Assembly: GCF_000447205.1 (NCBI RefSeq) | Contig: NZ_AUWY01000112.1 | Span: forward strand, 62,001-126,000 | Length of the DNA: 64,000 nt | Source of the DNA: Sphingobium ummariense RL-3 | GTDB lineage: Bacteria > Pseudomonadota > Alphaproteobacteria > Sphingomonadales > Sphingomonadaceae | Reading direction: 5' to 3' | Part shown: piece by piece, positions 1 through 64,000 of the stretch | Position numbering within the stretch: position 1 is the stretch's first letter | How the letters are laid out: each line of letters begins with the position of its first letter | Program-made: the position numbers and the translations under genes | Notes under the pieces: model-generated | What the model was told of the DNA's origin: nothing | What the model saw: the letters and a program-made list of their open reading frames with translations, nothing else | Database searches by the model: none

Positions 1-238
1 CCACGATCCGGCCGCCTCGCATCACGACCAGGGCGCGGGTTTCCCCCATCTCGCCATCGTCGAACAGCGGGTCGATCGCGGCGCGCAGCGAGCTCTCGCT
101 CACCGCCGCATCGGCCGCCACGCGATAAACCGGATCGGGCGATGCCGCGCGTCCACTCAACATCCCGACGGTCGCGAGCGCAGCCACCGCGCACAGGGCG
201 ATGCCAAGGCGCTTTACGATTCGTCTGTCGGGCTTCAT
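1..238 (-). CDS. Serine hydrolase (class C beta-lactamase-like family), N-terminal part only
   Basis: The gene runs off the left edge of the window, so only about 79 N-terminal residues are present. They show a basic N-terminus, a hydrophobic signal or anchor segment (about residues 12-27) and then a stretch reading DDGEMGETRALVVMRGGRIV. That pattern is typical of the region before the catalytic SxxK motif in exported serine hydrolases and 6-aminohexanoate-dimer hydrolase-like proteins. The catalytic residues lie outside the window, so the family call is inference. The start ATG at 238 diverges from the small membrane protein gene that begins at 279, leaving a 40-bp shared promoter region. 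Confidence 0.55.
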   Translation of the reverse strand, partial: MKPDRRIVKRLGIALCAVAALATVGMLSGRAASPDPVYRVAADAAVSESSLRAAIDPLFDDGEMGETRALVVMRGGRIV

Positions 239-278
239 AAGCCGGCGCCCTTAGCACGGGATTCGAAAAAGGGGAGCC

Positions 279-602
279 ATGTCCGCACGGCGGAGGACGA
301 TAGGAGTGGCGGCGGCCATCGCAGCGCTGATACTGGCAGCGCTGCTGGCCTGGCACTGGCCGGCGCTCGTCGGCCGGGCGCGACTCGGCGCCGCCTATGG
401 CGCGCGCGTCGCCTGTTCCTGCCGCTATGTGGAAGGGCGACCGATGGGCAGCTGCCAGTCCGACAAGGAGCCGGGCATGGCGATCGTCACCCTGGCAGAC
501 GAGCCTGAGGCGAAGGCGGTGAAGGCCAGCGTTCCGCTGCTCGCCACCCGGACGGCGCGCTATCGTCCGGGCTGGGGCTGCCTGCTCGACCCGGCGAAAT
601 AA
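279..602 (+). CDS. Small membrane-anchored protein with Cys-x-Cys motif, function unknown
   Basis: 107 residues. A basic N-terminus is followed by one strong membrane segment (about residues 8-28). The exported part carries ACSCRYVEGR, GSCQSD and GWGCLLD, that is four cysteines that could form disulfides or bind metal in the periplasm. A purine-rich AAAGGGGAG ribosome site lies just before the ATG. It diverges from the serine hydrolase gene and may share its promoter region, but no link in function can be shown. I do not recognise a named family. Confidence 0.6.
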   Translation: MSARRRTIGVAAAIAALILAALLAWHWPALVGRARLGAAYGARVACSCRYVEGRPMGSCQSDKEPGMAIVTLADEPEAKAVKASVPLLATRTARYRPGWGCLLDPAK

Positions 603-652
603 CGCCCCCGCCGGACTGGTCCCCGCGCCGGCCACCCGCTACAGCGCCTGCC

Positions 653-2425
653 ATGCGTCCCGACATCCCCGCGCTGCTCCACGACGTGTTCGGCTTTCCT
701 GCGTTCCGCGGCGTGCAGGAGCAGGTCGTCGGCCGCATCATGGAGGGGCGGCCCACGCTGGCGATCATGCCGACCGGCGCCGGCAAGTCGCTCTGCTACC
801 AGTTGCCCGCCGTCGCGCTCGACGGCTGCTGCGTGGTCGTGTCGCCGCTGATCGCGCTGATGCACGACCAGCTTCGCGCGGCGCAGGCGGTCGGCATCCG
901 CGCCGCCAGCCTGACCAGTGTCGATGCCGACTGGCGCGAGACGCAGGACCGGCTCCGGGGCGGCGATCTCGACCTGCTCTATGTCGCGCCGGAGCGCGCC
1001 TCGGGCGAGGGATTCCGCAGCCTCCTGCGATCGGCGCGGGTCGCGCTCTTTGCGATCGACGAAGCGCATTGCGTGTCCGAATGGGGCCACGACTTCCGAC
1101 CCGACTATCGCCTGCTGCGCCCGCTGCTGGACGAGTTTCCGGACGTGCCGCGCCTGGCGCTGACCGCGACCGCCGATGCGCATACGCGGGAGGATATCCT
1201 GGTGCAGCTCGGCATCCCGCGCGACGGGATGGTGATCGCCGGGTTCGACCGGCCCAATATCCGCTATGCCGTCCATGCGCGTGATGGCTTGCCGCGCCAG
1301 CTCGCCGACCTCGTCGCCGCCAGTCCGGGTCCCGGCATCGTCTATGCGCAGACCCGCGCCGCGACCGAGAAGCTGGCCGAGGGGCTGGAGCGTACCGGCC
1401 GCCCGGTGCGCATCTACCATGCCGGGCTGGAGCCGCAGCAGCGCGCCGCCAACCAGGCCGCCTTCATCGCCAGCGAGGACATGGTGATGGTGGCGACCAT
1501 CGCCTTCGGCATGGGGATCGACAAGCCCGACGTGCGTTTCGTCGCCCATGCCGGCCTGCCCAAGTCGATCGAGGGCTATTATCAGGAATCGGGCCGCGCC
1601 GGCCGCGATGGAGAGCCTGCCGCCGCGCATCTCTTCTGGGGCGCGGAGGACTTCGCGCGTGCCCGCCAGCGCATCGGCGAGCTGGAACCCACCCGCCAGC
1701 AGGGCGAGCGCGCCCGCATCGCCGCGCTGGGCGCGCTGGTCGAGACCGGCACCTGCCGCCGCGCCATCCTGCTGCGCCATTTCGGCGAAAGCCCGCCAGC
1801 CACCTGCGGCAATTGCGACAATTGCTTGGCGCCGCCCGACAGCATCGACGCGACCGAGACGGCGCGCAAATATCTGTCCGCCGTGTACCGCACCGGCCAG
1901 AGCTTCGGCACGGGCCATATCGAGGCGGTGCTGACCGGCGCCGTCACCGACCGCATCCGCGAGCGCGGGCATGACCGCATCTCCGTCCACGGCATCGTGA
2001 CCGGGGAAGAGACGGCCCTGCTCCGCCCTGTGTCACGCGCCCTGCTGGTACGCGACGCGCTGGAAACGACCGAGCATGGCGGGCTGATGCTCGGCCCCAA
2101 CGCCCGCCCGATCCTGCGCGGCGAGGAGGAGGTGCGCATCGTCCTGCCACCGAAGCGCGAGCCTCGCCGCCGCAGCGCCCGTAACGGCAGCGAGGCCAAT
2201 CCGGTCGGCGATCCGCTGTTCGACGCGCTGCGTGCCTGTCGCCGCGAGCTGGCGCAGGAGGCGGGCGTAGCGCCCTATGTGATCTTCCATGATTCGACGC
2301 TGCGGGAAATGGCCGAGCAGCGCCCGGCCTCGCTGGCCGAGCTGGCCACCGTCAGCGGCGTTGGCCAGCGCAAGCTCGACGCCTATGGCGACGCCTTCCT
2401 GGCTGCGATCCGGCCGTTTATCTAG
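653..2425 (+). CDS. recQ: ATP-dependent DNA helicase RecQ
   Basis: 590 residues, normal for bacterial RecQ. This is a 3'-5' superfamily 2 helicase for recombination and replication-fork repair. Visible motifs in order: Walker A TGAGKS near residue 44, DEAHCVSEWGHDFRP (DEAH box plus the RecQ aromatic loop), the helicase C-terminal half with GMGIDKPDVRF and ESGRAGRDG, a zinc cluster CRRAILLRHFGE...CGNCDNC near residues 370-400, a winged-helix region, and a C-terminal HRDC domain ending in SGVGQRKLDAYGDAF. The gene starts 50 bp after the small membrane protein gene on the same strand. All core elements are intact. Confidence 0.96.
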   Translation: MRPDIPALLHDVFGFPAFRGVQEQVVGRIMEGRPTLAIMPTGAGKSLCYQLPAVALDGCCVVVSPLIALMHDQLRAAQAVGIRAASLTSVDADWRETQDRLRGGDLDLLYVAPERASGEGFRSLLRSARVALFAIDEAHCVSEWGHDFRPDYRLLRPLLDEFPDVPRLALTATADAHTREDILVQLGIPRDGMVIAGFDRPNIRYAVHARDGLPRQLADLVAASPGPGIVYAQTRAATEKLAEGLERTGRPVRIYHAGLEPQQRAANQAAFIASEDMVMVATIAFGMGIDKPDVRFVAHAGLPKSIEGYYQESGRAGRDGEPAAAHLFWGAEDFARARQRIGELEPTRQQGERARIAALGALVETGTCRRAILLRHFGESPPATCGNCDNCLAPPDSIDATETARKYLSAVYRTGQSFGTGHIEAVLTGAVTDRIRERGHDRISVHGIVTGEETALLRPVSRALLVRDALETTEHGGLMLGPNARPILRGEEEVRIVLPPKREPRRRSARNGSEANPVGDPLFDALRACRRELAQEAGVAPYVIFHDSTLREMAEQRPASLAELATVSGVGQRKLDAYGDAFLAAIRPFI

Positions 2426-2431
2426 AAGGCG

Positions 2432-2586
2432 TCAGCGGCGCAGGCGCGGCTCGTAGCGCAGGCGCGCTGCATTCACGCGCTCGATCAGGACGGCGATGGC
2501 GGGGCTCCCTCGAAACAACGATCTGGAACGGCAAGGCCGCGCATGCGGTCGCTGAGAGCGGCGAAGGTCTTGTCGAAGCTGTCCAT
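2432..2586 (-). pseudogene. Possible small gene split by a frameshift
   Basis: The 208-bp gap between recQ and the next gene holds a plausible small minus-strand reading frame. From an ATG at 2586 it reads MDSFDKTFAALSDRMRGLAVPDRCFEGAPP and then stops at 2485. A second frame, open down to a stop at 2432, continues with AIAVLIERVNAARLRYEPRLRR. Joining the two at about 2495-2500 would give one protein of roughly 50 residues. This could be a real frameshift, a sequencing error in a G/C run, or chance. No family is recognised. Confidence 0.25.
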
Positions 2587-2633
2587 GCTGATGTCCCGAT
2601 GAAGCGGCATGCCCCTCCATCGGCCAAACATGG

Positions 2634-3449
2634 TTAAGAAGGTGTTATCGTTGCGGTGAGGCACGCCGCCAGCCCTTCGCGGAAGGTGGGATGGCGTGGG
2701 TTCCAGCCGAGCAGGCGTTTCGCCCGGCCGTTCGCGACCCGGCGATTTTCGGCGTAGAAGGCGCGCGCGGCAGGGGAAAGGGCGGCATCCTCCAGAGCGA
2801 GCAGTGGCGGATGCGGTAGGGCGAGCAGGTCGCAGGCCGCCTCTATCACCGCATTTTGCGGCGCGGGCAGGTCGTCGGCGAGGTTGTAGATGCCCGGCGG
2901 CCCATCGAAGGAGGCGATCACGCCCGCGACGATGTCGTCGACATGGACACGGCTGAAGACCTGGCCCGGAAGGTCGATGCGATGCGCCTTCCCGTCGCGC
3001 ACGCGTTCGATCGCCGAGCGGCCTGGACCATAGATCCCCGGCAGGCGGAAGCGGCGCATGTCGGCACGCAACGCCCCCCAGGCAAGATCGGCCGCGGCGC
3101 GGGCGGAGCGGCGCCCCGTGCCGACCGGGCTTGCCTCGTCAACCCAGGCGCCGCCGGTGTCGCCATAGACGCCGGTGGAGGAGAGATAGCCGGTCCAGAG
3201 GGCGGGGGCGGCGGCGAGGGAGTCGCCATAGCGGACCAGGACGGGATCGCCCTCCCCCTCCGGCGGGATGGAGGAGAGGATGTGCGTGGCCCGGGCGATG
3301 GCGGCGCGGACGGCGGCTTCATCATCGAAGGCCAGCGATCGGGCATCGGCCGAGCGCCTGACCCCGGTCACATGCCAGCCTTCGCCCCGCAGCCGGTCTG
3401 TAAGACGCGCGGCGGTATAGCCCATGCCCAGGATCAGCATATGGGCCAT
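2634..3449 (-). CDS. NAD(P)-dependent epimerase/dehydratase-like protein (YeeZ type SDR)
   Basis: 271 residues. The N-terminus LILGMGYTAARLTDRL is a Rossmann dinucleotide-binding loop of the GxGxxG type. GYLSSTGVYGDTGG is the SDR active-site strand with the Tyr of an atypical YxxxK motif, and GIYGPGRSAIERVRDG is typical of extended SDR sugar-nucleotide epimerase relatives. The length matches the YeeZ-like subgroup, whose substrate is not known. It lies 15 bp after sufA on the same strand and may be read through from the suf operon; an Fe-S role is not implied. Confidence 0.75.
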   Translation of the reverse strand: MAHMLILGMGYTAARLTDRLRGEGWHVTGVRRSADARSLAFDDEAAVRAAIARATHILSSIPPEGEGDPVLVRYGDSLAAAPALWTGYLSSTGVYGDTGGAWVDEASPVGTGRRSARAAADLAWGALRADMRRFRLPGIYGPGRSAIERVRDGKAHRIDLPGQVFSRVHVDDIVAGVIASFDGPPGIYNLADDLPAPQNAVIEAACDLLALPHPPLLALEDAALSPAARAFYAENRRVANGRAKRLLGWNPRHPTFREGLAACLTATITPS

Positions 3450-3464
3450 GACGGACCTCCCGTC

Positions 3465-3824
3465 CTAGACGGTAAAGCTCTCGCCGCAGCCGCAGCTGCC
3501 CTTGGCATTGGGATTGTTGAAGACGAAGCCGGCGGTGAAGTCGTCCTCCACCCAGTCCATCGTCGAACCCACCAGATAAAGCACGGACGCACCGTCGATG
3601 TAGAAGGTGCCGCCGGGCGTCACGATCTTTTCGTCGAAGGCCGCTTCCTGCGTCACATAATCGACCGAATAGGCCAGGCCCGAACAGCCACGACGCGGAG
3701 TCGAGAGCTTGACGCCGATGGCGCCTTCGGGCGCTCCGGCCATCAGTTCAGCGATGCGCGCTTCCGCGCTCGGCGTCAGGATGACGGCGGCGGGGCGGGC
3801 GCGGGTCTTGGTTTCCGTGGTCAT
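3465..3824 (-). CDS. sufA: A-type Fe-S cluster carrier protein SufA (HesB/IscA family)
   Basis: 119 residues from ATG 3824. A-type carriers take a nascent Fe-S cluster from the SufBCD scaffold to apo-proteins. The three conserved cysteines are present: Cys47 in RRGCSGLAYS, and Cys111 and Cys113 in the C-terminal SCGCGESF. The ATG overlaps the stop of the preceding sufT (TGATG), indicating translational coupling. A GTG one codon upstream is an alternative start. It is the last clear suf gene of the operon. Confidence 0.93.
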   Translation of the reverse strand: MTTETKTRARPAAVILTPSAEARIAELMAGAPEGAIGVKLSTPRRGCSGLAYSVDYVTQEAAFDEKIVTPGGTFYIDGASVLYLVGSTMDWVEDDFTAGFVFNNPNAKGSCGCGESFTV

Positions 3825-4291
3825 CACAGCATTCCCAGTTCGAGCTTGGCCTCGTCGCTCATCTTCTGCGGGTCCCAGGGCGGGTCCCAGACGAGGTTCA
3901 CCTCCACATCGCCGACGCCCGGCACCGCGCCGACGCGCAGTTCGACCTCGCCCGGCATGGATTCGGCGACCGGGCAGTGCGGCGTGGTCAGGGTCATGGT
4001 GACGACGGCATGGCCGCCCTCCGCCACGTCGACGCCGTAGACGAGGCCGAGGTCGTAGATGTTCACCGGGATTTCCGGATCGTAGATTTCCTTCAGCGCA
4101 TCGATGATCGCTTCATACAGGTCGCCGCCCGGCTCGCCCGCGGGCTGGGGTGCCGGCGCGGCCGAAAGGAAGCCTTCCAGATAGTCACGCTTACGCGCCA
4201 GCGGCTGCTCGGCCGCATCCTCGACACGCGCCCTGGGCGGGGCGTCCACCGCCGCCACTTCCTCGACCATGATCTTGCGCTCTTCGTTCAT
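3824..4291 (-). CDS. sufT: SUF-associated MIP18/DUF59 protein (SufT/PaaD-like)
   Basis: 155 residues. The C-terminal 100 form a DUF59 (MIP18) domain: IIDALKEIYDPEIPVNIYDLGLVY, then VTMTLTTPHCPVAESMPGEV with the conserved Cys, and VNLVWDPPWDPQKMSDEAK. SufT-type proteins assist Fe-S cluster maturation or transfer. The N-terminal 50 residues are low-complexity and probably disordered. The ATG at 4291 overlaps the sufS stop (ATGA) and the stop overlaps the sufA start, so sufS-sufT-sufA are translationally coupled. Confidence 0.9.
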   Translation of the reverse strand: MNEERKIMVEEVAAVDAPPRARVEDAAEQPLARKRDYLEGFLSAAPAPQPAGEPGGDLYEAIIDALKEIYDPEIPVNIYDLGLVYGVDVAEGGHAVVTMTLTTPHCPVAESMPGEVELRVGAVPGVGDVEVNLVWDPPWDPQKMSDEAKLELGML

Positions 4292-5514
4292 CCGAAGATC
4301 TTCCTTACCCGTTCCAGTCCTTCGACCAGCGCATCCACGTCGCTCTGGTCGCTGTAGATGCCGAAGCTGGCCCGCGCGGTCGCCTCGACGCCCAGATGCC
4401 GCATCAGCGGCTGGGCGCAATGGTGCCCGGCGCGGATGGCGACGCCCGTTTCGTCCAATATGGTGCCGACATCGTGCGGATGCACCCCCTCCACCTCGAA
4501 GGAGAGAATGCCGGCCGAATCCTCCGGGCCGAAGAGCCGCACGCTGTTCAGGCTCTCCAGCGCGGCGCGCGCCCGGCCGACCAGCGCGCATTCATGGGCG
4601 TGGATCGCGTCCAGCCCGATGCCCTCCACATAGTCGATCGCGGCGGCTAAACCGACCACACCGACGATATGGGGCGTCCCCGCCTCGAACCGGGTCGGCG
4701 GCGGGGCGTAGGTGGTCTTCTCGAAGGTCACCTTGTCGATCATCGAACCGCCGCCCTGATAGGGGGGCATGGCGTCGAGCAGCTCTGTCCGCGCCCACAG
4801 CACGCCGATGCCGGTCGGGCCGTAGAGCTTGTGCGCCGAGAAGACGTAGAAGTCGCAGTCGAGCGCCTGCACGTCGACGCCGAGCCGCGGCACCGCCTGG
4901 CAGCCGTCGATCAGGATCTTCGCACCGCCGGAATGCGCGATGTCGGCGGCGCGGCGGCAATCCAGTACGCTGCCGAGCACGTTCGACACATGGGCAAGCG
5001 CCACCATCCTGTGCCGGGGCGTGATCATCGCCTGCATGGCGTCGAGGTCGATCCTGTGGTCGACGGTCAGCGGCACCACGTCGATGGCGGCGCCGACCTT
5101 CTCCGCCGCGATCTGCCACGGCACGATGTTGCTGTGATGCTCCAGCGTCGAAAGCAGGATGCGGTCGCCGGCCTCGAGCTGCGTGCCCGCCCAGCATTGG
5201 GCGACGAGGTTGATGCCCTCGGTCGCGCCGCGCACATAGACGATCTCGGCCTCGGACCGGGCATTGACGAACAGGGCCACCTTCCGCCGCGCCGCCTCAT
5301 AGGCGAGCGTCATGTTCGCCGAACGCGCATAGACGCCGCGATGGACCGTCGCATAGTCCTCGCCATAGGCGCGGGCGATGGCGTCGATGACCGCCTGCGG
5401 CTTCTGCGCGGTGGCGGCGCTGTCGAGATAGTGCCAGTCGCGCACGCCGGGGAAATCGGATCGGAGGTCCAACCTTCCGTTCGCTTCGAGCAACGGTGGG
5501 GAAGAAACGGTCAT
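4288..5514 (-). CDS. sufS: Cysteine desulfurase SufS
   Basis: 408 residues, a PLP enzyme that removes sulfur from L-cysteine to supply the SufBCD scaffold. YLDSAATAQKP opens the fold, Lys229 in SAHKLYGPTG is the PLP lysine, and Cys366 in RAGHHCAQPLM is the sulfur-accepting cysteine. The short loop around this cysteine is that of group II (SufS/CsdA) enzymes, which need SufE; a sufE gene lies at 14843-15256. The start is the ATG at 5514 that overlaps the sufD stop (ATGA). The open frame extends further upstream but only as a shadow of sufD. Confidence 0.96.
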   Translation of the reverse strand: MTVSSPPLLEANGRLDLRSDFPGVRDWHYLDSAATAQKPQAVIDAIARAYGEDYATVHRGVYARSANMTLAYEAARRKVALFVNARSEAEIVYVRGATEGINLVAQCWAGTQLEAGDRILLSTLEHHSNIVPWQIAAEKVGAAIDVVPLTVDHRIDLDAMQAMITPRHRMVALAHVSNVLGSVLDCRRAADIAHSGGAKILIDGCQAVPRLGVDVQALDCDFYVFSAHKLYGPTGIGVLWARTELLDAMPPYQGGGSMIDKVTFEKTTYAPPPTRFEAGTPHIVGVVGLAAAIDYVEGIGLDAIHAHECALVGRARAALESLNSVRLFGPEDSAGILSFEVEGVHPHDVGTILDETGVAIRAGHHCAQPLMRHLGVEATARASFGIYSDQSDVDALVEGLERVRKIFG

Positions 5515-6263
5515 ACCAGCGTCTCCAGCTTGGCGAGCGCGGCCGCCTCCAGCCTGTCCTTCACCGCTTCGTCCGGCACGCCGTCGAATACGCCGGCAAC
5601 GAAGGAGCGGAGGAGCAGGGTCTTGGCGGTCGCCGGGTCCATGCCACGGCTCGCCATGTAGAACAGGGCCTGCCTGTCCAGCTCGCCCACGGTCGCGCCG
5701 TGGGCGCATTTCACGTCGTCGGCGAAGATTTCCAGCTCCGGCTTGGCATTGGCCGTGGCGGTTCGGTCCAGCAGCATGGCCTTCACCGACTGGAAAGCAT
5801 CGGTGCGCTGCGCGTCGCGGGCGACGTTGATGCTGCCCAAATAGCTGCCGGTGGCGCGCTGGCCCAGGATCGAGCGGATCGTCTGGCCGCTGGTGGCGTC
5901 GGGTTGCGCATGGGTGACCTTGGTGACGATCTCCAGTGTCTGGTCGCCGCCGCCGATGATCGCGCCGCCGAGCTCGAAATGGCTGTCCCGGCCGAGCGTC
6001 ACGTCGAACGTCACCCGGCCGAGCTTCCCGCCGATGTTGAGCAGGTGGAAATCGAGCCGCGCCCCGTCCGCGATGTCGATCACATAATCATGAATGGCGG
6101 CCGCGCCTTCGGCCGCGTTCTGGATCAGATGATAGGCCTCCGAAGCGCCCGGCTGGATGGCGATGCGCGCGGGGGCAGGGAGCGGCCAGACGGAAGCGAC
6201 GGCATCCAGGTCACTGTAGCGCCATTCTTCCTGCTTGCGGGTGGGCAAGGCGAGCGCTGTCAT
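5511..6263 (-). CDS. sufD: Fe-S cluster assembly scaffold protein SufD
   Basis: 250 residues, short for SufD (often 350-430) but usual for the compact alphaproteobacterial form. The N-terminus carries KQEEWRYSDL, typical of SufD proteins. The body is the beta-helix core shared with SufB, and the C-terminus has CAHGATVGELDRQALFYMASRGM with the conserved CxHGA and FYMxSRG motifs. SufD forms the scaffold with SufB and SufC. It is separated from sufC by an 88-bp gap containing a palindromic repeat, and its stop overlaps the sufS start. Confidence 0.93.
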   Translation of the reverse strand: MTALALPTRKQEEWRYSDLDAVASVWPLPAPARIAIQPGASEAYHLIQNAAEGAAAIHDYVIDIADGARLDFHLLNIGGKLGRVTFDVTLGRDSHFELGGAIIGGGDQTLEIVTKVTHAQPDATSGQTIRSILGQRATGSYLGSINVARDAQRTDAFQSVKAMLLDRTATANAKPELEIFADDVKCAHGATVGELDRQALFYMASRGMDPATAKTLLLRSFVAGVFDGVPDEAVKDRLEAAALAKLETLV

Positions 6264-6274
6264 GGGCGAACCTC

Positions 6275-6336
6275 CTCCGCGTCTCTGTGTCTCCGCGTGA
6301 GAAAATTTCGTTCACGCGGAGACGCGGAGACGCGAA
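6275..6336. repeat. Imperfect palindromic repeat, GCGTCTCCGCG type
   Basis: Two arms of 26 bases (6275-6300 and 6311-6336) match as an inverted repeat with three mismatches around a short A/T-rich centre. The arms are built from a CTCCGCGTCT unit that itself recurs. It fills the gap between sufC and sufD and would form a strong hairpin in the operon transcript. There is no U-run after it, so it is not a normal terminator. It resembles the dispersed palindromes of sphingomonad genomes. Confidence 0.7.
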
Positions 6337-6351
6337 GAGAAAGAATCAGGC

Positions 6352-7095
6352 TCACGCCACCACCTCGGCATAGCCTTCGCGTTCCAGTTCCAGCGCCAGT
6401 TCGGGGCCGCCCGACTTCACGATCCGGCCTTTGGCGAGGACGTGGACGAAATCCGGCTTCACATAGTCGAGCAGGCGCTGGTAATGGGTGATAAGCAGCA
6501 CAGCCTTGTCGGGCCTGCGCATGATCGCGTTGATGCCCGCACCCACGACCTTGAGCGCGTCGATGTCGAGGCCGGAGTCGGTCTCGTCCAGGATCGCCAG
6601 CTTCGGATCGAGAATCCCCATCTGCACCATTTCGGCGCGCTTCTTCTCACCGCCGGAAAAGCCGACGTTCACCGGGCGCTTGAGCATCTCCATGTCGAGG
6701 CCGAGCAGCGCGGCCTTTTCCTTCGCCAGCTTGATGAAGGCGCCACCGGACAGCGGCTCCTCTCCCCGCGCCTTGCGCTGGCTGTTCAGGCTTTCGCGCA
6801 GGAACTGGAGATTGGAGACGCCAGGGATCTCGACCGGATACTGGAAACCCAGGAAAAGCCCGGCGGCGGCGCGCTCGTGCGGCTCCAAGCTGAACAAGTT
6901 CACACCGTCGAATGAGGCCTCGCCGCCGGTCACTTCATAGCCGGGCCGGCCGCCCAGCGTGTAGGCGAGGGTCGACTTGCCCGCGCCGTTCGGCCCCATG
7001 ATCGCATGGACCTCACCCGCGTTGATGCTGAGCGACAGGCCCTTCAGGATCGCCTTGCCGTCGATTTCATTGGAGAGATTGTCGATTTCAAGCAT
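6352..7095 (-). CDS. sufC: Fe-S cluster assembly ATPase SufC
   Basis: 247 residues, an ABC-type cytosolic ATPase that drives the SufBCD scaffold. Walker A is GPNGAGKST (residues 34-42), the signature is FSGGEKKRAEM, Walker B is AILDETDSGLDID, and the switch region ends in ITHYQRLLDY. The start chosen is ATG 7095 (MLEIDNLSNEIDG), which matches the family N-terminus; the open frame extends 9 codons upstream without family resemblance. It lies between two palindromic repeats in the suf operon. Confidence 0.96.
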   Translation of the reverse strand: MLEIDNLSNEIDGKAILKGLSLSINAGEVHAIMGPNGAGKSTLAYTLGGRPGYEVTGGEASFDGVNLFSLEPHERAAAGLFLGFQYPVEIPGVSNLQFLRESLNSQRKARGEEPLSGGAFIKLAKEKAALLGLDMEMLKRPVNVGFSGGEKKRAEMVQMGILDPKLAILDETDSGLDIDALKVVGAGINAIMRRPDKAVLLITHYQRLLDYVKPDFVHVLAKGRIVKSGGPELALELEREGYAEVVA

Positions 7096-7123
7096 GAGCC
7101 ATTCCCGGCGCTGAATTTCCAAA

Positions 7124-7238
7124 ATTCCTCCCCCGCAAGGGGAGGAGGACCAAATAGTGGTGGAGGGGTGTCCCGCTCACGATAGCGAAATAGCCCTCCG
7201 TCAGGCCTTCGGCCTGCCACCTCCCCTGCCAGGGGAGG
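7124..7238. repeat. Composite intergenic repeat with CCTCCCC...GGGGAGG palindromes
   Basis: The 168-bp gap upstream of sufC contains a short hairpin CCTCCCCCGCAAGGGGAGGA (about 7126-7145), a central stretch with AGGCCTTCGGCCT (about 7203-7215) and a second hairpin CCTCCCCTGCCAGGGGAGG (about 7220-7238). This arrangement is the common alphaproteobacterial intergenic mosaic repeat as I remember it. It is not coding and is distinct in sequence from the repeats at 6275 and 7939. Confidence 0.65.
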
Positions 7239-7263
7239 ATGAAGCTGGCACCCAGCATATCCC

Positions 7264-7719
7264 TCAGTCCTTATGCGTGCGCTGGAGCGTCCGCGCGGTC
7301 CAGAAGGCCATGTCGCGCACATCGCCGGGTGCCGGGAACAGCGTGTCGATATGGCGCTTGATCGGCATATAGGGCCACCAGTCGGCGCCGGGCTCGGGCG
7401 CGCCCTTTTCCAGCAGGCCGGTCACGAATTCGGTCACCGGTCCCATGCGGGCGAGATTGGGCGCCTTGGCCTTGTGAAACGCCTTGTCGCTCCTCAGCCG
7501 CTCGGTGAAGGCGGCGTCGCCCTTTTCCAGCGCGGCGCGGCATTCCGCCTGATAGGCATCGAGGTCGCCGAAATCCTTGACGGCGCGCGCCTGAAGCTCG
7601 CCCTCCTCCAGCTCATAATCCTCGGTCAGGATGCGGATCGCGGCGGTCCATGCCTGGCCATTGCCGACATCCTCCGCGAAATCGGCGAGGGCATCCTGGA
7701 TATCGTCTTCGTCGCTCAA
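7264..7719 (-). CDS. Uncharacterised acidic protein encoded inside the suf operon
   Basis: 151 residues, no signal peptide or membrane segment, rich in Asp, Glu and Ala, with tryptophans near the end (ADWWPYMPIKRHIDTLF and MAFWTARTLQRTH). I do not recognise a family. It sits between sufB and sufC on the same strand, 13 bp after the next small gene, so it is probably co-transcribed with the Fe-S assembly genes. That context suggests, but does not show, a link to cluster assembly or iron supply. Codon use looks like its neighbours. Confidence 0.7.
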   Translation of the reverse strand: MSDEDDIQDALADFAEDVGNGQAWTAAIRILTEDYELEEGELQARAVKDFGDLDAYQAECRAALEKGDAAFTERLRSDKAFHKAKAPNLARMGPVTEFVTGLLEKGAPEPGADWWPYMPIKRHIDTLFPAPGDVRDMAFWTARTLQRTHKD

Positions 7720-7732
7720 AATTCTCGGTCCT

Positions 7733-7933
7733 TCAACTTTTCAGTTCAGCGATGAGCTCGCGAATCTCATCAAGATCCATCCAGCCGTCACCCTGTTCCA
7801 ATAGGCGTTGACGGAATGGCTCCAGTTCGGGACTTGCTTTCACAGACGTAAAGTTGTCCCATTCCCACTCGCCGCAATTTGGCGCATTATCAACGAAGCG
7901 CTCAAGCATTTCGGCAAGCTCAATCCTTGTCAC
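7733..7933 (-). CDS. Small uncharacterised protein inside the suf operon
   Basis: 66 residues if the GTG at 7933 is used; an in-frame ATG at 7909 would give 58. The protein is acidic, without signal peptide, and reads like a small helical domain (MLERFVDNAPNCGEWEWDNFTSV then a helical tail DLDEIRELIAELKS). Base composition is visibly lower in GC than the flanking suf genes, which fits acquisition. The GTG lies at the edge of a palindromic repeat, so the repeat may have supplied the start. No family recognised. Confidence 0.55.
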   Translation of the reverse strand: MTRIELAEMLERFVDNAPNCGEWEWDNFTSVKASPELEPFRQRLLEQGDGWMDLDEIRELIAELKS

Positions 7934-7938
7934 GACTT

Positions 7939-8024
7939 GTCACCCCGGACTTGATCCGGGGTTCCGCTGCCTTCGGCTGTCGCGCAGACAGAAGCGGGAT
8001 GCCGGATCAAGTCCGGCATGACGT
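7939..8024. repeat. Palindromic intergenic repeat, GGACTTGATCCGG type
   Basis: Two hairpins flank a GC-rich middle: CCCCGGACTTGATCCGGGG (7942-7960) and, with opposite sense, ATGCCGGATCAAGTCCGGCAT (about 7999-8020). The unit CCGGACTTGATCCGG is one of the most common dispersed palindromes in alphaproteobacterial intergenic DNA. It fills the gap after sufB and could separate sufB from the genes downstream by stalling polymerase or RNases. Confidence 0.75.
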
Positions 8025-8042
8025 GGGAGGTGCGGGCGAAGG

Positions 8043-9542
8043 TCACCCCACGCTCCCCTCCAGGCTGATGCCCAGCAGCTTCTGCGCTTCCACCGCGAAT
8101 TCCATCGGCAGTTGCTGCAGCACTTCACGCGCGAAGCCGTTGACGATCAGGCTGACGGCGGCTTCCTGGTCCAGCCCGCGCTGCATCGCATAGAATAGCT
8201 GGTCGTCGCTGATCTTGCTGGTCGTCGCCTCATGCTCGATCTGCGCGGAGGGGTTGCGCACTTCGATATAAGGGACGGTGTGGGCACCGCACTGGTCGCC
8301 CAGCAGCAGGCTGTCGCACTGGGTGAAGTTGCGCACGCCCTCCGCGCCGGGGGCCACGCGCACCAGTCCGCGATAGGTGTTGTTCGAACGTCCCGCACTG
8401 ATCCCCTTCGACACGATGGTCGAGCGCGACCCCTTGCCATTGTGGATCATCTTGGTGCCGGTATCGGCCTGCTGCATGTTGTTGGTCAGTGCCACGGAAT
8501 AAAACTCGCCGACGCTGTTCTCGCCATTCAGCACGCAGCTGGGATATTTCCAGGTGATGGCGGAGCCTGTTTCGACCTGGGTCCAGCTGACCTTGCTGTT
8601 GCGGCCCTGGCAGAGCGCGCGCTTGGTCACGAAATTGTAGATGCCGCCCTTCCCGTTCTCGTCACCGGGATACCAGTTCTGGACGGTCGAATATTTGATC
8701 TCCGCATCGTCGAGCGCGACCAGTTCCACCACGGCGGCATGCAGCTGGTTCTCGTCGCGCATCGGCGCGGTGCAGCCTTCGAGATAGGAGACGTAGCTCC
8801 CTTCGTCAGCGACGATCAGCGTGCGCTCGAACTGCCCCGTATTCTCCGCATTGATGCGGAAATAGGTGGAAAGCTCCATCGGGCAGCGCACCCCCTTGGG
8901 CACATAGACGAAGGTGCCGTCGGAAAAGACTGCGCAATTCAAAGTGGCGAAATAATTGTCGTGCATCGGCACGACCTTCCCCAGCCACTTCTTCACCAGG
9001 TCGGGAAATTCGCGCACCGCTTCGGAAATGGAGCGGAAGATGACGCCTGCCTCCTCCAGCTCCTTGCGGAAGGTGGTTGCGACGGACACGCTGTCGAACA
9101 CGGCGTCGACCGCGACCTTGCGGGCGGGCATGCCCGCCCCCTTCACCCCGGCGAGCACTTCCTGCTCGGCGATCGGAATGCCGAGCTTCTCGTAGGTCGC
9201 GCGGATTTCGGGATCCAGCTCGTCGAGGCTGTTCAGCTCGGCCTTTTTCTTCGGCTCCGCATAATAATAGGCATCCTGATAGTCGATCGGCGGGACGTTC
9301 AGCTTGGCCCAGTCGGGCGCCTCCATCGTCTGCCACAGGCGGAAGGCCTTCAGCCGCCAGTCGAGCAGCCATTCGGGCTCACCCTTCTTGGCCGAGATGA
9401 AGCGGACGGTGTCTTCGTTCAGGCCCTTGGGGGCGAAGTCCTGCTCGATGGCCGAAGACCAGCCATGCTCGTAGGTGGAGGCGCGCTGCGCGGCCTCATG
9501 CGCTTCGAGGTTACGGGTGGTGGTGATGGTTTCTTCGGTCAT
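8043..9542 (-). CDS. sufB: Fe-S cluster assembly scaffold protein SufB
   Basis: 499 residues, normal for SufB. It is the scaffold subunit on which SufBCD builds the cluster. Typical stretches are [40 protein letters not shown] in the middle (given here in part: [12 protein letters not shown]), the beta-helix segment [20 protein letters not shown], and the C-terminal [23 protein letters not shown]. Its ATG overlaps the stop of the rrf2 regulator (ATGA), so regulator and scaffold are coupled. It is the first structural gene of the operon. Confidence 0.97.
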
Positions 9543-10003
9543 ATGGTCTGCTCTGCAACGGGCTTTTCGACTTCGCGGGGGGCGAAAGAAGGCGGCGCGA
9601 CGTCACGCGCCAGGCTGGCGATGGTCACGCCCGCCAACGCCGAGCGGATCGCGTGGTTGGCCGCGTTCATATGCGGGCGGATGCGGCAGTCCTGCTCCAG
9701 CGAACAGTCATGCGCGCCCATTTCGGCGCAGGCGGTCATGGCGATGGGGCCTTCCACCGCCTCCACCACGTCGGCCAGGGTGATCGCGGCGGGCGGGCGG
9801 GTCAGCCGCACGCCGCCGCCGGTGCCCCGGCTCGATTCGAGAAGCCCAGCCGCCGACAGACGGCTCACCAGCTTCTGCGCGGTGGGCAGCGGGATACCGG
9901 TTTCCGCGCTCAGCGTCGTCGCGTTCATCTTGGTGGCGCCGCAATGGCGCGCGGCGGCCGACATCAGCACGACGGCATAGTCTGCGAAGCTGGACAGGCG
10001 CAT
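9539..10003 (-). CDS. Rrf2-family Fe-S-responsive regulator of the suf operon
   Basis: 154 residues. The N-terminal winged helix ([20 protein letters not shown], then [27 protein letters not shown]) and the wing [12 protein letters not shown] are Rrf2 features. Cys92, Cys100 and Cys106 form the three-cysteine cluster-binding site as in IscR. It most likely senses Fe-S status and controls its own operon. A candidate operator lies 19-41 bp upstream of the start. Subfamily naming (IscR or SUF-regulator type) is not certain. Confidence 0.92.
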
Positions 10004-10021
10004 TGTTGCGAACCACTCTCA

Positions 10022-10044
10022 AATCGGATCGAATCAATCCGATT
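10022..10044. promoter_or_regulatory. Inverted repeat, candidate Rrf2 operator upstream of the suf operon
   Basis: AATCGGAT and ATCCGATT form a perfect 8-bp inverted repeat with a 7-base spacer, just upstream of the rrf2 start at 10003. Its place, symmetry and size fit a dimeric winged-helix regulator binding its own promoter. It does not match the E. coli IscR consensus, so the assignment to this Rrf2 protein is inference. Confidence 0.55.
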
Positions 10045-10104
10045 GCGCATGTGGTCCCCTGCGCCTTGGGAATCAAGGGCTAATTGCCCTTCTTGCCTTC
10101 CAGG

Positions 10105-11049
10105 TCAGCTGAGGCGGTTGAGCACCGCCACGTCGCCGCCCAGCGACCGGCGCAACAAGGTGAGCTGCGCCACGGCGGACGGCTCGGTCATCAGCTGGTG
10201 CGGGGTCAGGCCGATGAAATGCTTGATCTCCCGGATGAAATGCGACTGGTCGTAGAAGCCGCCATCGTCGCATAGCGTCTGCCAGCTTTCCCGGTCCAGC
10301 GCGATCCGGGCGGAACAGCGCAGCGCGCGATATTTGCGCGCCAGCAGCTTGGGCGGCGCGCCATAATATCTGTTGGTGAGCCGGGCGAGCTGGCGCGGCG
10401 AGAGGCCGGTCATTTCCGCCAGCACCTCGATCCGCGGCGATCCTTCGTCCATCAGCCAGGCGTCGATGGATTCGAGCAGGTGCCAGGTGGCGGCGTCCAG
10501 CGGCTTCACCCGATCCTGCAGGAACATCCAGCACAGATCGGCCATGGCGTCGCCATCCTCCTCCGCCCGCAGATCGGCCAGCAAGCCGGCATAGGCCGCG
10601 TCGCGCTCCGCTGCGAGATCGCACAGGCTGTCGGCCAGAGCACTGGCATCGCCGCCATGCAGCGATATCCATCCGGCGGGCAGCAGCGATATGCCCACGA
10701 CCTGCGAAGGCCGGTCCAGTTCGAACCGGGTCGCACCCAAGGTGGGTCCCAGCAGGCAGACGTCGGGCGTGGGCGCCACCGCCCCGCCGTGCAGATGATA
10801 GCGCCCATCGCCCGCGAGCATGAGCCGCAACTGCGGCACATCCGCGCGGGTCATGTCTGCGTAACGATCTGCCGAAACGGAGAAAATATAGAGCGAGCCG
10901 AAATGGCGCCGCAACTTTGGAGGAGGCGCGAAATAGCGTAGCCGCACAGGCCCCTGCGCAGCATCGACCGAATAAGAGAGCGGACCCTGCGTGTCCGGGA
11001 CAGCGATACCGGCCGCCCCCGCAGCCGCGCCAATGCTAGACGACCCCAT
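10105..11049 (-). CDS. AraC-family transcriptional regulator
   Basis: 314 residues from ATG 11049; the frame is open 17 codons further upstream. The C-terminal 100 residues form the AraC double helix-turn-helix: IEVLAEMTGLSPRQLARLTNRYYG for the first and DGGFYDQSHFIREIKHFIGLTPHQLM for the second. The N-terminal domain is a beta-rich sensor region without a recognisable ligand motif. No clear target operon is next to it. A terminator of an oppositely placed minus-strand transcript lies about 100 bp upstream of the start. Confidence 0.9.
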   Translation of the reverse strand: MGSSSIGAAAGAAGIAVPDTQGPLSYSVDAAQGPVRLRYFAPPPKLRRHFGSLYIFSVSADRYADMTRADVPQLRLMLAGDGRYHLHGGAVAPTPDVCLLGPTLGATRFELDRPSQVVGISLLPAGWISLHGGDASALADSLCDLAAERDAAYAGLLADLRAEEDGDAMADLCWMFLQDRVKPLDAATWHLLESIDAWLMDEGSPRIEVLAEMTGLSPRQLARLTNRYYGAPPKLLARKYRALRCSARIALDRESWQTLCDDGGFYDQSHFIREIKHFIGLTPHQLMTEPSAVAQLTLLRRSLGGDVAVLNRLS

Positions 11050-11152
11050 GTTTTTCTTTCCCCGGAACGGGAAATAGGCGCGAAGTGGTAGGCAGCGCAA
11101 GAAAAATGCTGCTGCAGCCGGGTCTTTACTCCCGCCGGAGCACTATAAGGAC

Positions 11153-11186
11153 AAAAAAACGACCCGGCGGAAATGTCCGCCAGGTC
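11153..11186 (-). terminator. Strong intrinsic terminator on the minus strand
   Basis: GACCCGGCGGA (11161-11171) pairs with TCCGCCAGGTC (11176-11186) with one mismatch around a 4-base loop. Seven A residues (11153-11159) follow, which are a U-run on the minus strand. There is no coding gene upstream of it on that strand before pyrD, which runs the other way, so it probably ends a small non-coding transcript. Confidence 0.75.
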
Positions 11187-11275
11187 AGGAAAAGGTCTCT
11201 TTGGCCAAGGGCCTAGGAGCCTTCGGGTCGCACGAGCGCCTTACGCCCGAATCGGAGAAACTTTATTGGACGGAT
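11153..11275 (-). ncRNA. Candidate small RNA between pyrD and araC
   Basis: An intrinsic terminator on the minus strand with no coding gene upstream implies a short transcript. Its body has a further hairpin, TTCGGG (11222-11227) with CCCGAA (11246-11251), and a pyrimidine-rich single strand reading CCAAAGAGACCTTTTCCTGA. The CCAAAGAGA segment also occurs in the sRNA at 39168-39306. The 5' end and promoter are not defined. The rest of the gap up to 11404 holds the pyrD promoter region and nothing else I can identify. Confidence 0.4.
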
Positions 11276-11404
11276 CGGACATCGAAGGGGCCAAATCGAA
11301 TGTATCGAGCGGATTTTTGGCCATGAAATGTCACGACTGTCCAATTTGTGGATTCCGCGCCACAGCGACTCGACGCCCGGCGGGCCTGCTGGCATAGCGC
11401 CGCC

Positions 11405-12442
11405 ATGTCCTACCGCCTGATCCGCCCGCTTTTCTTCGCGCTGGAAGCCGAGCGCGCGCATCATCTGTCGGTCGCGCTGTTGCGGGCGATGCCGACTCCC
11501 TCTGCCCCGGATCCCGACCCGATGCTGGCGCAGACCGTCGCCGGGTTGCGCTTCCCCAATCCGGTCGGCCTTGCCGCCGGCTATGACAAGGAAGGGTTGG
11601 TCGCGCACAAGATGCACGGCCTGGGCTTCGGCTTTGCCGAGCTCGGCACGCTGACCCCGCTGCCCCAGCCGGGCAATCCGCAACCCCGGCTTTTCCGGCT
11701 GGTGGAGGACCGCGCGGTGATCAACCGCATGGGTTTCAACAATGGCGGGCAGGCCGCCGCCGCGGAACGGATCGCCAAGCGGCGGCGGCCGGATGGCCCG
11801 CCGATCGGCATCAATATCGGCGCCAACAAGGATGCGACGGACCGGATCGCCGACTATGCGACCGGGGTCACCTGCATGGCGCCGCTGGCCGATTATCTGA
11901 CGGTCAACATCTCCTCCCCCAACACGCCGGGGCTGCGCGCGTTGCAGGATCGCGCGGCGCTCGACCAGCTGCTGGGCGCGGTCATGGCCGCCCGGGGCGC
12001 CGACCGGACGCCCATCTTCCTGAAGGTTGCGCCGGATCTGGAGCCTGCCGACGTTGAGGACATTGCCGCCGCCTGCCTGGACCACGGCGTCGACGCGCTG
12101 ATCGTGTCCAACACCACCATTTCCCGTCCCCCCCTGCGGTCGGCGCTGGCCGGGGAGAGCGGCGGCCTTTCCGGCGCGCCGCTGCACGATCTGGCGCTGG
12201 CGCGGCTGCGCGATTTCCGGCGCGCGCTGGGCGACCGCGTGCCGCTGATCGGCGTGGGCGGCATCGCCAGCGCGGAGCAGGCCTATGCCCGGCTGCGTGC
12301 GGGCGCCTGCCTGATCCAGCTCTACAGCGCGCTGGTCTATGAAGGGCCGTTCCTGCCCCGCCGGATCAATGAGGGGCTGAAGGCGCTGATGCGCCGCGAC
12401 GGTTTTGCCCATGTCGGCGATCTGGTGGGTATCGACGCCTGA
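11405..12442 (+). CDS. pyrD: Dihydroorotate dehydrogenase (quinone), class 2
   Basis: 345 residues from ATG 11405. It oxidises dihydroorotate to orotate in pyrimidine synthesis and passes electrons to quinone at the inner membrane. The N-terminal MSYRLIRPLFFALEAERAHHLS is the membrane-associated helix pair of class 2 enzymes. GLAAGYDKEG, NRMGFNNGG, TVNISSPNTPGLR (with the catalytic Ser region), KVAPDL, VSNTT and LIGVGGIAS are the FMN-binding and active-site motifs. Confidence 0.96.
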   Translation: MSYRLIRPLFFALEAERAHHLSVALLRAMPTPSAPDPDPMLAQTVAGLRFPNPVGLAAGYDKEGLVAHKMHGLGFGFAELGTLTPLPQPGNPQPRLFRLVEDRAVINRMGFNNGGQAAAAERIAKRRRPDGPPIGINIGANKDATDRIADYATGVTCMAPLADYLTVNISSPNTPGLRALQDRAALDQLLGAVMAARGADRTPIFLKVAPDLEPADVEDIAAACLDHGVDALIVSNTTISRPPLRSALAGESGGLSGAPLHDLALARLRDFRRALGDRVPLIGVGGIASAEQAYARLRAGACLIQLYSALVYEGPFLPRRINEGLKALMRRDGFAHVGDLVGIDA

Positions 12443-12514
12443 ACCGTCCAGACCGGCATGACTGGATCGACGCAAACGGTTGCGATGCGCAACGCAGACG
12501 GTAGGGTGCGCTCC

Positions 12515-14218
12515 ATGACGTCCCGCCTTGCCGGCCTGATGGCCCCCTTCGCCCTCCTGTCTCTCGCTGTCTCCGCGCCGGCCCTCGCGCGCGAGCCGAT
12601 CGCGCTCAACGCCACCGTGTCCGCCGCCGACCCCCGCGCCGCCGAGGCCGGGCAGGAAATGCTGCGCAAGGGCGGCAGCGCCACCGACGCCGCCATCGCG
12701 ATGATGCTGGCGCTGAACGTGGTGGAGCCGCACAACAGCGGCATCGGCGGCGGCGGCTTCATCCTGCACCATGACGGGCGGACGGGGGTGCTCGAATCGA
12801 TCGACGGGCGCGAGACGGCGCCAGCGGCGGCACGGCCCGACCGCTTCCTGGGACCCGATGGAAAGCCGATGCCTTTCCGCCAGGCGGTACCGGGCGGCTA
12901 TTCGGTCGGGGTGCCGGGCAATCTGCGCCTCGCCAAGGCGGCGCACGACAAATGGGGCAAGCTGCCCTGGGCCGACCTGTTCCAGCCCGCCATTCGCCTG
13001 GCGGAGGGCGGGTTCGAGGTGCGCCAGCGGCTCGACACGGCCCTGAAGGCTCTGGCGCCCGTGTGGACCGACTTCCCGGAGATCCAGAAGTATTTCTGGG
13101 TCGATGGCAAGCCCGCGCCGATCGGCACGGTGCTGAAGAATCCGCCGCTTGCCGCACTGTTCCGCCGGGTGGCGGCCGAAGGACCCGACGCCTTCTACAC
13201 CGGCGAGAATGCCAAGGCGATCGCCCAGACGGTGACCAACGCGCCCAGGAACCCGGTCCCGATGACCGAGGCCGACCTGGCCGGCTACCAGGCCAAGCCG
13301 CGCAAACCGATCTGCGGCCATTATCGCGTCTATACCGTCTGCGGCATGGGGCCGGCCTCGGCAGGCGGCGTCACGGTGCTCCAGATACTGGGCATGGTGG
13401 AGCGCTTCCCGCTCGCGACATGGGGCAAGGACGATCCCCGGTCGTGGCACGTCATCGGCGAGGCGATGCAGCTGGCCTATGCCGACCGCGAGAAATATCT
13501 GGGCGACGCCGATTTCGTGTCAGTGCCGATCGCGGGGCTGATCGACCCGGCCTATCTCAAGCGCCGCTCCGCGCTCATCTCCCTTGGCCATGCGCTGAGC
13601 GATCATCCGGCTGGCGATCCGCCGGGCGCAGCGCCGCGCACCGCCGCGCTGCCCCAACCCGAATCCGGCACCAGCCATTTCGTTGCGGTCGATCGCAACG
13701 GCGACATCACCGCCTGGACCTCCACCATCGAAAGCTTCTTCGGCAGCCAGCTCGTCGCCAATGGCGTGATCCTCAACAACGAGTTGACCGACTTCAGCTT
13801 CACGCCGGAGAGGGACGGCGCGCCGGTCGCCAACCGGGTGGAGCCGGGCAAGCGGCCGCTATCCTCCATGTCGCCGACCATTGTCTATGACGCCGCGGGA
13901 ACGCCTGTCTTCACCGTCGGCGCGGCGGGTGGCAAGACGATCATCATGCAGGTCGCCAAGGCGCTGATCGCTCATTTCGACTGGGGCCTGTCGGCGCAGG
14001 ACTCGATCGCGCTGGGCTTCGAATATTTCAACAGCGATGGACTGGTGCTGGAGCAGGGCACCTCCGTGGAGGCGATGAAGGCGCCGCTGGAGAAGCTGGG
14101 TCACAGGGTTTCCATCTCCCGCTTCGGCCTGAAGGCGAACGCCGCCGAGCGGACGGCGGATGGCCACTGGGTCGGCGCCGCCGACCCGCGCAGCCCGGGA
14201 GTATCGTTGCAGGAATAA
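12515..14218 (+). CDS. ggt: Gamma-glutamyltransferase (exported)
   Basis: 567 residues from ATG 12515; the frame is open 19 codons further back, but from here a clear signal peptide begins (MTSRLAGLMAPFALLSLAVSAPALA). The enzyme cleaves glutathione and other gamma-glutamyl compounds in the periplasm after self-processing. Thr386 in SGTSHFVAVD is the expected nucleophile and cleavage point, giving a large and a small subunit. GIGGGGFILHHDG and the C-terminal GAAGGKTIIMQ are further family motifs. It begins 72 bp after pyrD, probably as its own unit. Confidence 0.94.
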   Translation: MTSRLAGLMAPFALLSLAVSAPALAREPIALNATVSAADPRAAEAGQEMLRKGGSATDAAIAMMLALNVVEPHNSGIGGGGFILHHDGRTGVLESIDGRETAPAAARPDRFLGPDGKPMPFRQAVPGGYSVGVPGNLRLAKAAHDKWGKLPWADLFQPAIRLAEGGFEVRQRLDTALKALAPVWTDFPEIQKYFWVDGKPAPIGTVLKNPPLAALFRRVAAEGPDAFYTGENAKAIAQTVTNAPRNPVPMTEADLAGYQAKPRKPICGHYRVYTVCGMGPASAGGVTVLQILGMVERFPLATWGKDDPRSWHVIGEAMQLAYADREKYLGDADFVSVPIAGLIDPAYLKRRSALISLGHALSDHPAGDPPGAAPRTAALPQPESGTSHFVAVDRNGDITAWTSTIESFFGSQLVANGVILNNELTDFSFTPERDGAPVANRVEPGKRPLSSMSPTIVYDAAGTPVFTVGAAGGKTIIMQVAKALIAHFDWGLSAQDSIALGFEYFNSDGLVLEQGTSVEAMKAPLEKLGHRVSISRFGLKANAAERTADGHWVGAADPRSPGVSLQE

Positions 14219-14230
14219 ACGTCGCCCCCC

Positions 14231-14287
14231 CGTTCGGGCTGAGCCTGAAGAGGAAGAGGAGCCCTTCGACAAGCTCAGGGCCAACGG
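14231..14287. repeat. Palindromic intergenic repeat, CCTTCGACAAGCTCAGG type
   Basis: The gap after ggt has CGTTCGGGCTGAGCCT on the left and CCTTCGACAAGCTCAGGGCC on the right with a purine-rich centre (GAAGAGGAAGAGGAG). The arms are partly complementary. This is the well-known dispersed repeat of sphingomonads. The left arm lacks the TTGTCGAAGG part, so this copy is incomplete. It lies between the convergent ggt and lipoprotein genes. Confidence 0.65.
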
Positions 14288-14291
14288 AAGT

Positions 14292-14789
14292 CTACCCCTT
14301 CAGATCGAGTCCGGCGACATCGAACTGGAACGGGAAGGTCTGGTCCTTCGGTCCGACCGCAAGGTTGACCTTCAGCGTCTTCGCCTTTGCGATCGCTTCA
14401 TAGGCGTTCTGCGAGGGCATGATCTCGATGCCGTCATTGGTGTCGGTCATCCGCCCCTTCCAACGATGTTGTTTGCCGTCGTCGGTCGCCGTCGTCACCG
14501 CGCAGTCCGACAGGTCGCACCGGAAGGGCGCGCCGACCAGCTTCACCGTCACTGTCTTCTCGCCATTGTCCATCGGCTGGACCAGCAGCACCGAGAAGGT
14601 GTCAGCCGCGGTCATCGTCTGCACCGTGTTGGCGCTGCCGATATAGGCGAGTTTGGGCTTGCCGCCGTCAGTCGCCCCTTCATATTTCCAGACTTGGCCG
14701 ATCTGTTGGCGCTGGGTAGGCTCATCCTTGCCGCCCGACGAGCAGGCGGCGAGCAGCCCCAGCCCAACCAGGGTGATCGCGTGACGCAT
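14292..14789 (-). CDS. Predicted lipoprotein, function unknown
   Basis: 165 residues from ATG 14789. The signal ends in the lipobox LLAAC (Cys at residue 16), so it is likely lipid-anchored. The mature part is beta-rich and contains FRCDLSDCAVT, a possible disulfide. The C-terminal half (VNLAVGPKDQTFPFQFDVAGLDL) looks like a beta-sandwich. The start chosen gives a proper signal peptide; the frame is open 11 codons upstream. It follows sufE by 53 bp on the same strand. No family recognised. Confidence 0.7.
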   Translation of the reverse strand: MRHAITLVGLGLLAACSSGGKDEPTQRQQIGQVWKYEGATDGGKPKLAYIGSANTVQTMTAADTFSVLLVQPMDNGEKTVTVKLVGAPFRCDLSDCAVTTATDDGKQHRWKGRMTDTNDGIEIMPSQNAYEAIAKAKTLKVNLAVGPKDQTFPFQFDVAGLDLKG

Positions 14790-14842
14790 AGTCGCATTCT
14801 CCTTCGATGAAGAAGAACGCACCGACCTTGATCCAGGTTTCC

Positions 14843-15256
14843 TCAGGCGTAGCGCGCCGCAGTCTCGCGGATCAGGGCGATCATGTTCGGAATGCCCTGA
14901 GTGCGGTTCGAGCTGAGCTGGTTGCGCAGATCGAAGGGAGCGAGGGCGCCCTCGATATCAGCTCCCGCGATCTCCGCCGGCATCCCGTCCTGCACGGTCA
15001 GCAGCACCAGCGCGATGATCCCCTTGGTGATCGCGGCGTTGGAATCGGCCAGGAAATGCAGCCGCCCGTCCTCCCGCATCGTCGGATAGACCCAGACCGC
15101 CGCGGAACAGCCGCGCACCAGCGTCGCATCGGTCTTGAGCGCGTCGGGCATGGGTTCCAGCCCGCGCCCCAGGTCGATCAGCAGACGGTAGCGATCGTCC
15201 GCGTCGAGAAATTCATATTCTTCGGTAAGGTCGGCAAGGGCGGGCGTCGGTGTCAT
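14843..15256 (-). CDS. sufE: Cysteine desulfuration protein SufE
   Basis: 137 residues. SufE accepts persulfide sulfur from SufS and activates it. Cys50 in TLVRGCSAAVWV is the acceptor cysteine; FLADSNAAITKGIIALVL and RTQGIPNMIALIRE are conserved. The gene lies apart from the suf operon (about 9.3 kb from sufS), downstream of the psp genes on the same strand with a 48-bp gap, so it may be partly transcribed with them. Confidence 0.94.
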   Translation of the reverse strand: MTPTPALADLTEEYEFLDADDRYRLLIDLGRGLEPMPDALKTDATLVRGCSAAVWVYPTMREDGRLHFLADSNAAITKGIIALVLLTVQDGMPAEIAGADIEGALAPFDLRNQLSSNRTQGIPNMIALIRETAARYA

Positions 15257-15304
15257 GGCCGCCCATATAGGGGCAAAAGCGGGCGGCGGAACCCGCTTTT
15301 CCCG

Positions 15305-15538
15305 TCAGAGGTCCACGCCTGCGGCGATGGCTTCCAGCTTGCGGATGCGTTCCTTGAGGTCAGCAACCTCGATCCGCGTAGCAGTGGAGGGCGGGGTGGC
15401 ATCGTCGCTGCGGCGGGTGAGCTCCGCACGCTTGAGTTCGAGCCAGCCGTTCCAGCCGCGCAGCGCCGCGGCGGCAACGATGGACAGGCCCACAAGGCCA
15501 GCCGCAGCCATGGTTATGTAGAGATAGGGGTCCTGCAT
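15305..15538 (-). CDS. Small membrane protein with C-terminal coiled coil, distal psp operon
   Basis: 77 residues. One membrane segment at about residues 6-27 is followed by a basic linker and a short coiled-coil tail (RIEVADLKERIRKLEAIA). It is the last and most divergent of four consecutive small genes after pspC, 42 bp from its neighbour. The design is like PspB (one membrane helix plus a cytosolic coiled coil), suggesting a role in envelope stress sensing, but the function is unknown. Confidence 0.65.
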   Translation of the reverse strand: MQDPYLYITMAAAGLVGLSIVAAAALRGWNGWLELKRAELTRRSDDATPPSTATRIEVADLKERIRKLEAIAAGVDL

Positions 15539-15580
15539 TGTCTGCCTCCCTGGGGTTCGGTCGGGCCCGCGCCGCTTTCC

Positions 15581-15832
15581 TCAGTCGCGGTCCCTGAGCT
15601 TTTCGAATTCACGGTCCAACGCCGTGCTGCTGTCGGTGGCGAGCCGTTCCAACACGGCGACCCGGTCCTTCAGCGCCTTGAGCTCGGCGCGCAACCGCTC
15701 CGTTTCCGGATCTGGGCCGGGGCGGACGAAGTCCTCGCCCTTGTGGCGGCGCACCACACCATATTTGGCGCGGATAACGCTGGCGATGGCGGTGATCGCG
15801 ACGATGGCGACGACCATTTCGAACGGGTTCAT
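15581..15832 (-). CDS. PspB-like small membrane protein, psp operon
   Basis: 83 residues. Membrane segment at about residues 5-20, then a charged region and a coiled coil with RAELKALKDRVAVLERLATD and the ending EFEKLRDRD. The VLERLATD block is shared with the next two upstream genes and resembles TVERIVAAD in PspB. The gap to the upstream gene is 30 bp. Function inferred only from operon position and architecture. Confidence 0.68.
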   Translation of the reverse strand: MNPFEMVVAIVAITAIASVIRAKYGVVRRHKGEDFVRPGPDPETERLRAELKALKDRVAVLERLATDSSTALDREFEKLRDRD

Positions 15833-15862
15833 GCTATTCCTCCCTTTGGGCGCGCGAGGCCA

Positions 15863-16207
15863 TCAGTTGGCCGGGCCGCGCAGCCTTTCGATCTCGTGGG
15901 ACAGATGGTGGCTGCCGTCAGTGACGATGCGCTCAACCACAATCAGTCGGTCCTTCATCGACCCGATCTCGGCGCGGAGCTGGGCGTTCTCCTGGCTCAG
16001 CAGCCGGATGCGCTCCACCATCTCCTCATTCTTCTGCGGATAGACCGCCTTCCCCCAGCTGTTTTCCAGCGGGTAGCCGTGGCGGACGCGGAGCCATGTG
16101 GTGAAGATCCATCCGCCGATCGCCATGGCGCCGATCAGAAGCCCTCCGCCGATGATCCAAGGCAGGTTGGGCATGACGAAGGCGTCTACCATGTCGGTCT
16201 TGTTCAT
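15863..16207 (-). CDS. PspB-like small membrane protein with WLRVRHGYPL motif, psp operon
   Basis: 114 residues. Membrane segment at about residues 17-37, followed by TTWLRVRHGYPLENSWG, then a long coiled coil (LLSQENAQLRAEIGSMKDRL) and the block VVERIVTDGS ending in HEIERLRG. TTWLRV+HGYPL is nearly the same in the neighbouring 16236-16526 gene, so the two are paralogues by tandem duplication. Probably acts with PspA/B/C at the inner membrane; no direct evidence. Confidence 0.72.
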   Translation of the reverse strand: MNKTDMVDAFVMPNLPWIIGGGLLIGAMAIGGWIFTTWLRVRHGYPLENSWGKAVYPQKNEEMVERIRLLSQENAQLRAEIGSMKDRLIVVERIVTDGSHHLSHEIERLRGPAN

Positions 16208-16235
16208 GTCCTAAACTCCCCTTGCCTGGTCCGCG

Positions 16236-16526
16236 TCAGCGCAGCGCGTCGATTTCCTGCGCGGTCCGGGCGGCGGGATCGGTGGCGATCCGTTCGAGGA
16301 CTGCGATTCGTTCTTCGAGGCGGCTGATGCGGCCAATCAGCTTTTCGTTTTCACTTGAAAGAAGGTCGATTTTTCGACCGGCGTCGGGATCGGTTCGATG
16401 AACGGTGTTCCCATTGTCGTCGGTCAGCGGATAGCCGTGCTTCACCCGCAGCCAGGTGGTGACCACCCAGGCGCCCACCGAAAGGGCGACGATCGCGACG
16501 ATGAAGCTGTGTCCTCCGAAGCTCAT
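16236..16526 (-). CDS. PspB-like small membrane protein with WLRVKHGYPL motif, psp operon
   Basis: 96 residues. Membrane segment at about residues 7-24, then TTWLRVKHGYPLTDDNG, a coiled coil (LLSSENEKLIGRISRLEERI) and VLERIATDPA, ending EIDALR. It is the paralogue of the 15863-16207 gene. The C-terminal EIxxLR ending also occurs at the end of PspC (ADEIERLR). Spacing to pspC is 36 bp, same strand, so it belongs to the psp operon. Confidence 0.72.
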   Translation of the reverse strand: MSFGGHSFIVAIVALSVGAWVVTTWLRVKHGYPLTDDNGNTVHRTDPDAGRKIDLLSSENEKLIGRISRLEERIAVLERIATDPAARTAQEIDALR

Positions 16527-16562
16527 GATCCTGTCACTCCCTGTTGTACCCCTGCCGGCCGG

Positions 16563-16943
16563 TCAGCGCAGGCGCTCGATCTCGTCGGCGAGGCGGGTGT
16601 TGCGGCTGGTGTAGTAGAGTTCGATGTCGGCGAGGCGCCGGTCGATGTCGCGGAACTTGGACCGGACGTCGCGGGTGGAGCGCGTCGGGTTGGTGCGCAC
16701 GCCTTGCCAGAATTTCTCGTCGTCCCGATCGGCATAGAGGCCCGCGGGCTTCTTGTCGGCGAAATAGGCGGCGGCGAAATAGGCGATCAGCGACCACGGG
16801 AAGGCACCCATCAGGGTCACCAGCACCGCGCCGACCCGGACCCAGACCACGTCGATCCCGGTATAGTCGGCGATGCCGGCGCATACGCCCATCCACTTGC
16901 CGTTCTGCTTGTCGAGATAGAATTTGGTGCGGCGGGCGCTCAT
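16563..16943 (-). CDS. pspC: Envelope stress response membrane protein PspC
   Basis: 126 residues from ATG 16943. The PspC domain is clear: FYLDKQNGKWMGVCAGIADYTGIDVVWVRVGAVLVTL (here in part: MGVCAGIADYTGIDV), followed by a membrane segment. The C-terminal tail is a coiled coil (FRDIDRRLADIELYY) ending in ADEIERLR. PspC works with PspB to pull PspA from PspF upon inner-membrane stress. The ATG lies one base after the pspB stop, and the frame is open 12 codons further back inside pspB. Confidence 0.92.
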   Translation of the reverse strand: MSARRTKFYLDKQNGKWMGVCAGIADYTGIDVVWVRVGAVLVTLMGAFPWSLIAYFAAAYFADKKPAGLYADRDDEKFWQGVRTNPTRSTRDVRSKFRDIDRRLADIELYYTSRNTRLADEIERLR

Positions 16944-16944
16944 C

Positions 16945-17211
16945 TCAGTTCCTCCGGTCGAATTCGTAATTGTCGTCATGGGCGGGACGGGCAGGGCGGA
17001 AGTCGGGATTGTCGGCGGCGACGATGCGCTCCACCGTCTGCAGCCTTTCCTCCAGCCGCCGGGCGAGCAGGTGAAGCTCGTCCAGCAGCCGCTCGTCCTC
17101 GTCCGTGATCTTGGGCGCCTGCTTCCACTTGGTCACATAGTGGAAGATCAGCCAGGGCATGCCGATGAACAGCATGCCGACCACGGCGATCGGGACAAAA
17201 ACATCCTCCAT
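16945..17211 (-). CDS. pspB: Envelope stress response membrane protein PspB
   Basis: 88 residues. One membrane segment (about residues 5-24, VPIAVVGMLFIGMPWLIFHY), a short cytosolic helix and a coiled coil (LHLLARRLEERLQTVERIV). That is the standard PspB layout. It lies 4 bp after pspA and one base before pspC. The LEERLQTVERIVA block is the apparent ancestor of the repeated block in the four downstream small proteins. Confidence 0.9.
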   Translation of the reverse strand: MEDVFVPIAVVGMLFIGMPWLIFHYVTKWKQAPKITDEDERLLDELHLLARRLEERLQTVERIVAADNPDFRPARPAHDDNYEFDRRN

Positions 17212-17215
17212 GGCG

Positions 17216-17884
17216 TCACTCTCCCTTGTTCATGCTGGCCTTCAGCGCCGCGAGCTCGGCATCGACCTTGTCGGCGGACTGCAGCTCTGCGATCTCCTCC
17301 TCCAGCGTCTTGGGCTGCTGGCCCAGGCCCATGGCGTCGGCGCGCCCTTCGGCCAGGTCCACGCGGCGCTCCAGCATGTCGAAGCGGGCGAAAGCTTCGT
17401 TCACCTTCTCGCCGGCATAGGCTTCGCGGACGCGCAGGCGGTTCTCGGCGCTCTGGATGCGGGTGACCAGGCTGTTCTGCCGGGCGCGCGCTTCGCGCAG
17501 CTTGGCCTGCAGCTTGGCGATGTCCTCCTCGGACGCCTTCAGCGCATCGTCCAGCACCTCGATCTCGTGAGAGAGATGCTCGGCCATGTCGGCCGCCTTC
17601 TGCCTTTCGACGAGGGCGGCCTTGGCCAAGTCCTCGCGGTCCTTGCTGAGCGCCAGCTGCGCCTTTTCGGTCCAGCTGTCCTGCAGCGCCTGGAGCTTGC
17701 CGATATGACGGCGCATCTCCTTCTGGTCGGCGATCGTGCGGGCGGCGGACGCGCGCACCTCGACCAGCGTCTCCTCCATTTCGAGGATGATCATGCGGAT
17801 CATCTTCGCCGGGTCTTCGGCCCGGTCGAGCAGGTCGGTGACATTGGCGGCGATGATGTCGCGGGTGCGGGAGAAAATACCCAT
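17216..17884 (-). CDS. pspA: Phage shock protein A (PspA/IM30 family)
   Basis: 222 residues, normal length. Almost wholly coiled coil as expected: MGIFSRTRDIIAANVTDLLD (amphipathic membrane-binding helix), then EDPAKMIRMIILEMEETLVEVR, the PspA signature. PspA binds and stabilises stressed inner membrane (ESCRT-III relative) and inhibits PspF when unstressed. It is preceded by a strong intergenic hairpin and the 58-residue gene, and followed closely by pspB. Confidence 0.96.
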   Translation of the reverse strand: MGIFSRTRDIIAANVTDLLDRAEDPAKMIRMIILEMEETLVEVRASAARTIADQKEMRRHIGKLQALQDSWTEKAQLALSKDREDLAKAALVERQKAADMAEHLSHEIEVLDDALKASEEDIAKLQAKLREARARQNSLVTRIQSAENRLRVREAYAGEKVNEAFARFDMLERRVDLAEGRADAMGLGQQPKTLEEEIAELQSADKVDAELAALKASMNKGE

Positions 17885-17914
17885 CTGAACTTCACTCCTG
17901 ATCTTCGCTTAAAG

Positions 17915-17951
17915 GGCCGGGGCGGGCGAGAGGGGGTTTCCCGCCCCGGCC
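17915..17951. other. Perfect 12-bp GC hairpin between the small leader gene and pspA
   Basis: GGCCGGGGCGGG (17915-17926) and CCCGCCCCGGCC (17940-17951) form a perfect 12-bp stem with a 13-base loop in the psp transcript. No U-run follows on the minus strand, so it is not a classic terminator. It may protect the upstream short mRNA or set the ratio between the 58-residue gene and pspA. Confidence 0.6.
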
Positions 17952-17963
17952 GGTGCTGCGGCC

Positions 17964-18140
17964 TTACGCCAGATAGCGCAGGGTCGCGGGTGTTTCCTGG
18001 GCCGCGAGCACCGGATTGGCATTCGCCCGGGCGGGACCGACGGCCGAAAGGATCATGGTCGATCCGAACAGCGCGGCGGCGATGCCGACCGAGAATGCCT
18101 GGCCGATGGCACGGGCCTGATGGCGGTTGTCCTTGTGCAT
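17964..18140 (-). CDS. Small exported or membrane protein, first gene of the psp operon
   Basis: 58 residues from ATG 18140. Basic N-terminus (HKDNRHQARAIG), one hydrophobic segment (about residues 14-33, ending VGPARANA) that could be a signal peptide or anchor, and a short tail. It is the first gene after the sigma-54 promoter, so it should be strongly induced together with pspA. No known family; it is not PspG by sequence. Confidence 0.6.
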   Translation of the reverse strand: MHKDNRHQARAIGQAFSVGIAAALFGSTMILSAVGPARANANPVLAAQETPATLRYLA

Positions 18141-18207
18141 GTCTTCTACTCCCTGAACCTTGGCCTTCACATGGTTCCGCTCTGTATCTGCGGATTGCCC
18201 ATAGCTT

Positions 18208-18224
18208 TGCAGGGGGCGTGCCAA
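18208..18224 (-). promoter_or_regulatory. Sigma-54 promoter of the psp operon
   Basis: On the minus strand the site reads TTGGCACG-CCCC-CTGCA, against the -24/-12 consensus TTGGCACG-N4-TTGCA: one mismatch. It lies 68 bp before the first operon gene and is divergent from pspF. This fits PspF, a sigma-54 activator, acting from sites in the gap 18225-18324. Confidence 0.85.
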
Positions 18225-18324
18225 TTCTCGCGAATGGCGGATTTCTGCCGTTTTCGTCATGAAATCGGTCGGTAGATATTCATTTCGCTTGCCGAGAGGT
18301 GGGAAATTTCACCATAAGTTGGGA

Positions 18325-19350
18325 ATGGAGAAAAATACCCAATTCGTCGGCCAGTCCTTCGCCTTCCTCGACGCCATGGAGCAGGCCGGACGGGCGGCCG
18401 AACTGAACCGGCCGGTGCTGGTGATCGGCGAGCGCGGCACCGGCAAGGAGCTGATCGCCGAGCGCCTCCATCGCCTGTCACCGCGCTGGGACGGGCCGCT
18501 GATCGTCATGAACTGCGCCGCCCTGCCCGAGACGCTGATCGAGGCGGAGCTGTTCGGCCATGAACAGGGCGCCTTCACCGGTGCGGCCCGCGCGCGGGCA
18601 GGCCGGTTCGAGGAAGCGGACGGCGGGACGCTGTTCCTGGACGAGCTGGGGACGCTGTCCATGGCGGCGCAGGAGCGGCTGCTGCGTGTCATCGAATATG
18701 GCGAGGTGACGCGGATCGGCGCGTCGCGGCCGCTGACGGTCGATGTCCGCATCGTCGCCGCCACCAACGAGGATCTGCCCGCCGCCGCCGATGCGGGACG
18801 ATTCCGCCCCGACCTGCTGGACCGCCTGTCCTTCGAGGTCATCACCCTGCCGCCGCTGCGCGCCCGCGAGGGCGACGTCGCGGTGCTGGCGGACCATTTC
18901 GGGCGGCGGATGGCGGCGGAGATCAACTGGCCGCAATGGCCGGGCTTTTCGGCCGCGTGCATGGCCGAGCTGGAGGGGCATGACTGGCCCGGCAACGTCC
19001 GCGAGCTGCGCAATGTGGTGGAACGCGCGGTCTATCGTTGGGACGATCCGAACCGACCCATCGCCGGCCTGGTGTTCGATCCCTTCGCCTCGCCCTGGAA
19101 GCCGCGCGCGCTGATGCCGCGTACCGATGCAGCGCGGGCCGAGCCGGCAGCGGCCGTACCTGCCGCGCCCTCAGCCGAGGCCCATGCCGTCACCGACCTC
19201 AAGGCGGCGGTGGATGCCCATGAAGCGGCGATCGTTCGCGCCGCGCTGGAACGCTATCGCTACAACCAGCGCGCGACGGCCAAAGGGCTGGGCCTCAGCT
19301 ACGACCAGCTGCGGCATTGCATGAAGAAGCACGGACTGAGCGCCGGCTGA
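18325..19350 (+). CDS. pspF: Sigma-54-dependent activator PspF
   Basis: 341 residues from ATG 18325; the frame is open 22 codons upstream into the regulatory gap. There is no receiver or other sensor domain, as expected for PspF. AAA+ motifs: GERGTGKELIAERL (Walker A), ELFGHEQGAFTGAA with the sigma-54 contact loop GAFTGA, LFLDELG (Walker B), and a C-terminal Fis-type helix-turn-helix (NQRATAKGLGLSYDQLRHCM). It activates the divergent psp operon when freed from PspA. Confidence 0.95.
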   Translation: MEKNTQFVGQSFAFLDAMEQAGRAAELNRPVLVIGERGTGKELIAERLHRLSPRWDGPLIVMNCAALPETLIEAELFGHEQGAFTGAARARAGRFEEADGGTLFLDELGTLSMAAQERLLRVIEYGEVTRIGASRPLTVDVRIVAATNEDLPAAADAGRFRPDLLDRLSFEVITLPPLRAREGDVAVLADHFGRRMAAEINWPQWPGFSAACMAELEGHDWPGNVRELRNVVERAVYRWDDPNRPIAGLVFDPFASPWKPRALMPRTDAARAEPAAAVPAAPSAEAHAVTDLKAAVDAHEAAIVRAALERYRYNQRATAKGLGLSYDQLRHCMKKHGLSAG

Positions 19351-19357
19351 GATCGCC

Positions 19358-20236
19358 TCAGCGCGTCGGCACCGGCTCCGGTCCCGAATAGTCGTAGAAG
19401 CCCCGCCCGGTCTTGCGGCCGTACCAGCCCGCCTCGACATATTTGACGAGCAGCGGCGCCGGGCGGAACTTGGGATCGCCGGTTGAGCCGTGCAGCACCT
19501 TGCAGATCTCCAGGCAGGTATCGAGGCCCACGAAATCGGCCAGCGTCAGCGGACCCATCGGGTGGTTGAGGCCGAGCTGGATGGCGGTGTCGATGTCCTT
19601 CACATTGGCGACGCCCTCACCCAGCGCGAAGCAGGCCTCGTTCAGCATCGGCATGAGGATGCGGTTGACGATGAAGCCGGGCGCGTCGAAGGCGTGCACC
19701 ACCTGCTTGCCGAGGCGCACCGCGAAGGCTTCGATCGCATCGACCGTTTCCGGCGCGGTGGCGAGGCCGCGGATGATCTCGATCAGACCCATCACCGGCA
19801 CCGGGTTGAAGAAATGGACCCCGACGAAGCGGCCGGCATCAGGCGCCGCCTGCGCGAGCCTGGTGATCGGGATGGAGGAGGTGTTGGTGGCGAGGATGGC
19901 GTCGCCCGCCAGCAGCGGCCCGACATTGGCGAAGATGCCGCGCTTGATATCCTCCCGCTCGGTCGCCGCCTCGATCACCAGCTGCGCTTCGCCCAGCGGC
20001 GCGACTTCGCCCACCGGGCAGATGCGCGCCAGCGCGGCATCGGCGTCGGCCTGATCGATCTTGCCCTTCTCCACGCCCCGGGCCAGGAGCCGCGCGATGC
20101 CGTCCCTGCCCTTTTCCGCGCGGGGAAGGTCGATGTCCGACAGGATCACCCGATAGCCCGCCTGCGCCGCCACCTGCGCGATGCCCGCGCCCATCTGGCC
20201 TGCGCCGATCACGCCCACGGTCGTCAATTCCGTCAT
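19358..20236 (-). CDS. hbd: 3-hydroxybutyryl-CoA dehydrogenase
   Basis: 292 residues. The N-terminal Rossmann motif is [45 protein letters not shown] and [12 protein letters not shown] surround the active site, with the catalytic His in HFFNP. The C-terminal domain ([37 protein letters not shown]) is the 3HCDH fold. It converts 3-hydroxyacyl-CoA to 3-oxoacyl-CoA with NAD(P), in fatty acid or polyhydroxybutyrate metabolism. It is convergent with pspF (7-bp gap) and divergent from ybgC. Confidence 0.93.
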
Positions 20237-20394
20237 CGCTCATCCTCCGCCTGAATCATGTTGCCCTTCCCCCTAACGATGGCGCGTCCCCGGCGCCATA
20301 GGCGGCGAGCGGATCGGTCCACATGGCCGAGTGAAGGCGATTGCGGGAATTTCGGCCTTTGCGTGCCCACGCCATGATGGTTAAAAGGCGCCGC

Positions 20395-20865
20395 ATGCCC
20401 GTGTCCGACCCGTTGCCAGCGCCCGCCACCGGGCGGTTCATCGCCGCCATGCACCATTTCCCCTTGCGCATCTATTTCGAGGATACCGATCTGTCGGGCC
20501 TGGTCTATCACGCCAACTATCTGCGCTACATGGAGCGCGCCCGGTCCGACATGCTGCGTATCGCCGGCATCGACCAGCGGGCGGGCCATGAAGGGGGCGA
20601 GGGCGTCTATGCCGTCACCGAACTTTCCATCCGCTACCGCCGCCCCGCCCGGCTGGACGACGACCTGATGGTGGTGAGCCGCGTCGCTGCCGTGGGCGCC
20701 GCGACCTGTTCCATTCATCAGACAGTCATGCGCGGCGAGGAAGTCTTGACGCAGGGCGAGGTCTCTGTTGCCTATCTGACGCCGGGCGGCCGCCCGCAAC
20801 GGCAGCCCAAAGCCTGGACCGACATTTTCAGCCGCCTGTTGAGAGGGGAAGACATCCACCCATGA
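20395..20865 (+). CDS. ybgC: Tol-Pal-associated acyl-CoA thioesterase YbgC
   Basis: 156 residues from ATG 20395. A hotdog-fold thioesterase: IYFEDTDLSGLVYHANYLRYMERARSD (in part: YFEDTDLSGLVYHANYLRY) has the catalytic Asp of the family. It is the usual first gene of tol-pal operons, and its stop overlaps the tolQ ATG (ATGA). The N-terminal 20 residues before the hotdog fold are uncertain; a later ATG at 20449 (MHHFPLRIYFED) is possible. Confidence 0.9.
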   Translation: MPVSDPLPAPATGRFIAAMHHFPLRIYFEDTDLSGLVYHANYLRYMERARSDMLRIAGIDQRAGHEGGEGVYAVTELSIRYRRPARLDDDLMVVSRVAAVGAATCSIHQTVMRGEEVLTQGEVSVAYLTPGGRPQRQPKAWTDIFSRLLRGEDIHP

Positions 20866-21569
20866 GCCTTTCCATGCCCGATATGGGCGTCATGACCGAC
20901 GCCGCGACCATATCGCCGCTCGCCCTGTTCCTGCAGGCCGACATCGTCGTGAAGGTGGTGATGCTGGGCCTGCTGCTCGCCAGCATCTGGACCTGGGCGA
21001 TCATCATCGGCTTCAGCTTCACCCTGCGCGGGGCGAGCCGGAAGAGCCGCGCCTTCGAGCAGGACTTCTGGAAGGCGGAAGATATCGACCGTTTCTACGA
21101 GGCGCGCGGCAAGGCGGAATTTCCGGCCGCCCGCGTGATGGCCGCCGGCGTCACCGAATGGCGCCGCTCCACCGCGCAGAAGGTGATCGACCGGGAAGGG
21201 ACGCGCGACCGCCTGTCCACCGCCATGTCGAGCAGCATCGCGGCGGAAGTGGACCAGCTGGCCGACCGGCTGAACATCCTGGCGACCGTGGGATCGGTGG
21301 CGCCCTTCGTCGGCCTGTTCGGCACCGTCTGGGGCATCATGCGCGCGTTCACCGGCATCGCGGCGGCGCAGAACAGCAGCCTCGCGGTCGTGGCGCCGGG
21401 CATTGCGGAGGCGCTGTTCGCCACCGCCATCGGCCTGTTCGCAGCGATCCCGGCGGTGATCGCCTACAACCGTTTCAGCCACGGCATCAACCGGCTGGAA
21501 GCGGGCCTCACCCGGTTCGCCGATGGTTTCTACACCACGTTGAGCCGCGAACTGGAGGCGCAGCGATGA
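20862..21569 (+). CDS. tolQ: Tol-Pal system inner-membrane motor protein TolQ
   Basis: 235 residues. Three membrane segments (about residues 22-45, 140-160 and 175-195), with the MotA/TolQ/ExbB signature ATVGSVAPFVGLFGTVWGIM. With TolR it forms the proton-driven motor that energises TolA in outer-membrane constriction at division. Start ATG 20862 is coupled to ybgC. Confidence 0.96.
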   Translation: MSLSMPDMGVMTDAATISPLALFLQADIVVKVVMLGLLLASIWTWAIIIGFSFTLRGASRKSRAFEQDFWKAEDIDRFYEARGKAEFPAARVMAAGVTEWRRSTAQKVIDREGTRDRLSTAMSSSIAAEVDQLADRLNILATVGSVAPFVGLFGTVWGIMRAFTGIAAAQNSSLAVVAPGIAEALFATAIGLFAAIPAVIAYNRFSHGINRLEAGLTRFADGFYTTLSRELEAQR

Positions 21570-21604
21570 TCCTGAGTATCGCTGCCGATCGGGGAGCGCG
21601 CTAA

Positions 21605-22063
21605 ATGGCGATGTCCGGCCCTCCTTCCGGCCGCCGCGGACGCGGACGCGCGCCGATGGCGGACATCAACGTCACGCCGCTGGTCGATGTGATGCTGGTG
21701 CTGCTCATCATCTTCATGGTGACGGCGCCGCTGCTGGTGACCGGCGTCCCGGTCAACCTGCCCGAAACCCGCGCCAAGGGCCTGGACCAGGACGCCAAGC
21801 CGACGATCGTGTCGATCGACCGCGACGGCGGCCTCTTCATCGACGAGGACCAGGTGAGCGACGCCGACCTGCCCGACCGGCTGGCCGAGATCGTGTCCGC
21901 CAATGCAGGCAAGCCGGAACCGCCGCAGATCTTCCTGCGTGCTGACACCGCGCTCGACTATGGCCGCGTCATGCGCGTCATGGGTGAGCTGAACCGCGCC
22001 GGGCTGAACAAGGTCGCGCTGGTTTCCACCGGCGCCGACGATGTCAGCGCCGGTTCAGACTAG
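21605..22063 (+). CDS. tolR: Tol-Pal system protein TolR
   Basis: 152 residues. ADINVTPLVDVMLVLLIIFMV is the single membrane helix with the proton-carrying Asp (in LVDVMLVLL). The periplasmic part is the ExbD/TolR domain. It follows tolQ by 35 bp. Confidence 0.95.
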   Translation: MAMSGPPSGRRGRGRAPMADINVTPLVDVMLVLLIIFMVTAPLLVTGVPVNLPETRAKGLDQDAKPTIVSIDRDGGLFIDEDQVSDADLPDRLAEIVSANAGKPEPPQIFLRADTALDYGRVMRVMGELNRAGLNKVALVSTGADDVSAGSD

Positions 22064-22081
22064 GGACCATAGGCCAGCCAT

Positions 22082-23047
22082 ATGGATCGCGCGGAAAAGA
22101 TCGGCCTGGGCGTCGCGACGGCGGGACATGTCCTGCTGTTCGGGCTGCTGTCCGCCGGTTTCCTGGCGACGCCCAACCCTCTGAAGCTCAATTCGCCGCC
22201 GATGGACGTCAGCCTGGTGGACGAGGTCGCGCTCAAGTCCACCGCGCCGCGTATCTCGACGGAGCCGCCGCCGCCGAGCGTCGCGCCGGAGAAGGGGCCG
22301 ACCGAGGACGCCGCGCCCGCGCCGGAACCGGAACCGCAGCCGGAGCCTGTCGCCGCCCCGCCCAAGCCGCAGCCCAAGCCGACACCGCCCAAGGAGGTCG
22401 CGAAACCGGCGCCACCCAAGCCCGCGCCAGCGCCAAAGCCTGCACCAGCGAAGAAGGAGGTGGCGAAAGCGCCCGCCAAGCCCAAGCCGGCCCCCGAGAA
22501 GCCCGCCCCCAAGGCCAAGCCCGCGCCGGAGAAGACCAAGGCCGCCGCGGCCGCGCCCACCAAGTCGACCGCCAAGCCCAAGACCGATGCGCCGGCGCGT
22601 GCCTCCGGCCAGGGCAAGGCGGAGAAACCGAAGGGCTCCCTGCTGGGCAAGGATTTCCTCAAGGGCATCGACACCAATGCCGACGCACCGCGTAAGCCCG
22701 CGCCGCCGCCCGCCGCCGCCATGGGCACGCAGCAGAAGGCCGCGCTCGACGCGGAGATTCGTCGCCAGTTGAAGCCGCACTGGCGCCCCCCATCGGGCGC
22801 CGACGCGGACCAGCTCGTCACCCTGCTGGAGGTCCGGCTGGACCAGAGCGGGCGCGTGATCGGCACGCCGGAGATCATCGACCAGCTCGGCGTCACCGCC
22901 AGCAACCGCCCCCAGGCGAAGCTGCACGCCGAACGCGCGATCCAGGCCGTGAAACTGGCGTCGCCCTTCAGGAATTTACCCCCCGAATATTACGAACAGT
23001 GGAAATGGCTGCGGCCACTCCGCTTTGACGCGAGGCTGAACCGATGA
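22082..23047 (+). CDS. tolA: TolA-like energy transducer
   Basis: 321 residues. An N-terminal membrane helix (about residues 8-28), a long Pro/Ala/Lys-rich periplasmic linker (residues about 60-200), and a C-terminal TonB/TolA-like domain (AEIRRQLKPHWRPPSGADAD, LEVRLDQSGRVIG, AERAIQAVKLASPF). The linker is low complexity and makes the DNA here extremely GC-rich. It spans the periplasm from TolQR to Pal/TolB. Its stop overlaps the tolB ATG. Confidence 0.9.
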   Translation: MDRAEKIGLGVATAGHVLLFGLLSAGFLATPNPLKLNSPPMDVSLVDEVALKSTAPRISTEPPPPSVAPEKGPTEDAAPAPEPEPQPEPVAAPPKPQPKPTPPKEVAKPAPPKPAPAPKPAPAKKEVAKAPAKPKPAPEKPAPKAKPAPEKTKAAAAAPTKSTAKPKTDAPARASGQGKAEKPKGSLLGKDFLKGIDTNADAPRKPAPPPAAAMGTQQKAALDAEIRRQLKPHWRPPSGADADQLVTLLEVRLDQSGRVIGTPEIIDQLGVTASNRPQAKLHAERAIQAVKLASPFRNLPPEYYEQWKWLRPLRFDARLNR

Positions 23048-24378
23048 AGACGACCCTGTTGCGCCGCCTTTCGACGGCCGCCGCCGCCCTGCTGGCTTTC
23101 GCCGCCGCGCCCTCCCTGGCGCAGTTGTCCGTCGATGTGACCGGAGACATCGACGCCAACCTCAAGATCGCCGTGCCGCCGATGCCGGCGCAGCAGGAAG
23201 TATCGACCCCCGCCGGCTCTTCGGGCGAACTCGGCCGCAAGATCGCTGAGGTGATCGCATCCGACCTCAAGGGATCGGGGCTGTTCGAACCCTCCGGCCC
23301 CGCCGGCCTGCCGGCCATCGCCTTCCCGGAGGTCACCTTTCCGCAGTTCGAGAAATGGGGCGCCTATCAGGCGCTGGTGCACGGCTTCGTGCGCACCACC
23401 GGGGGAGAGGCGGACATCACCGTCGGCTGCTATCTCTATGACGTGGCGCTGAAGCAGGAGCTGACGCGGCAGGGCTATGTCGTCGCCCCGCGCGACTGGC
23501 GCCGCGCCGCGCATAAATGCGCCGACGCGATATACGCGCGCCTGTCGGGCGAGAGCCCCTTCTTCGACAGCCGCATCGCCTATATCGCCGAAAGCGGCCC
23601 CAAGGGGAACCGGACCAAGCGGCTGGCCATCATGGATTCGGACGGCGCCAACCACCGATTCATCACCAACGGCCAGTCGATCGCGCTGACGCCCCGCTTC
23701 TCGCCCGACTACAAGTCGATCGTCTATGTGAGCTATCTCAACAGCCGGGTGCGAATCTATGTCTACGACATCGGCACCGGCAGCCAGCGGCTGGTGACGG
23801 AAAGCAACAACCCGACCTTCGCGCCGCGCTGGTCGCCGGACGGCCGCAACATCCTCTTTTCCATGGCGGTGGCGGGCAATACCGACATCTATCGCGTGTC
23901 CGCGAGCGGCGGCACGCCGGTGCGGCTCACCACGTCGCCCGGCATCGATGTGGGAGGCAGCTATTCGCCCGACGGCAGCCGCATCGTGTTCGAGAGCGAT
24001 CGTTCGGGTGGGCAGCAAATCTATGTGATGAACGCGGATGGCTCCAACCAGCAGCGGATCAGCCATGGCGGGGGCCGTTATGCGACGCCCGAATGGAGCC
24101 CGCGCGGCGACCTGATTGCCTTCACCAAACTGTCGGGCGACTTCAAGATCGCGGTGATGACGCCGACCGGCGACAATGAGCGCATCCTGACCAACGGCTG
24201 GCAGGACGAGCAGCCGACCTGGTCGCCCAACGGCCGCGTGCTGCAGTTCTTCCGCACGACGCCTGGCCGGGAAGGCAACAGCCAAGTCTGGCAAGTCGAC
24301 CTGACCGGCGTGAACGAACGGCGGATCCCGACACCGCTCAGCGGCTCTGATCCGGCCTGGGGTCCGCTGCTGCCGTGA
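23044..24378 (+). CDS. tolB: Tol-Pal system beta-propeller protein TolB
   Basis: 444 residues with a signal peptide (ends ALAFAAAPSLAQ-type). N-terminal alpha/beta domain, then repeated blades with TPRFSPDYKSIVYVS, APRWSPDGRNILFSM, GSYSPDGSRIVFESD, TPEWSPRGDLIAFT and PTWSPNGRVLQFF. Periplasmic; binds Pal and TolA. Coupled by ATGA overlap to tolA. Confidence 0.97.
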   Translation: MKTTLLRRLSTAAAALLAFAAAPSLAQLSVDVTGDIDANLKIAVPPMPAQQEVSTPAGSSGELGRKIAEVIASDLKGSGLFEPSGPAGLPAIAFPEVTFPQFEKWGAYQALVHGFVRTTGGEADITVGCYLYDVALKQELTRQGYVVAPRDWRRAAHKCADAIYARLSGESPFFDSRIAYIAESGPKGNRTKRLAIMDSDGANHRFITNGQSIALTPRFSPDYKSIVYVSYLNSRVRIYVYDIGTGSQRLVTESNNPTFAPRWSPDGRNILFSMAVAGNTDIYRVSASGGTPVRLTTSPGIDVGGSYSPDGSRIVFESDRSGGQQIYVMNADGSNQQRISHGGGRYATPEWSPRGDLIAFTKLSGDFKIAVMTPTGDNERILTNGWQDEQPTWSPNGRVLQFFRTTPGREGNSQVWQVDLTGVNERRIPTPLSGSDPAWGPLLP

Positions 24379-24381
24379 AAG

Positions 24382-24401
24382 GGCGGGGATTAATCCCCGC
24401 C
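24382..24401. other. Perfect 20-bp palindrome between tolB and pal
   Basis: GGCGGGGATTAATCCCCGCC is its own reverse complement and starts 4 bases after the tolB stop. It would form an 8-bp GC stem in the mRNA, with no U-run after it. It may partly terminate or stabilise the upstream part, letting pal be expressed more than tolB. Confidence 0.55.
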
Positions 24402-24495
24402 TCGACGGAACCCTTTCGTCTTGACAGCGTAACGAACTTCACCAAGCCTGCCCTGCATTTCCGGGCGGTACACCGGCACGATCAAGGAGACTGTG

Positions 24496-25011
24496 ATGAA
24501 ACTTTCCCGGCCCCTGTTGATGGCGACAGCCATCGTCGCGCTCGCGGCCTGTTCGAAGAAGCCACCGGCAGAGCTGCCCCCCGCCCCCGGCGGAACGGCC
24601 GCTCCATCTACCGGCACCGGCGGCGTGCCGTCGAGCGGCCCGGTCAAGGGCAGCCAGGAGGACTTCATTGCTTCGGTGTCTTCGGACCGCGTCTTCTTCG
24701 CCCTCGACCAGTATGACATCGATGCCGAGGACCAGGCGACGCTGCAGAGCCAGGCGGCCTGGCTGCAGCAGAACCCCAGCGTTCGCGTGACGATCGAGGG
24801 CCATTGTGACGAGCGCGGCACTCGCGACTACAACATCGCGCTGGGCGAGCGCCGCGCCAATGCGGCGAAGAACTATCTCGCCTCGCTGGGCGTCGATCCC
24901 GGCCGCATCACGACCGTCAGCTATGGCAAGGAACGCCCCGCCGCGCTGGGATCGGACGAAGCCGCCTGGGCGCAGAACCGCCGCGCGGTGACGGTGACGA
25001 TCCAGTACTGA
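24496..25011 (+). CDS. pal: Peptidoglycan-associated lipoprotein Pal
   Basis: 171 residues from ATG 24496. A strong ribosome site AAGGAGA (24484-24490) is 5 bases before this ATG, which favours it over the GTG at 24493. Lipobox ALAAC is followed by a Pro/Gly-rich linker and an OmpA-like peptidoglycan-binding domain ([54 protein letters not shown]). No cpoB (ybgF) follows in this window, although it usually ends the operon. Confidence 0.97.
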
Positions 25012-25037
25012 GGGTTTGGTCTTATAAGACGAACGCA

Positions 25038-25067
25038 TCGTCATCCCGGCCCTGAGCCGGGATGACG
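25038..25067. repeat. Palindromic intergenic repeat downstream of pal
   Basis: CGTCATCCCGGC and GCCGGGATGACG-like arms (TCATCCCGGC / GCCGGGATGA, 10 bp) flank a CCTGA loop. This CATCCCGGC palindrome is a widespread alphaproteobacterial intergenic repeat and may act as the end of the tol-pal transcript. The 129-bp gap 25012-25140 holds nothing else recognisable. Confidence 0.6.
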
Positions 25068-25140
25068 AAGTGAAATGGCCAGAATTGGCCTTCCCCACAT
25101 TGGCTCACACTCCAGCTCCCCAGCGGAAGGGGAGCCGACT

Positions 25141-25443
25141 TCACCCCCGCCGCGTACCCGAAAAGCCCGCCGCGCCGAAGGCACCAAGCTGCATCGTGCC
25201 GCTGATCGTGTCGCCCGTCACTTCCGCCTCGCATTCCAGCGTCATCGGCATGGGCACGGTCATGTCCATCTTCCACGTCAGGTGGTTGCCGTCGACCTTG
25301 CCGTCCTTGACGTCGAGCGAGCCCAGCATCCCGGCGAAAGTACCGTGGAAGGTCTCGCCCGCGCTGATCACGGTCAGCACGCCGTTTTGGTCGCCCATCG
25401 GCGTCTTTGCGACGCAATCATAGGCGCCGTCCACTCCAGCCAT
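25141..25443 (-). CDS. Small uncharacterised protein, beta-rich
   Basis: 100 residues from ATG 25443, chosen because AAGGAG at 25451-25456 is 7 bases upstream; a second ATG at 25449 is too close to it. Beta-strand pattern with GAYDCVAKTPMGDQNGVLTV and LTWKMDMTVPMPMTLECEAEVTGD-like stretches (the latter is longer; key parts LTWKMDMT and LECEAEV). No signal peptide. It follows the M16 protease gene by 28 bp on the same strand. I do not recognise the family with certainty. Confidence 0.6.
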   Translation of the reverse strand: MAGVDGAYDCVAKTPMGDQNGVLTVISAGETFHGTFAGMLGSLDVKDGKVDGNHLTWKMDMTVPMPMTLECEAEVTGDTISGTMQLGAFGAAGFSGTRRG

Positions 25444-25471
25444 ATCCATTCTCCTTACGTTTACGTTCGCG

Positions 25472-28348
25472 TTAGTCTGCAAGCGTACCCGTTTCCACCG
25501 GAAGGCCGACCGCGTCAAGCTGCGGCCGCACCAGCTTCGCATCGCCCACCACGACCCAGATCAGCCGGTCGGCAGCGATCGCCTCGCGCGCGGCCTTGTC
25601 GAAATCGGCGGCGGTCATCGCGCGATAGATGGCAGGAAGACGCGCATAATAATCGTCCGGCCGGCCGATCAGGTCGTTGCGCATCATCGCCGCCAGCAGA
25701 TCGGACGACGTCTCGAAGCTGCCGGGCAGCGAGAGGATCTGGCTGTTGATGGTCTGGTTGCGCTCCGTTTCGGTGGTGCCCTTGGCGGTCAGGAAATCCG
25801 TGATGTCCTTGCGTGCCGCGATGATCGATTCGCCGGTCTTGTCGGTCTGCACCGGGGCATAGACGAGCAGCGGGATGGTTTCCTTCACGCCCGGCAGTGC
25901 AGTGCCGGCATAATAGGCCCAGCCCTTGGTCTCGCGCAGGTCCATGATGAGGCGGGAAGTGGTGCTGCCGCCCAGCACCTCGTTTGCCGTCAGCAAGGTC
26001 ACCGGATTGTCGGTGCCGGCCTTGTTGGTCAGCACGCCCGCCAGGATCATCGACTGCGGGCTTTGCGGCTTGTCCACCAGCACGATGCGCGAGGGCCGCA
26101 GCATTCGGTCCATCCGGAACAGCTTGGCGCCCTTGGCCCGCGCCGGCGCCTTCCAGTCGCCGAAGCGCTTTTCCAGCAGCGGCATCAGCTCGGCCAGCGT
26201 CGTGTCGCCGGTGGCGAAGATCTTGGCGTTGTCGGGCCGCATCCAGGCTTCGTGGAAGGCGACGAGATCGTCGCGCGTCACCGCCTTGACGCCCGTCTCC
26301 GTGCCGGAGCCGGTGAAGGGGATGCCATAGGGATGCGCCTTGCCGTAGAGCAGCGGCGGCAGCAGGCGCTGGGCGATCGGCATCGGCTCGGTCTTCTCCG
26401 CAGCGATGCGGGTCAGCAGCTGGCCACGCAGACGCTCGACCTCCGTCGGGGCAAAGGCGGGGTTGCGTACGATGTCGGACAGCAGCCCCAGCGAGGCGTC
26501 GAGATTGGGCTTGAGCGCATAGAGGCCGACGGTAGTGCGGTCCATGCTGTTGGCGGCGCTGACCGCCGCGCCCAGCCGCTCCTGCTCTTCCGAAATCTGG
26601 AGCGAGCTGCGCGTCTTCGTGCCTTCGTCCAGCAGCGCGGTGGTGAGCGCGGCGGTGCCCAGCTTCGCCTTGTCGTCGGCAGCGTTCCCCGCGTCGAAGG
26701 CGACCGATACGCGCACGGTCGGCACCGCGTCGCGACGGGTGAAGACGACCGGAATGCCGTTGCTGAGCGTCGCATGCTCGACCTTCGGGAAATCAAGGTC
26801 GGCGACGGGCTCGATCGCGGGCTCGGCGATCTTCGTGGGCGCCGGCGGCGTCGCGGCGGCCGGCGCGGGCGCGTCTGGATCGCGGAAGAAGGCGGGCCTG
26901 TGCGTCGCCGTGTTGCCAGCCAGTGCATTGTCCGCGGCCGAACGCTCGCCCGGCGCGACCGTGAGGCGGAGCACAGGCCGGCCGAACCATTTGCGCGCTG
27001 CCGCGCTCACCGACTGCGGCGTGGCGGCGGCATAGGCGGACAGGTCCTTCTTGTACTTGCCCGGGTCGTTCGAATAGACCGCGCCTTCCGCCAAGGTTAC
27101 CGCCTTGCCGGAAAAGCCGCCGACCTTCTCCAGACCGGAAATGGTGCCGGACACCTGCTGCGTCGCGGCGCGCAGCACCTCGTCGGCGGTCGGTCCCTTG
27201 GCGAGATAGTCGGCGAGCAGTGCATCGAGCCGCTTGCCCACCGCGACCGGATCGACGCCCGGCTTCACGTCCACAGTGATCTCCGCCATGGAGAGCTTCT
27301 CGAAGGGCTGGATGCTGGCCTTGACGCCGACCGCCACCTTCTCGTCGCGGACCAGCGTATTGTAGAGGCGCGAGGAGCCTAGACCACCGAACACCGACAT
27401 GGCGATGTCGAGCTGCGTCAGCTCGTCCGAGTTGACGCCGGGCACGATCCAGTTGCGATAAAGCCGGGTGGCGGCGACATTGTCGTGCATCAGCTTGTCG
27501 ACATCCTTGTCGAGCGTCGGCACGCTGGCATCGACATCGGTGGGCGCGGGGCCAGCCGGAATGTTGCCGAACCAGCGCTCCACCTTCGCCTTCGCCGTGG
27601 GCACGTCGATGTCGCCCGCCAGCACCAGCACGGCGTTGTTGGGGCCGTAGTGCGTCTTGAACCAGCTCTGCACGTCGGCAAGGCTGGCAGCGTTGAGATC
27701 CGCCATCGAGCCGATGGTCGAATGGCGATAGGGGTGCCCCTCCGGCAGCAGCGCGGCGAGCTGCGCATATTCGACGAGACCATAGGGCTCGTTCTCGCCC
27801 ATGCGCTTCTCGTTCTGGACGACGCCGCGCTGGGTATCGAGCTTCACCTGCGTCACCGCGCCGAGCAGATGGCCCATGCGGTCCGATTCCAGGAACAGCG
27901 CGCGGTCGAGCGCGCCGGTCGGCACCGTCTCGAAATAGTTGGTGCGGTCGAACCAGGTGGTGCCGTTCCAGTCGGTCGCGCCGATATCCTCCAGCCGGCC
28001 GAAGAAGGGGCCGTCGGCGTTTTCCGAACCATAGAACATGATGTGCTCGAACAGGTGGGCGAAGCCGGTCTTGCCCGCGGGCTCGAAGCGCGACCCGACA
28101 TGGTACCAGATCGACACGCCGACGACCGGCGCCTTCCGGTCGGTGTGGACGATGACCCGCAGGCCGTTCTTCAGCCGGAATTCCTCATAGGGAATATTCA
28201 CCGCCGACACGAGGCTGGAGAGCGGTGCGGGCGCCGCCACCGCCGTGGAGGCGGGCGCTGCCGCGATCGCCTGGGTCACGGGCAGCAACGCAAGCGCCGA
28301 CAGGCCGAGCAGAAGCGGAAGCCGGCGGGAGAAGGAAGAGAGGGTCAT
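25472..28348 (-). CDS. Exported M16-family zinc metalloprotease (two-domain, insulinase-like)
   Basis: 958 residues with a signal peptide (ALLPVTQAIAAAP). The N-terminal M16 domain has the inverted zinc motif HLFEH in FAHLFEHIMFYGSEN, with the downstream Glu expected about 75 residues on (VVQNEKRMGENEPYG). The second half begins near residue 520 (FPKVEHATLSNGIPVVF) and lacks the zinc motif, as usual. A periplasmic peptide-degrading role is likely. It is divergent from the M28 peptidase gene. Confidence 0.92.
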   Translation of the reverse strand: MTLSSFSRRLPLLLGLSALALLPVTQAIAAAPASTAVAAPAPLSSLVSAVNIPYEEFRLKNGLRVIVHTDRKAPVVGVSIWYHVGSRFEPAGKTGFAHLFEHIMFYGSENADGPFFGRLEDIGATDWNGTTWFDRTNYFETVPTGALDRALFLESDRMGHLLGAVTQVKLDTQRGVVQNEKRMGENEPYGLVEYAQLAALLPEGHPYRHSTIGSMADLNAASLADVQSWFKTHYGPNNAVLVLAGDIDVPTAKAKVERWFGNIPAGPAPTDVDASVPTLDKDVDKLMHDNVAATRLYRNWIVPGVNSDELTQLDIAMSVFGGLGSSRLYNTLVRDEKVAVGVKASIQPFEKLSMAEITVDVKPGVDPVAVGKRLDALLADYLAKGPTADEVLRAATQQVSGTISGLEKVGGFSGKAVTLAEGAVYSNDPGKYKKDLSAYAAATPQSVSAAARKWFGRPVLRLTVAPGERSAADNALAGNTATHRPAFFRDPDAPAPAAATPPAPTKIAEPAIEPVADLDFPKVEHATLSNGIPVVFTRRDAVPTVRVSVAFDAGNAADDKAKLGTAALTTALLDEGTKTRSSLQISEEQERLGAAVSAANSMDRTTVGLYALKPNLDASLGLLSDIVRNPAFAPTEVERLRGQLLTRIAAEKTEPMPIAQRLLPPLLYGKAHPYGIPFTGSGTETGVKAVTRDDLVAFHEAWMRPDNAKIFATGDTTLAELMPLLEKRFGDWKAPARAKGAKLFRMDRMLRPSRIVLVDKPQSPQSMILAGVLTNKAGTDNPVTLLTANEVLGGSTTSRLIMDLRETKGWAYYAGTALPGVKETIPLLVYAPVQTDKTGESIIAARKDITDFLTAKGTTETERNQTINSQILSLPGSFETSSDLLAAMMRNDLIGRPDDYYARLPAIYRAMTAADFDKAAREAIAADRLIWVVVGDAKLVRPQLDAVGLPVETGTLAD

Positions 28349-28513
28349 CGGGGCCTCATGAGAAACAGGACCACGCGGGCATGAAGGACTCCGCCCGCCA
28401 TGCCCGCACCATAGCGGGGCGTTTTAGCGGCGCAATACGCATTGCGCTGGACAAGGCGCGGGGTGCCCGGCAAGAAAATTCGATTCCAGACCTTCGACGA
28501 AAGCGCCTCCCCC

Positions 28514-30175
28514 ATGAAACGCCCCGTTGCGCTCGCAGCGATCGCCGCCCTACTCCTGCCGGCCGCGCTGCCGGCCCAGTCACCGGCAGAACCGGTCTTC
28601 TCCGCCGCGGCGGTGCGCGCCCATGTCGATTTCCTGTCCGACGATCTGCTGAAGGGCCGCGACACCGGCAGCGAGGAGCATGAGATCGCGGCACGCTATG
28701 TCGCGAGCCAGTTCGAGGGTATGGGCCTCAAGCCGGGCGGCGACACCAAGGAAGGCAAGGGCGGCTGGTACCAGAGGATCGGCTTCCAGAAGACCGAGCG
28801 CACCGCCACGCCGGGCACGTTGACGGTCACCGGCCCGGCGGGCGGGAAGACCTGGGCGCACGGGACCGACGTCCTCGTGAGCATGAACACCGCCGAGCCT
28901 GCGCTGGATGTTTCCGCACCGCTGGTCTTCGTCGGCTATGGCATCGAGAATGCGCGCTTCGGCCTCAACGACTATGCCGGTCTGGATGTCAGGGGGAAGA
29001 TCGTCGTCGCGCTGCGCGGCTATCCCAAGGGGCTGCCCAGCGAGGAGGGCGCGCACCTGTCCGCAACCAAGGCGCAGGCGGCGCAGGCGCACGGCGCGAT
29101 CGGCATGCTGTCGGTCGGCACGATCCAGTCGATGAAGGCGCGCCCGTGGAGCCGCATGGTCCATTTCGCCGACGAGCCCGACTTCACATGGGTCGGCGTC
29201 GACGGCAAGCCCTTTGACGAAGCGCCGGGTATCCGCGCCTCCGCCTCGCTCAACGAGCCGGCGGTGGACGCCGTGTTCGCCGGCGCGCCGACGACGATCG
29301 CGGCCATCCGCAAGCAGGCGGACAAGGCGGGTGGCAAGCCGAAGGGCTTCCCGCTCAAGGCCAGCGTGCGCATCAAGATCGAAAGCCGGAGCGAGCGCGT
29401 CACCAGCCCCAATGTCGTGGGCATCCTGCCTGGCAGCGACCCGGCGCTGAAGGACCAGTATGTCGTCCTGTCCGCGCATCTGGACCATATCGGTGTCACG
29501 CCCGCCAAGCCGGGAGACACGCCCGAAACCGACCGCATCAACAACGGTGCGCTCGACAATGCGGCGGGCATCGCCACCATGCTGGAAGTCGCGCGGGCGA
29601 TGGCGCAGGCGCCGGTGAAGCCACGGCGCTCGATCATCTTCCTCGCCTCCACGGGGGAGGAGAAGGGCCTTCTGGGCGCCGACTATTTCGCGCGCCACCC
29701 CGCCGTCCCGGTGAAGCAGATCGTCGGCAATGTCGACCTGGACATGCCGCTGCTGCTCTATCCCTTCACCGACGTCATCGCCTTTGGCGCCGACCATTCG
29801 ACCCTGGGCCCGATCGTGGCGAAGGCGGTCGCGCCGATGAACGTCAGGCTTTCGCCCGATCCGATGCCGCAGGAAACGATTTTTGTGCGGTCCGACCATT
29901 ATATGTTCGTGAAGCAGGGCGTGCCCGCCGTGTTCCTGGCCACCGGCTTCGCCAATGGCGGCGAGAAGGCCTGGGGCGAGTTCCTGGGCGGCAATTATCA
30001 CCACCCCGGGGACGACATGAGCCAGAAGATCGACTGGGATGCGGGCGCCCGCTTCGCTGAGGCCAATTACCGGATCACCCGTGCCATGGCGGACAGCGAC
30101 ACGCCGCCGGCATGGTATCAAGGCGATTTCTTCGGCGACATCTTCGCGGCCGGAGCGGTAAAGGCGGCGCGTTAG
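28514..30175 (+). CDS. Exported M28-family aminopeptidase with PA domain
   Basis: 553 residues from ATG 28514, the start that gives a signal peptide (ALLLPAALPAQS). Inserted PA domain around residues 130-260 (LVFVGYGIENARFGLNDYAG). Zinc ligands are visible in order: His in LSAHLDHIG, Asp in NGALDNAAG, Glu-Glu in STGEEKGLLG, Asp in VDLDMP, and His in NYHHPGDD. A periplasmic peptidase that could share peptide degradation with the divergent M16 enzyme. Confidence 0.9.
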   Translation: MKRPVALAAIAALLLPAALPAQSPAEPVFSAAAVRAHVDFLSDDLLKGRDTGSEEHEIAARYVASQFEGMGLKPGGDTKEGKGGWYQRIGFQKTERTATPGTLTVTGPAGGKTWAHGTDVLVSMNTAEPALDVSAPLVFVGYGIENARFGLNDYAGLDVRGKIVVALRGYPKGLPSEEGAHLSATKAQAAQAHGAIGMLSVGTIQSMKARPWSRMVHFADEPDFTWVGVDGKPFDEAPGIRASASLNEPAVDAVFAGAPTTIAAIRKQADKAGGKPKGFPLKASVRIKIESRSERVTSPNVVGILPGSDPALKDQYVVLSAHLDHIGVTPAKPGDTPETDRINNGALDNAAGIATMLEVARAMAQAPVKPRRSIIFLASTGEEKGLLGADYFARHPAVPVKQIVGNVDLDMPLLLYPFTDVIAFGADHSTLGPIVAKAVAPMNVRLSPDPMPQETIFVRSDHYMFVKQGVPAVFLATGFANGGEKAWGEFLGGNYHHPGDDMSQKIDWDAGARFAEANYRITRAMADSDTPPAWYQGDFFGDIFAAGAVKAAR

Positions 30176-30257
30176 GCATTTGCCGCCCGTTCCTGCATCG
30201 GGAACGCCCTATTTGCGGAGTCCGTTCATAGGGTAAATTGCGGATTGAACTGAGGCT

Positions 30258-30285
30258 CTTGTGTTGCTTTTTCGCAACACTATAT
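30258..30285 (+). promoter_or_regulatory. Candidate clpB promoter with internal inverted repeat
   Basis: CTTG at 30258-30261 and CACTATAT at 30278-30285 are spaced like a heat-shock (sigma-32 type) promoter. Between them GTGTTGC (30261-30267) and GCAACAC (30274-30280) form a perfect 7-bp inverted repeat with a 6-base spacer. It is not a CIRCE element. It could bind a repressor or fold in the leader; both ideas are inference. Confidence 0.4.
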
Positions 30286-30314
30286 CCGGGCCAGTTTCAT
30301 TCCAGAGGGTTGCC

Positions 30315-32894
<2,580 letters not shown>

Positions 32895-32910
32895 TCCTCG
32901 CCCGAAAAAG

Positions 32911-32946
32911 AAAAAAATGAGCGCTCCTCTTTCGAAGGAGCGCTCA
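32911..32946 (-). terminator. Intrinsic terminator after the TonB-dependent receptor gene
   Basis: TGAGCGCTCCT (32918-32928) and AGGAGCGCTCA (32936-32946) form a perfect 11-bp stem with a 7-base loop. Seven A residues at 32911-32917 give a U-run on the minus strand, so it ends the minus-strand receptor transcript. It may also stop clpB read-through as a hairpin. Confidence 0.85.
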
Positions 32947-32951
32947 CAGAC

Positions 32952-32980
32952 TGATCATCCCGGCAAGGGTGGGATGATCA
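32952..32980. other. 10-bp inverted repeat overlapping the receptor stop codon
   Basis: TGATCATCCC (32952-32961) and GGGATGATCA (32971-32980) are perfect arms. The right arm includes the stop codon of the TonB-dependent receptor. It stands directly before the terminator, giving two hairpins in tandem at this 3' end. Confidence 0.55.
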
Positions 32981-35980
32981 GTAGTTGACCTTCACGCCGA
33001 CGCGGAAATAGCGGCCCAGTATGCCCTCGCCGCCCTGGACGGGGTTGTAGGCATGGGCGCCATAGGTGACCGTGTCGATGCGCGGCAGCTTGTCGAACAT
33101 GTTGAGCATGTTCGCATAGAGGGTGAAGCTATCGTTCACGCGAACCTGGGCGTTGAGGTCGAAGGTGATGTAGTCCTTGACCCGGCAGGGCAGCGATCCG
33201 TCGTTCAGGCCGCAATCCTTGTAGCCGGTGCCCTGGTCGGTCGCCGACAGGTCGTAGCCGCCGAAGAAGTTGACGGTGTTGCTGATCGCGAAGGAGCCGA
33301 AGTCCAGCGTGTTCAGCAGGGTACCGCGCCATTTCGGCGTACCGGAACCGGCGGTCAGGTTGAAGTTGCCGAGCGTGCCATCATAGCGCTCCACCGAACC
33401 GTCGGGGAAGCGGGTTTCCAGCTTCATGATGTAGCTGGCCTCCAGCGAGCTCTGCCAGCGGATGCCGTCGGTGATCGCGAGATCGGCATTGGCGCCGAAG
33501 TCAAGGCCTTCCGACTTGATCGTATTGGCGTTGATGAAGCCCGACTGGACGAAGGCGATGCGCGGCAGAGCGCCCGGATTGGCGGTATCGGGCGCGTCCG
33601 GAATGACGGTGTAGCCCGCCGGGATGTCCTGGCCCGCATAATAGGCGTCGATCGCCGGCGCGTTGTTCGCGGTGGTGATCGCGTTGGTCTTCTTGATGTT
33701 GTAATAGTCGACCGTGAAGCTGAGGCCCCGGATCGGCTCGACCAGGATACCGGCGGTGAAGCTGCGCGACTTTTCGGGCTTCAGGTCCGGATTGCCAACC
33801 GACGTCTGGCCATAGGTGCCGTTGCGGATATAGGCAGGGCAGGACGCGAAGGTCGCGACGGTGCAGCCATATTGCGCCAGATACTGGTCGTTGAAGATGC
33901 TGGCGGTGTTGGAAACATAGCCGGTCGTCGGGAAGGTCGCATTGGCCTCGCCGAAGCTCGGGATGCGGAAGCCCTTCGAGTAGGTACCGCGCAGCATCAC
34001 CTGCCGGATCGGCTTCACCTTCACGCCGATCTTGGGCGAGAAGTTGTCGGTACCGCCCGAATAGCGATCATAACGACCCGAGGCGTTGACTTCGAGCTGG
34101 TCGAGGATCGGCGCGTTCACTTCCGCGAAGGCCGAATAGACCCGGCGGCTGCCCTTCACGGCGAACCCGTTGAGGCGATAATAGCGCTCCGTCCCGCCAT
34201 TAAAGTCGGAGTTGATGCTCGGGGAATCGATCGCCTCATAGCGGAAGGACACGCCGACGCCGACCTGCAGCGGGCCGCCCGGCAGGTCCATCAGGCTGCC
34301 GCTGACGTTCGCCTGGGTCTGCACCAAGTCCGACGTCGACGTCGCCTGGGCGGTCGGCATCAGATAATCCAGCACGTCTTGGCTGTTGGCCGCCGGGTTG
34401 ACGAAGTTGAAGCTGCCGTCGGCGATCACGTCCAGCAGATGCTGGATATAGACATAGCCGTCCGACTTGCGGCGCAGGTCCATGTGCATCGCCGTCGCGT
34501 TGACGTCATAGGTCCAGTTGTCGTTGATGGGACCCTTGATTCCCAGTGCACCGCGATAGGCGCGGGTGCGCGATTCGTCATGCTCGATCGAATTGGGCAG
34601 GCGGCCGATGATCGCGGCGGTCTGGCCCTGCGCGGCGAAGGGGTTGTTGGGATTCAGCGTGCCGTTCGCCGCGGTGCAGGCGACGGTCGTGCCGCGCGGG
34701 CAGACATAGACCGGCAGCTGCAACACGGTGTTGCCGCCATAATAAGCGATATTGGCTGAGGTGCTGTAGCGCGGAAAATAGAAGGGCGCGGGCGCATTGC
34801 CACGGATCGTGGTCGGCAGGCCATCATAGGCCACCTTGGTCTGCAGGAAGTTGAATTCCGCATAGGCCTCCGCCGAATCACCCACCCGGGCGGTGATGCG
34901 GCCGGACAGGCCATAGCGTTCGATGTCCGGATTGATGACGCCGTAGTTGTTGGTAAGGTCTTCCTGGCACACCGTGGTCGGGGCAGCCGGATTGTCCGCC
35001 AGTTCGCCCGGCGTCAGACCATAGGGCGTGCTGCGGTTGCAGCCCAGGTCCGGATTCAGGATCTGATAGCGGCCGCTCTGCGTGCCGGTGAGCGCGCTGG
35101 CGGGACGCACAAACAATGTGCTGCCGGTGTTGGTGACGACATCGCTGAAGCCGGGATAGGCATTGTCGCCGTCCAGGCCGTCGACGATGTTGTTCGGACC
35201 GCAAGTGCCGTCGTTGCAGATCCGGCGATAGTCGTCGGTGTTGAACGGATAGGGGCGATCCTTGTTCTTCAGCTGCTTGCTGTTGTAATAGAAGCCGCTG
35301 ACATAGGCGTTGTAGCCATTCTCCTCCAGGTCGCCGGTGCCCGCGGTCAGCGACAGGCGGTACTGCGCACCGTCGCCGCGGCTGGAGATGCCGGTTTCCG
35401 CCCGGCCGCTGACGCCCTTGAAGTTCTTCTTCGTGATAATGTTGACGACGCCCGCGATCGCATCCGCGCCGTAGCTGGACGATGCGCCGTCGCGCAGCAC
35501 TTCGACATGGTCGATGATGTCGTCGGGAATGGTGTTGAGATCGACGAAGTTGCGCGTGCCGTCATCGGACAGCGGATAATAGGCGGCGCGCATGCCGTCG
35601 AACAGCACAAGGGTGGAGTTGGTCGACAGGCCGCGGAGCGACACGGCCGATGCGCCAGCCGCGAAGGCACCGTTGGCCGAGAAGCTGTTGGTGAGCGCCG
35701 GACCGTTGTTGGAGGCGATACGCTGCAGGCCTTCCTGCACCGTGCTGACGCCGCGCTTGTCGAGGTTGTCGATGGTCACCACGGTGACGGGCGAGGGTGT
35801 TTCGGCATCCGCGCGGCGGATGATCGAGCCGGTGACGATGATGGTATCGTTTTCAGCGGCGTCGCCCGCTGCCTGCGGCGAGACGTCCTGCGCGAAGGCG
35901 GGCGCCTGAAGCAGCGCGAAGCCGAGAATGGCGGGCGCAACGCCCGCACGCAAAAATGCGGTGATGGATGATGTTTTCAC
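32978..35980 (-). CDS. TonB-dependent outer-membrane receptor
   Basis: 1000 residues from the GTG at 35980, which gives a good signal peptide (SSITAFLRAGVAPAILGFALL...APAFAQ). The TonB box is likely DTIIVTGSIIRR. Plug domain: SPVTVVTIDNLDKRGVSTVQ, LRGLSTNSTLVLFDGMRAA, HVEVLRDGASSSYGADAIAGVVNIITKK. The rest is a 22-strand barrel ending in an aromatic-type C-terminus (YFRVGVKVNY). The substrate is not evident. Neighbouring AspH/sulfotransferase genes are discussed as a finding. Confidence 0.93.
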   Translation of the reverse strand: MKTSSITAFLRAGVAPAILGFALLQAPAFAQDVSPQAAGDAAENDTIIVTGSIIRRADAETPSPVTVVTIDNLDKRGVSTVQEGLQRIASNNGPALTNSFSANGAFAAGASAVSLRGLSTNSTLVLFDGMRAAYYPLSDDGTRNFVDLNTIPDDIIDHVEVLRDGASSSYGADAIAGVVNIITKKNFKGVSGRAETGISSRGDGAQYRLSLTAGTGDLEENGYNAYVSGFYYNSKQLKNKDRPYPFNTDDYRRICNDGTCGPNNIVDGLDGDNAYPGFSDVVTNTGSTLFVRPASALTGTQSGRYQILNPDLGCNRSTPYGLTPGELADNPAAPTTVCQEDLTNNYGVINPDIERYGLSGRITARVGDSAEAYAEFNFLQTKVAYDGLPTTIRGNAPAPFYFPRYSTSANIAYYGGNTVLQLPVYVCPRGTTVACTAANGTLNPNNPFAAQGQTAAIIGRLPNSIEHDESRTRAYRGALGIKGPINDNWTYDVNATAMHMDLRRKSDGYVYIQHLLDVIADGSFNFVNPAANSQDVLDYLMPTAQATSTSDLVQTQANVSGSLMDLPGGPLQVGVGVSFRYEAIDSPSINSDFNGGTERYYRLNGFAVKGSRRVYSAFAEVNAPILDQLEVNASGRYDRYSGGTDNFSPKIGVKVKPIRQVMLRGTYSKGFRIPSFGEANATFPTTGYVSNTASIFNDQYLAQYGCTVATFASCPAYIRNGTYGQTSVGNPDLKPEKSRSFTAGILVEPIRGLSFTVDYYNIKKTNAITTANNAPAIDAYYAGQDIPAGYTVIPDAPDTANPGALPRIAFVQSGFINANTIKSEGLDFGANADLAITDGIRWQSSLEASYIMKLETRFPDGSVERYDGTLGNFNLTAGSGTPKWRGTLLNTLDFGSFAISNTVNFFGGYDLSATDQGTGYKDCGLNDGSLPCRVKDYITFDLNAQVRVNDSFTLYANMLNMFDKLPRIDTVTYGAHAYNPVQGGEGILGRYFRVGVKVNY

Positions 35981-36331
35981 AAGCCTGACCCCTTTTTCTA
36001 TCCGGCCGGAAGGGACCCTTTCGCCCTTCGCCGCCAGCGATTGGCGCATGACGCGCTGGGTCGCACTGGTGCGAAGCTGTCATGCGAATGTAAAGCAGTC
36101 AGCAATCATGTCTTACAGATTGTGTAAAAACTGTGACCGGGACTCCACACCGTTGCGGGGAGAAAATGAAATATTTTTCAAGATGTTGTTTAGACGGTCC
36201 GTGCAGAGGACACGGCAGTCCGTTTGCGTTCCAGCAATGTTCTAGTATGAGAAATAGCCTCTGCTTCGATCTTCCAAAAGGCCCTGCCTCGGCGCACAAC
36301 TTTGGGCATTGCTGCCGGCATCGCATAAAAG
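35981..36331. other. Long intergenic region upstream of the receptor gene
   Basis: This is clearly lower in GC than its surroundings. It should hold the minus-strand promoter of the TonB-dependent receptor (for example around GTAAAGCAGTCAGC at about 36091-36104). The terminator at 36332-36364 also works on the plus strand, so a plus-strand small transcript from here is possible. No convincing reading frame is present. Confidence 0.4.
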
Positions 36332-36364
36332 AAAACCGCGCCCCGGATGAGACGCGGTTTTTTT
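36332..36364. terminator. Bidirectional intrinsic terminator
   Basis: AAAACCGCG (36332-36340) pairs with CGCGGTTTT (36353-36361) around a 12-base loop, with seven T residues at 36358-36364 on the plus strand. On the minus strand the downstream run is TTTTCTTTT, so it can also end the transcript of the small exported protein gene (36393-36650). Confidence 0.7.
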
Positions 36365-36392
36365 CTGGCAAGCATAATGTGCCGCGTGCGGA

Positions 36393-36650
36393 TTATCCGT
36401 TAGGGTTCATGCCCGCCCGGTTACGCGAGATGATGTCGTCAGCATCGCGATTTTGCTGCTCGCTGATCGCACGCCATTCGGCATTGGTCTTGCAGATCCG
36501 TTCCTTGCGCACCAGCGACCCGGTGACTTCCAGCTGCCGGCACCGCACCGCATTGGGATCGTTCCGGTTGAGCTTCGGCTTGTCCTCCGCCAAGGCGGGA
36601 TAGGCCGAAAGAAAAAGTCCTGCCACCAGTGCGGCCTTGATCGTCTTCAT
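36393..36650 (-). CDS. Small exported protein with two cysteines, function unknown
   Basis: 85 residues. Signal peptide MKTIKAALVAGLFLSAYPALA, then a basic mature part with VRCRQLEVTGSLVRKERICKTNAEW. The C-x14-C pair around a TGSxxRKxRxC core is a pattern I remember from many sphingomonad small exported proteins, but no function is known. It is transcribed towards the receptor gene and ends at a bidirectional terminator. Confidence 0.65.
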   Translation of the reverse strand: MKTIKAALVAGLFLSAYPALAEDKPKLNRNDPNAVRCRQLEVTGSLVRKERICKTNAEWRAISEQQNRDADDIISRNRAGMNPNG

Positions 36651-36722
36651 TTCATGTCTCCATCGATCGCTGGATCAGGCCGCCCGTCTCTCCTTCCGAC
36701 AGCATTCCAGGACCGCGCTATG

Positions 36723-38027
36723 TCAAAATGCCTTCTGTGCCTTGCCGGCATCGGCAGTCGCGTAGAATTGCTTCAATAACCGCTGCTCGGCAAGCGACAA
36801 ATGCGGGTTCCAGACGTCGAAGATCAGCACCACGCGCAAATGATCGCTGTCGTTCCAGGCTTCATGTTCGATGGTGTCGTCGAAAGCCCAGGCTTCCCCT
36901 TCACGCCAGGCCCGTGTTTCACCGCCGACGCGGAAAAAACAGCCCGGCGGCACGACCAACGGCAGGTGAATGATCGCCCGGGTGTTGGTGACCCCCGTAT
37001 GCGGCGGAATGCGGCTGTGGGGTTTCAGCAGCGAGAAGAAGGCCGACGGTGCGCGCCCCGGAATGTCAGCGCGCGGCAGCGCCTCCAGTGCCGCCACGGT
37101 CTGCGGGCAGGCGTCGCACACGGCGGGATTGCGAACGCCATATTCCCACAGGAAGGCCGCGCCCCAGTCGAGCGATCCGTCCAGCGCCGTCCATTTGTTG
37201 TCGGGCGTCCCTGCGTCCAGCCGGACATAGGGACGGACCGGAGCATCGCCCCTGTCAATCAGCGCCAGGAACTCGGCACGGATTGCGTCGGTCTTCCCTT
37301 CCAGTTCGGCCATCCAGGGGAAATGGGCGCGGTCGAAAAATTCGTCGGCGGGCAGAAAGGGATAATGAAGGCCCGAGCATTGATTGGCATAGATCGACCG
37401 GCGGCCGAACTCCCGCTCGAGACAGGCCTGGAAACGGCGACGGGCCAAGGCGTCGGCCGCATCCATTTCCTCCGCAACGCCCTGTTCGATATAGGCAGCG
37501 AACTGCGCCCTTTGATCGGCCACGAAACGGCGTGCGCCGGCCAGCGTCTCGGCCAGTTGCGCCGGAATTTCCGGCAGGACCGCGGACAGCGCCAGCACCT
37601 TCCCCCAGCTGTCCGCCGCCGCCTGGCGCTCATCCACGCGTTGCTGGAGCTGGGCCATGCGCAGCTGCGCCATGAAATTGCGCTGGTCGATGTCGATCGC
37701 TCGTTGCAGCGCGTCGCGTTCTCCCTCCGCATCGCCCAGGCCGCGCTCCGCCGAGGCGGCATTGAGCCACAGTGCCGGTTCGCGCGGGTCGGCCGCGGCA
37801 GCCGCCCGGAAATGGCGGCGCGCCTCCGCAAAATCCTGCTGCCCCAGCGCGATCATGCCCAGCATATTGAGCGCCTGCGGCTCGCCCGGGTACAATCGCA
37901 GCGCATCGCGCAGGAGCGCCGACGCATCGTCATCGCGGCCGCGCTGCCGCGCCGACGCCGCCTGCTGCAACAGCGCCGCCGCGCGCGCCCGATCCTGATA
38001 TGCCTTGTCCTGTTTCGATACCGTCAT
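36723..38027 (-). CDS. TPR-containing aspartyl/asparaginyl beta-hydroxylase-like protein
   Basis: 434 residues. The N-terminal half has TPR-like helices (about residues 12-150: DDASALLRDALRLYPGEPQALNMLG, shown in part as ALRLYPGEPQALNML). The C-terminal half is an AspH-type 2-oxoglutarate/Fe(II) oxygenase: FSLLKPHSRIPPHTGVTN, RAIIHLPLVVPPGCFFRVG, and WAFDDTIEHEAWN. The His of PPHTG and the His of EHEAWN fit the metal site, with RVGGETRAW for 2-oxoglutarate contact. The protein substrate is unknown. It is divergent from the sulfotransferase-like gene. Confidence 0.85.
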   Translation of the reverse strand: MTVSKQDKAYQDRARAAALLQQAASARQRGRDDDASALLRDALRLYPGEPQALNMLGMIALGQQDFAEARRHFRAAAAADPREPALWLNAASAERGLGDAEGERDALQRAIDIDQRNFMAQLRMAQLQQRVDERQAAADSWGKVLALSAVLPEIPAQLAETLAGARRFVADQRAQFAAYIEQGVAEEMDAADALARRRFQACLEREFGRRSIYANQCSGLHYPFLPADEFFDRAHFPWMAELEGKTDAIRAEFLALIDRGDAPVRPYVRLDAGTPDNKWTALDGSLDWGAAFLWEYGVRNPAVCDACPQTVAALEALPRADIPGRAPSAFFSLLKPHSRIPPHTGVTNTRAIIHLPLVVPPGCFFRVGGETRAWREGEAWAFDDTIEHEAWNDSDHLRVVLIFDVWNPHLSLAEQRLLKQFYATADAGKAQKAF

Positions 38028-38113
38028 GGCGACTCGCTAGCACAAAGCCGGAGGCGCGGGCACTAAGGAACAATGCTTGTAAGGGGCGCGGCTGCGTGCG
38101 AAGGCTTGGTCGC

Positions 38114-39154
38114 ATGCAGACCGTCCCGCCGTCCCCGGCGATCAAGGCTGTGATGGCCAGCGCCGAATGGCTGGCGCACCGCTATGATCCGGGCCAAGAT
38201 GCCATCCACATGGTTCCGCTGCCCCGCGCCCGGCATGCGGACCTGCCTTTCCTGACCGATGAATATCTGGGATCCGACCTCCGCCCGCTGGTGCTGCGGC
38301 GGGAGGATGCGCTCGCCCAGGCGCCAGCCCCCGCGCCGGTGCATTTCCTGTTCCACTCGGCCTATTGCTGCTCGACCCTGCTCGCCGCGGCCTTCGATAT
38401 TCCCGGCGTTTCCATGGGGCTCAAGGAGCCTGTGATCCTCAACGATATCGTCGGTTGGCGGCATCGCGGCGCGAAGGGGCCGGAGGCGGCGCTGGTGCTA
38501 GACCAGACGCTCCGCCTGCTCGCCCGCCCGTTCGGCCCGGGCGAGGCGGTGGTGGTCAAACCTTCCAACGTCGTCAATCCGCTGATCCCGGCGATGATGG
38601 CGATGCGTCCCGACGCCCGCGCGCTGCTGCTGCACGCGCCGCTGGAGGATTATCTCGCGTCGATCGCGCGCAAGGGCATGTGGGGGCGGCTGTGGGTACG
38701 CGACCTGCTGCAGAAGCTGCTGCGCGAAGGGATGGTCGACCTCGGCATCGCGCCTGCCGATTATCTCGGCCTCACCGACCTTCAGGTGGCGGCGGTCGGC
38801 TGGCTGGCGCAGCAGGCGCAGTTCCATCGAATCGCGGAGCAGCTGGGTTCCCGGCAGATCGCAACCCTGGACAGCGAAAGGCTGATTGCTGACCCGGCTG
38901 GATCGCTGGCCGGGCTGGCGCGCCTTTTCGGCTTGCCGCTCGACAGGACGGCTGTCGAGACGATCGCTAACGGTCCGATTTTCACGCGCGACGCCAAGAC
39001 AGGGGGCGACTTCGCTCAAGGCCAGCGCGCCGAAGAAGCCCGGCGCGGCAAGACGCTCCACGCCGAGGAACTGGAAAAGGTCGCCGCCTGGGCAGCCGTG
39101 CTGGCAGGCAATGTGGGCATTCCCATGGCGCTTCCCCATCCGCTTGCAGCCTGA
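38114..39154 (+). CDS. Sulfotransferase-like P-loop protein
   Basis: 346 residues from ATG 38114. VHFLFHSAYCCSTLLAAAFD resembles the 5'-phosphosulfate loop of PAPS sulfotransferases (Ser-x-x-x-CSTLL pattern), VVVKPSNVVNPLI the 3'-phosphate strand, and LLLHAPLEDYLASIARKG a related conserved helix. The fold is likely that of sulfotransferases, but activity is unproved. It starts 86 bp from the divergent AspH-type gene and may share regulation with it. Confidence 0.6.
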   Translation: MQTVPPSPAIKAVMASAEWLAHRYDPGQDAIHMVPLPRARHADLPFLTDEYLGSDLRPLVLRREDALAQAPAPAPVHFLFHSAYCCSTLLAAAFDIPGVSMGLKEPVILNDIVGWRHRGAKGPEAALVLDQTLRLLARPFGPGEAVVVKPSNVVNPLIPAMMAMRPDARALLLHAPLEDYLASIARKGMWGRLWVRDLLQKLLREGMVDLGIAPADYLGLTDLQVAAVGWLAQQAQFHRIAEQLGSRQIATLDSERLIADPAGSLAGLARLFGLPLDRTAVETIANGPIFTRDAKTGGDFAQGQRAEEARRGKTLHAEELEKVAAWAAVLAGNVGIPMALPHPLAA

Positions 39155-39167
39155 CGGTCGATCGCTC

Positions 39168-39197
39168 AAAAAAATGGGCCGGCCCGGAGGCCAGCCC
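39168..39197 (-). terminator. Intrinsic terminator of the ftsK-linked sRNA
   Basis: GGGCCGGCC (39176-39184) and GGCCAGCCC (39189-39197) form a 9-bp stem with one G-U pair and a 4-base loop. Seven A residues at 39168-39174 are the U-run on the minus strand. Confidence 0.85.
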
Positions 39198-39306
39198 TTG
39201 ATGAGTTTAGGAGAGGATGCCTGAAAGGCCCGCTCTCTTTGGCGGAGCGCGGCCCAGGCCGCAAATGCGAAGCGTTGCAAAACGATTGCATGTTACGCAA
39301 TCGTCA
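39168..39306 (-). ncRNA. Small RNA downstream of ftsK, paralogue of the one at 46358 (possibly suhB/mmgR family)
   Basis: On the minus strand a 5' hairpin CGATTGC-N7-GCAATCG (39283-39303), a CGCATTTGCGG element (about 39259-39269), a conserved core CTTTCAGGCATCCTCTCCT (complement of 39209-39227) and an intrinsic terminator follow in order. The whole pattern recurs at 46358-46495. Its 5' end lies about 15 bases after the ftsK stop, so it may have a promoter inside ftsK or be cut from the ftsK 3' end. The core CCTCTCCT can pair with ribosome sites. The suhB/mmgR resemblance is from memory. Confidence 0.72.
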
Positions 39307-39321
39307 TGATGAAAGGCTGGC

Positions 39322-41649
39322 TCAGAGCGGATTCCCGTTCTCGTCGCGCAGCACTTCGCGGCGGCCGACATGGTTGGGCGGGCCGACCAGCCCTTCCTCC
39401 TCCATCCGTTCGATGAGCCGCGCGGCCGAATTGTAGCCGACGCGGAGCTGCCGTTGCAGCCAGCTGGTCGAGGCCTTCTGATTCTCGAAGACGAGCTGGC
39501 AGGCCTTGCGGAACAGCTGGGCATCGGGGCTGTCGTCGCCCAGGTCGACGCCGTCGAGCGCAAAGCTGCCGTCCTCTGGTTCCTCTGTGACAGCGGCGAT
39601 ATAGTCGGGCTTGCCCTGCGCACGCCAATGGTCGGCGACCATGCGCACTTCGTCGTCCGAGACGAAGGGACCGTGAACGCGGGTCAACCCCTTGCCGCCG
39701 TGCATGTAGAGCATGTCGCCCTTGCCCAGCAGCTGCTCGGCGCCCTGTTCGCCCAGGATGGTGCGGCTGTCGATCTTCGACGTGACGAAGAAGCTGATGC
39801 GGGTCGGCAGGTTCGCCTTGATGACGCCGGTGATGACGTCGACCGAGGGACGCTGCGTCGCAAGGATGAGGTGGATGCCGGCCGCGCGCGCCTTCTGGGC
39901 GAGGCGCTGGATCAGGAATTCCACCTCCTTGCCCGCGGTCATCATGAGGTCGGCGAGCTCGTCCACCACCACCACGATCTGCGGCAGCGGCTGGAAGTCG
40001 AGCTGCTCCTCCTCGTAGATCGGCTTGCCGGTTTCCGGGTCGTAGCCGGTCTGGACGCGGCGGCCGAGCGGCTTGCCCTTCGCCTTCGCGGCGCGGACCT
40101 TCTCATTATAGTTGGCGAGGTTGCGAACGGAGATCGACGCCATCATGCGATAGCGATCCTCCATCTGCTCGACCGCCCATTTGAGCGCGCGGACGGCCTT
40201 GCTCGGCTCCGTCACCACCGGCGAGAGGAGATGCGGGATGTCGTCATAGGTCGACAGTTCCAGCATCTTGGGGTCGATCATGATGAGGCGCAGCTGGTCC
40301 GGCGTCATGCGGTAGAGCAGCGACAGGATCATCGCGTTGAGGCCCACCGACTTGCCCGACCCAGTGGTGCCCGCGATCAGAAGGTGGGGCATGGGCGCCA
40401 GGTCGGCGATGATCGGTTCGCCCGAGATGTTCTTGCCCAGGATGATCGGCAGGGTCGCTTCCTGGCCGAACTGCTCGGACGTGATGAGCTCGCGGAAGGA
40501 CACGCCTTCGCGATGGGCGTTGGGCAGCTCGATGCCGATGACGGTGCGGCCGGGAATGGTCGCGACGCGCGCCGAGAGCGCCGACATGTTGCGGGCGATG
40601 TCGTCGGCCAGCGCGATCACCCGGCTCGCCTTGATGCCCGGCGCCGGCTCCAGTTCGTACATGGTAACGACCGGGCCGGGGCGGACCTCGACAATATTGC
40701 CCTTCACATGGAAGTCGTCGAGCACGCTTTCCAGCAGGCGGGCGTTGCGCTCCAGTGCGGCCTTGTCGATCTTCGTCCCCTGGTTCGTGGGGATCGGGTT
40801 CAGCAGGTCGGGCGAGGGCAGCGAGCTGTTGCCGAACAGATCGTCCTGGCTGACCGGCGCCATCTGCCGCTGCGCCGGGGCGGGCTTGGGCGCCTGGATG
40901 GTGATGGGCGGCTTGGGTTCGCTCGATACCTGCCTGCGGGGGCCGTTCACGCGTTCGGGAGCCTCACCATCCTCCTCATCCTCCTGCCCGGACGCGGCGG
41001 CACCGGCGAAGGCCAGTCGGGGGCGGGGAAGGCTGAGCCGGGGCAGCGAAGGCCGGCGTAGGGTGAAGATCGGCCTGTCGAGCGCCAGGCTGCGATACCA
41101 GACGAAGAGGCCGGCGATCAGCGCCAGCAGCACGGCGGTGCCGGAAATCCAGCCCTGCGCCGCGCCGGGCGCGCGCGCGACCAGACTGTAGAATCCCTTG
41201 GCGCTGGCGAGGCCCACCATGCCGCCCCAGCCGGACGGCAGGCCGACCAGCGGATCGGGCTGGAACAGGGCGAGCGCGATGCCGATGAAGGCGATGCCCA
41301 GCACGCACTTGCCGAACTGCCCCTTCCACCCCGCCATGTCCTGATCGCCCCAGAGGCGGCGCGCGGTGATCGCCATCAGCGGCAGCAGAAGGGCCACGGG
41401 AACGCCAAGGAGAAGCAGCAGGAAATCGGCGGTCCATGCGCCCGGCGCGCCCATGATGTTGCGCACCCCATCGCCCGCCACGGTCATGAGCGAGGGATCG
41501 CTGGGCGTGTAGCTGAGCAGGGCGAGCGCGAGGAACAGGGTGACGAGCATCAGCGCGATCGCGCTGATCAGCGCACCGCTGCGGATCAGGCTGCGTTTCA
41601 GCATCTCGCGCCATTCCGGCGTGCGCTTGGCTCCACGGCTGACGGCCAT
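39322..41649 (-). CDS. ftsK: DNA translocase FtsK
   Basis: 775 residues from ATG 41649. Four membrane segments lie in the first 190 residues, followed by a Pro-rich linker and the motor: PHLLIAGTTGSGKSVGLNAM (Walker A), IVVVVDELADLMM (Walker B), ILATQRPSVDVITGVIKANL, and a C-terminal gamma winged helix (ASTSWLQRQLRVGYNSAARL, MEEEGLVGPPNHVGRREVL) that reads KOPS. It segregates chromosome termini at the septum. Confidence 0.97.
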   Translation of the reverse strand: MAVSRGAKRTPEWREMLKRSLIRSGALISAIALMLVTLFLALALLSYTPSDPSLMTVAGDGVRNIMGAPGAWTADFLLLLLGVPVALLLPLMAITARRLWGDQDMAGWKGQFGKCVLGIAFIGIALALFQPDPLVGLPSGWGGMVGLASAKGFYSLVARAPGAAQGWISGTAVLLALIAGLFVWYRSLALDRPIFTLRRPSLPRLSLPRPRLAFAGAAASGQEDEEDGEAPERVNGPRRQVSSEPKPPITIQAPKPAPAQRQMAPVSQDDLFGNSSLPSPDLLNPIPTNQGTKIDKAALERNARLLESVLDDFHVKGNIVEVRPGPVVTMYELEPAPGIKASRVIALADDIARNMSALSARVATIPGRTVIGIELPNAHREGVSFRELITSEQFGQEATLPIILGKNISGEPIIADLAPMPHLLIAGTTGSGKSVGLNAMILSLLYRMTPDQLRLIMIDPKMLELSTYDDIPHLLSPVVTEPSKAVRALKWAVEQMEDRYRMMASISVRNLANYNEKVRAAKAKGKPLGRRVQTGYDPETGKPIYEEEQLDFQPLPQIVVVVDELADLMMTAGKEVEFLIQRLAQKARAAGIHLILATQRPSVDVITGVIKANLPTRISFFVTSKIDSRTILGEQGAEQLLGKGDMLYMHGGKGLTRVHGPFVSDDEVRMVADHWRAQGKPDYIAAVTEEPEDGSFALDGVDLGDDSPDAQLFRKACQLVFENQKASTSWLQRQLRVGYNSAARLIERMEEEGLVGPPNHVGRREVLRDENGNPL

Positions 41650-41811
41650 GACGTTCCTTGTCCCCCAAATGTTCCGTTTCGGCACAATGCCCCCGGGGGG
41701 GAGTCCGCGTCAAGAGTCCGCCCGACGAGCCGTTTCGGGCCCGGTCCGTAACATCCCTTATGGCAGGCAGCGCCTCCCTGCCGGCACAAGGGCCGGGAAA
41801 GGAGAGCCACG

Positions 41812-41916
41812 ATGATCGCTCAATATTATCCGTGGATGGTTGCCGTCTGCCTGGGAATCTTCGGCGCCGTCCTGCTGATCGTCAGCATCCAGGACAGCCT
41901 GCACGACCGCAACTAG
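41812..41916 (+). CDS. 34-residue single-span membrane peptide
   Basis: MIAQYYPWMVAVCLGIFG starts a peptide with one membrane segment (about residues 8-26) and a polar tail SIQDSLHDRN. A strong ribosome site AAAGGAGA (41798-41805) stands 6 bases before the ATG, which supports real translation. Its stop TAG overlaps the stop of the convergent GNAT gene by the shared bases CTAG. Function unknown. Confidence 0.6.
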   Translation: MIAQYYPWMVAVCLGIFGAVLLIVSIQDSLHDRN

Positions 41917-42389
41917 GCCGCGAGCGCGCGCAGGGCGTCGCCATCGACGCGCTGCACCGTCCATTCGTCCATAGGCCGGGCTCCGATGGACCGGTAGAAG
42001 GCGATGGACGGCGCGTTCCAGTCCAGCACCCACCATTCGAGGCGCGCGCAGTCGCGATCCAACGCGATCTGCGCCAAGCGGCGGAGCAGCGCCTTGCCCG
42101 CGCCCGAGCCGCGCGCTTCCGGCACCACGAACAGATCCTCCAGATAGAGGCCCGGTCGCCCTTCGAAGGTCGAGAAATTATGGAAGAAGAGGGCAAAGCC
42201 GATCGGTCCCTCCTCTCGTTCAGCAATCAGGACTTCGGCCATGGGGCGTGGGCCGAAGAGATATTTCTCCAAGGTCGCACGGTCGGCCTTCACCTCATGC
42301 GCAAGCTTTTCATAGTCGGCGAGCGCCAGGATGAAGCCGTGGATGGCGGCGATGTCGGCGGGAACCGCCTCGCGGATGATGAGGGTCAT
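41913..42389 (-). CDS. GNAT-family N-acetyltransferase (diamine acetyltransferase-like)
   Basis: 158 residues. Acetyl-CoA loop: VVPEARGSGAGKALLRRLAQ. LYLEDLFV and the C-terminal ARLEWWVLDWNAPSIAFYRSIGA (in part: WWVLDWNAPSIAFYRS) are typical of the spermidine/spermine and thialysine acetyltransferase subgroup. The exact substrate is not known. Its ATG overlaps the stop of the EamA transporter gene upstream. Confidence 0.85.
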   Translation of the reverse strand: MTLIIREAVPADIAAIHGFILALADYEKLAHEVKADRATLEKYLFGPRPMAEVLIAEREEGPIGFALFFHNFSTFEGRPGLYLEDLFVVPEARGSGAGKALLRRLAQIALDRDCARLEWWVLDWNAPSIAFYRSIGARPMDEWTVQRVDGDALRALAA

Positions 42390-43324
42390 AGGGCTCCTGC
42401 TTCGACATGGGGCGGTTCCGCCGGTCGCGCCCGCGCCGCCACCAGGCAGCCGGCGACGATCAGCGCCGCGCCAGCCACTGTGGTCAGCGTCAGTTCTTCG
42501 TCAAATGCCAGCCAGCCCATAATGGCCGCCCAGACGAAGGCGCTGTATTCGACCGGGATCAGGCGCTGCGCCTCTGCCCGGGCATAGGCCCAGGCCAAGG
42601 CGGTGAGCGAGGCGAAGGCAAGAATGGCAGCCAGAGCCACGAGGAGCCAGGCGGAATGGCGGGGAATAACCGGGCGCAGATCGCCGATTCCAGGGATGAG
42701 CGCGACGGTAACGGCGGCCATGGTGAAGACGCCGAGCATCACCAGATGCTGGAAGAAGGCGACCTCCACGGGAGAGGCCATCTGCGCCTGCCGGCGCTGG
42801 AGAATGAGATTCCAGGCGAACAGCACCGCCGAGAGCAGCACGGCCAGAGCGCCCAGCAGCGCATCGATATCATAGGTGCCACGCATCCGGCCCGACAGGA
42901 TGATGGCGACGCCGATCAAACCGAGGAGCGATGCGCCGATCGCCTGCCGCCCGACCTTTTCCCCGAGCAGCAACGCGGCGAGGTAGAGCGCGATCAGCGG
43001 CGCGATGAAGGACAGCGCGATCGCCTCCGCCAGCGGCAGGCGCATGATCGCCCAGAAGAAGAGGCTCGCCATCGCCGCGACGACCAGGCCGCGCAACAGA
43101 TGGAGGCGAAACACTGCAAGGGTCGGCCAGCGCTGGCGGAGGGCCAGCATCAGCGCAAGCCCCAGCAGCGATCCGACCACGGCGCGCCAGAACAGCGCGT
43201 TGAAGAGACCGATGGAGAGGCTGAGACCCTTCATCGCCGCGTCCATGACGGAGAACAGTGCCACGCCGAGGCAGCAGACGGCGAAGGGAAGCGCGAAATA
43301 AGCGCGGGAGGTTTCGGGTAGCAT
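42386..43324 (-). CDS. EamA/RhaT-family (DMT) transporter
   Basis: 312 residues with about ten membrane segments and two EamA repeats (first ending LPLAEAIALSFIAPLIALYLAALLLGE, in part: LPLAEAIALSFIAPLIAL; second with LIPVEYSAFVWAAIMGWLAF). Inner-membrane metabolite exporter of unknown substrate. It is coupled to the GNAT gene by an ATGA overlap. Confidence 0.88.
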   Translation of the reverse strand: MLPETSRAYFALPFAVCCLGVALFSVMDAAMKGLSLSIGLFNALFWRAVVGSLLGLALMLALRQRWPTLAVFRLHLLRGLVVAAMASLFFWAIMRLPLAEAIALSFIAPLIALYLAALLLGEKVGRQAIGASLLGLIGVAIILSGRMRGTYDIDALLGALAVLLSAVLFAWNLILQRRQAQMASPVEVAFFQHLVMLGVFTMAAVTVALIPGIGDLRPVIPRHSAWLLVALAAILAFASLTALAWAYARAEAQRLIPVEYSAFVWAAIMGWLAFDEELTLTTVAGAALIVAGCLVAARARPAEPPHVEAGAL

Positions 43325-43365
43325 GCCCCTCTCTTAGCGCAGAGGAGGGATTGAGGCCGGGACCA

Positions 43366-43635
43366 TCATCCGTCGATCTTCGCCCCGGTCATGCGACCGA
43401 TCACCAGCTCTCCGATCTCCAGCCGGGCGACGCGCGCGGTGCCGATACGCAGGCGGCCGATCGCCAAGGCGCCAATCGCGAGCGCACCGAGGGCAAGCGC
43501 GCCGAGGGCCATGGCACCCATAGCGCCAGCACCGAGGGCCGATGCTCCCGTCGCCTTTACGCCCGTGGCCTTCGCTGCCTGGAGGTCGGTGCCAAGGCGG
43601 CTATCGCCAGCTACCTTGTCCTGCGTCTCCGTCAT
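43366..43635 (-). CDS. Gly/Ala-repeat protein coupled to ispG
   Basis: 89 residues. After a polar N-terminus it is built of short repeats with Gly every five residues: [21 protein letters not shown] and then [28 protein letters not shown] (shown as [19 protein letters not shown]). The regular x-I/A-G-x-L pattern suggests a small solenoid or beta-helix, much like pentapeptide-type repeats. The ATG overlaps the ispG stop (ATGA). Function unknown. Confidence 0.7.
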
Positions 43636-44792
43636 TCCGCCGCCTCGGCCTGCCCGGCGTCGGTCGACTCCGCTTCCAGCTTCGCCGCCTCGATCTCCGC
43701 CGCCTTGGCTTCGACGAGAGCGACGATATGGTCGATCATCCCTTCATCCTGGACGGTGTGGTCGGTGAGGCCGGAAAGATAGACCATGTGCTTGCCCGCG
43801 CCGCCGCCGGTCAGGCCGATGTCGGTCTCGCGCGCTTCGCCCGGGCCGTTGACGACGCAGCCGAGCACCGAGAGCGACAGGGGCGTGTGGATATGCTGGA
43901 GCCGCTGTTCCAGCGCCTGAACGGTGCGGATGACGTCGAAGCCCTGGCGCGCGCAGCTGGGGCAGGAGATGACCTTGACCCCGCGGGTGCGGATGCCCAG
44001 CGACTTCAGGATCTCGTAGCCGACCCGCACTTCCTCTTCCGGTTCGGCGGAGAGAGAGACGCGGATGGTGTCGCCGATGCCGGCCCAGAGCAGGTTGCCG
44101 ATGCCGATCGCGCTCTTGACCGTACCGCCGATCAGGCCGCCCGCCTCGGTGATGCCGAGGTGGAGCGGACAGTCGACCGCTTCGGCGAGCTGCATATAGG
44201 CGGCGACCGCGAGGAACACGTCGCTGGCCTTCACCGCGACCTTATATTCGTGGAAATCCTGGTCCTGGAGCAGCTTGATATGGTCGAGCGCGCTCTCGAC
44301 CAGCGCTTCGGGACAAGGCTCGCCATATTTTTCGAGCAGATCCTTTTCCAGGCTGCCAGCATTCACGCCGATGCGGATCGAGCAGCCGTTCGCCTTGGCC
44401 GCGTCCACCACTTCCTTGACGCGCGCCTCGCTGCCGATGTTGCCGGGGTTGATGCGCAGGCAGGCCGCGCCCGCATCGGCGGCTTCGAGCGCGCGCTTAT
44501 AGTGGAAATGGATGTCGGCGACGATCGGCACGCGGGCGGCGCGGACGATCTGCTTCAGGGCCGCGGTCGATTCCTCGTCGGGACAGGAGACGCGGATGAT
44601 GTCCACGCCCACCTCCTCGCAGCGGCGGATCTGGTCGATCGTCGCACGCACATCATGAGTCGGCGTGTTGGTCATGGTCTGCACCGTGACGGGCGCGCCG
44701 CCGCCGACGGGGACGTTGCCGACCATGATCTGGCGGCTCTGGCGGCGGGCGATGTCCCGCCAGGGACGCAGGCCGGGATTGTGATCGGACAT
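43632..44792 (-). CDS. ispG: (E)-4-hydroxy-3-methylbut-2-enyl-diphosphate synthase
   Basis: 386 residues. The [4Fe-4S] enzyme of the MEP isoprenoid pathway. [27 protein letters not shown] opens the TIM barrel (in part: [10 protein letters not shown]). The cluster cysteines are in [12 protein letters not shown] and [13 protein letters not shown]. The ATG follows immediately after a terminator hairpin, and its best ribosome site (GGAG) lies inside that hairpin. Confidence 0.97.
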
Positions 44793-44793
44793 G

Positions 44794-44822
44794 AAAAGGG
44801 GCTCCGTTGGCTACGGAGCCCC
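44794..44822 (-). terminator. Intrinsic terminator of the FadL-type gene, abutting ispG
   Basis: GGGGCTCCGT (44798-44807) and ACGGAGCCCC (44813-44822) form a perfect 10-bp stem with a 5-base loop; AAAA at 44794-44797 is a short U-run on the minus strand. It stands in the 52-bp gap between the porin stop and the ispG start. Confidence 0.75.
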
Positions 44823-44844
44823 CTATAGTCCTTCCCGCGTCCGG

Positions 44845-46146
44845 TTAGAAGCGCGCGGTGAAGGATGCGGCGACCTGGTCCGCATTGCCGGTGGTCAGGG
44901 CACGGGTCGTCGCCGTGACGGTCGCGGGCGCCGGGAAATAGCTGTCCGGGCGGATGATGTTGGCCTTTTCCACGAAGGTGTGGGCGTAGGACAGGTTGAG
45001 CGCGAACGCCGGCGAGATGTTCCAGGTCGCGCCGCCCGACAGCCAGACGCGGTCGCCGTCCGGCACCCGGGTGGTGAGCAGCTGGTTGTTGGTCGGCGTG
45101 CGGTCGAACATCGTGCCGGCGCGCACGGTCAGGGCCGGGCTGACATCATATTCGGCGCCGGCGCTGAAGCTGTAGCTATCATGATAGTCCAGCTCCTTGA
45201 TCGACGGGGAGCCGACCTCCGGCGTGATCGCGATCGCCTTGAACTTCGACCAGTTGTACCAACGCCCGGTCAGCATCGCGCGCAGCTTGGGCGTCAGGCT
45301 GTGGGTCATGCTGACGGTGACGATGTCGGGGAGGTCGAGCGGCGCGGTCGCGTCCACGGAGCCGTTGGCTGCAGCCAGTGGACCAGCGAGGCCCGAGATG
45401 GTCTGCGTGCCCGTCAGGTGGTGCTTGATGCCGGACCGATAGTGAACGCCGAAATGCGTGTCGCCGGTGGTGTAGAAGATGCCCGCGTTCCAGCCGACCG
45501 ACCAGTCGTCGCCCTCCACCTTTGCATGGCCGTCCGCCAACAGCGGGGACAGCTGCGGCAGGGCGTTGGTCAGCGTCACCTTCACATATTGAACGTCGAC
45601 GCCGCCGCCGATCGAGAGATTGTCGGTGACGCGGTAGGCAGCCGACGGCTGGATATTGTAGGTCTTGAGGTCGGTATAGAGCGAGTCGTAACGGCCGAAG
45701 AAATCGTCGTCATATTCGAGCTTCAGGCCGAAGGGCGCGTTGACTCCCAGGCCCAGCCAGAGCCGGTCGGTGATCTGCGCGCTGACATAGCCGCTGGGAA
45801 TGGGAATGACGCTTTCGAACGGCTGGCCGCCATCGCCTCCCGAAACAGGCACCTGAACGGGAAGGCCCGGCACGGTGCGGGTGGTGCCGCGATTGGACTG
45901 GTGCGCGAACGCCATGAGTGCAACGCCACCGACCGATGTCTGGATGCCCGGAAGTTCCGTCATCGCCGCGGGATTGAAGTAGATCGTTGACGGGTCGTCT
46001 GCTGCAGCGGCGCCACCGGACAGCGCGCGGCCAGTTTCCTTGGGCGACTGTTCCTGCAGGTAGAAGCCGCCCGCGAGGGCAGGGAACGGCGCTGCGAGCG
46101 CGGCGGAAAAGGTCAGACTGGCAAGAAGGCGACGACGAAGGGGCAT
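44845..46146 (-). CDS. FadL/OmpP1-family outer-membrane transport protein
   Basis: 433 residues with a signal peptide (ending AAPFPALAGG). FYLQEQSPKETGRALSGGAAAADDPSTIYFNPAAM (in part: DDPSTIYFNPAAMTELPG) is the FadL N-terminal hatch with the NPA motif. The body is a 14-strand barrel ending in a Phe (ASFTARF). Takes up long-chain fatty acids or other hydrophobic compounds. Its leader has an AGAGGATC ribosome site, partly complementary to the sRNA core found just upstream. Confidence 0.92.
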   Translation of the reverse strand: MPLRRRLLASLTFSAALAAPFPALAGGFYLQEQSPKETGRALSGGAAAADDPSTIYFNPAAMTELPGIQTSVGGVALMAFAHQSNRGTTRTVPGLPVQVPVSGGDGGQPFESVIPIPSGYVSAQITDRLWLGLGVNAPFGLKLEYDDDFFGRYDSLYTDLKTYNIQPSAAYRVTDNLSIGGGVDVQYVKVTLTNALPQLSPLLADGHAKVEGDDWSVGWNAGIFYTTGDTHFGVHYRSGIKHHLTGTQTISGLAGPLAAANGSVDATAPLDLPDIVTVSMTHSLTPKLRAMLTGRWYNWSKFKAIAITPEVGSPSIKELDYHDSYSFSAGAEYDVSPALTVRAGTMFDRTPTNNQLLTTRVPDGDRVWLSGGATWNISPAFALNLSYAHTFVEKANIIRPDSYFPAPATVTATTRALTTGNADQVAASFTARF

Positions 46147-46357
46147 GGCAGATCCTCTGCTTGTTCTTTTGCTGTTCGGGCCGGAAGGCGCGTACAGAAC
46201 GCGTTATCAGGCCCTTGGAGCCGCGGAACTATGCCCCGACAGGGTTAAAATCCAGTGTTCCGGAAACGCCAAGGCCCGCCCAGGGAGCGCTACACCATGG
46301 TTATCGACCCATGGACGCTACGGCAGGGAAGCCCTGTGCGGATATGCCACAGTTGAC
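46147..46357. other. Leader and promoter region of the FadL-type gene
   Basis: 211 bp between the porin start and the terminator of the upstream sRNA. It must contain the porin promoter on the minus strand. I see no reading frame or clear sigma-70 motif; GCAGATCCTCTGC (46148-46160 or close by) is a small inverted repeat around the ribosome site. Confidence 0.4.
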
Positions 46358-46387
46358 AAAAAAAAGCCGTCCTGGTGGACGGCTTTG
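46358..46387 (-). terminator. Intrinsic terminator of the fadL-linked sRNA
   Basis: AGCCGTCC (46365-46372) and GGACGGCT (46377-46384) form the stem, extended by A-T pairs, with a TGGT loop; eight A residues at 46358-46365 give the U-run on the minus strand. Confidence 0.88.
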
Positions 46388-46495
46388 GAAGTTTTTAGGA
46401 GAGGATGCCTGAAAGGCCCGTTCCTTTTGCGGTGCAGCGTCCCACGCCGCAAATGCGAAACGGACACCCATGATTGCATGAAACGCAATCGTCAC
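46358..46495 (-). ncRNA. Small RNA upstream of fadL, paralogue of the one at 39168 (possibly suhB/mmgR family)
   Basis: Same order of elements as the ftsK-linked sRNA: 5' hairpin GATTGC-N7-GCAATC (46472-46490), CGCATTTGCGG element (about 46448-46458), core CTTTCAGGCATCCTCTCCT (complement of 46397-46415) and an intrinsic terminator. The two copies match almost fully over the core and the element spacing, but differ in the linking bases, which points to conserved RNA structure. It lies about 80 bp after the phosphomannomutase gene. Confidence 0.75.
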
Positions 46496-46573
46496 GGAAT
46501 CGTAAGCTTTCCGTAAGGGAAAATGAAATCAGAAAACTGTTAGCGCTATCATCATTGATGGCCTTCGAGCGGT

Positions 46574-47953
46574 TCAATCGACCGGATCGCCCATCCGAAT
46601 CGCCGAATCAGCAAGGCAGGATTCGATTCGCGCCACCAGCGTCGCAAGCGCCTGAGGGCTGTGCCCCTCGGCCCGCGCCACCAGCATCGCCTGCGTATGG
46701 GAAGCCCGAAGCAACCACCATCCCGCCTCCGTCGTGACGCGTACACCATCCGTCATGTCCACATCCTCACCCGACGCGAGCAGCCTGGCGCGAACCTCTT
46801 CCATCACGGCGAATTTGCGCTGTTCGGGCACAGGAAAGCGCAGTTCCGGGGTGTTGAAGAGATCCGGCAATTCGTCGCGCAAGGCGGTGACGCTGCGGCC
46901 GAGCCGGGTGGCCGCACGGATCAGGCGCACCGCGGCGTAAAGCCCGTCGTCAAAGCCGTAATAATCGTCCGCGAAGAACAGGTGCCCGGTCATCTCGCCG
47001 CCCAGCGGGCTGCCGATCTGCTTCATTCTGGACTTGATGTGGCTGTGTCCAGTCTTCCACATCACCGGGTCTCCTCCCAGCGCGGTGATCCGGTCGAAAA
47101 CCATCCGGCTGGTCTTCACATCGGCCACAATGCTGGCGCCGGGCCGGTCGCGCAGCACCGGCTCGACGAGAATCGCCAGGATCTGATCGCCCCAGAGGAT
47201 GCGCCCCTTCGCGTCGACGACGCCGATCCGGTCGCCATCCCCGTCGAAGGCCACGCCGAAATCGAGCTTCTTGTCCGCGACCACAGCGCGCAGATCGGCA
47301 AGGTTCCGTTCCTCGCTGGGATCGGGATGATGATGGGGAAAATGACCGTCCACATCGGTGAAGAGCAGGTGATGCTCACCCGGCAGCAGCTTCGCGAGCT
47401 CCTCGACCACCGGCCCGGCCGCGCCGTTCCCGGCGTCCCAGGCGATCCGGTAGGCGGCGCCGTCGAAACCCTGCACCAGACGCGCCGCATAGCGGTCGAG
47501 AATGTCGACGCGCTCGACGCGCCCCTGCCCTTCCAGCCAGTCGCCGGTCGCCGCCATCGCGCCAAGGCGCTGGATGTCCTCGCCGAAAAAGGGACTGTGC
47601 TGGTGCACCAGCTTGAAGCCGTTGTGATCGCCGGGATTATGGCTGCCGGTCACCTGAATGCCGCCATCGACCTGCAGCACCGCCTCGGCATAATAGAGCA
47701 TCGGCGTGGGACCAAGGCCGATCCGCAGAACCTGGACGCCGCTTTCCACCAGCCCGGCGACGAGCGCGGATTCGAGCTGCGGAGAACTCAGCCGCCCGTC
47801 ATAGCCGACCGCCACCCCCGCGCCGCCACCCCGGCGGACGATCGTGCCGAAGCTGCGCCCCAGCGCATGGGCGTCCGCCTCTCCCAGGGTCCGGCCGACA
47901 ATGCCGCGCATGTCATATTCGCGCAGAAGGCTGGGATCGAAGCGATGGGCCAT
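46574..47953 (-). CDS. Phosphomannomutase/phosphoglucomutase
   Basis: 459 residues, like AlgC. Ser104 in TGSHNPGDHNG is the phosphoserine; VAFDGDGDRIGVVD is the metal loop and GEMTGHLFFAD the sugar-binding loop. It interconverts hexose 1- and 6-phosphates for exopolysaccharide or LPS sugars. The C-terminal phosphate-binding part (LLRASHTQAMLVARAEG) carries the expected R-x-S-x-T-like loop. Confidence 0.93.
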   Translation of the reverse strand: MAHRFDPSLLREYDMRGIVGRTLGEADAHALGRSFGTIVRRGGGAGVAVGYDGRLSSPQLESALVAGLVESGVQVLRIGLGPTPMLYYAEAVLQVDGGIQVTGSHNPGDHNGFKLVHQHSPFFGEDIQRLGAMAATGDWLEGQGRVERVDILDRYAARLVQGFDGAAYRIAWDAGNGAAGPVVEELAKLLPGEHHLLFTDVDGHFPHHHPDPSEERNLADLRAVVADKKLDFGVAFDGDGDRIGVVDAKGRILWGDQILAILVEPVLRDRPGASIVADVKTSRMVFDRITALGGDPVMWKTGHSHIKSRMKQIGSPLGGEMTGHLFFADDYYGFDDGLYAAVRLIRAATRLGRSVTALRDELPDLFNTPELRFPVPEQRKFAVMEEVRARLLASGEDVDMTDGVRVTTEAGWWLLRASHTQAMLVARAEGHSPQALATLVARIESCLADSAIRMGDPVD

Positions 47954-47982
47954 GCTGTCTCCTCCCCCGTCATTCCGTCCCG

Positions 47983-48426
47983 TCAGCCCGGGCCGGTCCC
48001 GTCGCGCACCGCCAGTTCGGCAAGCAGCAGGTCGCGCGCGGCGTTGATCTGGGCGGCCAACGCCTCGGTTCCACCCCTGTCAGGATGAACCGAGGCAATC
48101 AGCCGCCGATGCGCGGCGCGGATCGCCTGGGCATCGGCGTCGACGGGCAGGCCAAGCAGCGCGCGCGCCTCCACGATACGGGTATTTTCCGGGGGAGCGA
48201 CGGCTTTCCGCCTCGGCTTGCTCCGACCCCTGCCCTGCGTCGCGAGGAAGAAGGCGGCGCCGATGACCAGCGGCGCGCCGAGCATCGGCTTGCCCTTTGC
48301 CGCCAGCACCGCGCCCACCAGCGCAGCGCCCCAAGCCATGCCGTCCCTTGCACTCATGCGTTGCAGCCGTCCCGTCCAGATGAGCCAGCCCGCAAGGCCG
48401 GCCAGTAGCAGGGCGAGCAATCCCAT
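47983..48426 (-). CDS. J-domain membrane protein
   Basis: 147 residues. Two hydrophobic segments occur in the first 65 residues, followed by a basic linker and a C-terminal J-domain: EARALLGLPVDADAQAIRAAHRRLIASVHPDRGG (key parts: ALLGLPVDADAQ and SVHPDRGG) with the HPD motif. Membrane anchor plus C-terminal J-domain resembles Tim14/DjlA-like proteins that recruit DnaK at the membrane. It shares one base with the end of mipZ. Confidence 0.88.
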   Translation of the reverse strand: MGLLALLLAGLAGWLIWTGRLQRMSARDGMAWGAALVGAVLAAKGKPMLGAPLVIGAAFFLATQGRGRSKPRRKAVAPPENTRIVEARALLGLPVDADAQAIRAAHRRLIASVHPDRGGTEALAAQINAARDLLLAELAVRDGTGPG

Positions 48427-49229
48427 CAGGCGCCGATCATGTCCATCGTCGCGACATCGGCACGCGACGGCAAGGCGAGGCCCGAGACCATCTCGCGCAG
48501 TTCCTGCCGCGCGGCGACATGGCTGATGCCGAGATCGCCGAGTTGGCCCTTGTCGAGCAGGGTGAGGCCCGAGGGGAAGAGTTCGCGATAGATGACTCGT
48601 TCCGAAAGGCCGGGGATGACCCGGAAACCGACGCGGCGCGACAGTTCCATCAGCGCGTCGCCCACCCGCTTCTTGTTGCGGGCGTCATGGTGCTGGACGC
48701 GGTTGCGCAGCACCACCCAGTCGATCGACACGCCGTCCGCCTTCGCGCGGGTCTTGCGCGCCTCGAAGATCAGTTCCGAATAGAAAGACAGGCGGCGGAC
48801 CTTGAAGGTTTCGGCATCGACCTGGCCGATCAGGTCGAAATCGACGAAGCTGTCGTTCATCGGCGTGACCAGCGTGTGGGCGCGGGTCGCCATGTGGCGG
48901 GCGAACACGTCGTCGCGGCCGGGCGTATCGACGATCAGGAAATCCCGGCCCTCGCCGACCGCCGCCGCTTCGGCCTCCAGCGCCTCGAGGCTGTCGCCCT
49001 TCAGCACCGCATAGTCGGGCATGGCGAGGTCAATGCCGCGCCGGCGTGCGGTTTCGGCACGGTTTTCCATATAGCGGGTAACGGTGCGCTGACGGGGATC
49101 GAGGTCGAGCAGGCCGACGCGGTGGCCGAGCGTTGCGAGCGCGACCGCCGTGTGCACGGCAGTCGTCGACTTGCCGGTGCCGCCCTTCTCATTGGCGAAG
49201 ACGATATGATGCGGTTGGGCGTTCGCCAT
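48426..49229 (-). CDS. mipZ: Division-plane positioning ATPase MipZ
   Basis: 267 residues, ParA/MinD family. Walker A deviant motif NEKGGTGKST (residues about 13-22), VGLLDLDPRQRTVTRYMENR, and VDTPGRDD (Walker B). MipZ forms gradients from ParB at the origin region and blocks FtsZ near the poles in alphaproteobacteria lacking MinCDE. It lies about 2.5 kb from the probable oriC. Confidence 0.93.
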   Translation of the reverse strand: MANAQPHHIVFANEKGGTGKSTTAVHTAVALATLGHRVGLLDLDPRQRTVTRYMENRAETARRRGIDLAMPDYAVLKGDSLEALEAEAAAVGEGRDFLIVDTPGRDDVFARHMATRAHTLVTPMNDSFVDFDLIGQVDAETFKVRRLSFYSELIFEARKTRAKADGVSIDWVVLRNRVQHHDARNKKRVGDALMELSRRVGFRVIPGLSERVIYRELFPSGLTLLDKGQLGDLGISHVAARQELREMVSGLALPSRADVATMDMIGA

Positions 49230-49339
49230 CGGACCGTAAGTACCCCGTTGCTTGTCGCATTGATTCTTGACCGCCAGGCCGCGCCGTGCCTTAGCGATCG
49301 TCCCCTTTTCGAGATGCCCTTATCGGAGCCCTTCCTCCC

Positions 49340-50181
<842 letters not shown>

Positions 50182-50185
<4 letters not shown>

Positions 50186-50622
50186 AAGGGCTTTACGATC
50201 ACCGCGATGACGATCACCGCGGCGGCGACGCCCGGAATCTCGTTCAGCAGCCGCAGCTGTCGGTCGGTGAGCGGGCGCTCGCCCTTTGCCAGCTTCTTCA
50301 CATAGCCCGCAATCCAGCCATGATAGCCCGAGAGGGCGAGGACGAAGAGCAGCTTCAGGTGGAACCAGCCGAAATGCCAGGCGCCAATCTCCACCATCAG
50401 CATCAGGCCGAAGACCCACACCAGCGTCAGCGACGGGTTGAGGATGATCTTGAGCAGCCGCGCCTCCCGCTCGATCCAGCGTTTGTCCTCGGGCGAGCCG
50501 GGCACGGTTTCCTGATGATAGACGAAGAAGCGCGGCATCATGAACAGGCCCGCCATCAGGAAGATGACGAAGATCACATGGGCGGCCTTTACCCAGAGAT
50601 AGGCGGCACCGAGCCAGGGCAT
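50182..50622 (-). CDS. hemJ: Protoporphyrinogen IX oxidase HemJ
   Basis: 146 residues with about four membrane segments: LWVKAAHVIFVIFLMAGLFMMPRFFVYH (in part: VKAAHVIFVIFLMAGLF) and HLKLLFVLALSGYHGWI carry the conserved His residues of the HemJ (UPF0093) family. Carries out the penultimate step of haem synthesis. The start ATG 50622 overlaps the hemE stop (TGATG); a GTG one codon upstream is an alternative. Confidence 0.92.
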
Positions 50623-51683
50623 CACGGAATCTCCCTCTGCCGCACATAGCTAATGAGCGCGTCGACATGGTCAATGGGGGTGTCGGGCAGGATGCCATGG
50701 CCGAGGTTGAAAATATGCGGCCGGCCGGCGAAGGCGCCGCGGATCGAGTCCACCGCCTGCCGCATCGCGTCGCCGCCCGCGATCAGGGCGAGCGGGTCGA
50801 GGTTGCCCTGCACCGGAAGCCCTTTCGGCAGGACCTGGTGCGCCCAGTGCGGATCGACGGTCTCATCGACGCCGACCGCATCGACGCCTGTGCCGCGGGC
50901 ATAAGCGGCGAGCTTCGCGCCCGCGCCCTTGGGAAAGCCGATCACCGGAATATCGGGGTGCAGCGCCTTGAGCTTACGGACGATCCGGGCATTGGGCTCG
51001 ATCACCCATCGCTCGAACTGGAGCGGCGAAAGGCTGCCGGCCCAGCTGTCGAAAAGCTGCACTGCCTCCACGCCCGCATCGATCTGGCCGCAGAGATAGG
51101 TGACGGTCGCGTCGACGATGGCGTCGATGATCGCGCCGAAGCGGGCCGGATCGCCATAGGCAAGGCGGCGGGCGGCGCCCTGGTCCTTGCTGCCCTGACC
51201 CGCCACCATATAGGTCGCGATGGTCCAGGGGCTTCCCGCGAAGCCGAGGAAGGTGACCGACGGGTCGAGCGCGGCCTTCACCTGGCGCACCGTTTCATAG
51301 ACCGCGTCGAAGCGGGTGAAGTCGGGGACGAGGGCTGACAGATCGGTCGCGTCCAGCGTCGGTGCGAGGCGCGGCCCCTCCCCCGTTTCGAACCAGAGAT
51401 GCTGGCCCATGGCATAGGGCACGATCAGGATGTCGGAAAAGAGGATGGCGCCATCGAAGCCGAAGCGGCGCAATGGCTGGAGCGTGACCTCTGCCGCAGC
51501 GGCGCTGTCATAGACGAGTTCCAGGAACCCACCCTTCTGCGCCCGCAGCGCGCGATATTCGGGCAGGTAGCGTCCCGCCTGGCGCATGAGCCACATTGGC
51601 GGCACGGCCGGCACCTTGCCCTGCAGGACGGACAGGAGCGGTTTTCCCGGAAGCGTGGCCGGCTGAACGGAAGGACCCGACAT
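50622..51683 (-). CDS. hemE: Uroporphyrinogen decarboxylase
   Basis: 353 residues from ATG 51683. PPMWLMRQAGRYLPEYRALR is the URO-D signature; FDGAILFSDILIVPYAMG and GAGKGAKLAAYARGTG-like (shown as FPKGAGAKLAAYA) are active-site parts. The haem pair hemE-hemJ is translationally coupled. HemE is a classical neighbour of alphaproteobacterial replication origins, and here it faces the DnaA-box region. Confidence 0.97.
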   Translation of the reverse strand: MSGPSVQPATLPGKPLLSVLQGKVPAVPPMWLMRQAGRYLPEYRALRAQKGGFLELVYDSAAAAEVTLQPLRRFGFDGAILFSDILIVPYAMGQHLWFETGEGPRLAPTLDATDLSALVPDFTRFDAVYETVRQVKAALDPSVTFLGFAGSPWTIATYMVAGQGSKDQGAARRLAYGDPARFGAIIDAIVDATVTYLCGQIDAGVEAVQLFDSWAGSLSPLQFERWVIEPNARIVRKLKALHPDIPVIGFPKGAGAKLAAYARGTGVDAVGVDETVDPHWAHQVLPKGLPVQGNLDPLALIAGGDAMRQAVDSIRGAFAGRPHIFNLGHGILPDTPIDHVDALISYVRQREIP

Positions 51684-51972
51684 GGACTCTCTTAATATAA
51701 GATTCTGAAAAAGGATGATGGAGATAGTAGCGCGGTTGGCAGCGGGGTTTATGCGCTGTGCCCGGATTTGCCAACAGCTTGACTCCGGAAGGGGGCTGAT
51801 TCCCGAATGAGTCATCATCCTCGTCCACGCAATCCACAGGCTGTGGATGGAATCGCCCGGCTGTGGGAGGCCTGTGGACAAGAATCCGGTGAATGTGGAG
51901 CGGAAACGGACGGTGATTTCGTCCGCACCCGATCCCTTGCTTTATCCACAGCCTGCTCACAAAACTGTCATC
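51684..51972. other. oriC: Probable chromosomal replication origin (oriC)
   Basis: This 289-bp gap lies between divergent hemE and ppsR (RP001 family). It has a perfect DnaA box TTATCCACA (51942-51950), a one-mismatch box TGTGGACAA (51873-51881), two-mismatch boxes at 51830-51838 and 51842-51850 (CAATCCACA and TGTGGATGG), and weaker copies at 51862 and 51894. Four GANTC (CcrM) sites are at 51685, 51701, 51781 and 51809. An A/T-rich stretch next to hemE (51691-51720, TTAATATAAGATTCTGAAAA) may be the unwinding element. Gene order matches the known hemE-RP001 origin cluster of Caulobacter and Rickettsia. Confidence 0.75.
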
Positions 51973-52791
51973 ATGTCCCGCATTCACCTGCACCTGCTTT
52001 CGGATTCCACCGGCGAGACGCTGGAGAATATCGCGAAGGCGGCGATCGGGCTGTTCGAGAATGTCGAGGCGATCCGCCATTTCTGGCCCATGGTGCGATC
52101 CGAAGTCCATTTGGACCGCATCATGGAGGAGATCGCTGCCAATCCGGGCTTGGTGCTCTTCACCCTTACCAACCATCCGCTGCGGCGGCGGCTGGAGGCG
52201 CGATGCCGGGCGCTGGGCCTGCCCCATGTCGCCGCGCTGGACGGGGTGGCGGACGCCCTATCCAACATATTGGGGCAGGAAACCCGCACCCGGCCGGGGC
52301 GCAAGCACATCCTGGACGAAGCCTATTTCGCGCGGATCGAAGCGATCCAGTTCACTATCGCCCATGACGACGGCGTCGGGCACGAGAATTGGGAGGAAGC
52401 CGACATCGTGCTGGCCGGCGTGTCGCGCGCATCGAAGACGCCCACCTCCATCTACCTCGCCAATCGTGGGTACAAGACCGCCAATATCCCGCTGGTGCCG
52501 CAATCGCCGCCGCCGCGCACCCTCTTCACGCTCAAGCATCCGATGGTGGTCGGGCTGACCGTCAGTTCGGAGCGGCTGATCCAGATCCGGCGAAACCGGC
52601 TACTGTCGCTGAATCAGGCGCCCGAGACCAGCTATGTCGACAGCGACAAGGTGCAGGAGGAGCTGGCCTTTGCGCGGCGGATGTTCGCCGACAATGGCTG
52701 GCCGGTGATCGATATGACCCGGCGGTCGATCGAGGAAGCGGCGGCGGCGATCATCAACCTGTTCAACGACCGGGTGCTGGCAGAAGGGTAG
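51973..52791 (+). CDS. Bifunctional kinase/pyrophosphorylase, PPSR/PDRP family (DUF299)
   Basis: 272 residues from ATG 51973 (MSRIHLHLLSDSTGETLENIAKA). The phosphate loop GVSRASKTPTSIYLANRGYKTANIPLV (in part: GVSRASKTPTSIYLA) is the DUF299 signature. The family phosphorylates and dephosphorylates PEP synthase or pyruvate phosphate dikinase. This is the RP001-type gene of the origin cluster and reads away from oriC. The frame is open upstream into the DnaA-box region, but no ribosome site supports that. Confidence 0.93.
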   Translation: MSRIHLHLLSDSTGETLENIAKAAIGLFENVEAIRHFWPMVRSEVHLDRIMEEIAANPGLVLFTLTNHPLRRRLEARCRALGLPHVAALDGVADALSNILGQETRTRPGRKHILDEAYFARIEAIQFTIAHDDGVGHENWEEADIVLAGVSRASKTPTSIYLANRGYKTANIPLVPQSPPPRTLFTLKHPMVVGLTVSSERLIQIRRNRLLSLNQAPETSYVDSDKVQEELAFARRMFADNGWPVIDMTRRSIEEAAAAIINLFNDRVLAEG

Positions 52792-52796
52792 GACGC

Positions 52797-53393
52797 ATGA
52801 CCATCATCCTGGCGTCGCAGAGCGCGAGTCGGCGGGCGCTGCTGGAAGCGGCGGGCGTGCCGTTCGAGGCGATGTCGCCCGGCGTGGACGAGGAGGCGGC
52901 GAAGGAGGCGCTGCGAGCGGACGGGCTGGACGCGCGGGCGCTGGCCGATGCGCTGGCGGAGCTGAAGGCGCTGCGGGTGTCGCGCCGCGTGCCGGGCGCG
53001 CTGGTGCTGGGCTGCGACCAGACGCTGAGCCTGGAAGACGGCACCATGATCGACAAGGCGGTCGACAGGGCGGACGCGGAGCGCATCCTGCGGTTGTTGT
53101 CGGGGCGGGTCCATCATCTCCACAGCGCGGCAGTGATGGCGCTGAACGGGGAGCCGGTCTGGCGCCATGTCGAACGGGTGCGGATGACGGTGCGGCCGCT
53201 GTCGGAGGATTTCATCCGCACCTATCTGGACGGCGATTGGGACGAATGCCGCTGGTGCGTCGGCTGCTACCGGATCGAAGGCCCGGGCGCGCAGCTCTTC
53301 GCGAAGGTGGAGGGCAGCCAGTTCGCGATTCAGGGCCTGCCCTTGCTGCCGCTGCTTGACTTTCTGCGCGTGCGGGGCGTTCTGGCGGCATGA
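52797..53393 (+). CDS. Maf-like nucleoside triphosphate pyrophosphatase
   Basis: 198 residues. ASQSASRRALLEAAGV is the Maf loop. CDQTLSLED and the C-terminal GCYRIEGPGAQLFAKVEGSQFAIQGLPL (in part: KVEGSQFAIQGLPLLPLL) complete the site. House-cleaning of modified pyrimidine nucleotides. It follows the ppsR-type gene by 5 bp and overlaps aroE (ATGA). Confidence 0.93.
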   Translation: MTIILASQSASRRALLEAAGVPFEAMSPGVDEEAAKEALRADGLDARALADALAELKALRVSRRVPGALVLGCDQTLSLEDGTMIDKAVDRADAERILRLLSGRVHHLHSAAVMALNGEPVWRHVERVRMTVRPLSEDFIRTYLDGDWDECRWCVGCYRIEGPGAQLFAKVEGSQFAIQGLPLLPLLDFLRVRGVLAA

Positions 53394-54229
53394 GCGAGAC
53401 CCTTCCCTATGCCCCACTCCCCTATGCCGAAGTGATCGGCGACCCGATCGCGCACAGCAAATCGCCGCTGATCCATAATTTCTGGCTGGAGAAGCTGGAT
53501 ATCGAGGCGGAGTATCGCAAGACGCATGTGACACCGGACGGACTGGCCGCCTATTTCCTCGCGCGGCGGGCCGATCCCGACTGGCTGGGATGTAACGTCA
53601 CCATTCCGCACAAGATCGCGGTGATGGACTATACCGACGATCCGGGCGGCGTGCGCGAGCGGATCGGCGCGATGAACACGATTGCCAGCGAGACCGGCGG
53701 GCCGCTGATCGGCACCAATACCGATGCGGGCGGGTTCCTTCAGCCGCTGCTGCGCGACAAGTGGAAGGGCGACAGCGCCCTGCTGGTCGGCGCGGGAGGG
53801 GCAGCGCGGGCGATCCTGTTCGCGCTGGCGAGCCTGGGCGTGACCGACATCACCGTCATGGCGCGTGATCCGGCCAAGGGGCAGGCGCTGCTCGACCGGG
53901 CGGGGGTGAAGGGCCGGACGATCGGGATGGATTCACCGCTTCCCGCCGTCGACCTGCTGGTCAACAGCAGCCCGCTGGGCATGGTCGGGCAACCGGACCT
54001 GGATCTGGATCTGGCGCCGCTGCCCGAGACTGCCACCGTGTACGACATCGTCTATGTCCCGCTGGAAACCGGGCTTCTCAAGGCTGCGCGGGCGCGGGGA
54101 CTGCGCACGCTCGACGGCCTCGAGATGCTGATTGGACAGGCTGCGCTCGCCTTCGATATCTTCTTCGATGCCGAAGCGCCGCGCGAGCATGACGAGGAAT
54201 TGCGGGCGCTGCTCACCCGCGAGGCATGA
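53390..54229 (+). CDS. aroE: Shikimate dehydrogenase
   Basis: 279 residues. AEVIGDPIAHSKSPLIHNFWL is the shikimate-binding N-terminus; GCNVTIPHKIAVMD has the catalytic Lys; ALLVGAGGAARAILFALASLG is the NADP loop; TNTDAGG and VNSSPLGMVGQP are conserved. Fourth step to chorismate after DAHP. Coupled to maf and coaE by 4-bp overlaps. Confidence 0.97.
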   Translation: MSETLPYAPLPYAEVIGDPIAHSKSPLIHNFWLEKLDIEAEYRKTHVTPDGLAAYFLARRADPDWLGCNVTIPHKIAVMDYTDDPGGVRERIGAMNTIASETGGPLIGTNTDAGGFLQPLLRDKWKGDSALLVGAGGAARAILFALASLGVTDITVMARDPAKGQALLDRAGVKGRTIGMDSPLPAVDLLVNSSPLGMVGQPDLDLDLAPLPETATVYDIVYVPLETGLLKAARARGLRTLDGLEMLIGQAALAFDIFFDAEAPREHDEELRALLTREA

Positions 54230-54819
54230 GGATTTACGGCCTCACCGGCTCCATCGGCATGGGCAAATCCGCGGTCGCGGCGATGCTGCGGCGCGAGGGC
54301 GTGCCGCTGTTCGATGCCGATGCGGAGGTGCACCGGCTGCAGGGGCCGGGCGGGGCGCTGGTCGCAGCGATCGAGGCCCGCTTTCCCGGCACCACCGGGC
54401 CGAAGGGCGTCGATCGCGCGAAGCTGGGCGCGGCGGTGTTCGGTCAACCGCAGGAACTGAAGGCGCTGGAGGCGATCGTCCATCCGGCGGTGCAGGCGTC
54501 GCGCAGGCGGTTCCTGCAACGGTTCCGGTCCCGTCGCTTCGTGGTGCTGGACATCCCGCTGCTGTTCGAAACCCACGGGGAGCGCCGGCTGGACGGCGTG
54601 ATCGTCGTCACCGCACCCGCCTGGAAGCAGCGCAAGCGCGTGCTCGCGCGGCCGGGCATGACGCAGGCACGGTTCCGCCGGATTGTCCATCTGCAAATGC
54701 CCGATGCTGAAAAGCGGCGAAGGGCCGACTATATCATCCAAACGGGCACGACCTTCGCCGCGACGCGGGGGCAGGTCCGCCGTCTGGTCGCTTGCCTTGC
54801 GGCCAAGACGGGCCGATAA
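54226..54819 (+). CDS. coaE: Dephospho-CoA kinase
   Basis: 197 residues. YGLTGSIGMGKSAVAAMLRR is the P-loop, LFDADAEVHRL the substrate site, and VVLDIPLLFET the active-site strand. Last step of coenzyme A synthesis. The overlapping ATGA with aroE places it in the oriC-proximal operon. Confidence 0.96.
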   Translation: MRIYGLTGSIGMGKSAVAAMLRREGVPLFDADAEVHRLQGPGGALVAAIEARFPGTTGPKGVDRAKLGAAVFGQPQELKALEAIVHPAVQASRRRFLQRFRSRRFVVLDIPLLFETHGERRLDGVIVVTAPAWKQRKRVLARPGMTQARFRRIVHLQMPDAEKRRRADYIIQTGTTFAATRGQVRRLVACLAAKTGR

Positions 54820-54853
54820 GAGAAGGTCCGGTCAGACTCGGTTGAAGAGGGCG

Positions 54854-55555
54854 ATGCGCGAGATCATTTTCGATACCGAAACGACAGGGTTCGATCCCGC
54901 CACGGGTGACCGCATGGTCGAGATCGGCTGCATCGAACTGTTCAACCGCGTGCCGACCGGACGTACCTTCCATGCCTATTACAATCCGCAGCGGCCGATG
55001 CCGGCGGCGGCGGAGGCGGTGCACGGCCTGTCCGACATCTTCCTGTCCGACAAACCCCATTTCGCCCATGGCGTCGAGGAGCTGCTGGCCTTCCTCGAGG
55101 ACTCCATGCTCGTCGCGCACAATGCGCGGTTCGATTTCGGATTCCTCAATCACGAGCTGCGGCTGTGCGGTCGGCCCGAAATTTCGCTGGATCGGATGAT
55201 CGACACGGTGGCGATCGCCCGGCAGCTTCACCCCGGCGCCAAGCATTCGCTCGACGCGCTTTGCACCCGCTACGGCATCGACCGCAGTCATCGCGTCAAG
55301 CATGGCGCGTTGCTCGACGCCGAATTGCTCGCCCAGCTCTACATCGAACTGACCGGCGGCCGTCAGATCGGCCTCGGCCTTGCACAGGAGGAAGCGAAAG
55401 AGACCGTCAGGGTGGAACTGGTGGAAACCGCCATGGTTCGCCCTGTTAGGCCCGCGCGCGTCTTTGCGGCGAGCGCGGAGGAACTGGAGCGGCATGCCGC
55501 GTTCATCGCGACGCTGGCAAATCCGCTCTGGCTGGAAGGAGCGCAGCCCGGCTGA
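54854..55555 (+). CDS. dnaQ: DNA polymerase III epsilon subunit (proofreading exonuclease)
   Basis: 233 residues from ATG 54854. DEDDh motifs are complete: IIFDTETTGFDP (Asp7, Glu9), LVAHNARFDFGFLNHEL and HRVKHGALLDAELLAQLY with the final His and Asp. 34 bp after coaE. As the last gene of the hemE/RP001/maf/aroE/coaE/dnaQ order it supports the origin call. Confidence 0.96.
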   Translation: MREIIFDTETTGFDPATGDRMVEIGCIELFNRVPTGRTFHAYYNPQRPMPAAAEAVHGLSDIFLSDKPHFAHGVEELLAFLEDSMLVAHNARFDFGFLNHELRLCGRPEISLDRMIDTVAIARQLHPGAKHSLDALCTRYGIDRSHRVKHGALLDAELLAQLYIELTGGRQIGLGLAQEEAKETVRVELVETAMVRPVRPARVFAASAEELERHAAFIATLANPLWLEGAQPG

Positions 55556-55623
55556 ACCGCCTGCGTTCCATGTCCACCGGCCCGCGCATCCGTCGCGGTC
55601 CGGCAAGAACAAGGAGAAGGCAT

Positions 55624-56217
55624 ATGGATATTCGTGTTTCCGGGCATCAGGTCGAGACGGGCGAGGCGCTCAAGGAGCATGTCTGGACCCGGCTGGAGGC
55701 GGTGGCCGAGAAATATTTTTCCCGCGCGCTTTCCGCTCAGGTGACTTTCCGACCTGCGCCGCACGGTGCCTTCCACTGCGACATCGTCTGTCATGTGATG
55801 ACCGGCCTGATCCTGAAGGGAGCGGGCGAGGCGCAGGAGGCACATCCGGCCTTCGACCAGGCGGCCGACCGGATCGAGAAGCAGCTGCGCCGCTACATGC
55901 GCCGCCTGAAGGATCGCAGCATGCAGGCGGCGGCCGCCGAGGCGCAGCGGGCCAATGGCTATAGCGCCGACGAGATCGACGGCGCGGGCTACACGATCTT
56001 CGCCGTCGCGGAGGACGAGGAGGAGCCGGCGGAGGCGCCGCTGATCGTCGCCGAGACCAGGGTGGACATCCCGGAGGCCACGGTGTCGGATGCCGTGATG
56101 ATGCTGGACCTGCGCAACACCAATGCGCTGCTGTTCGTCAACGCGGGGACGGCGGCCTACAACATGGTCTATCGCCGCCAGGACGGGACGATCGGCTGGG
56201 TCGAGCCGCGCGGCTGA
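55624..56217 (+). CDS. hpf: Ribosome hibernation promoting factor, long form
   Basis: 197 residues from ATG 55624, preceded by AAGGAGAAGG. N-terminal S30AE domain (MDIRVSGHQVETGEALKEHV ... RRYMRRLKDR), a linker, and a C-terminal dimerisation domain (MMLDLRNTNALLFVNAGTA, VYRRQDGTIGWVEPR). The long form joins two 70S ribosomes directly into inactive 100S dimers. It precedes ptsN, as in many proteobacteria. Confidence 0.95.
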   Translation: MDIRVSGHQVETGEALKEHVWTRLEAVAEKYFSRALSAQVTFRPAPHGAFHCDIVCHVMTGLILKGAGEAQEAHPAFDQAADRIEKQLRRYMRRLKDRSMQAAAAEAQRANGYSADEIDGAGYTIFAVAEDEEEPAEAPLIVAETRVDIPEATVSDAVMMLDLRNTNALLFVNAGTAAYNMVYRRQDGTIGWVEPRG

Positions 56218-56346
56218 CACGACTGGAAAACGGGCCGCCGGTTGACCTTTGCCGGCCGGCGGCCTATGGGGCCGGGCTTTGGTATCCCCGGACAGCGCAC
56301 AGGATGACATGAGGCTGGGCGGGGCTCGGCTGCTTCCGGATTAGAC

Positions 56347-56814
56347 ATGGTGCATTTCAACGATATCGTCGCGCCCGACGCGCTCGCAACGAGCCTGTCG
56401 GCGAACGGCAAGAAGCAATTGTTCCAGAAGATCGCCTCGATCGCCGCCCAGGCTTATGGGTTGCAGGCCGATATGGTGGGCGATGCGCTGGCGGAACGCG
56501 AGAAGCTGGGCTCGACCGGTTTCGGTGGCGGCGTGGCCATTCCCCATGCGAAGATCCCGGGGCTCGACCGGATGTGCGGCGTGGTCGTCCTGCTCGATCC
56601 GCCGGTGCCCTTCGACGCGGTGGACGAGGCGCCGGTGGACATCGTCTTCGCGCTGCTTTCCCCGGTCGACAGCGGTGCCGAGCACCTCAAGACGCTGGCG
56701 CGGGTCTCGCGTTATCTTCGCGACGAAGCCCAGGTGGTCCGGCTGCGCGGCGCCAAATCGGCCGAGGCGCTGCATGCGCTGCTGTCGGGCGGCGGGACGC
56801 GTGACGCGGCTTGA
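56347..56814 (+). CDS. ptsN: PTS IIA-like nitrogen-regulatory protein PtsN
   Basis: 155 residues. His67 in GVAIPHAKIPGL is the phosphorylation site. It takes part in the nitrogen PTS, signalling carbon/nitrogen balance rather than sugar transport. The start of the next gene (GTG 56801) lies inside its 3' end, overlapping by 14 bases. Confidence 0.93.
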   Translation: MVHFNDIVAPDALATSLSANGKKQLFQKIASIAAQAYGLQADMVGDALAEREKLGSTGFGGGVAIPHAKIPGLDRMCGVVVLLDPPVPFDAVDEAPVDIVFALLSPVDSGAEHLKTLARVSRYLRDEAQVVRLRGAKSAEALHALLSGGGTRDAA

Positions 56815-57271
56815 GGCTGGCGCACCGCCCAGCGGCGAGGCGGCGCATTTCCGCGCGCTTGAAAATCTCTACCGTTCGGCGCCGATCAACCGGCTGTTCC
56901 GCTCGGAGCTGGTGATTCCGGAGGCCGGGCGGTCAATCATCGAGTTCGATGTCGACGAAAGCCAATTCCATGCCGCGGGCGCGGTTCACGGCACGGTCTA
57001 TTTCAAGATGCTGGACGATGCGGCCTTCTATGCCGCCAACAGCCTGGTGAGCGACCGCTTCCTGCTGACCACGGCGTTCAACCTGCTGTTCACCCGGCCG
57101 ATCGGGCCGGGACGCATTCGCGCGGAGGGCCGCTGGATCAGCGGCCGGCGCCGGGTCTTCGTGGCCGAAGCCAGCCTGATCGATTCGGACGGCGAGGAAG
57201 TGGGGCGCGGCACCGGCACCTTCATGCGGTCGCAATTCGCGCTGTCGTCGCTGCCTGGCTATGGCCGCTGA
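56801..57271 (+). CDS. PaaI/YiiD-type hotdog thioesterase
   Basis: 156 residues if the GTG at 56801 is used; no in-frame ATG exists before the conserved core. FHAAGAVHGTVYFKMLDDAAFYAAN is the hotdog fold with the HGTVYFKMLDDAA helix. Substrate unknown. It overlaps ptsN upstream and the DUF1491 gene downstream. Confidence 0.82.
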   Translation: MTRLEAGAPPSGEAAHFRALENLYRSAPINRLFRSELVIPEAGRSIIEFDVDESQFHAAGAVHGTVYFKMLDDAAFYAANSLVSDRFLLTTAFNLLFTRPIGPGRIRAEGRWISGRRRVFVAEASLIDSDGEEVGRGTGTFMRSQFALSSLPGYGR

Positions 57272-57599
57272 ACGGCTGACCAGCGCCATGCTGGCGGGCG
57301 CGCTGCTGCGCCGCGCCGGGGCGGCGGGGGGCTTTGCGACGGTGCTGGTAAAGGGGGACCCGACCAGCGGTGTCATCCTGGTCCAGGCGGTCGAAAAAGG
57401 CCAGGAAAAGGGCCTGTTCGAGCGAGTCCCCGACTATGAGGGCGGCTATCGCCTGGTGCCCTGCGGGCCTGGCCCCGAGGCCGACGCCGAAGCGAGATCC
57501 GCCTATGTGGAACGCCGCCGCCGCGCCGATCCGGACCTGTGGATCATCGAACTCGACATCGCGGAAGCAGAACGGTTCGCCGCTGAAACGATCTGCTGA
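57261..57599 (+). CDS. DUF1491 family protein
   Basis: 112 residues. ALLRRAGAAGGFATVLVKGDPTSGVILV (in part: GGFATVLVKGDPTSGVIL) and the C-terminal RRRADPDLWIIELDIADAERF-like ending (here DPDLWIIELDIAEAERF) are the DUF1491 pattern, found almost only in alphaproteobacteria. Function unknown. It overlaps the thioesterase gene by 11 bases. Confidence 0.88.
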   Translation: MAAERLTSAMLAGALLRRAGAAGGFATVLVKGDPTSGVILVQAVEKGQEKGLFERVPDYEGGYRLVPCGPGPEADAEARSAYVERRRRADPDLWIIELDIAEAERFAAETIC

Positions 57600-57779
57600 T
57601 CGTTGACAGCCCGCGATGAGGCGGGCAGAGGCGCGCGCACGCTTCAATGCGCAGGTTGCCGCATTCGTCCATGGGGGGCGGACGCGGTAAACACGCAGAC
57701 GGGGGGCGGCCCGACGTCGCACGAGATGGGTTTTAGAACGCGGCGTTTTCGGCCAAGAACCGCATGTTCCAGAGTTTCA

Positions 57780-58448
57780 ATGAGTTTTCGACTGAAAGCC
57801 GCGATTGCCGTGGCCCTTCTGCTGTCCGCTACTGCGGCGGCCACTTCTTCCGACATGACGCGTGCTGCCGAAGCGACGCTGTCGACTGGATCCCTCCCGG
57901 GGATCACCGAGCTTGAAGCTCCTGCGGCTGGCCGGAAGCCCGCCGTGGTCTTTGCGGCGCCGCGCGAGATCGTGCAGCCGACCGCCCCGGTCCACAAGAG
58001 CGATACGCCCAATTTCAACGAAGGTTCCGAGCCGGCATCCAGCCTGGCTGCCCTGGTCGACGCGCAAGGCGCGCCCGAGGCGCTGGACGACGAGATGAAG
58101 TGCCTGGCCGGCGCCGTCTATTTCGAATCCAAAGGCGAGAGCCTGGAAGGCCAGCTGGCCGTTGCGCGCGTGATCATCAACCGCGCCAAATCCGGCCGTT
58201 TCGCCGACAGCCTGTGCGGCGTGGTGTACCAGCCCAGCCAGTTCAGCTTCGTGCGCGGCCGCGGCATGCCCCCGATCCGCCTGGAGAGCCGCGACTGGCG
58301 CGAGGCCGTCGCCATCGCCAGAATCGCCATGGCTGACAGCTGGGACAGCAAGGCCGAAGGCGCGCTGTTCTTCCACGCCCGCCGCGTTTCGCCGGGCTGG
58401 GGCAAGGCCCGCCTGGCGCTGATCGACAATCACGTCTTTTACCGCTGA
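57780..58448 (+). CDS. Exported SleB-type cell wall hydrolase
   Basis: 222 residues from ATG 57780. A signal peptide (AAIAVALLLSATAAA) and an unstructured linker lead to a Hydrolase_2 (SleB) domain: DEMKCLAGAVYFESKGESLEG with the catalytic Glu in YFESKGE, VARVIINRAKSGRF, SQFSFVRG, and LFFHARRVSPGWGK. An upstream in-frame ATG at 57726 is possible but would put basic residues before the signal. Likely peptidoglycan remodelling. Confidence 0.9.
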   Translation: MSFRLKAAIAVALLLSATAAATSSDMTRAAEATLSTGSLPGITELEAPAAGRKPAVVFAAPREIVQPTAPVHKSDTPNFNEGSEPASSLAALVDAQGAPEALDDEMKCLAGAVYFESKGESLEGQLAVARVIINRAKSGRFADSLCGVVYQPSQFSFVRGRGMPPIRLESRDWREAVAIARIAMADSWDSKAEGALFFHARRVSPGWGKARLALIDNHVFYR

Positions 58449-58473
58449 TCGGCGATCTGATCGCGGGTTGAGA

Positions 58474-58505
58474 GGCCGATTCGGGAAGGCTCGAATCGGC
58501 CTTTT
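58474..58505 (+). terminator. Intrinsic terminator after the cell wall hydrolase gene
   Basis: GGCCGATTCG (58474-58483) and CGAATCGGCC (58492-58501) form a perfect 10-bp stem with an 8-base loop, followed by TTTTCATTT. Confidence 0.8.
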
Positions 58506-58537
58506 CATTTGTTCCCTTCCTGTTCTAGGGTGGGGCC

Positions 58538-59032
58538 ATGGAGTCCGACCTGACCGACAGTTGCTCGCCGCTGACAGACGGCACGGCGCTGGCCGTGGCG
58601 CGCGGCACGCTGCGCCTGTTCTTCCGCCATGACATGAGCGGCATCCTGGAAGTGCCACTGCCCAATGGACGGCGGGCCGACATCATGGCGATCGACGGGG
58701 CCGGTCGGATTACCATCGTCGAGATCAAGTGCAGCCGCGCCGACCTGCTGGGCGACATGAAGTGGCCGGACTATTTCGATTATTGCGACCGCTTCTTCTG
58801 GGCGGTGCCGTCCGGGTTCGAGTTGGGGCTGTTCGAGAGCGAGGCGCTATGGCCGGGGCGCACCGGGCTGATCGTCGCGGACCAATATGATGCCGAACTG
58901 GTGCGGCCCGCGCCGATGGAGCCGCTGGCGGCGGCACGGCGCAAGGCGGAGACGCTGCGCTTCGCCCGGCGCGCGGCACGGCGCCTGACCGCGCTCGCCG
59001 ACCCGGATCATGCCGCCGAGATCGGGTGGTAG
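58538..59032 (+). CDS. mmcB: DNA repair protein MmcB
   Basis: 164 residues. PLPNGRRADIMAIDGAGRITIVEIKCSRADLLGDMKW (key parts: RRADIMAID and TIVEIKCSRADLLGD) is a PD-(D/E)xK nuclease-like core. The MmcB/DUF1052 family is alphaproteobacterial and belongs to the SOS mutasome (with ImuB/DnaE2) in Caulobacter. No LexA site is obvious before it. Confidence 0.88.
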   Translation: MESDLTDSCSPLTDGTALAVARGTLRLFFRHDMSGILEVPLPNGRRADIMAIDGAGRITIVEIKCSRADLLGDMKWPDYFDYCDRFFWAVPSGFELGLFESEALWPGRTGLIVADQYDAELVRPAPMEPLAAARRKAETLRFARRAARRLTALADPDHAAEIGW

Positions 59033-59052
59033 CTTGAACGGAGCAAGCGAAT

Positions 59053-59451
59053 ATGCGTTCACATTTGGAGTTTCGCTCGGTGGAATTAATCGATTCCTCC
59101 GAAAGCGTCGATAGTCCGGCGGGAGAAACGGTTGCGCGTTTGCTGGCGGAAGCCTTGCCTCGCTATGGCTTCCAGATCGAAGGAGTCGCACCGGAGGATT
59201 GGGGATGGCGCTTGCTGGTCGCCAATGAGCGCTTTCCGCTTTGGATCGGGTGTGGGCGCTATCTGGAGTATGCGGACGGTCATCTTTGCTTCATCGAGCC
59301 ATCCACCCGTTATGTGCGTCGCTGGTTTCGAAGAATTCCCACCGAGACCGTGGTGGAGAGGCTAGCTACGGCGCTTGAAGAAAGCATCAGCCAGTGCGGG
59401 AAGGCACAGGCCCTGCGCTGGTGGACTGATACGGAAATCGGCACAACCTAA
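59053..59451 (+). CDS. Uncharacterised protein of lower GC content
   Basis: 132 residues, no signal peptide. Trp-rich stretches EDWGWRLLVANERFPLWIGCG and RRWFRRIPTETVVERL suggest a compact alpha/beta domain. Base composition and codon choice differ from the neighbours (more A and T in third positions), which fits recent transfer. It follows mmcB by 20 bp. I do not recognise a family. Confidence 0.65.
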   Translation: MRSHLEFRSVELIDSSESVDSPAGETVARLLAEALPRYGFQIEGVAPEDWGWRLLVANERFPLWIGCGRYLEYADGHLCFIEPSTRYVRRWFRRIPTETVVERLATALEESISQCGKAQALRWWTDTEIGTT

Positions 59452-59529
59452 GTCCTGTGATACCGTCATATCAGGATCACTAGCGAACAAGCTAATGGCG
59501 TGCGTCGTTGGCTTATGACCGTCCTTTTT

Positions 59530-60153
59530 TCAGAACACGGGGCCTTGTACGGGGCCTGTGGGCTTGGCGGTCGTCTTGGCGGCTTCCAGCGCCTCGACCA
59601 GGCCCGGAGTCCGGTTGTCGCGGGTCGCATAGTCCTTGGCGGACATGCCGGCGAGGGTGTCGCGCTTGTCGGGGCTGGCGCCGTTGGCGACCAGAAGGCG
59701 GACGAGGCCGACGTCGCGCAACTGTACCGCGCGGATGAGCGGGGTTTCGCCGCTGCTATTCGCCTTGTCCACCTGCGCCTTGTAGGTCAGCAGCGTGGTC
59801 ACCCCTTCCTCGAAACGGGCCTGCACCGCGTCCATGAGGGGCGTGTTGCCGTCATTGTCGGTGAGGTTGGGGTTGGCGCCCTTGGCGAGCAGGAAGCCGA
59901 GCCAGGTGTTGTCCCGGCGGGCAACGACAATGTGCAGCGCGGTTTCCCCGCTGTTGACGTCGCGGCTGTTGACGAGGGTGGAGCCGGGCTTCTGAAGGAA
60001 GTCGGTAACCTTCTGCCCGTCCTTTTCCTTCACGGCCTTGAGGAAATTATAATTGTCCGAAAACTGCGCATGGGCGGCCATGGGAGCCGCCGCCGCCAGG
60101 GCAAGCGCCGCTGCCCGGCCGATGCCCATCCAAGCCGAAAACCCGTTCTTCAT
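59530..60153 (-). CDS. Exported ankyrin-repeat protein
   Basis: 207 residues from ATG 60153, the start that gives a signal peptide (ALALAAAAPMAAHAQ). Four ankyrin units follow, with GETALHIVVARRDNTWLGFLLAKGANPNL, GNTPLMDAVQA, GETPLIRAVQLRDVGLVRLLVANGASPD (shown here as overlapping short units GETALHIV, GNTPLMDA, GETPLIRA). Probably periplasmic; the partner is unknown. Divergent from the SCO1 gene. Confidence 0.88.
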   Translation of the reverse strand: MKNGFSAWMGIGRAAALALAAAAPMAAHAQFSDNYNFLKAVKEKDGQKVTDFLQKPGSTLVNSRDVNSGETALHIVVARRDNTWLGFLLAKGANPNLTDNDGNTPLMDAVQARFEEGVTTLLTYKAQVDKANSSGETPLIRAVQLRDVGLVRLLVANGASPDKRDTLAGMSAKDYATRDNRTPGLVEALEAAKTTAKPTGPVQGPVF

Positions 60154-60212
60154 CGTCCTGCGCCCCGTCTTGTTTGCAAAAGCGCCCATAGCAGGGCATG
60201 GCTGGCGGTGCC

Positions 60213-60839
60213 ATGAACAAAGCTCTGACCCTTGTCGCCCTGCCCGTCCTGGCGCTGCTCGCCGCCTGCAATATGGGAGGTGGCGGCAATGCATCAAGTG
60301 AGCAGGGCGAGCTGGCAGGCGCGCGGATCGGCGCGCCCTTCACCCTGACCGACCAGGATGGGAAAAGGGTGAAATGGGACGATTTCCGGGGCAAGTACCG
60401 GATCGTCTATTTCGGCTATACCTATTGCCCCGACGTCTGCCCGATCGACCTGCAACGCATCATGCAGGCCTTCACCCGGTTCGAGAAGGCCGAGCCGGCC
60501 CTGGCCGCGAAGGTGCAGCCGATCTTCATCAGCGTCGATCCCGAGCGCGACACTCCTGCGGTCGTGAAGATCTATGCCGCGGCTTTCCACCCGCGCCTGA
60601 TCGGCCTGACCGGCACGCCGCAGGAGATCGCGAAGGTCGCGAAGGATTTCGCCGTGCTCTACAATGCCGAGAAGGCCGAGGGGGCGAGCGGCTATCTGGT
60701 AAGCCACAGCCGCACGCCCTATCTGTTCGATCCTGACGGCAAGCCGGTCGCGCTGGTGCCGGTCGACGATCCGGCGACGCCGGTGGACGAGGGTGCGCCC
60801 GACGCGGTGCTCGCCTTCCTCGAGAAATGGGTGAAGTGA
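60213..60839 (+). CDS. SCO1/SenC family copper chaperone lipoprotein
   Basis: 208 residues from ATG 60213. Lipobox LLAAC, then a thioredoxin fold with the copper motif YTYCPDVCPIDLQ (CxxxC) and the conserved His in LVSHSRTPYLFD. Helps build the Cu-A site of cytochrome c oxidase in the periplasm. The start of the next gene lies inside its end. Confidence 0.93.
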   Translation: MNKALTLVALPVLALLAACNMGGGGNASSEQGELAGARIGAPFTLTDQDGKRVKWDDFRGKYRIVYFGYTYCPDVCPIDLQRIMQAFTRFEKAEPALAAKVQPIFISVDPERDTPAVVKIYAAAFHPRLIGLTGTPQEIAKVAKDFAVLYNAEKAEGASGYLVSHSRTPYLFDPDGKPVALVPVDDPATPVDEGAPDAVLAFLEKWVK

Positions 60840-61264
60840 CGGACTTCTGGGAAAAGCCGCTGGACCAGCTCGACCGCGCACAGTGGGAAGCGCTGTGCGA
60901 CGGCTGCGGCAAATGCTGCCTGCACAAGGCCGAGGACGAGGATACCGGGCGCATCTATCCCACCAACGTCGCCTGCCGCCTGCTCGACCGGCATAGCGGG
61001 CAATGCACCAACTACCGCGAGCGCCGGACCTTCGTGCCCGACTGCGTGCGGCTGACGCCGGCGAAGGTGCGGACCATCAGCTGGCTGCCGCGCACCTGCG
61101 CCTATCGCCTGCGGGGCGAGGGCAAGCCGCTGCCGGAATGGCATTATCTGATCTGCGGAGACCGGGAAGCGGTGCACCGCGCGGGGGAATCCGTGCGGGG
61201 ATGGACCGTGGCCGAAGCGGAGGCGGGCGACTGGGAGCATCATCTTGTCGACCGGGAGCTCTGA
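60827..61264 (+). CDS. YcgN/UPF0260 cysteine-cluster protein
   Basis: 145 residues from ATG 60827; a GTG at 60836 would give a 4-base overlap with the SCO1 gene and is equally possible. LCDGCGKCCLHK, NVACRLLD, GQCTNY, FVPDCVRL and TCAYRL give the cysteine cluster of the CxxCxxCC family, proposed to bind zinc or iron-sulfur. Function unknown. Confidence 0.88.
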   Translation: MGEVTDFWEKPLDQLDRAQWEALCDGCGKCCLHKAEDEDTGRIYPTNVACRLLDRHSGQCTNYRERRTFVPDCVRLTPAKVRTISWLPRTCAYRLRGEGKPLPEWHYLICGDREAVHRAGESVRGWTVAEAEAGDWEHHLVDREL

Positions 61265-61970
61265 AGCGGCGATCCTGATTGATGGCGTCGCGCTGCCGGT
61301 GCGGGTGCGGCGGTCGGCGCGGGCGCGGGGCTATCGGCTGTCGCTCGACGGGGTGAAGGGCGAGCTGCGGCTGTCGATGCCGGCACGGGCCAGCCTGAAG
61401 CGCGCGCTGGGCTGGGCACAGGGACATGAAGGCTGGGTGCGGGCGCAGATGGCGGCGCGGCCGGCGGTGACCCGGCTGGTGGACGGCGCGGTCTTTCCGC
61501 TGGAAGGGCGCGAGGTGCGCATCCGCTGGATCGAGGGCGCCACGCGGACGATCAAGCTGGAGGAGGGCCGGCTGGAGGAGGACCAGCTGTTGCTGGGCGG
61601 TCCGGCCGAGGCAGTGGGCGGGCGGGTGCTGCGCTGGCTGCAGGCGCGGGCTAAGGCGGTGCTGGAGGCCGAGACGCGGGAGCTGGCGGAGCGGCACGGG
61701 CTGCGCGTCGCATCGGTGGGCGTGGGCGATCCGCGCAGCCGTTGGGGAAGCTGCGCGTCGAGCGGGGCGATCCGCTACAGCTGGCGGCTGATCCTCTGCC
61801 CGCCAGAGGTCCGGCGGGCGACGGTGGCGCACGAACTGGCGCACCTGCTGCACATGGACCACAGCCCGGCCTTTCATGCGGCCCATGCGCGGATCTATGG
61901 AGCCGACCCCCGGCCGGCGCGGGCCTGGCTACGGGCGCAGGGCGCTGGATTGCACCGCTACACGGCTTGA
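61245..61970 (+). CDS. YgjP/SprT-like metal-dependent hydrolase (M48-related, DUF45)
   Basis: 241 residues from a TTG at 61245, overlapping the YcgN-type gene by 20 bases; no better start is visible. SRWGSCASSGAIRYSWRLILCP is the DUF45 signature, and VAHELAHLLHMDHSPAFH has the zinc-binding HExxH (HELAH) with a third His. A cytosolic zinc hydrolase of unknown substrate. Its 3' end overlaps trhO, which converges on it. Confidence 0.87.
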   Translation: MSTGSSEAAILIDGVALPVRVRRSARARGYRLSLDGVKGELRLSMPARASLKRALGWAQGHEGWVRAQMAARPAVTRLVDGAVFPLEGREVRIRWIEGATRTIKLEEGRLEEDQLLLGGPAEAVGGRVLRWLQARAKAVLEAETRELAERHGLRVASVGVGDPRSRWGSCASSGAIRYSWRLILCPPEVRRATVAHELAHLLHMDHSPAFHAAHARIYGADPRPARAWLRAQGAGLHRYTA

Positions 61971-62776
61971 GGAGTCGCTTCCGGGCAAAGATGATCGCGG
62001 TCCCTGGGATAGGGCAAGCCGCAGTCGGGGCAGGAGACATGGCTGCCCGGCATGAGGCCGTGGGTCACGGCCACGCGTTCGTCGAAGACATAGCAGTCGC
62101 CCTGCCAGCGGCTGTCCTCCACCGGCATTTCTTCCAGATAGCGCAGGATGCCGCCGCGCAGGTGATAGACCTGGTCGAAACCGCGCGCCTTCGCCAGCGC
62201 GGTCGACTTTTCGCACCGTATGCCGCCGGTGCAGAACATCGCGATCTTCGGCGAGCGGCCCTGGTCCCGCAGCCTTGCGGCGAAATCGTCGAACCAGGCG
62301 GGAAATTCGCGAAAGGAGCGCGTGCCCGGATCGAGCGCCCGGTCGAAGGTGCCGCAGGCGACCTCATAGGCGTTGCGGGTGTCGATGACGATCGTGTCGG
62401 GATCGGCGAGGAGGGCGTTCCATTCGACAGGGTCGATATGGGTGCCGGCCTGCGCTGCGGGATCGAGGTCGCCAGCGCCAAGGGTCACGATCTCCGCCTT
62501 CACCTTCACCTTCATGCGGGCAAAGGGCGGGCTGTCGGCCGTCGCATATTTGACGTCCAGATCGGCGCAGTCCGGCAGCGCGCGGATATGGGCGATGAGG
62601 GCATCAATGCCCTTGGCACTGCCCGCCACGGTGCCGTTGATCCCTTCTTTGGCGAGGATCAGCGTGCCGCAGGTGCCGAGGTTGGCACACAAGGCGGACA
62701 GCGAGGCGGCCATAAGATCGGGATCGTCGAAACGGGCGAAGCGGTAGAGCGCGGCAATGATCATGGGGGAGTCCAT
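61958..62776 (-). CDS. trhO: tRNA uridine(34) hydroxylase TrhO (rhodanese family)
   Basis: 272 residues. KEGINGTVAGSAKGIDALI is the N-terminal domain; VIDTRNAYEVACGTF and the active loop MFCTGGIRCEKSTA form the rhodanese domain with Cys in CTGGIRC. The C-terminus has a zinc-like pair SCPDCGLPYP. Makes 5-hydroxyuridine at tRNA position 34. A second ATG at 62764 is a possible start. Confidence 0.93.
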   Translation of the reverse strand: MDSPMIIAALYRFARFDDPDLMAASLSALCANLGTCGTLILAKEGINGTVAGSAKGIDALIAHIRALPDCADLDVKYATADSPPFARMKVKVKAEIVTLGAGDLDPAAQAGTHIDPVEWNALLADPDTIVIDTRNAYEVACGTFDRALDPGTRSFREFPAWFDDFAARLRDQGRSPKIAMFCTGGIRCEKSTALAKARGFDQVYHLRGGILRYLEEMPVEDSRWQGDCYVFDERVAVTHGLMPGSHVSCPDCGLPYPRDRDHLCPEATPQAV

Positions 62777-62840
62777 CGCACGCCCATAGCGGGTCCGCCG
62801 CCCTCTTGAAAGCGGCGGCCAAGGCGCGCATAGCGGGGTG

Positions 62841-63500
62841 ATGGTTCCCCTTTCGTTCGCGGGTCATGATTTCCTGGCGCTGCCGGAAGCGGCGCTCTAC
62901 TGGCCGGCGCAGCGCGCGCTGCTGGTCGCCGACCTGCATTTCGAAAAGGCGAGCTGGTTCGCGCGCTTCGGCCAGTTCCTGCCGCCGCACGACAGCCAGG
63001 CCACGCTGGACATGATCGAAGTGCTGGTGCGGCGTACCGGGGCAAGGGCGGTATGGTCGCTGGGAGACAGCTTCCACGATGCGGATGGCGCGGCGCGACT
63101 GGACCGGGCGACGCGGCACAGGCTGGAGGCGCTGACCGGGACGCTGGACTGGATGTGGATCACCGGCAATCATGACGTCGCCATGGCCGAGACCCCGGGA
63201 GGCCGGCGGGTGGCGGAGGCGGAGGTCGCCGGCATTCTGCTGCGCCACGAGGCGGAACCCGATGAACGCCGCCCGGAGATTTCCGGCCACTTCCATCCCA
63301 AGCTGCGGGTCACGCTGCGCGGGCGGCATGTGTCGCGGCGCTGCTTCGTGGGAAGCGAATCGAAGCTCATCCTGCCGGCGCTGGGGGCACTGACCGGCGG
63401 GCTGGATGCGGGCCATGGCGAGATCCGCCGGGCGGTGGGGCCGGGCGCGGCGGCGCTGGTCCCGGTTTCCGATCGGCTGCTGCGCTTTCCCCTTACGTAA
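62841..63500 (+). CDS. pdeM: Ligase-associated DNA damage response endonuclease PdeM
   Basis: 219 residues from ATG 62841 (a GTG stands one codon before). Calcineurin-like metallophosphatase motifs: LLVADLHFEKASWF (DxH), WSLGDSFHD (GD), WITGNHDVAM (GNHD) and SGHFHPKLRV (GHFH). PdeM usually neighbours a ligase/exonuclease/helicase set, which is not seen in this window. Divergent from trhO. Confidence 0.9.
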   Translation: MVPLSFAGHDFLALPEAALYWPAQRALLVADLHFEKASWFARFGQFLPPHDSQATLDMIEVLVRRTGARAVWSLGDSFHDADGAARLDRATRHRLEALTGTLDWMWITGNHDVAMAETPGGRRVAEAEVAGILLRHEAEPDERRPEISGHFHPKLRVTLRGRHVSRRCFVGSESKLILPALGALTGGLDAGHGEIRRAVGPGAAALVPVSDRLLRFPLT

Positions 63501-63519
63501 GGTTTCCGCTACGGAAACC
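63491..63519. other. Two adjacent short palindromes after pdeM
   Basis: CCTTACGTAAGG (63491-63502) is a perfect 12-bp palindrome that contains the pdeM stop. GGTTTCCG-CTA-CGGAAACC (63501-63519) is an 8-bp hairpin. No U-run follows; they may end the pdeM transcript or be operators for the receptor gene at 63690. Confidence 0.45.
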
Positions 63520-63689
63520 CGAATTTAAGCCGTTGCCCTTATGTCACAAGGCATGAGAGATCGGTCACTTCCTATTCCGAAATCCGCAGAAAAGCTGGCG
63601 ACTCTTGCCTTTGGTCCCCTGTGGCATCATAGTCAGGGTCCGACAACCGACGTGGCAAAGCGACGCGGTGCAGGAGAGGAGCATCTGAT

Positions 63690-64000
63690 ATGACACACAG
63701 GAGCCTTTGGCTGCTGTCAGCCGGTATTTACGCGCTGGCGGCTGCCGTTTCCCCGGCCTATGCGCAGGATGAAGCTGCGCCCCAGGCTGCCGAGGAGCAG
63801 AGCGGCGCCGATATCATCGTTACCGCCACCCGCCGCGCGAGCCCGCTGTCCGACGTGCCGATCGCCGTGTCGGCAGTGACGGCGCAGGCGATGCAGAACA
63901 GCGGCGCGACCGACATTCGCACGCTCAACCAGCTGGCGCCGTCGCTGCTGGTGTCGTCCACCGGTACGGAGGCCAATGGTTCGGCCCGCATCCGCGGCAT
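63690..64000 (+). CDS. TonB-dependent outer-membrane receptor, N-terminal part
   Basis: 103 residues are present before the window ends. Signal peptide MTHRSLWLLSAGIYALAAAV...AYAQ, then the TonB box ADIIVTATRRA and the start of the plug domain (LSDVPIAVSAVTAQAMQNSG, LNQLAPSLLVSSTG, ARIRG). The ribosome site AGGAGAGGA (63672-63680) is strong and complementary to the core of the two small RNAs. The remaining barrel lies outside. Confidence 0.88.
   Translation, partial: MTHRSLWLLSAGIYALAAAVSPAYAQDEAAPQAAEEQSGADIIVTATRRASPLSDVPIAVSAVTAQAMQNSGATDIRTLNQLAPSLLVSSTGTEANGSARIRG

Follow-up and report, generated by a model that had tools for sequence, protein, structure and literature searches.

Two loci on the minus strand of the window, a stretch of 64,000 nucleotides from Sphingobium ummariense RL-3, are genuine members of the known alphaproteobacterial RNA family aR8 (suhB/MmgR, Rfam RF00519), and this family is unusually multiplied in Sphingobium. 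We consider it likely that the two copies, termed A and B, are genus-level siblings that act as Hfq-aided anti-ribosome-site RNAs, that they share a common promoter one element of which (box 2) also stands before hfq, and that the set obeys one regulator. The features to which we refer are the following, box 1 being given without strand:

39168..39229, minus strand: copy A, aR8/suhB small RNA from the predicted +1 (39229) to the end of the U-run; RF00519, 41.1 bits
46358..46417, minus strand: copy B, aR8/suhB small RNA from the predicted +1 (46417) to the end of the U-run; RF00519, 43.2 bits
39210..39219, minus strand: seed of copy A, CAUCCUCUCC, inside the exact core CAGGCATCCTCTCC at 39210-39223
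46398..46407, minus strand: seed of copy B, CAUCCUCUCC, inside the exact core at 46398-46411
39176..39197, minus strand: terminator stem-loop of copy A, followed by 7 U
46364..46385, minus strand: terminator stem-loop of copy B, followed by 8 U
39236..39241, minus strand: putative -10 of copy A, CAAAGA, 17 bases from the -35
46424..46429, minus strand: putative -10 of copy B, CAAAAG, found here in 29 of 38 copy B rows, window included
39259..39271, minus strand: box 2 of copy A (TTCGCATTTGCGG), holding the -35-like hexamer TTGCGG
46447..46459, minus strand: box 2 of copy B (TTCGCATTTGCGG), holding the -35-like hexamer TTGCGG
39284..39302: box 1 of copy A, dyad GATTGC-N7-GCAATC, centred at about -64 from the predicted start
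46472..46490: box 1 of copy B, dyad GATTGC-N7-GCAATC
39322..41685, minus strand: ftsK, before copy A (FtsK_SpoIIIE, FtsK_alpha, FtsK_gamma, FtsK_4TM)
46574..47953, minus strand: pgmG, before copy B (NF046027, 747.6 bits against a cut-off of 600)
44845..46146, minus strand: gene for an outer membrane transporter of the fadL type (PF03349), located downstream of copy B, a candidate target with AGAGGAU near its start codon

The initial annotation of this DNA had described two homologous small RNAs on one strand and had guessed at the suhB/mmgR (alpha-r8) type. The elements were indeed found at their places on the minus strand, and the guess proved right because both copies reach the RF00519 gathering cut-off of 41 bits over the full length of the covariance model (A, 41.1; B, 43.2). 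Copy A clears this cut-off by a narrow margin only. Scores with model R1 were 75.9 bits for copy A and 77.0 bits for copy B, both of which are part of the training set of that model. We file the two copies under RF00519 as a sphingomonad subclass and not as SisA-type, because their core is CAUCCUCUCC and not UUUCCUCCCU. The core had also been expected at these positions in related genomes, and among 80 ftsK-anchored loci of named relatives copy B is present in 37 and copy A in 31.

Two structural traits of RF00519 are readily recognized. A weak hairpin (GCCU-UUC-AGGC) precedes the single-stranded, C/U-rich core CAUCCUCUCC, and the 3' end is formed by a Rho-independent terminator with a stem of nine pairs and 7-8 U, in which 97.2% of the stem cells are paired; the core as CTTTCAGGCATCCTCTCC starts at 39227 in copy A and at 46415 in copy B. 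The terminator stems, as had been noticed from the two copies alone, change their bases and yet stay paired: across relatives, six of the nine pairs exhibit double changes, and the covariation score of 0.365, compared with 0.188 for shuffled alignments, was equalled in none of 500 shuffles. The number of double-change pairs taken alone is a weaker signal, reached by 48 of the 500 shuffles. On the hairpin, covariation is uninformative because GCCU-UUC-AGGC never varies. The C/U-rich core could pair with ribosome sites, as had been proposed.

That the two copies form a sibling pair did not hold, because this Sphingobium genome contains six copies with an identical 14-base core; A and B are two of these six, and two others among them belong to a plasmid-borne type. 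Sphingobium genomes contain between 2 and 11 RF00519 family matches with a median of 7 (61 genomes), and the median for other genomes of the order is 1 (145 genomes). All 29 genus loci chosen by Rfam score contain CAGGCATCCTCTCC, and a gene for a CDC48-type AAA ATPase adjoins aR8 in 18 of the 20 family loci fetched.

The entire chain of about 138 nucleotides had been taken for one RNA, in which the GATTGC hairpin and CGCATTTGCG would be structured parts. Its upstream half, by contrast, behaves like a promoter, and the GATTGC dyad and CGCATTTGCG (located within 39259-39271 for copy A and 46447-46459 for copy B) are most likely operator/promoter DNA. The dyads are able to fold as hairpins and the entire chain is conserved together, but we regard a 138-nucleotide RNA as very improbable, since the spacing is rigid in 70 of 70 orthologous A/B rows: box 1 (TTGC-N7-GCAA) stands at a constant distance from box 2 in a search that permitted variation, and the distance from the boxes to the core is identical throughout. 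Positions CGCAnTTG of box 2 are likewise without change in all 70 rows. Moreover, the flanking pair of box 1 (AT in 46, GT in 15, AC in 5 and GC in 4 cases) is close to independence without RNA-like covariation, whereas covariation is seen in the terminator of this family; this test against RNA pairing is thin because the flanking pair is the sole varying pair of the dyad. In addition, TTGCGR-N17-CATA suits a promoter, box 2 is found again at hfq in a different placement, and SuhB of strain TFA is described as 61 nucleotides long (PMC6563040). It is the fixed core spacing, the behavior of the dyad and the different placement at hfq that lead us to the shorter form: the RNA of copies A and B probably comprises about 60 nucleotides, with a 5' hairpin, the core CAUCCUCUCC and the covarying terminator. 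The +1 of copy A was derived from TTGCGG-N17-CAAAGA together with the reported 61-nucleotide length of the TFA RNA (PMC6563040), and both transcripts would begin at the G of GCCUUUCAGGC.

The conserved stretch upstream of A and B looks like a shared promoter switch that is partly also present before hfq. Genome-wide, GATTGC-N7-GCAATC is confined to copies A and B, and box 2 lies exactly 48 bases ahead of the core in four of the six aR8 copies and is degenerate in both plasmid-type copies. The exact 12-mer TTCGCA.TTGCG occupies its fixed site in 34 of 38 copy B rows but in just 14 of 32 copy A rows; it occurs in 9 of 29 genus RF00519 loci picked by score, and aligned loci carry near variants at the same position. 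In the family, the box-plus-core pattern was detected in 41 of 199 genomes and 24 of 96 genera, with the remaining 158 genomes lacking the exact pattern and with no hits for a reversed-pattern control.

In the 4.75-Mb genome, exact TTCGCANTTGCGR occurs five times, namely ahead of four aR8 copies and ahead of hfq (identified by Pfam PF17209). In a genus sample of 24 hfq loci from 25 genomes, the box is exact in 23 and present with at most one mismatch in all 24. Outside the genus, 29 of 57 hfq-bearing genomes were examined, and the exact 12-mer was found at none of the 29 hfq loci and a version with at most one mismatch at one; on the exact count, early membership of hfq in the box 2 set is not supported. 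At hfq, box 2 sits between the likely -35 and -10 and not over the -35, and box 1 is absent beside it. Because of this different placement relative to the -10 and the missing box 1, the protein or the effect at hfq could differ. Box 2 might also be merely an unusual -35 for strong transcription and its match at hfq a conserved coincidence without a common regulator. TTGCGR does stand at -35 distance from the -10, and SisA of Caulobacter is described as almost constitutive (PMC12559287). We nevertheless consider this explanation unlikely: the conserved block extends upstream past the hexamer to a full palindrome, this palindrome lies off the -35 of hfq in 23 of 24 loci, and box 1 forms a separate dyad whose spacing is fixed. 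A one-mismatch search for a regulator gene preceded by its own box 2, with rows counted in bulk, found none; it returned 69 rows versus 30 for the reversed pattern, and many of the single-mismatch rows are likely due to chance.

A more speculative element of the shared-promoter reading is that box 1 is bound by a GcvA-like LysR protein whose gene adjoins the ancestral copy. A dyad of the type T-N11-A centred near -65, combined with a second site near -35, is the classic layout of LysR-activated promoters. With its T-N11-A dyad centred at about -64, box 1 would fit this geometry in 70 of 70 rows, provided that the predicted start is correct. The activator would be encoded divergently from copy C, where a LysR gene is indeed found in this genome and in relatives, it would occupy box 1 in every sibling, and its own mRNA would in turn be repressed by the sRNAs, which would close a feedback loop. 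A single match per genome was obtained in 28 of 30 genomes. Of the 10 loci in which the LysR gene is linked to aR8, nine have in the leader of this gene the core-complementary AGGATGCTTG, and five have the longer GGAGAGGATGCTTG. Among 13 genomes with lysR unlinked to aR8, a box-1-like site (shuffle p <= 0.05) is present in the gene's own leader in eight and missing in five, and the leader sites come from related sequences and hence are not independent. Furthermore, adjacency predicts a local promoter only, and one genome has the boxes without a LysR match (G152) and another aR8 without one (G042). Taken together, we see this as a possibility with somewhat less than even chances. The still wider proposal, in which one protein reads TTCGCANTTGCGR at the aR8 and hfq promoters of Sphingobium and makes the sRNAs and their chaperone go up and down in concert, a LysR activator on box 1, being targeted by the sRNAs, provides a feedback loop and the plasmid copies add seed RNA, is less likely than not.

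Copies A and B adjoin ftsK, pgmG and fadL, and neither has a neighboring gene for N-formylglutamate amidohydrolase, which is described beside an aR8 copy of Caulobacter (PMC12559287). Among the eight genes around the pair, AGAGGAT was found near the start of fadL in 28 of 38 B-bearing sequences, of pgmG in 4 of 37 and of ftsK in 1 of 80, and not in the other five. The measure also scored a GNAT gene (9 of 32), by way of a different stretch of the RNA (GCCTGAAA). For this reason, and because the orthologues are related, fadL as a candidate target is a lead only. The full complement of the core, AGGAGAGGATG, occurs at 13 genomic sites, of which five are aR8 copies, one is the LysR leader site and seven are others; in this genome-wide exact search, none of the seven others lay at a convincing start codon, and the notion that the AUG, too, is read by the core was abandoned.

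Our preferred model is thus as follows. Each RNA of about 60 nucleotides would expose its single-stranded seed CAUCCUCUCC between a weak 5' hairpin and the Rho-independent terminator and, with Hfq, pair to G/A-rich ribosome-binding sites and lower translation, in line with the Hfq-bound, base-pairing repression reported for SuhB at thnR in Sphingopyxis (PMC6563040) and for SisA in Caulobacter (PMC12559287). Copies A and B and at least two more siblings would be transcribed together because all carry the same promoter, in which the box 1 dyad near -64, the palindromic box 2 over the -35 and a 17-base spacer are combined with a -10 that resembles CATA or CAAAAG. From its site in the hfq promoter of Sphingobium, box 2 would additionally act there, so that one DNA-binding protein would set the dose of both the sRNAs and their chaperone.

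aR8 RNAs are widespread across Alphaproteobacteria. A 2025 study on Caulobacter states that it is not always clear why several sibling sRNAs that seem equivalent are kept (PMC12559287). Sphingobium, compared with Caulobacter, offers a testable case in which several copies keep a common promoter and one box is also present at hfq. A shared switch for sRNAs and chaperone would be a new arrangement, because the promoters of the Caulobacter aR8 siblings are reportedly unrelated (PMC12559287). It would also be relevant to catabolite repression, since in a related sphingomonad a pathway for the degradation of pollutants is reportedly silenced by SuhB (PMC6563040). Under a single common regulator, sRNA and Hfq doses would be matched by design.

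The Qrr siblings of Vibrio belong to a different RNA family and have a different regulator. Like the set proposed here, they are dispersed, co-regulated sibling sRNAs (PMC12559287). Within aR8, MmgR of Sinorhizobium meliloti, which gave RF00519 its name in Rfam and is presented as the first characterized member, is the sole copy in its host and affects PHB accumulation, unlike the multicopy situation in Sphingobium (PMC12559287). Going by its description, SuhB of Sphingopyxis granuli TFA is a sphingomonad suhB RNA like A and B; it has 61 nucleotides, blocks thnR translation in an Hfq-dependent manner and is high at high growth rate (PMC6563040). It is, however, presented as one sRNA, and the accessible part of that review mentions no shared promoter box, multicopy set or link to hfq (PMC6563040). 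A further likeness, again by description, is to SisA-D of Caulobacter crescentus, which belong to the same family, are present in several copies per genome and share the weak hairpin, the single-stranded anti-ribosome-site core and the Rho-independent terminator (PMC12559287). Their core 10-mer is UUUCCUCCCU, and exact UUUCCUCCCU is replaced in Sphingobium by CAUCCUCUCC. According to the same report, the Caulobacter siblings have no shared promoter motif and differ in expression (PMC12559287), whereas copies A, B and two more in Sphingobium carry box 2 at one and the same distance.

The initial annotation had proposed two homologous small RNAs of about 138 bases, lying about 7 kb apart, as a sibling pair. 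Both chains of elements were found in place on the minus strand, and the Rfam scan that it had called for, run over the whole window at curated cut-offs, gave two matches and no others, each to RF00519 (suhB/MmgR, aR8; gathering score 41):

39161-39236, minus strand: copy A, RF00519 match, 41.1 bits
46349-46424, minus strand: copy B, RF00519 match, 43.2 bits

Both copies belong to RF00519 by its Rfam definition, contain no exact Caulobacter 10-mer and lack the FGase neighbourhood of Caulobacter aR8, and are therefore classed as a sphingomonad subclass of this family. The gene ftsK stands in front of copy A, while copy B is preceded by pgmG and followed by a fadL-type gene on its own strand. 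In some relatives (L033, L037) the ribosome site of pgmG has the sequence GGAGAGGATG, which is almost fully complementary to the aR8 core, and at least seven bases matching the core occur at the pgmG start in 6 of 37 sequences.

The idea of a sibling pair did not hold, as the exact 14-base core CAGGCATCCTCTCC is present in six RF00519 matches of the RL-3 genome (4.75 Mb, 139 contigs), five of them above the cut-off and the sixth at 39.6 bits. Two weaker matches, at L007 574-654 (35.1 bits) and L008 1501-1580 (33.4 bits), have a different core, the strand complement of AGGTTCAGGGAGG, and are possibly other anti-ribosome-site RNAs. The family was detected in all 61 Sphingobium genomes searched, with 2-11 matches each and a median of 7 (E <= 0.001, weak matches included). 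Order-wide it was found in 137 of 147 genomes, and the 145 genomes outside Sphingobium gave a median of 1 and a maximum of 5 (1-3 matches in 130, none in 10); this search scored fewer initial candidates per genome, and the two genomes common to both searches, G000 and G028, gave equal counts in each (8 and 3). Among 80 ftsK-anchored loci, some of them short contigs at which a single absence is not firm, copy B occurs in 37 and copy A in 31, never without B, and a covariance model trained on 45 of the RNAs detected no further copies there at E <= 1. The A/B pair is thus retained across many Sphingobium species.

The alignment of 45 copies was assembled by means of the core, whose identity there is given by construction; it is not merely a selection effect, because all 29 genus loci obtained with the top-scoring Rfam hits contain the core too. 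The compensated terminator stems noted in the initial annotation were confirmed: the stem is 97.2% paired, six of nine pairs show double changes, and the covariation score of 0.365 (0.188 when shuffled) was reached in 0 of 500 shuffles. Two further counts were matched more often (doubly changed pairs in 48 and pair types in 6 of 500 shuffles), and all drop once the pairing partner is slid. The 5' hairpin GCCU-UUC-AGGC is invariant in this alignment and so provides no covariation evidence.

The upstream GATTGC dyad and second element, by contrast, had been counted as RNA and proved promoter-like. In all 70 rows for A and B, made up of 68 from relatives plus the two copies of the window, the dyad TTGC-N7-GCAA (box 1) lies at a single fixed distance from box 2, a palindrome starting 48 bases upstream of the core. 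The sole varying pair, which flanks box 1 (AT 46, GT 15, AC 5, GC 4), is near the expectation for independence and hence gives no sign of RNA pairing. All 70 rows share the box 2 bases CGCA.TTG without variation, and an exact copy of the full TTCGCA.TTGCG is seen in 14 of the 32 A rows and 34 of the 38 B rows. The right half of box 2 (TTGCGR) can act as a -35 element; CATA-like hexamers follow 17 bases later (CAAAAG in 29 of 38 B rows). From this -35/-10 layout we infer that transcription would start at the G of GCCUUUC and yield an RNA of about 60 nt. A further dyad, TTTCCCTTACGGAAA at 46508-46522 upstream of copy B, recurs in 34 of the 38 B rows when up to two mismatches are allowed, and in none of the 32 A rows.

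Across the family, 41 of 199 genomes, representing 24 of 96 genera, carry an exact box 2 at precisely this spacing from the core, and the other 158 lack this exact form; the reversed pattern, used as a control, did not occur in any of the 199. Box 1 accompanies box 2 in 16/16 matrix-training loci, with 0-3 mismatches and always 14 bases away. Of 20 fetched box-bearing loci, 18 adjoin a gene related to the CDC48-type AAA ATPase gene located after copy C on contig C110 of RL-3; this place therefore looks ancestral, and copies A, B and the one on contig C72 look like later copies. Inspection by eye of loci from other genera of the family revealed a CoA-transferase gene on the far side of aR8, pointing away, which was confirmed as PF01144 for two genes:

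L152 628-1398, numbered along the RNA strand: divergent CoA-transferase gene (PF01144)
L155 543-1316, numbered along the RNA strand: divergent CoA-transferase gene (PF01144)

In these genera aR8 thus appears to lie between the CoA-transferase and AAA ATPase genes, a possible tie to ketone-body or PHB metabolism.

The 12-mer TTCGCANTTGCG occurs six times in the RL-3 genome: at four aR8 copies, once about 110 bases upstream of hfq (product identified by PF17209) and once inside a reading frame; extended by a purine, it is confined to the four copies and hfq. Upstream of hfq, 23 of 24 Sphingobium loci have an exact 12-mer (at most one mismatch in 24/24), versus 0 of 29 outside the genus (at most one mismatch in one), these being the best-scoring 29 of 57 genomes with a match. 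The hfq box is therefore a trait of Sphingobium, where the number of sRNA copies also rose. It sits between a likely -35 (TGGACG) and a TAGGAT-like -10; the surrounding bases are more variable, yet other short stretches of the leader are conserved too.

As a candidate for binding box 1 we consider the GcvA-like LysR protein encoded divergently from copy C (202.4 bits; NCBIfam GcvA cut-off 288). One match was present in 28 of 30 genomes that we chose (20 with the boxes, 10 Sphingobium) and none in G042 and G152 at the cut-off of that search. Among 13 cases in which the gene is unlinked to aR8, eight have a box-1-like site (p <= 0.05) in its own leader and five have none. Among ten aligned linked genus loci, AGGATGCTTG, complementary to the aR8 core, is found in the LysR leader of nine and the longer GGAGAGGATGCTTG in five. 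Because of these leader features, a feedback loop between aR8 and LysR is possible. About 120 bases upstream of the copy C core lies a second core-like stretch, AAGCATCCTCTCCT (L001 1393-1406), without a terminator; on the opposite strand it is the LysR leader, with AAGCATCCT kept in 9/10 aligned loci. Directly before the copy C hairpin, AGGAGAGG (L001 1501-1508), possibly inside the transcript, is complementary to the copy's own seed CCUCUCCU.

Two RL-3 copies, on contigs C134 and C108, are of plasmid type, and box 2 is degenerate in both. For the former, 46 plasmid records matched at E <= 1e-3 (17 at >=99%). The related C108 copy matched 58 at E <= 1e-2: 16 of these matches span 80% or more of its length, the remainder are partial, and some extend little beyond the core. 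The matches come from sphingomonad genera throughout, some records being very large replicons, and 28 of the 58 records for the C108 copy are classed as conjugative. Under the match, 54 of these 58 have no annotated gene, three no annotation and one an SprT-like gene, in a plasmid gene table that is incomplete by its own account. In pISP3 and 6pYBL2-6 the C134-type copy comes after a recombinase gene and a hypothetical one, and a Tn3-family transposase is encoded about 2 kb off. Both plasmid-type loci (L004 for C134, L006 for C108; core near 1513 on the RNA strand) have an unusual sequence directly before the hairpin (GAGGATGCCTTTCAGGCATCCTC in L004), which would base-pair with the seed were transcription to begin a few bases further upstream.

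As for action, CAUCCUCUCC would likely pair with G/A-rich ribosome sites on Hfq, as described for SuhB in PMC6563040 and for SisA in PMC12559287. Neither a shared promoter nor an hfq link for aR8 RNAs appeared in the titles and abstracts found in the open-licence literature. The predicted length of the Sphingobium copies agrees with the 61 nt that the review PMC6563040 gives for SuhB of Sphingopyxis granuli TFA. Whereas the Caulobacter aR8 siblings are reported in PMC12559287 to have no common promoter motif, four of the six copies in the RL-3 genome share one.
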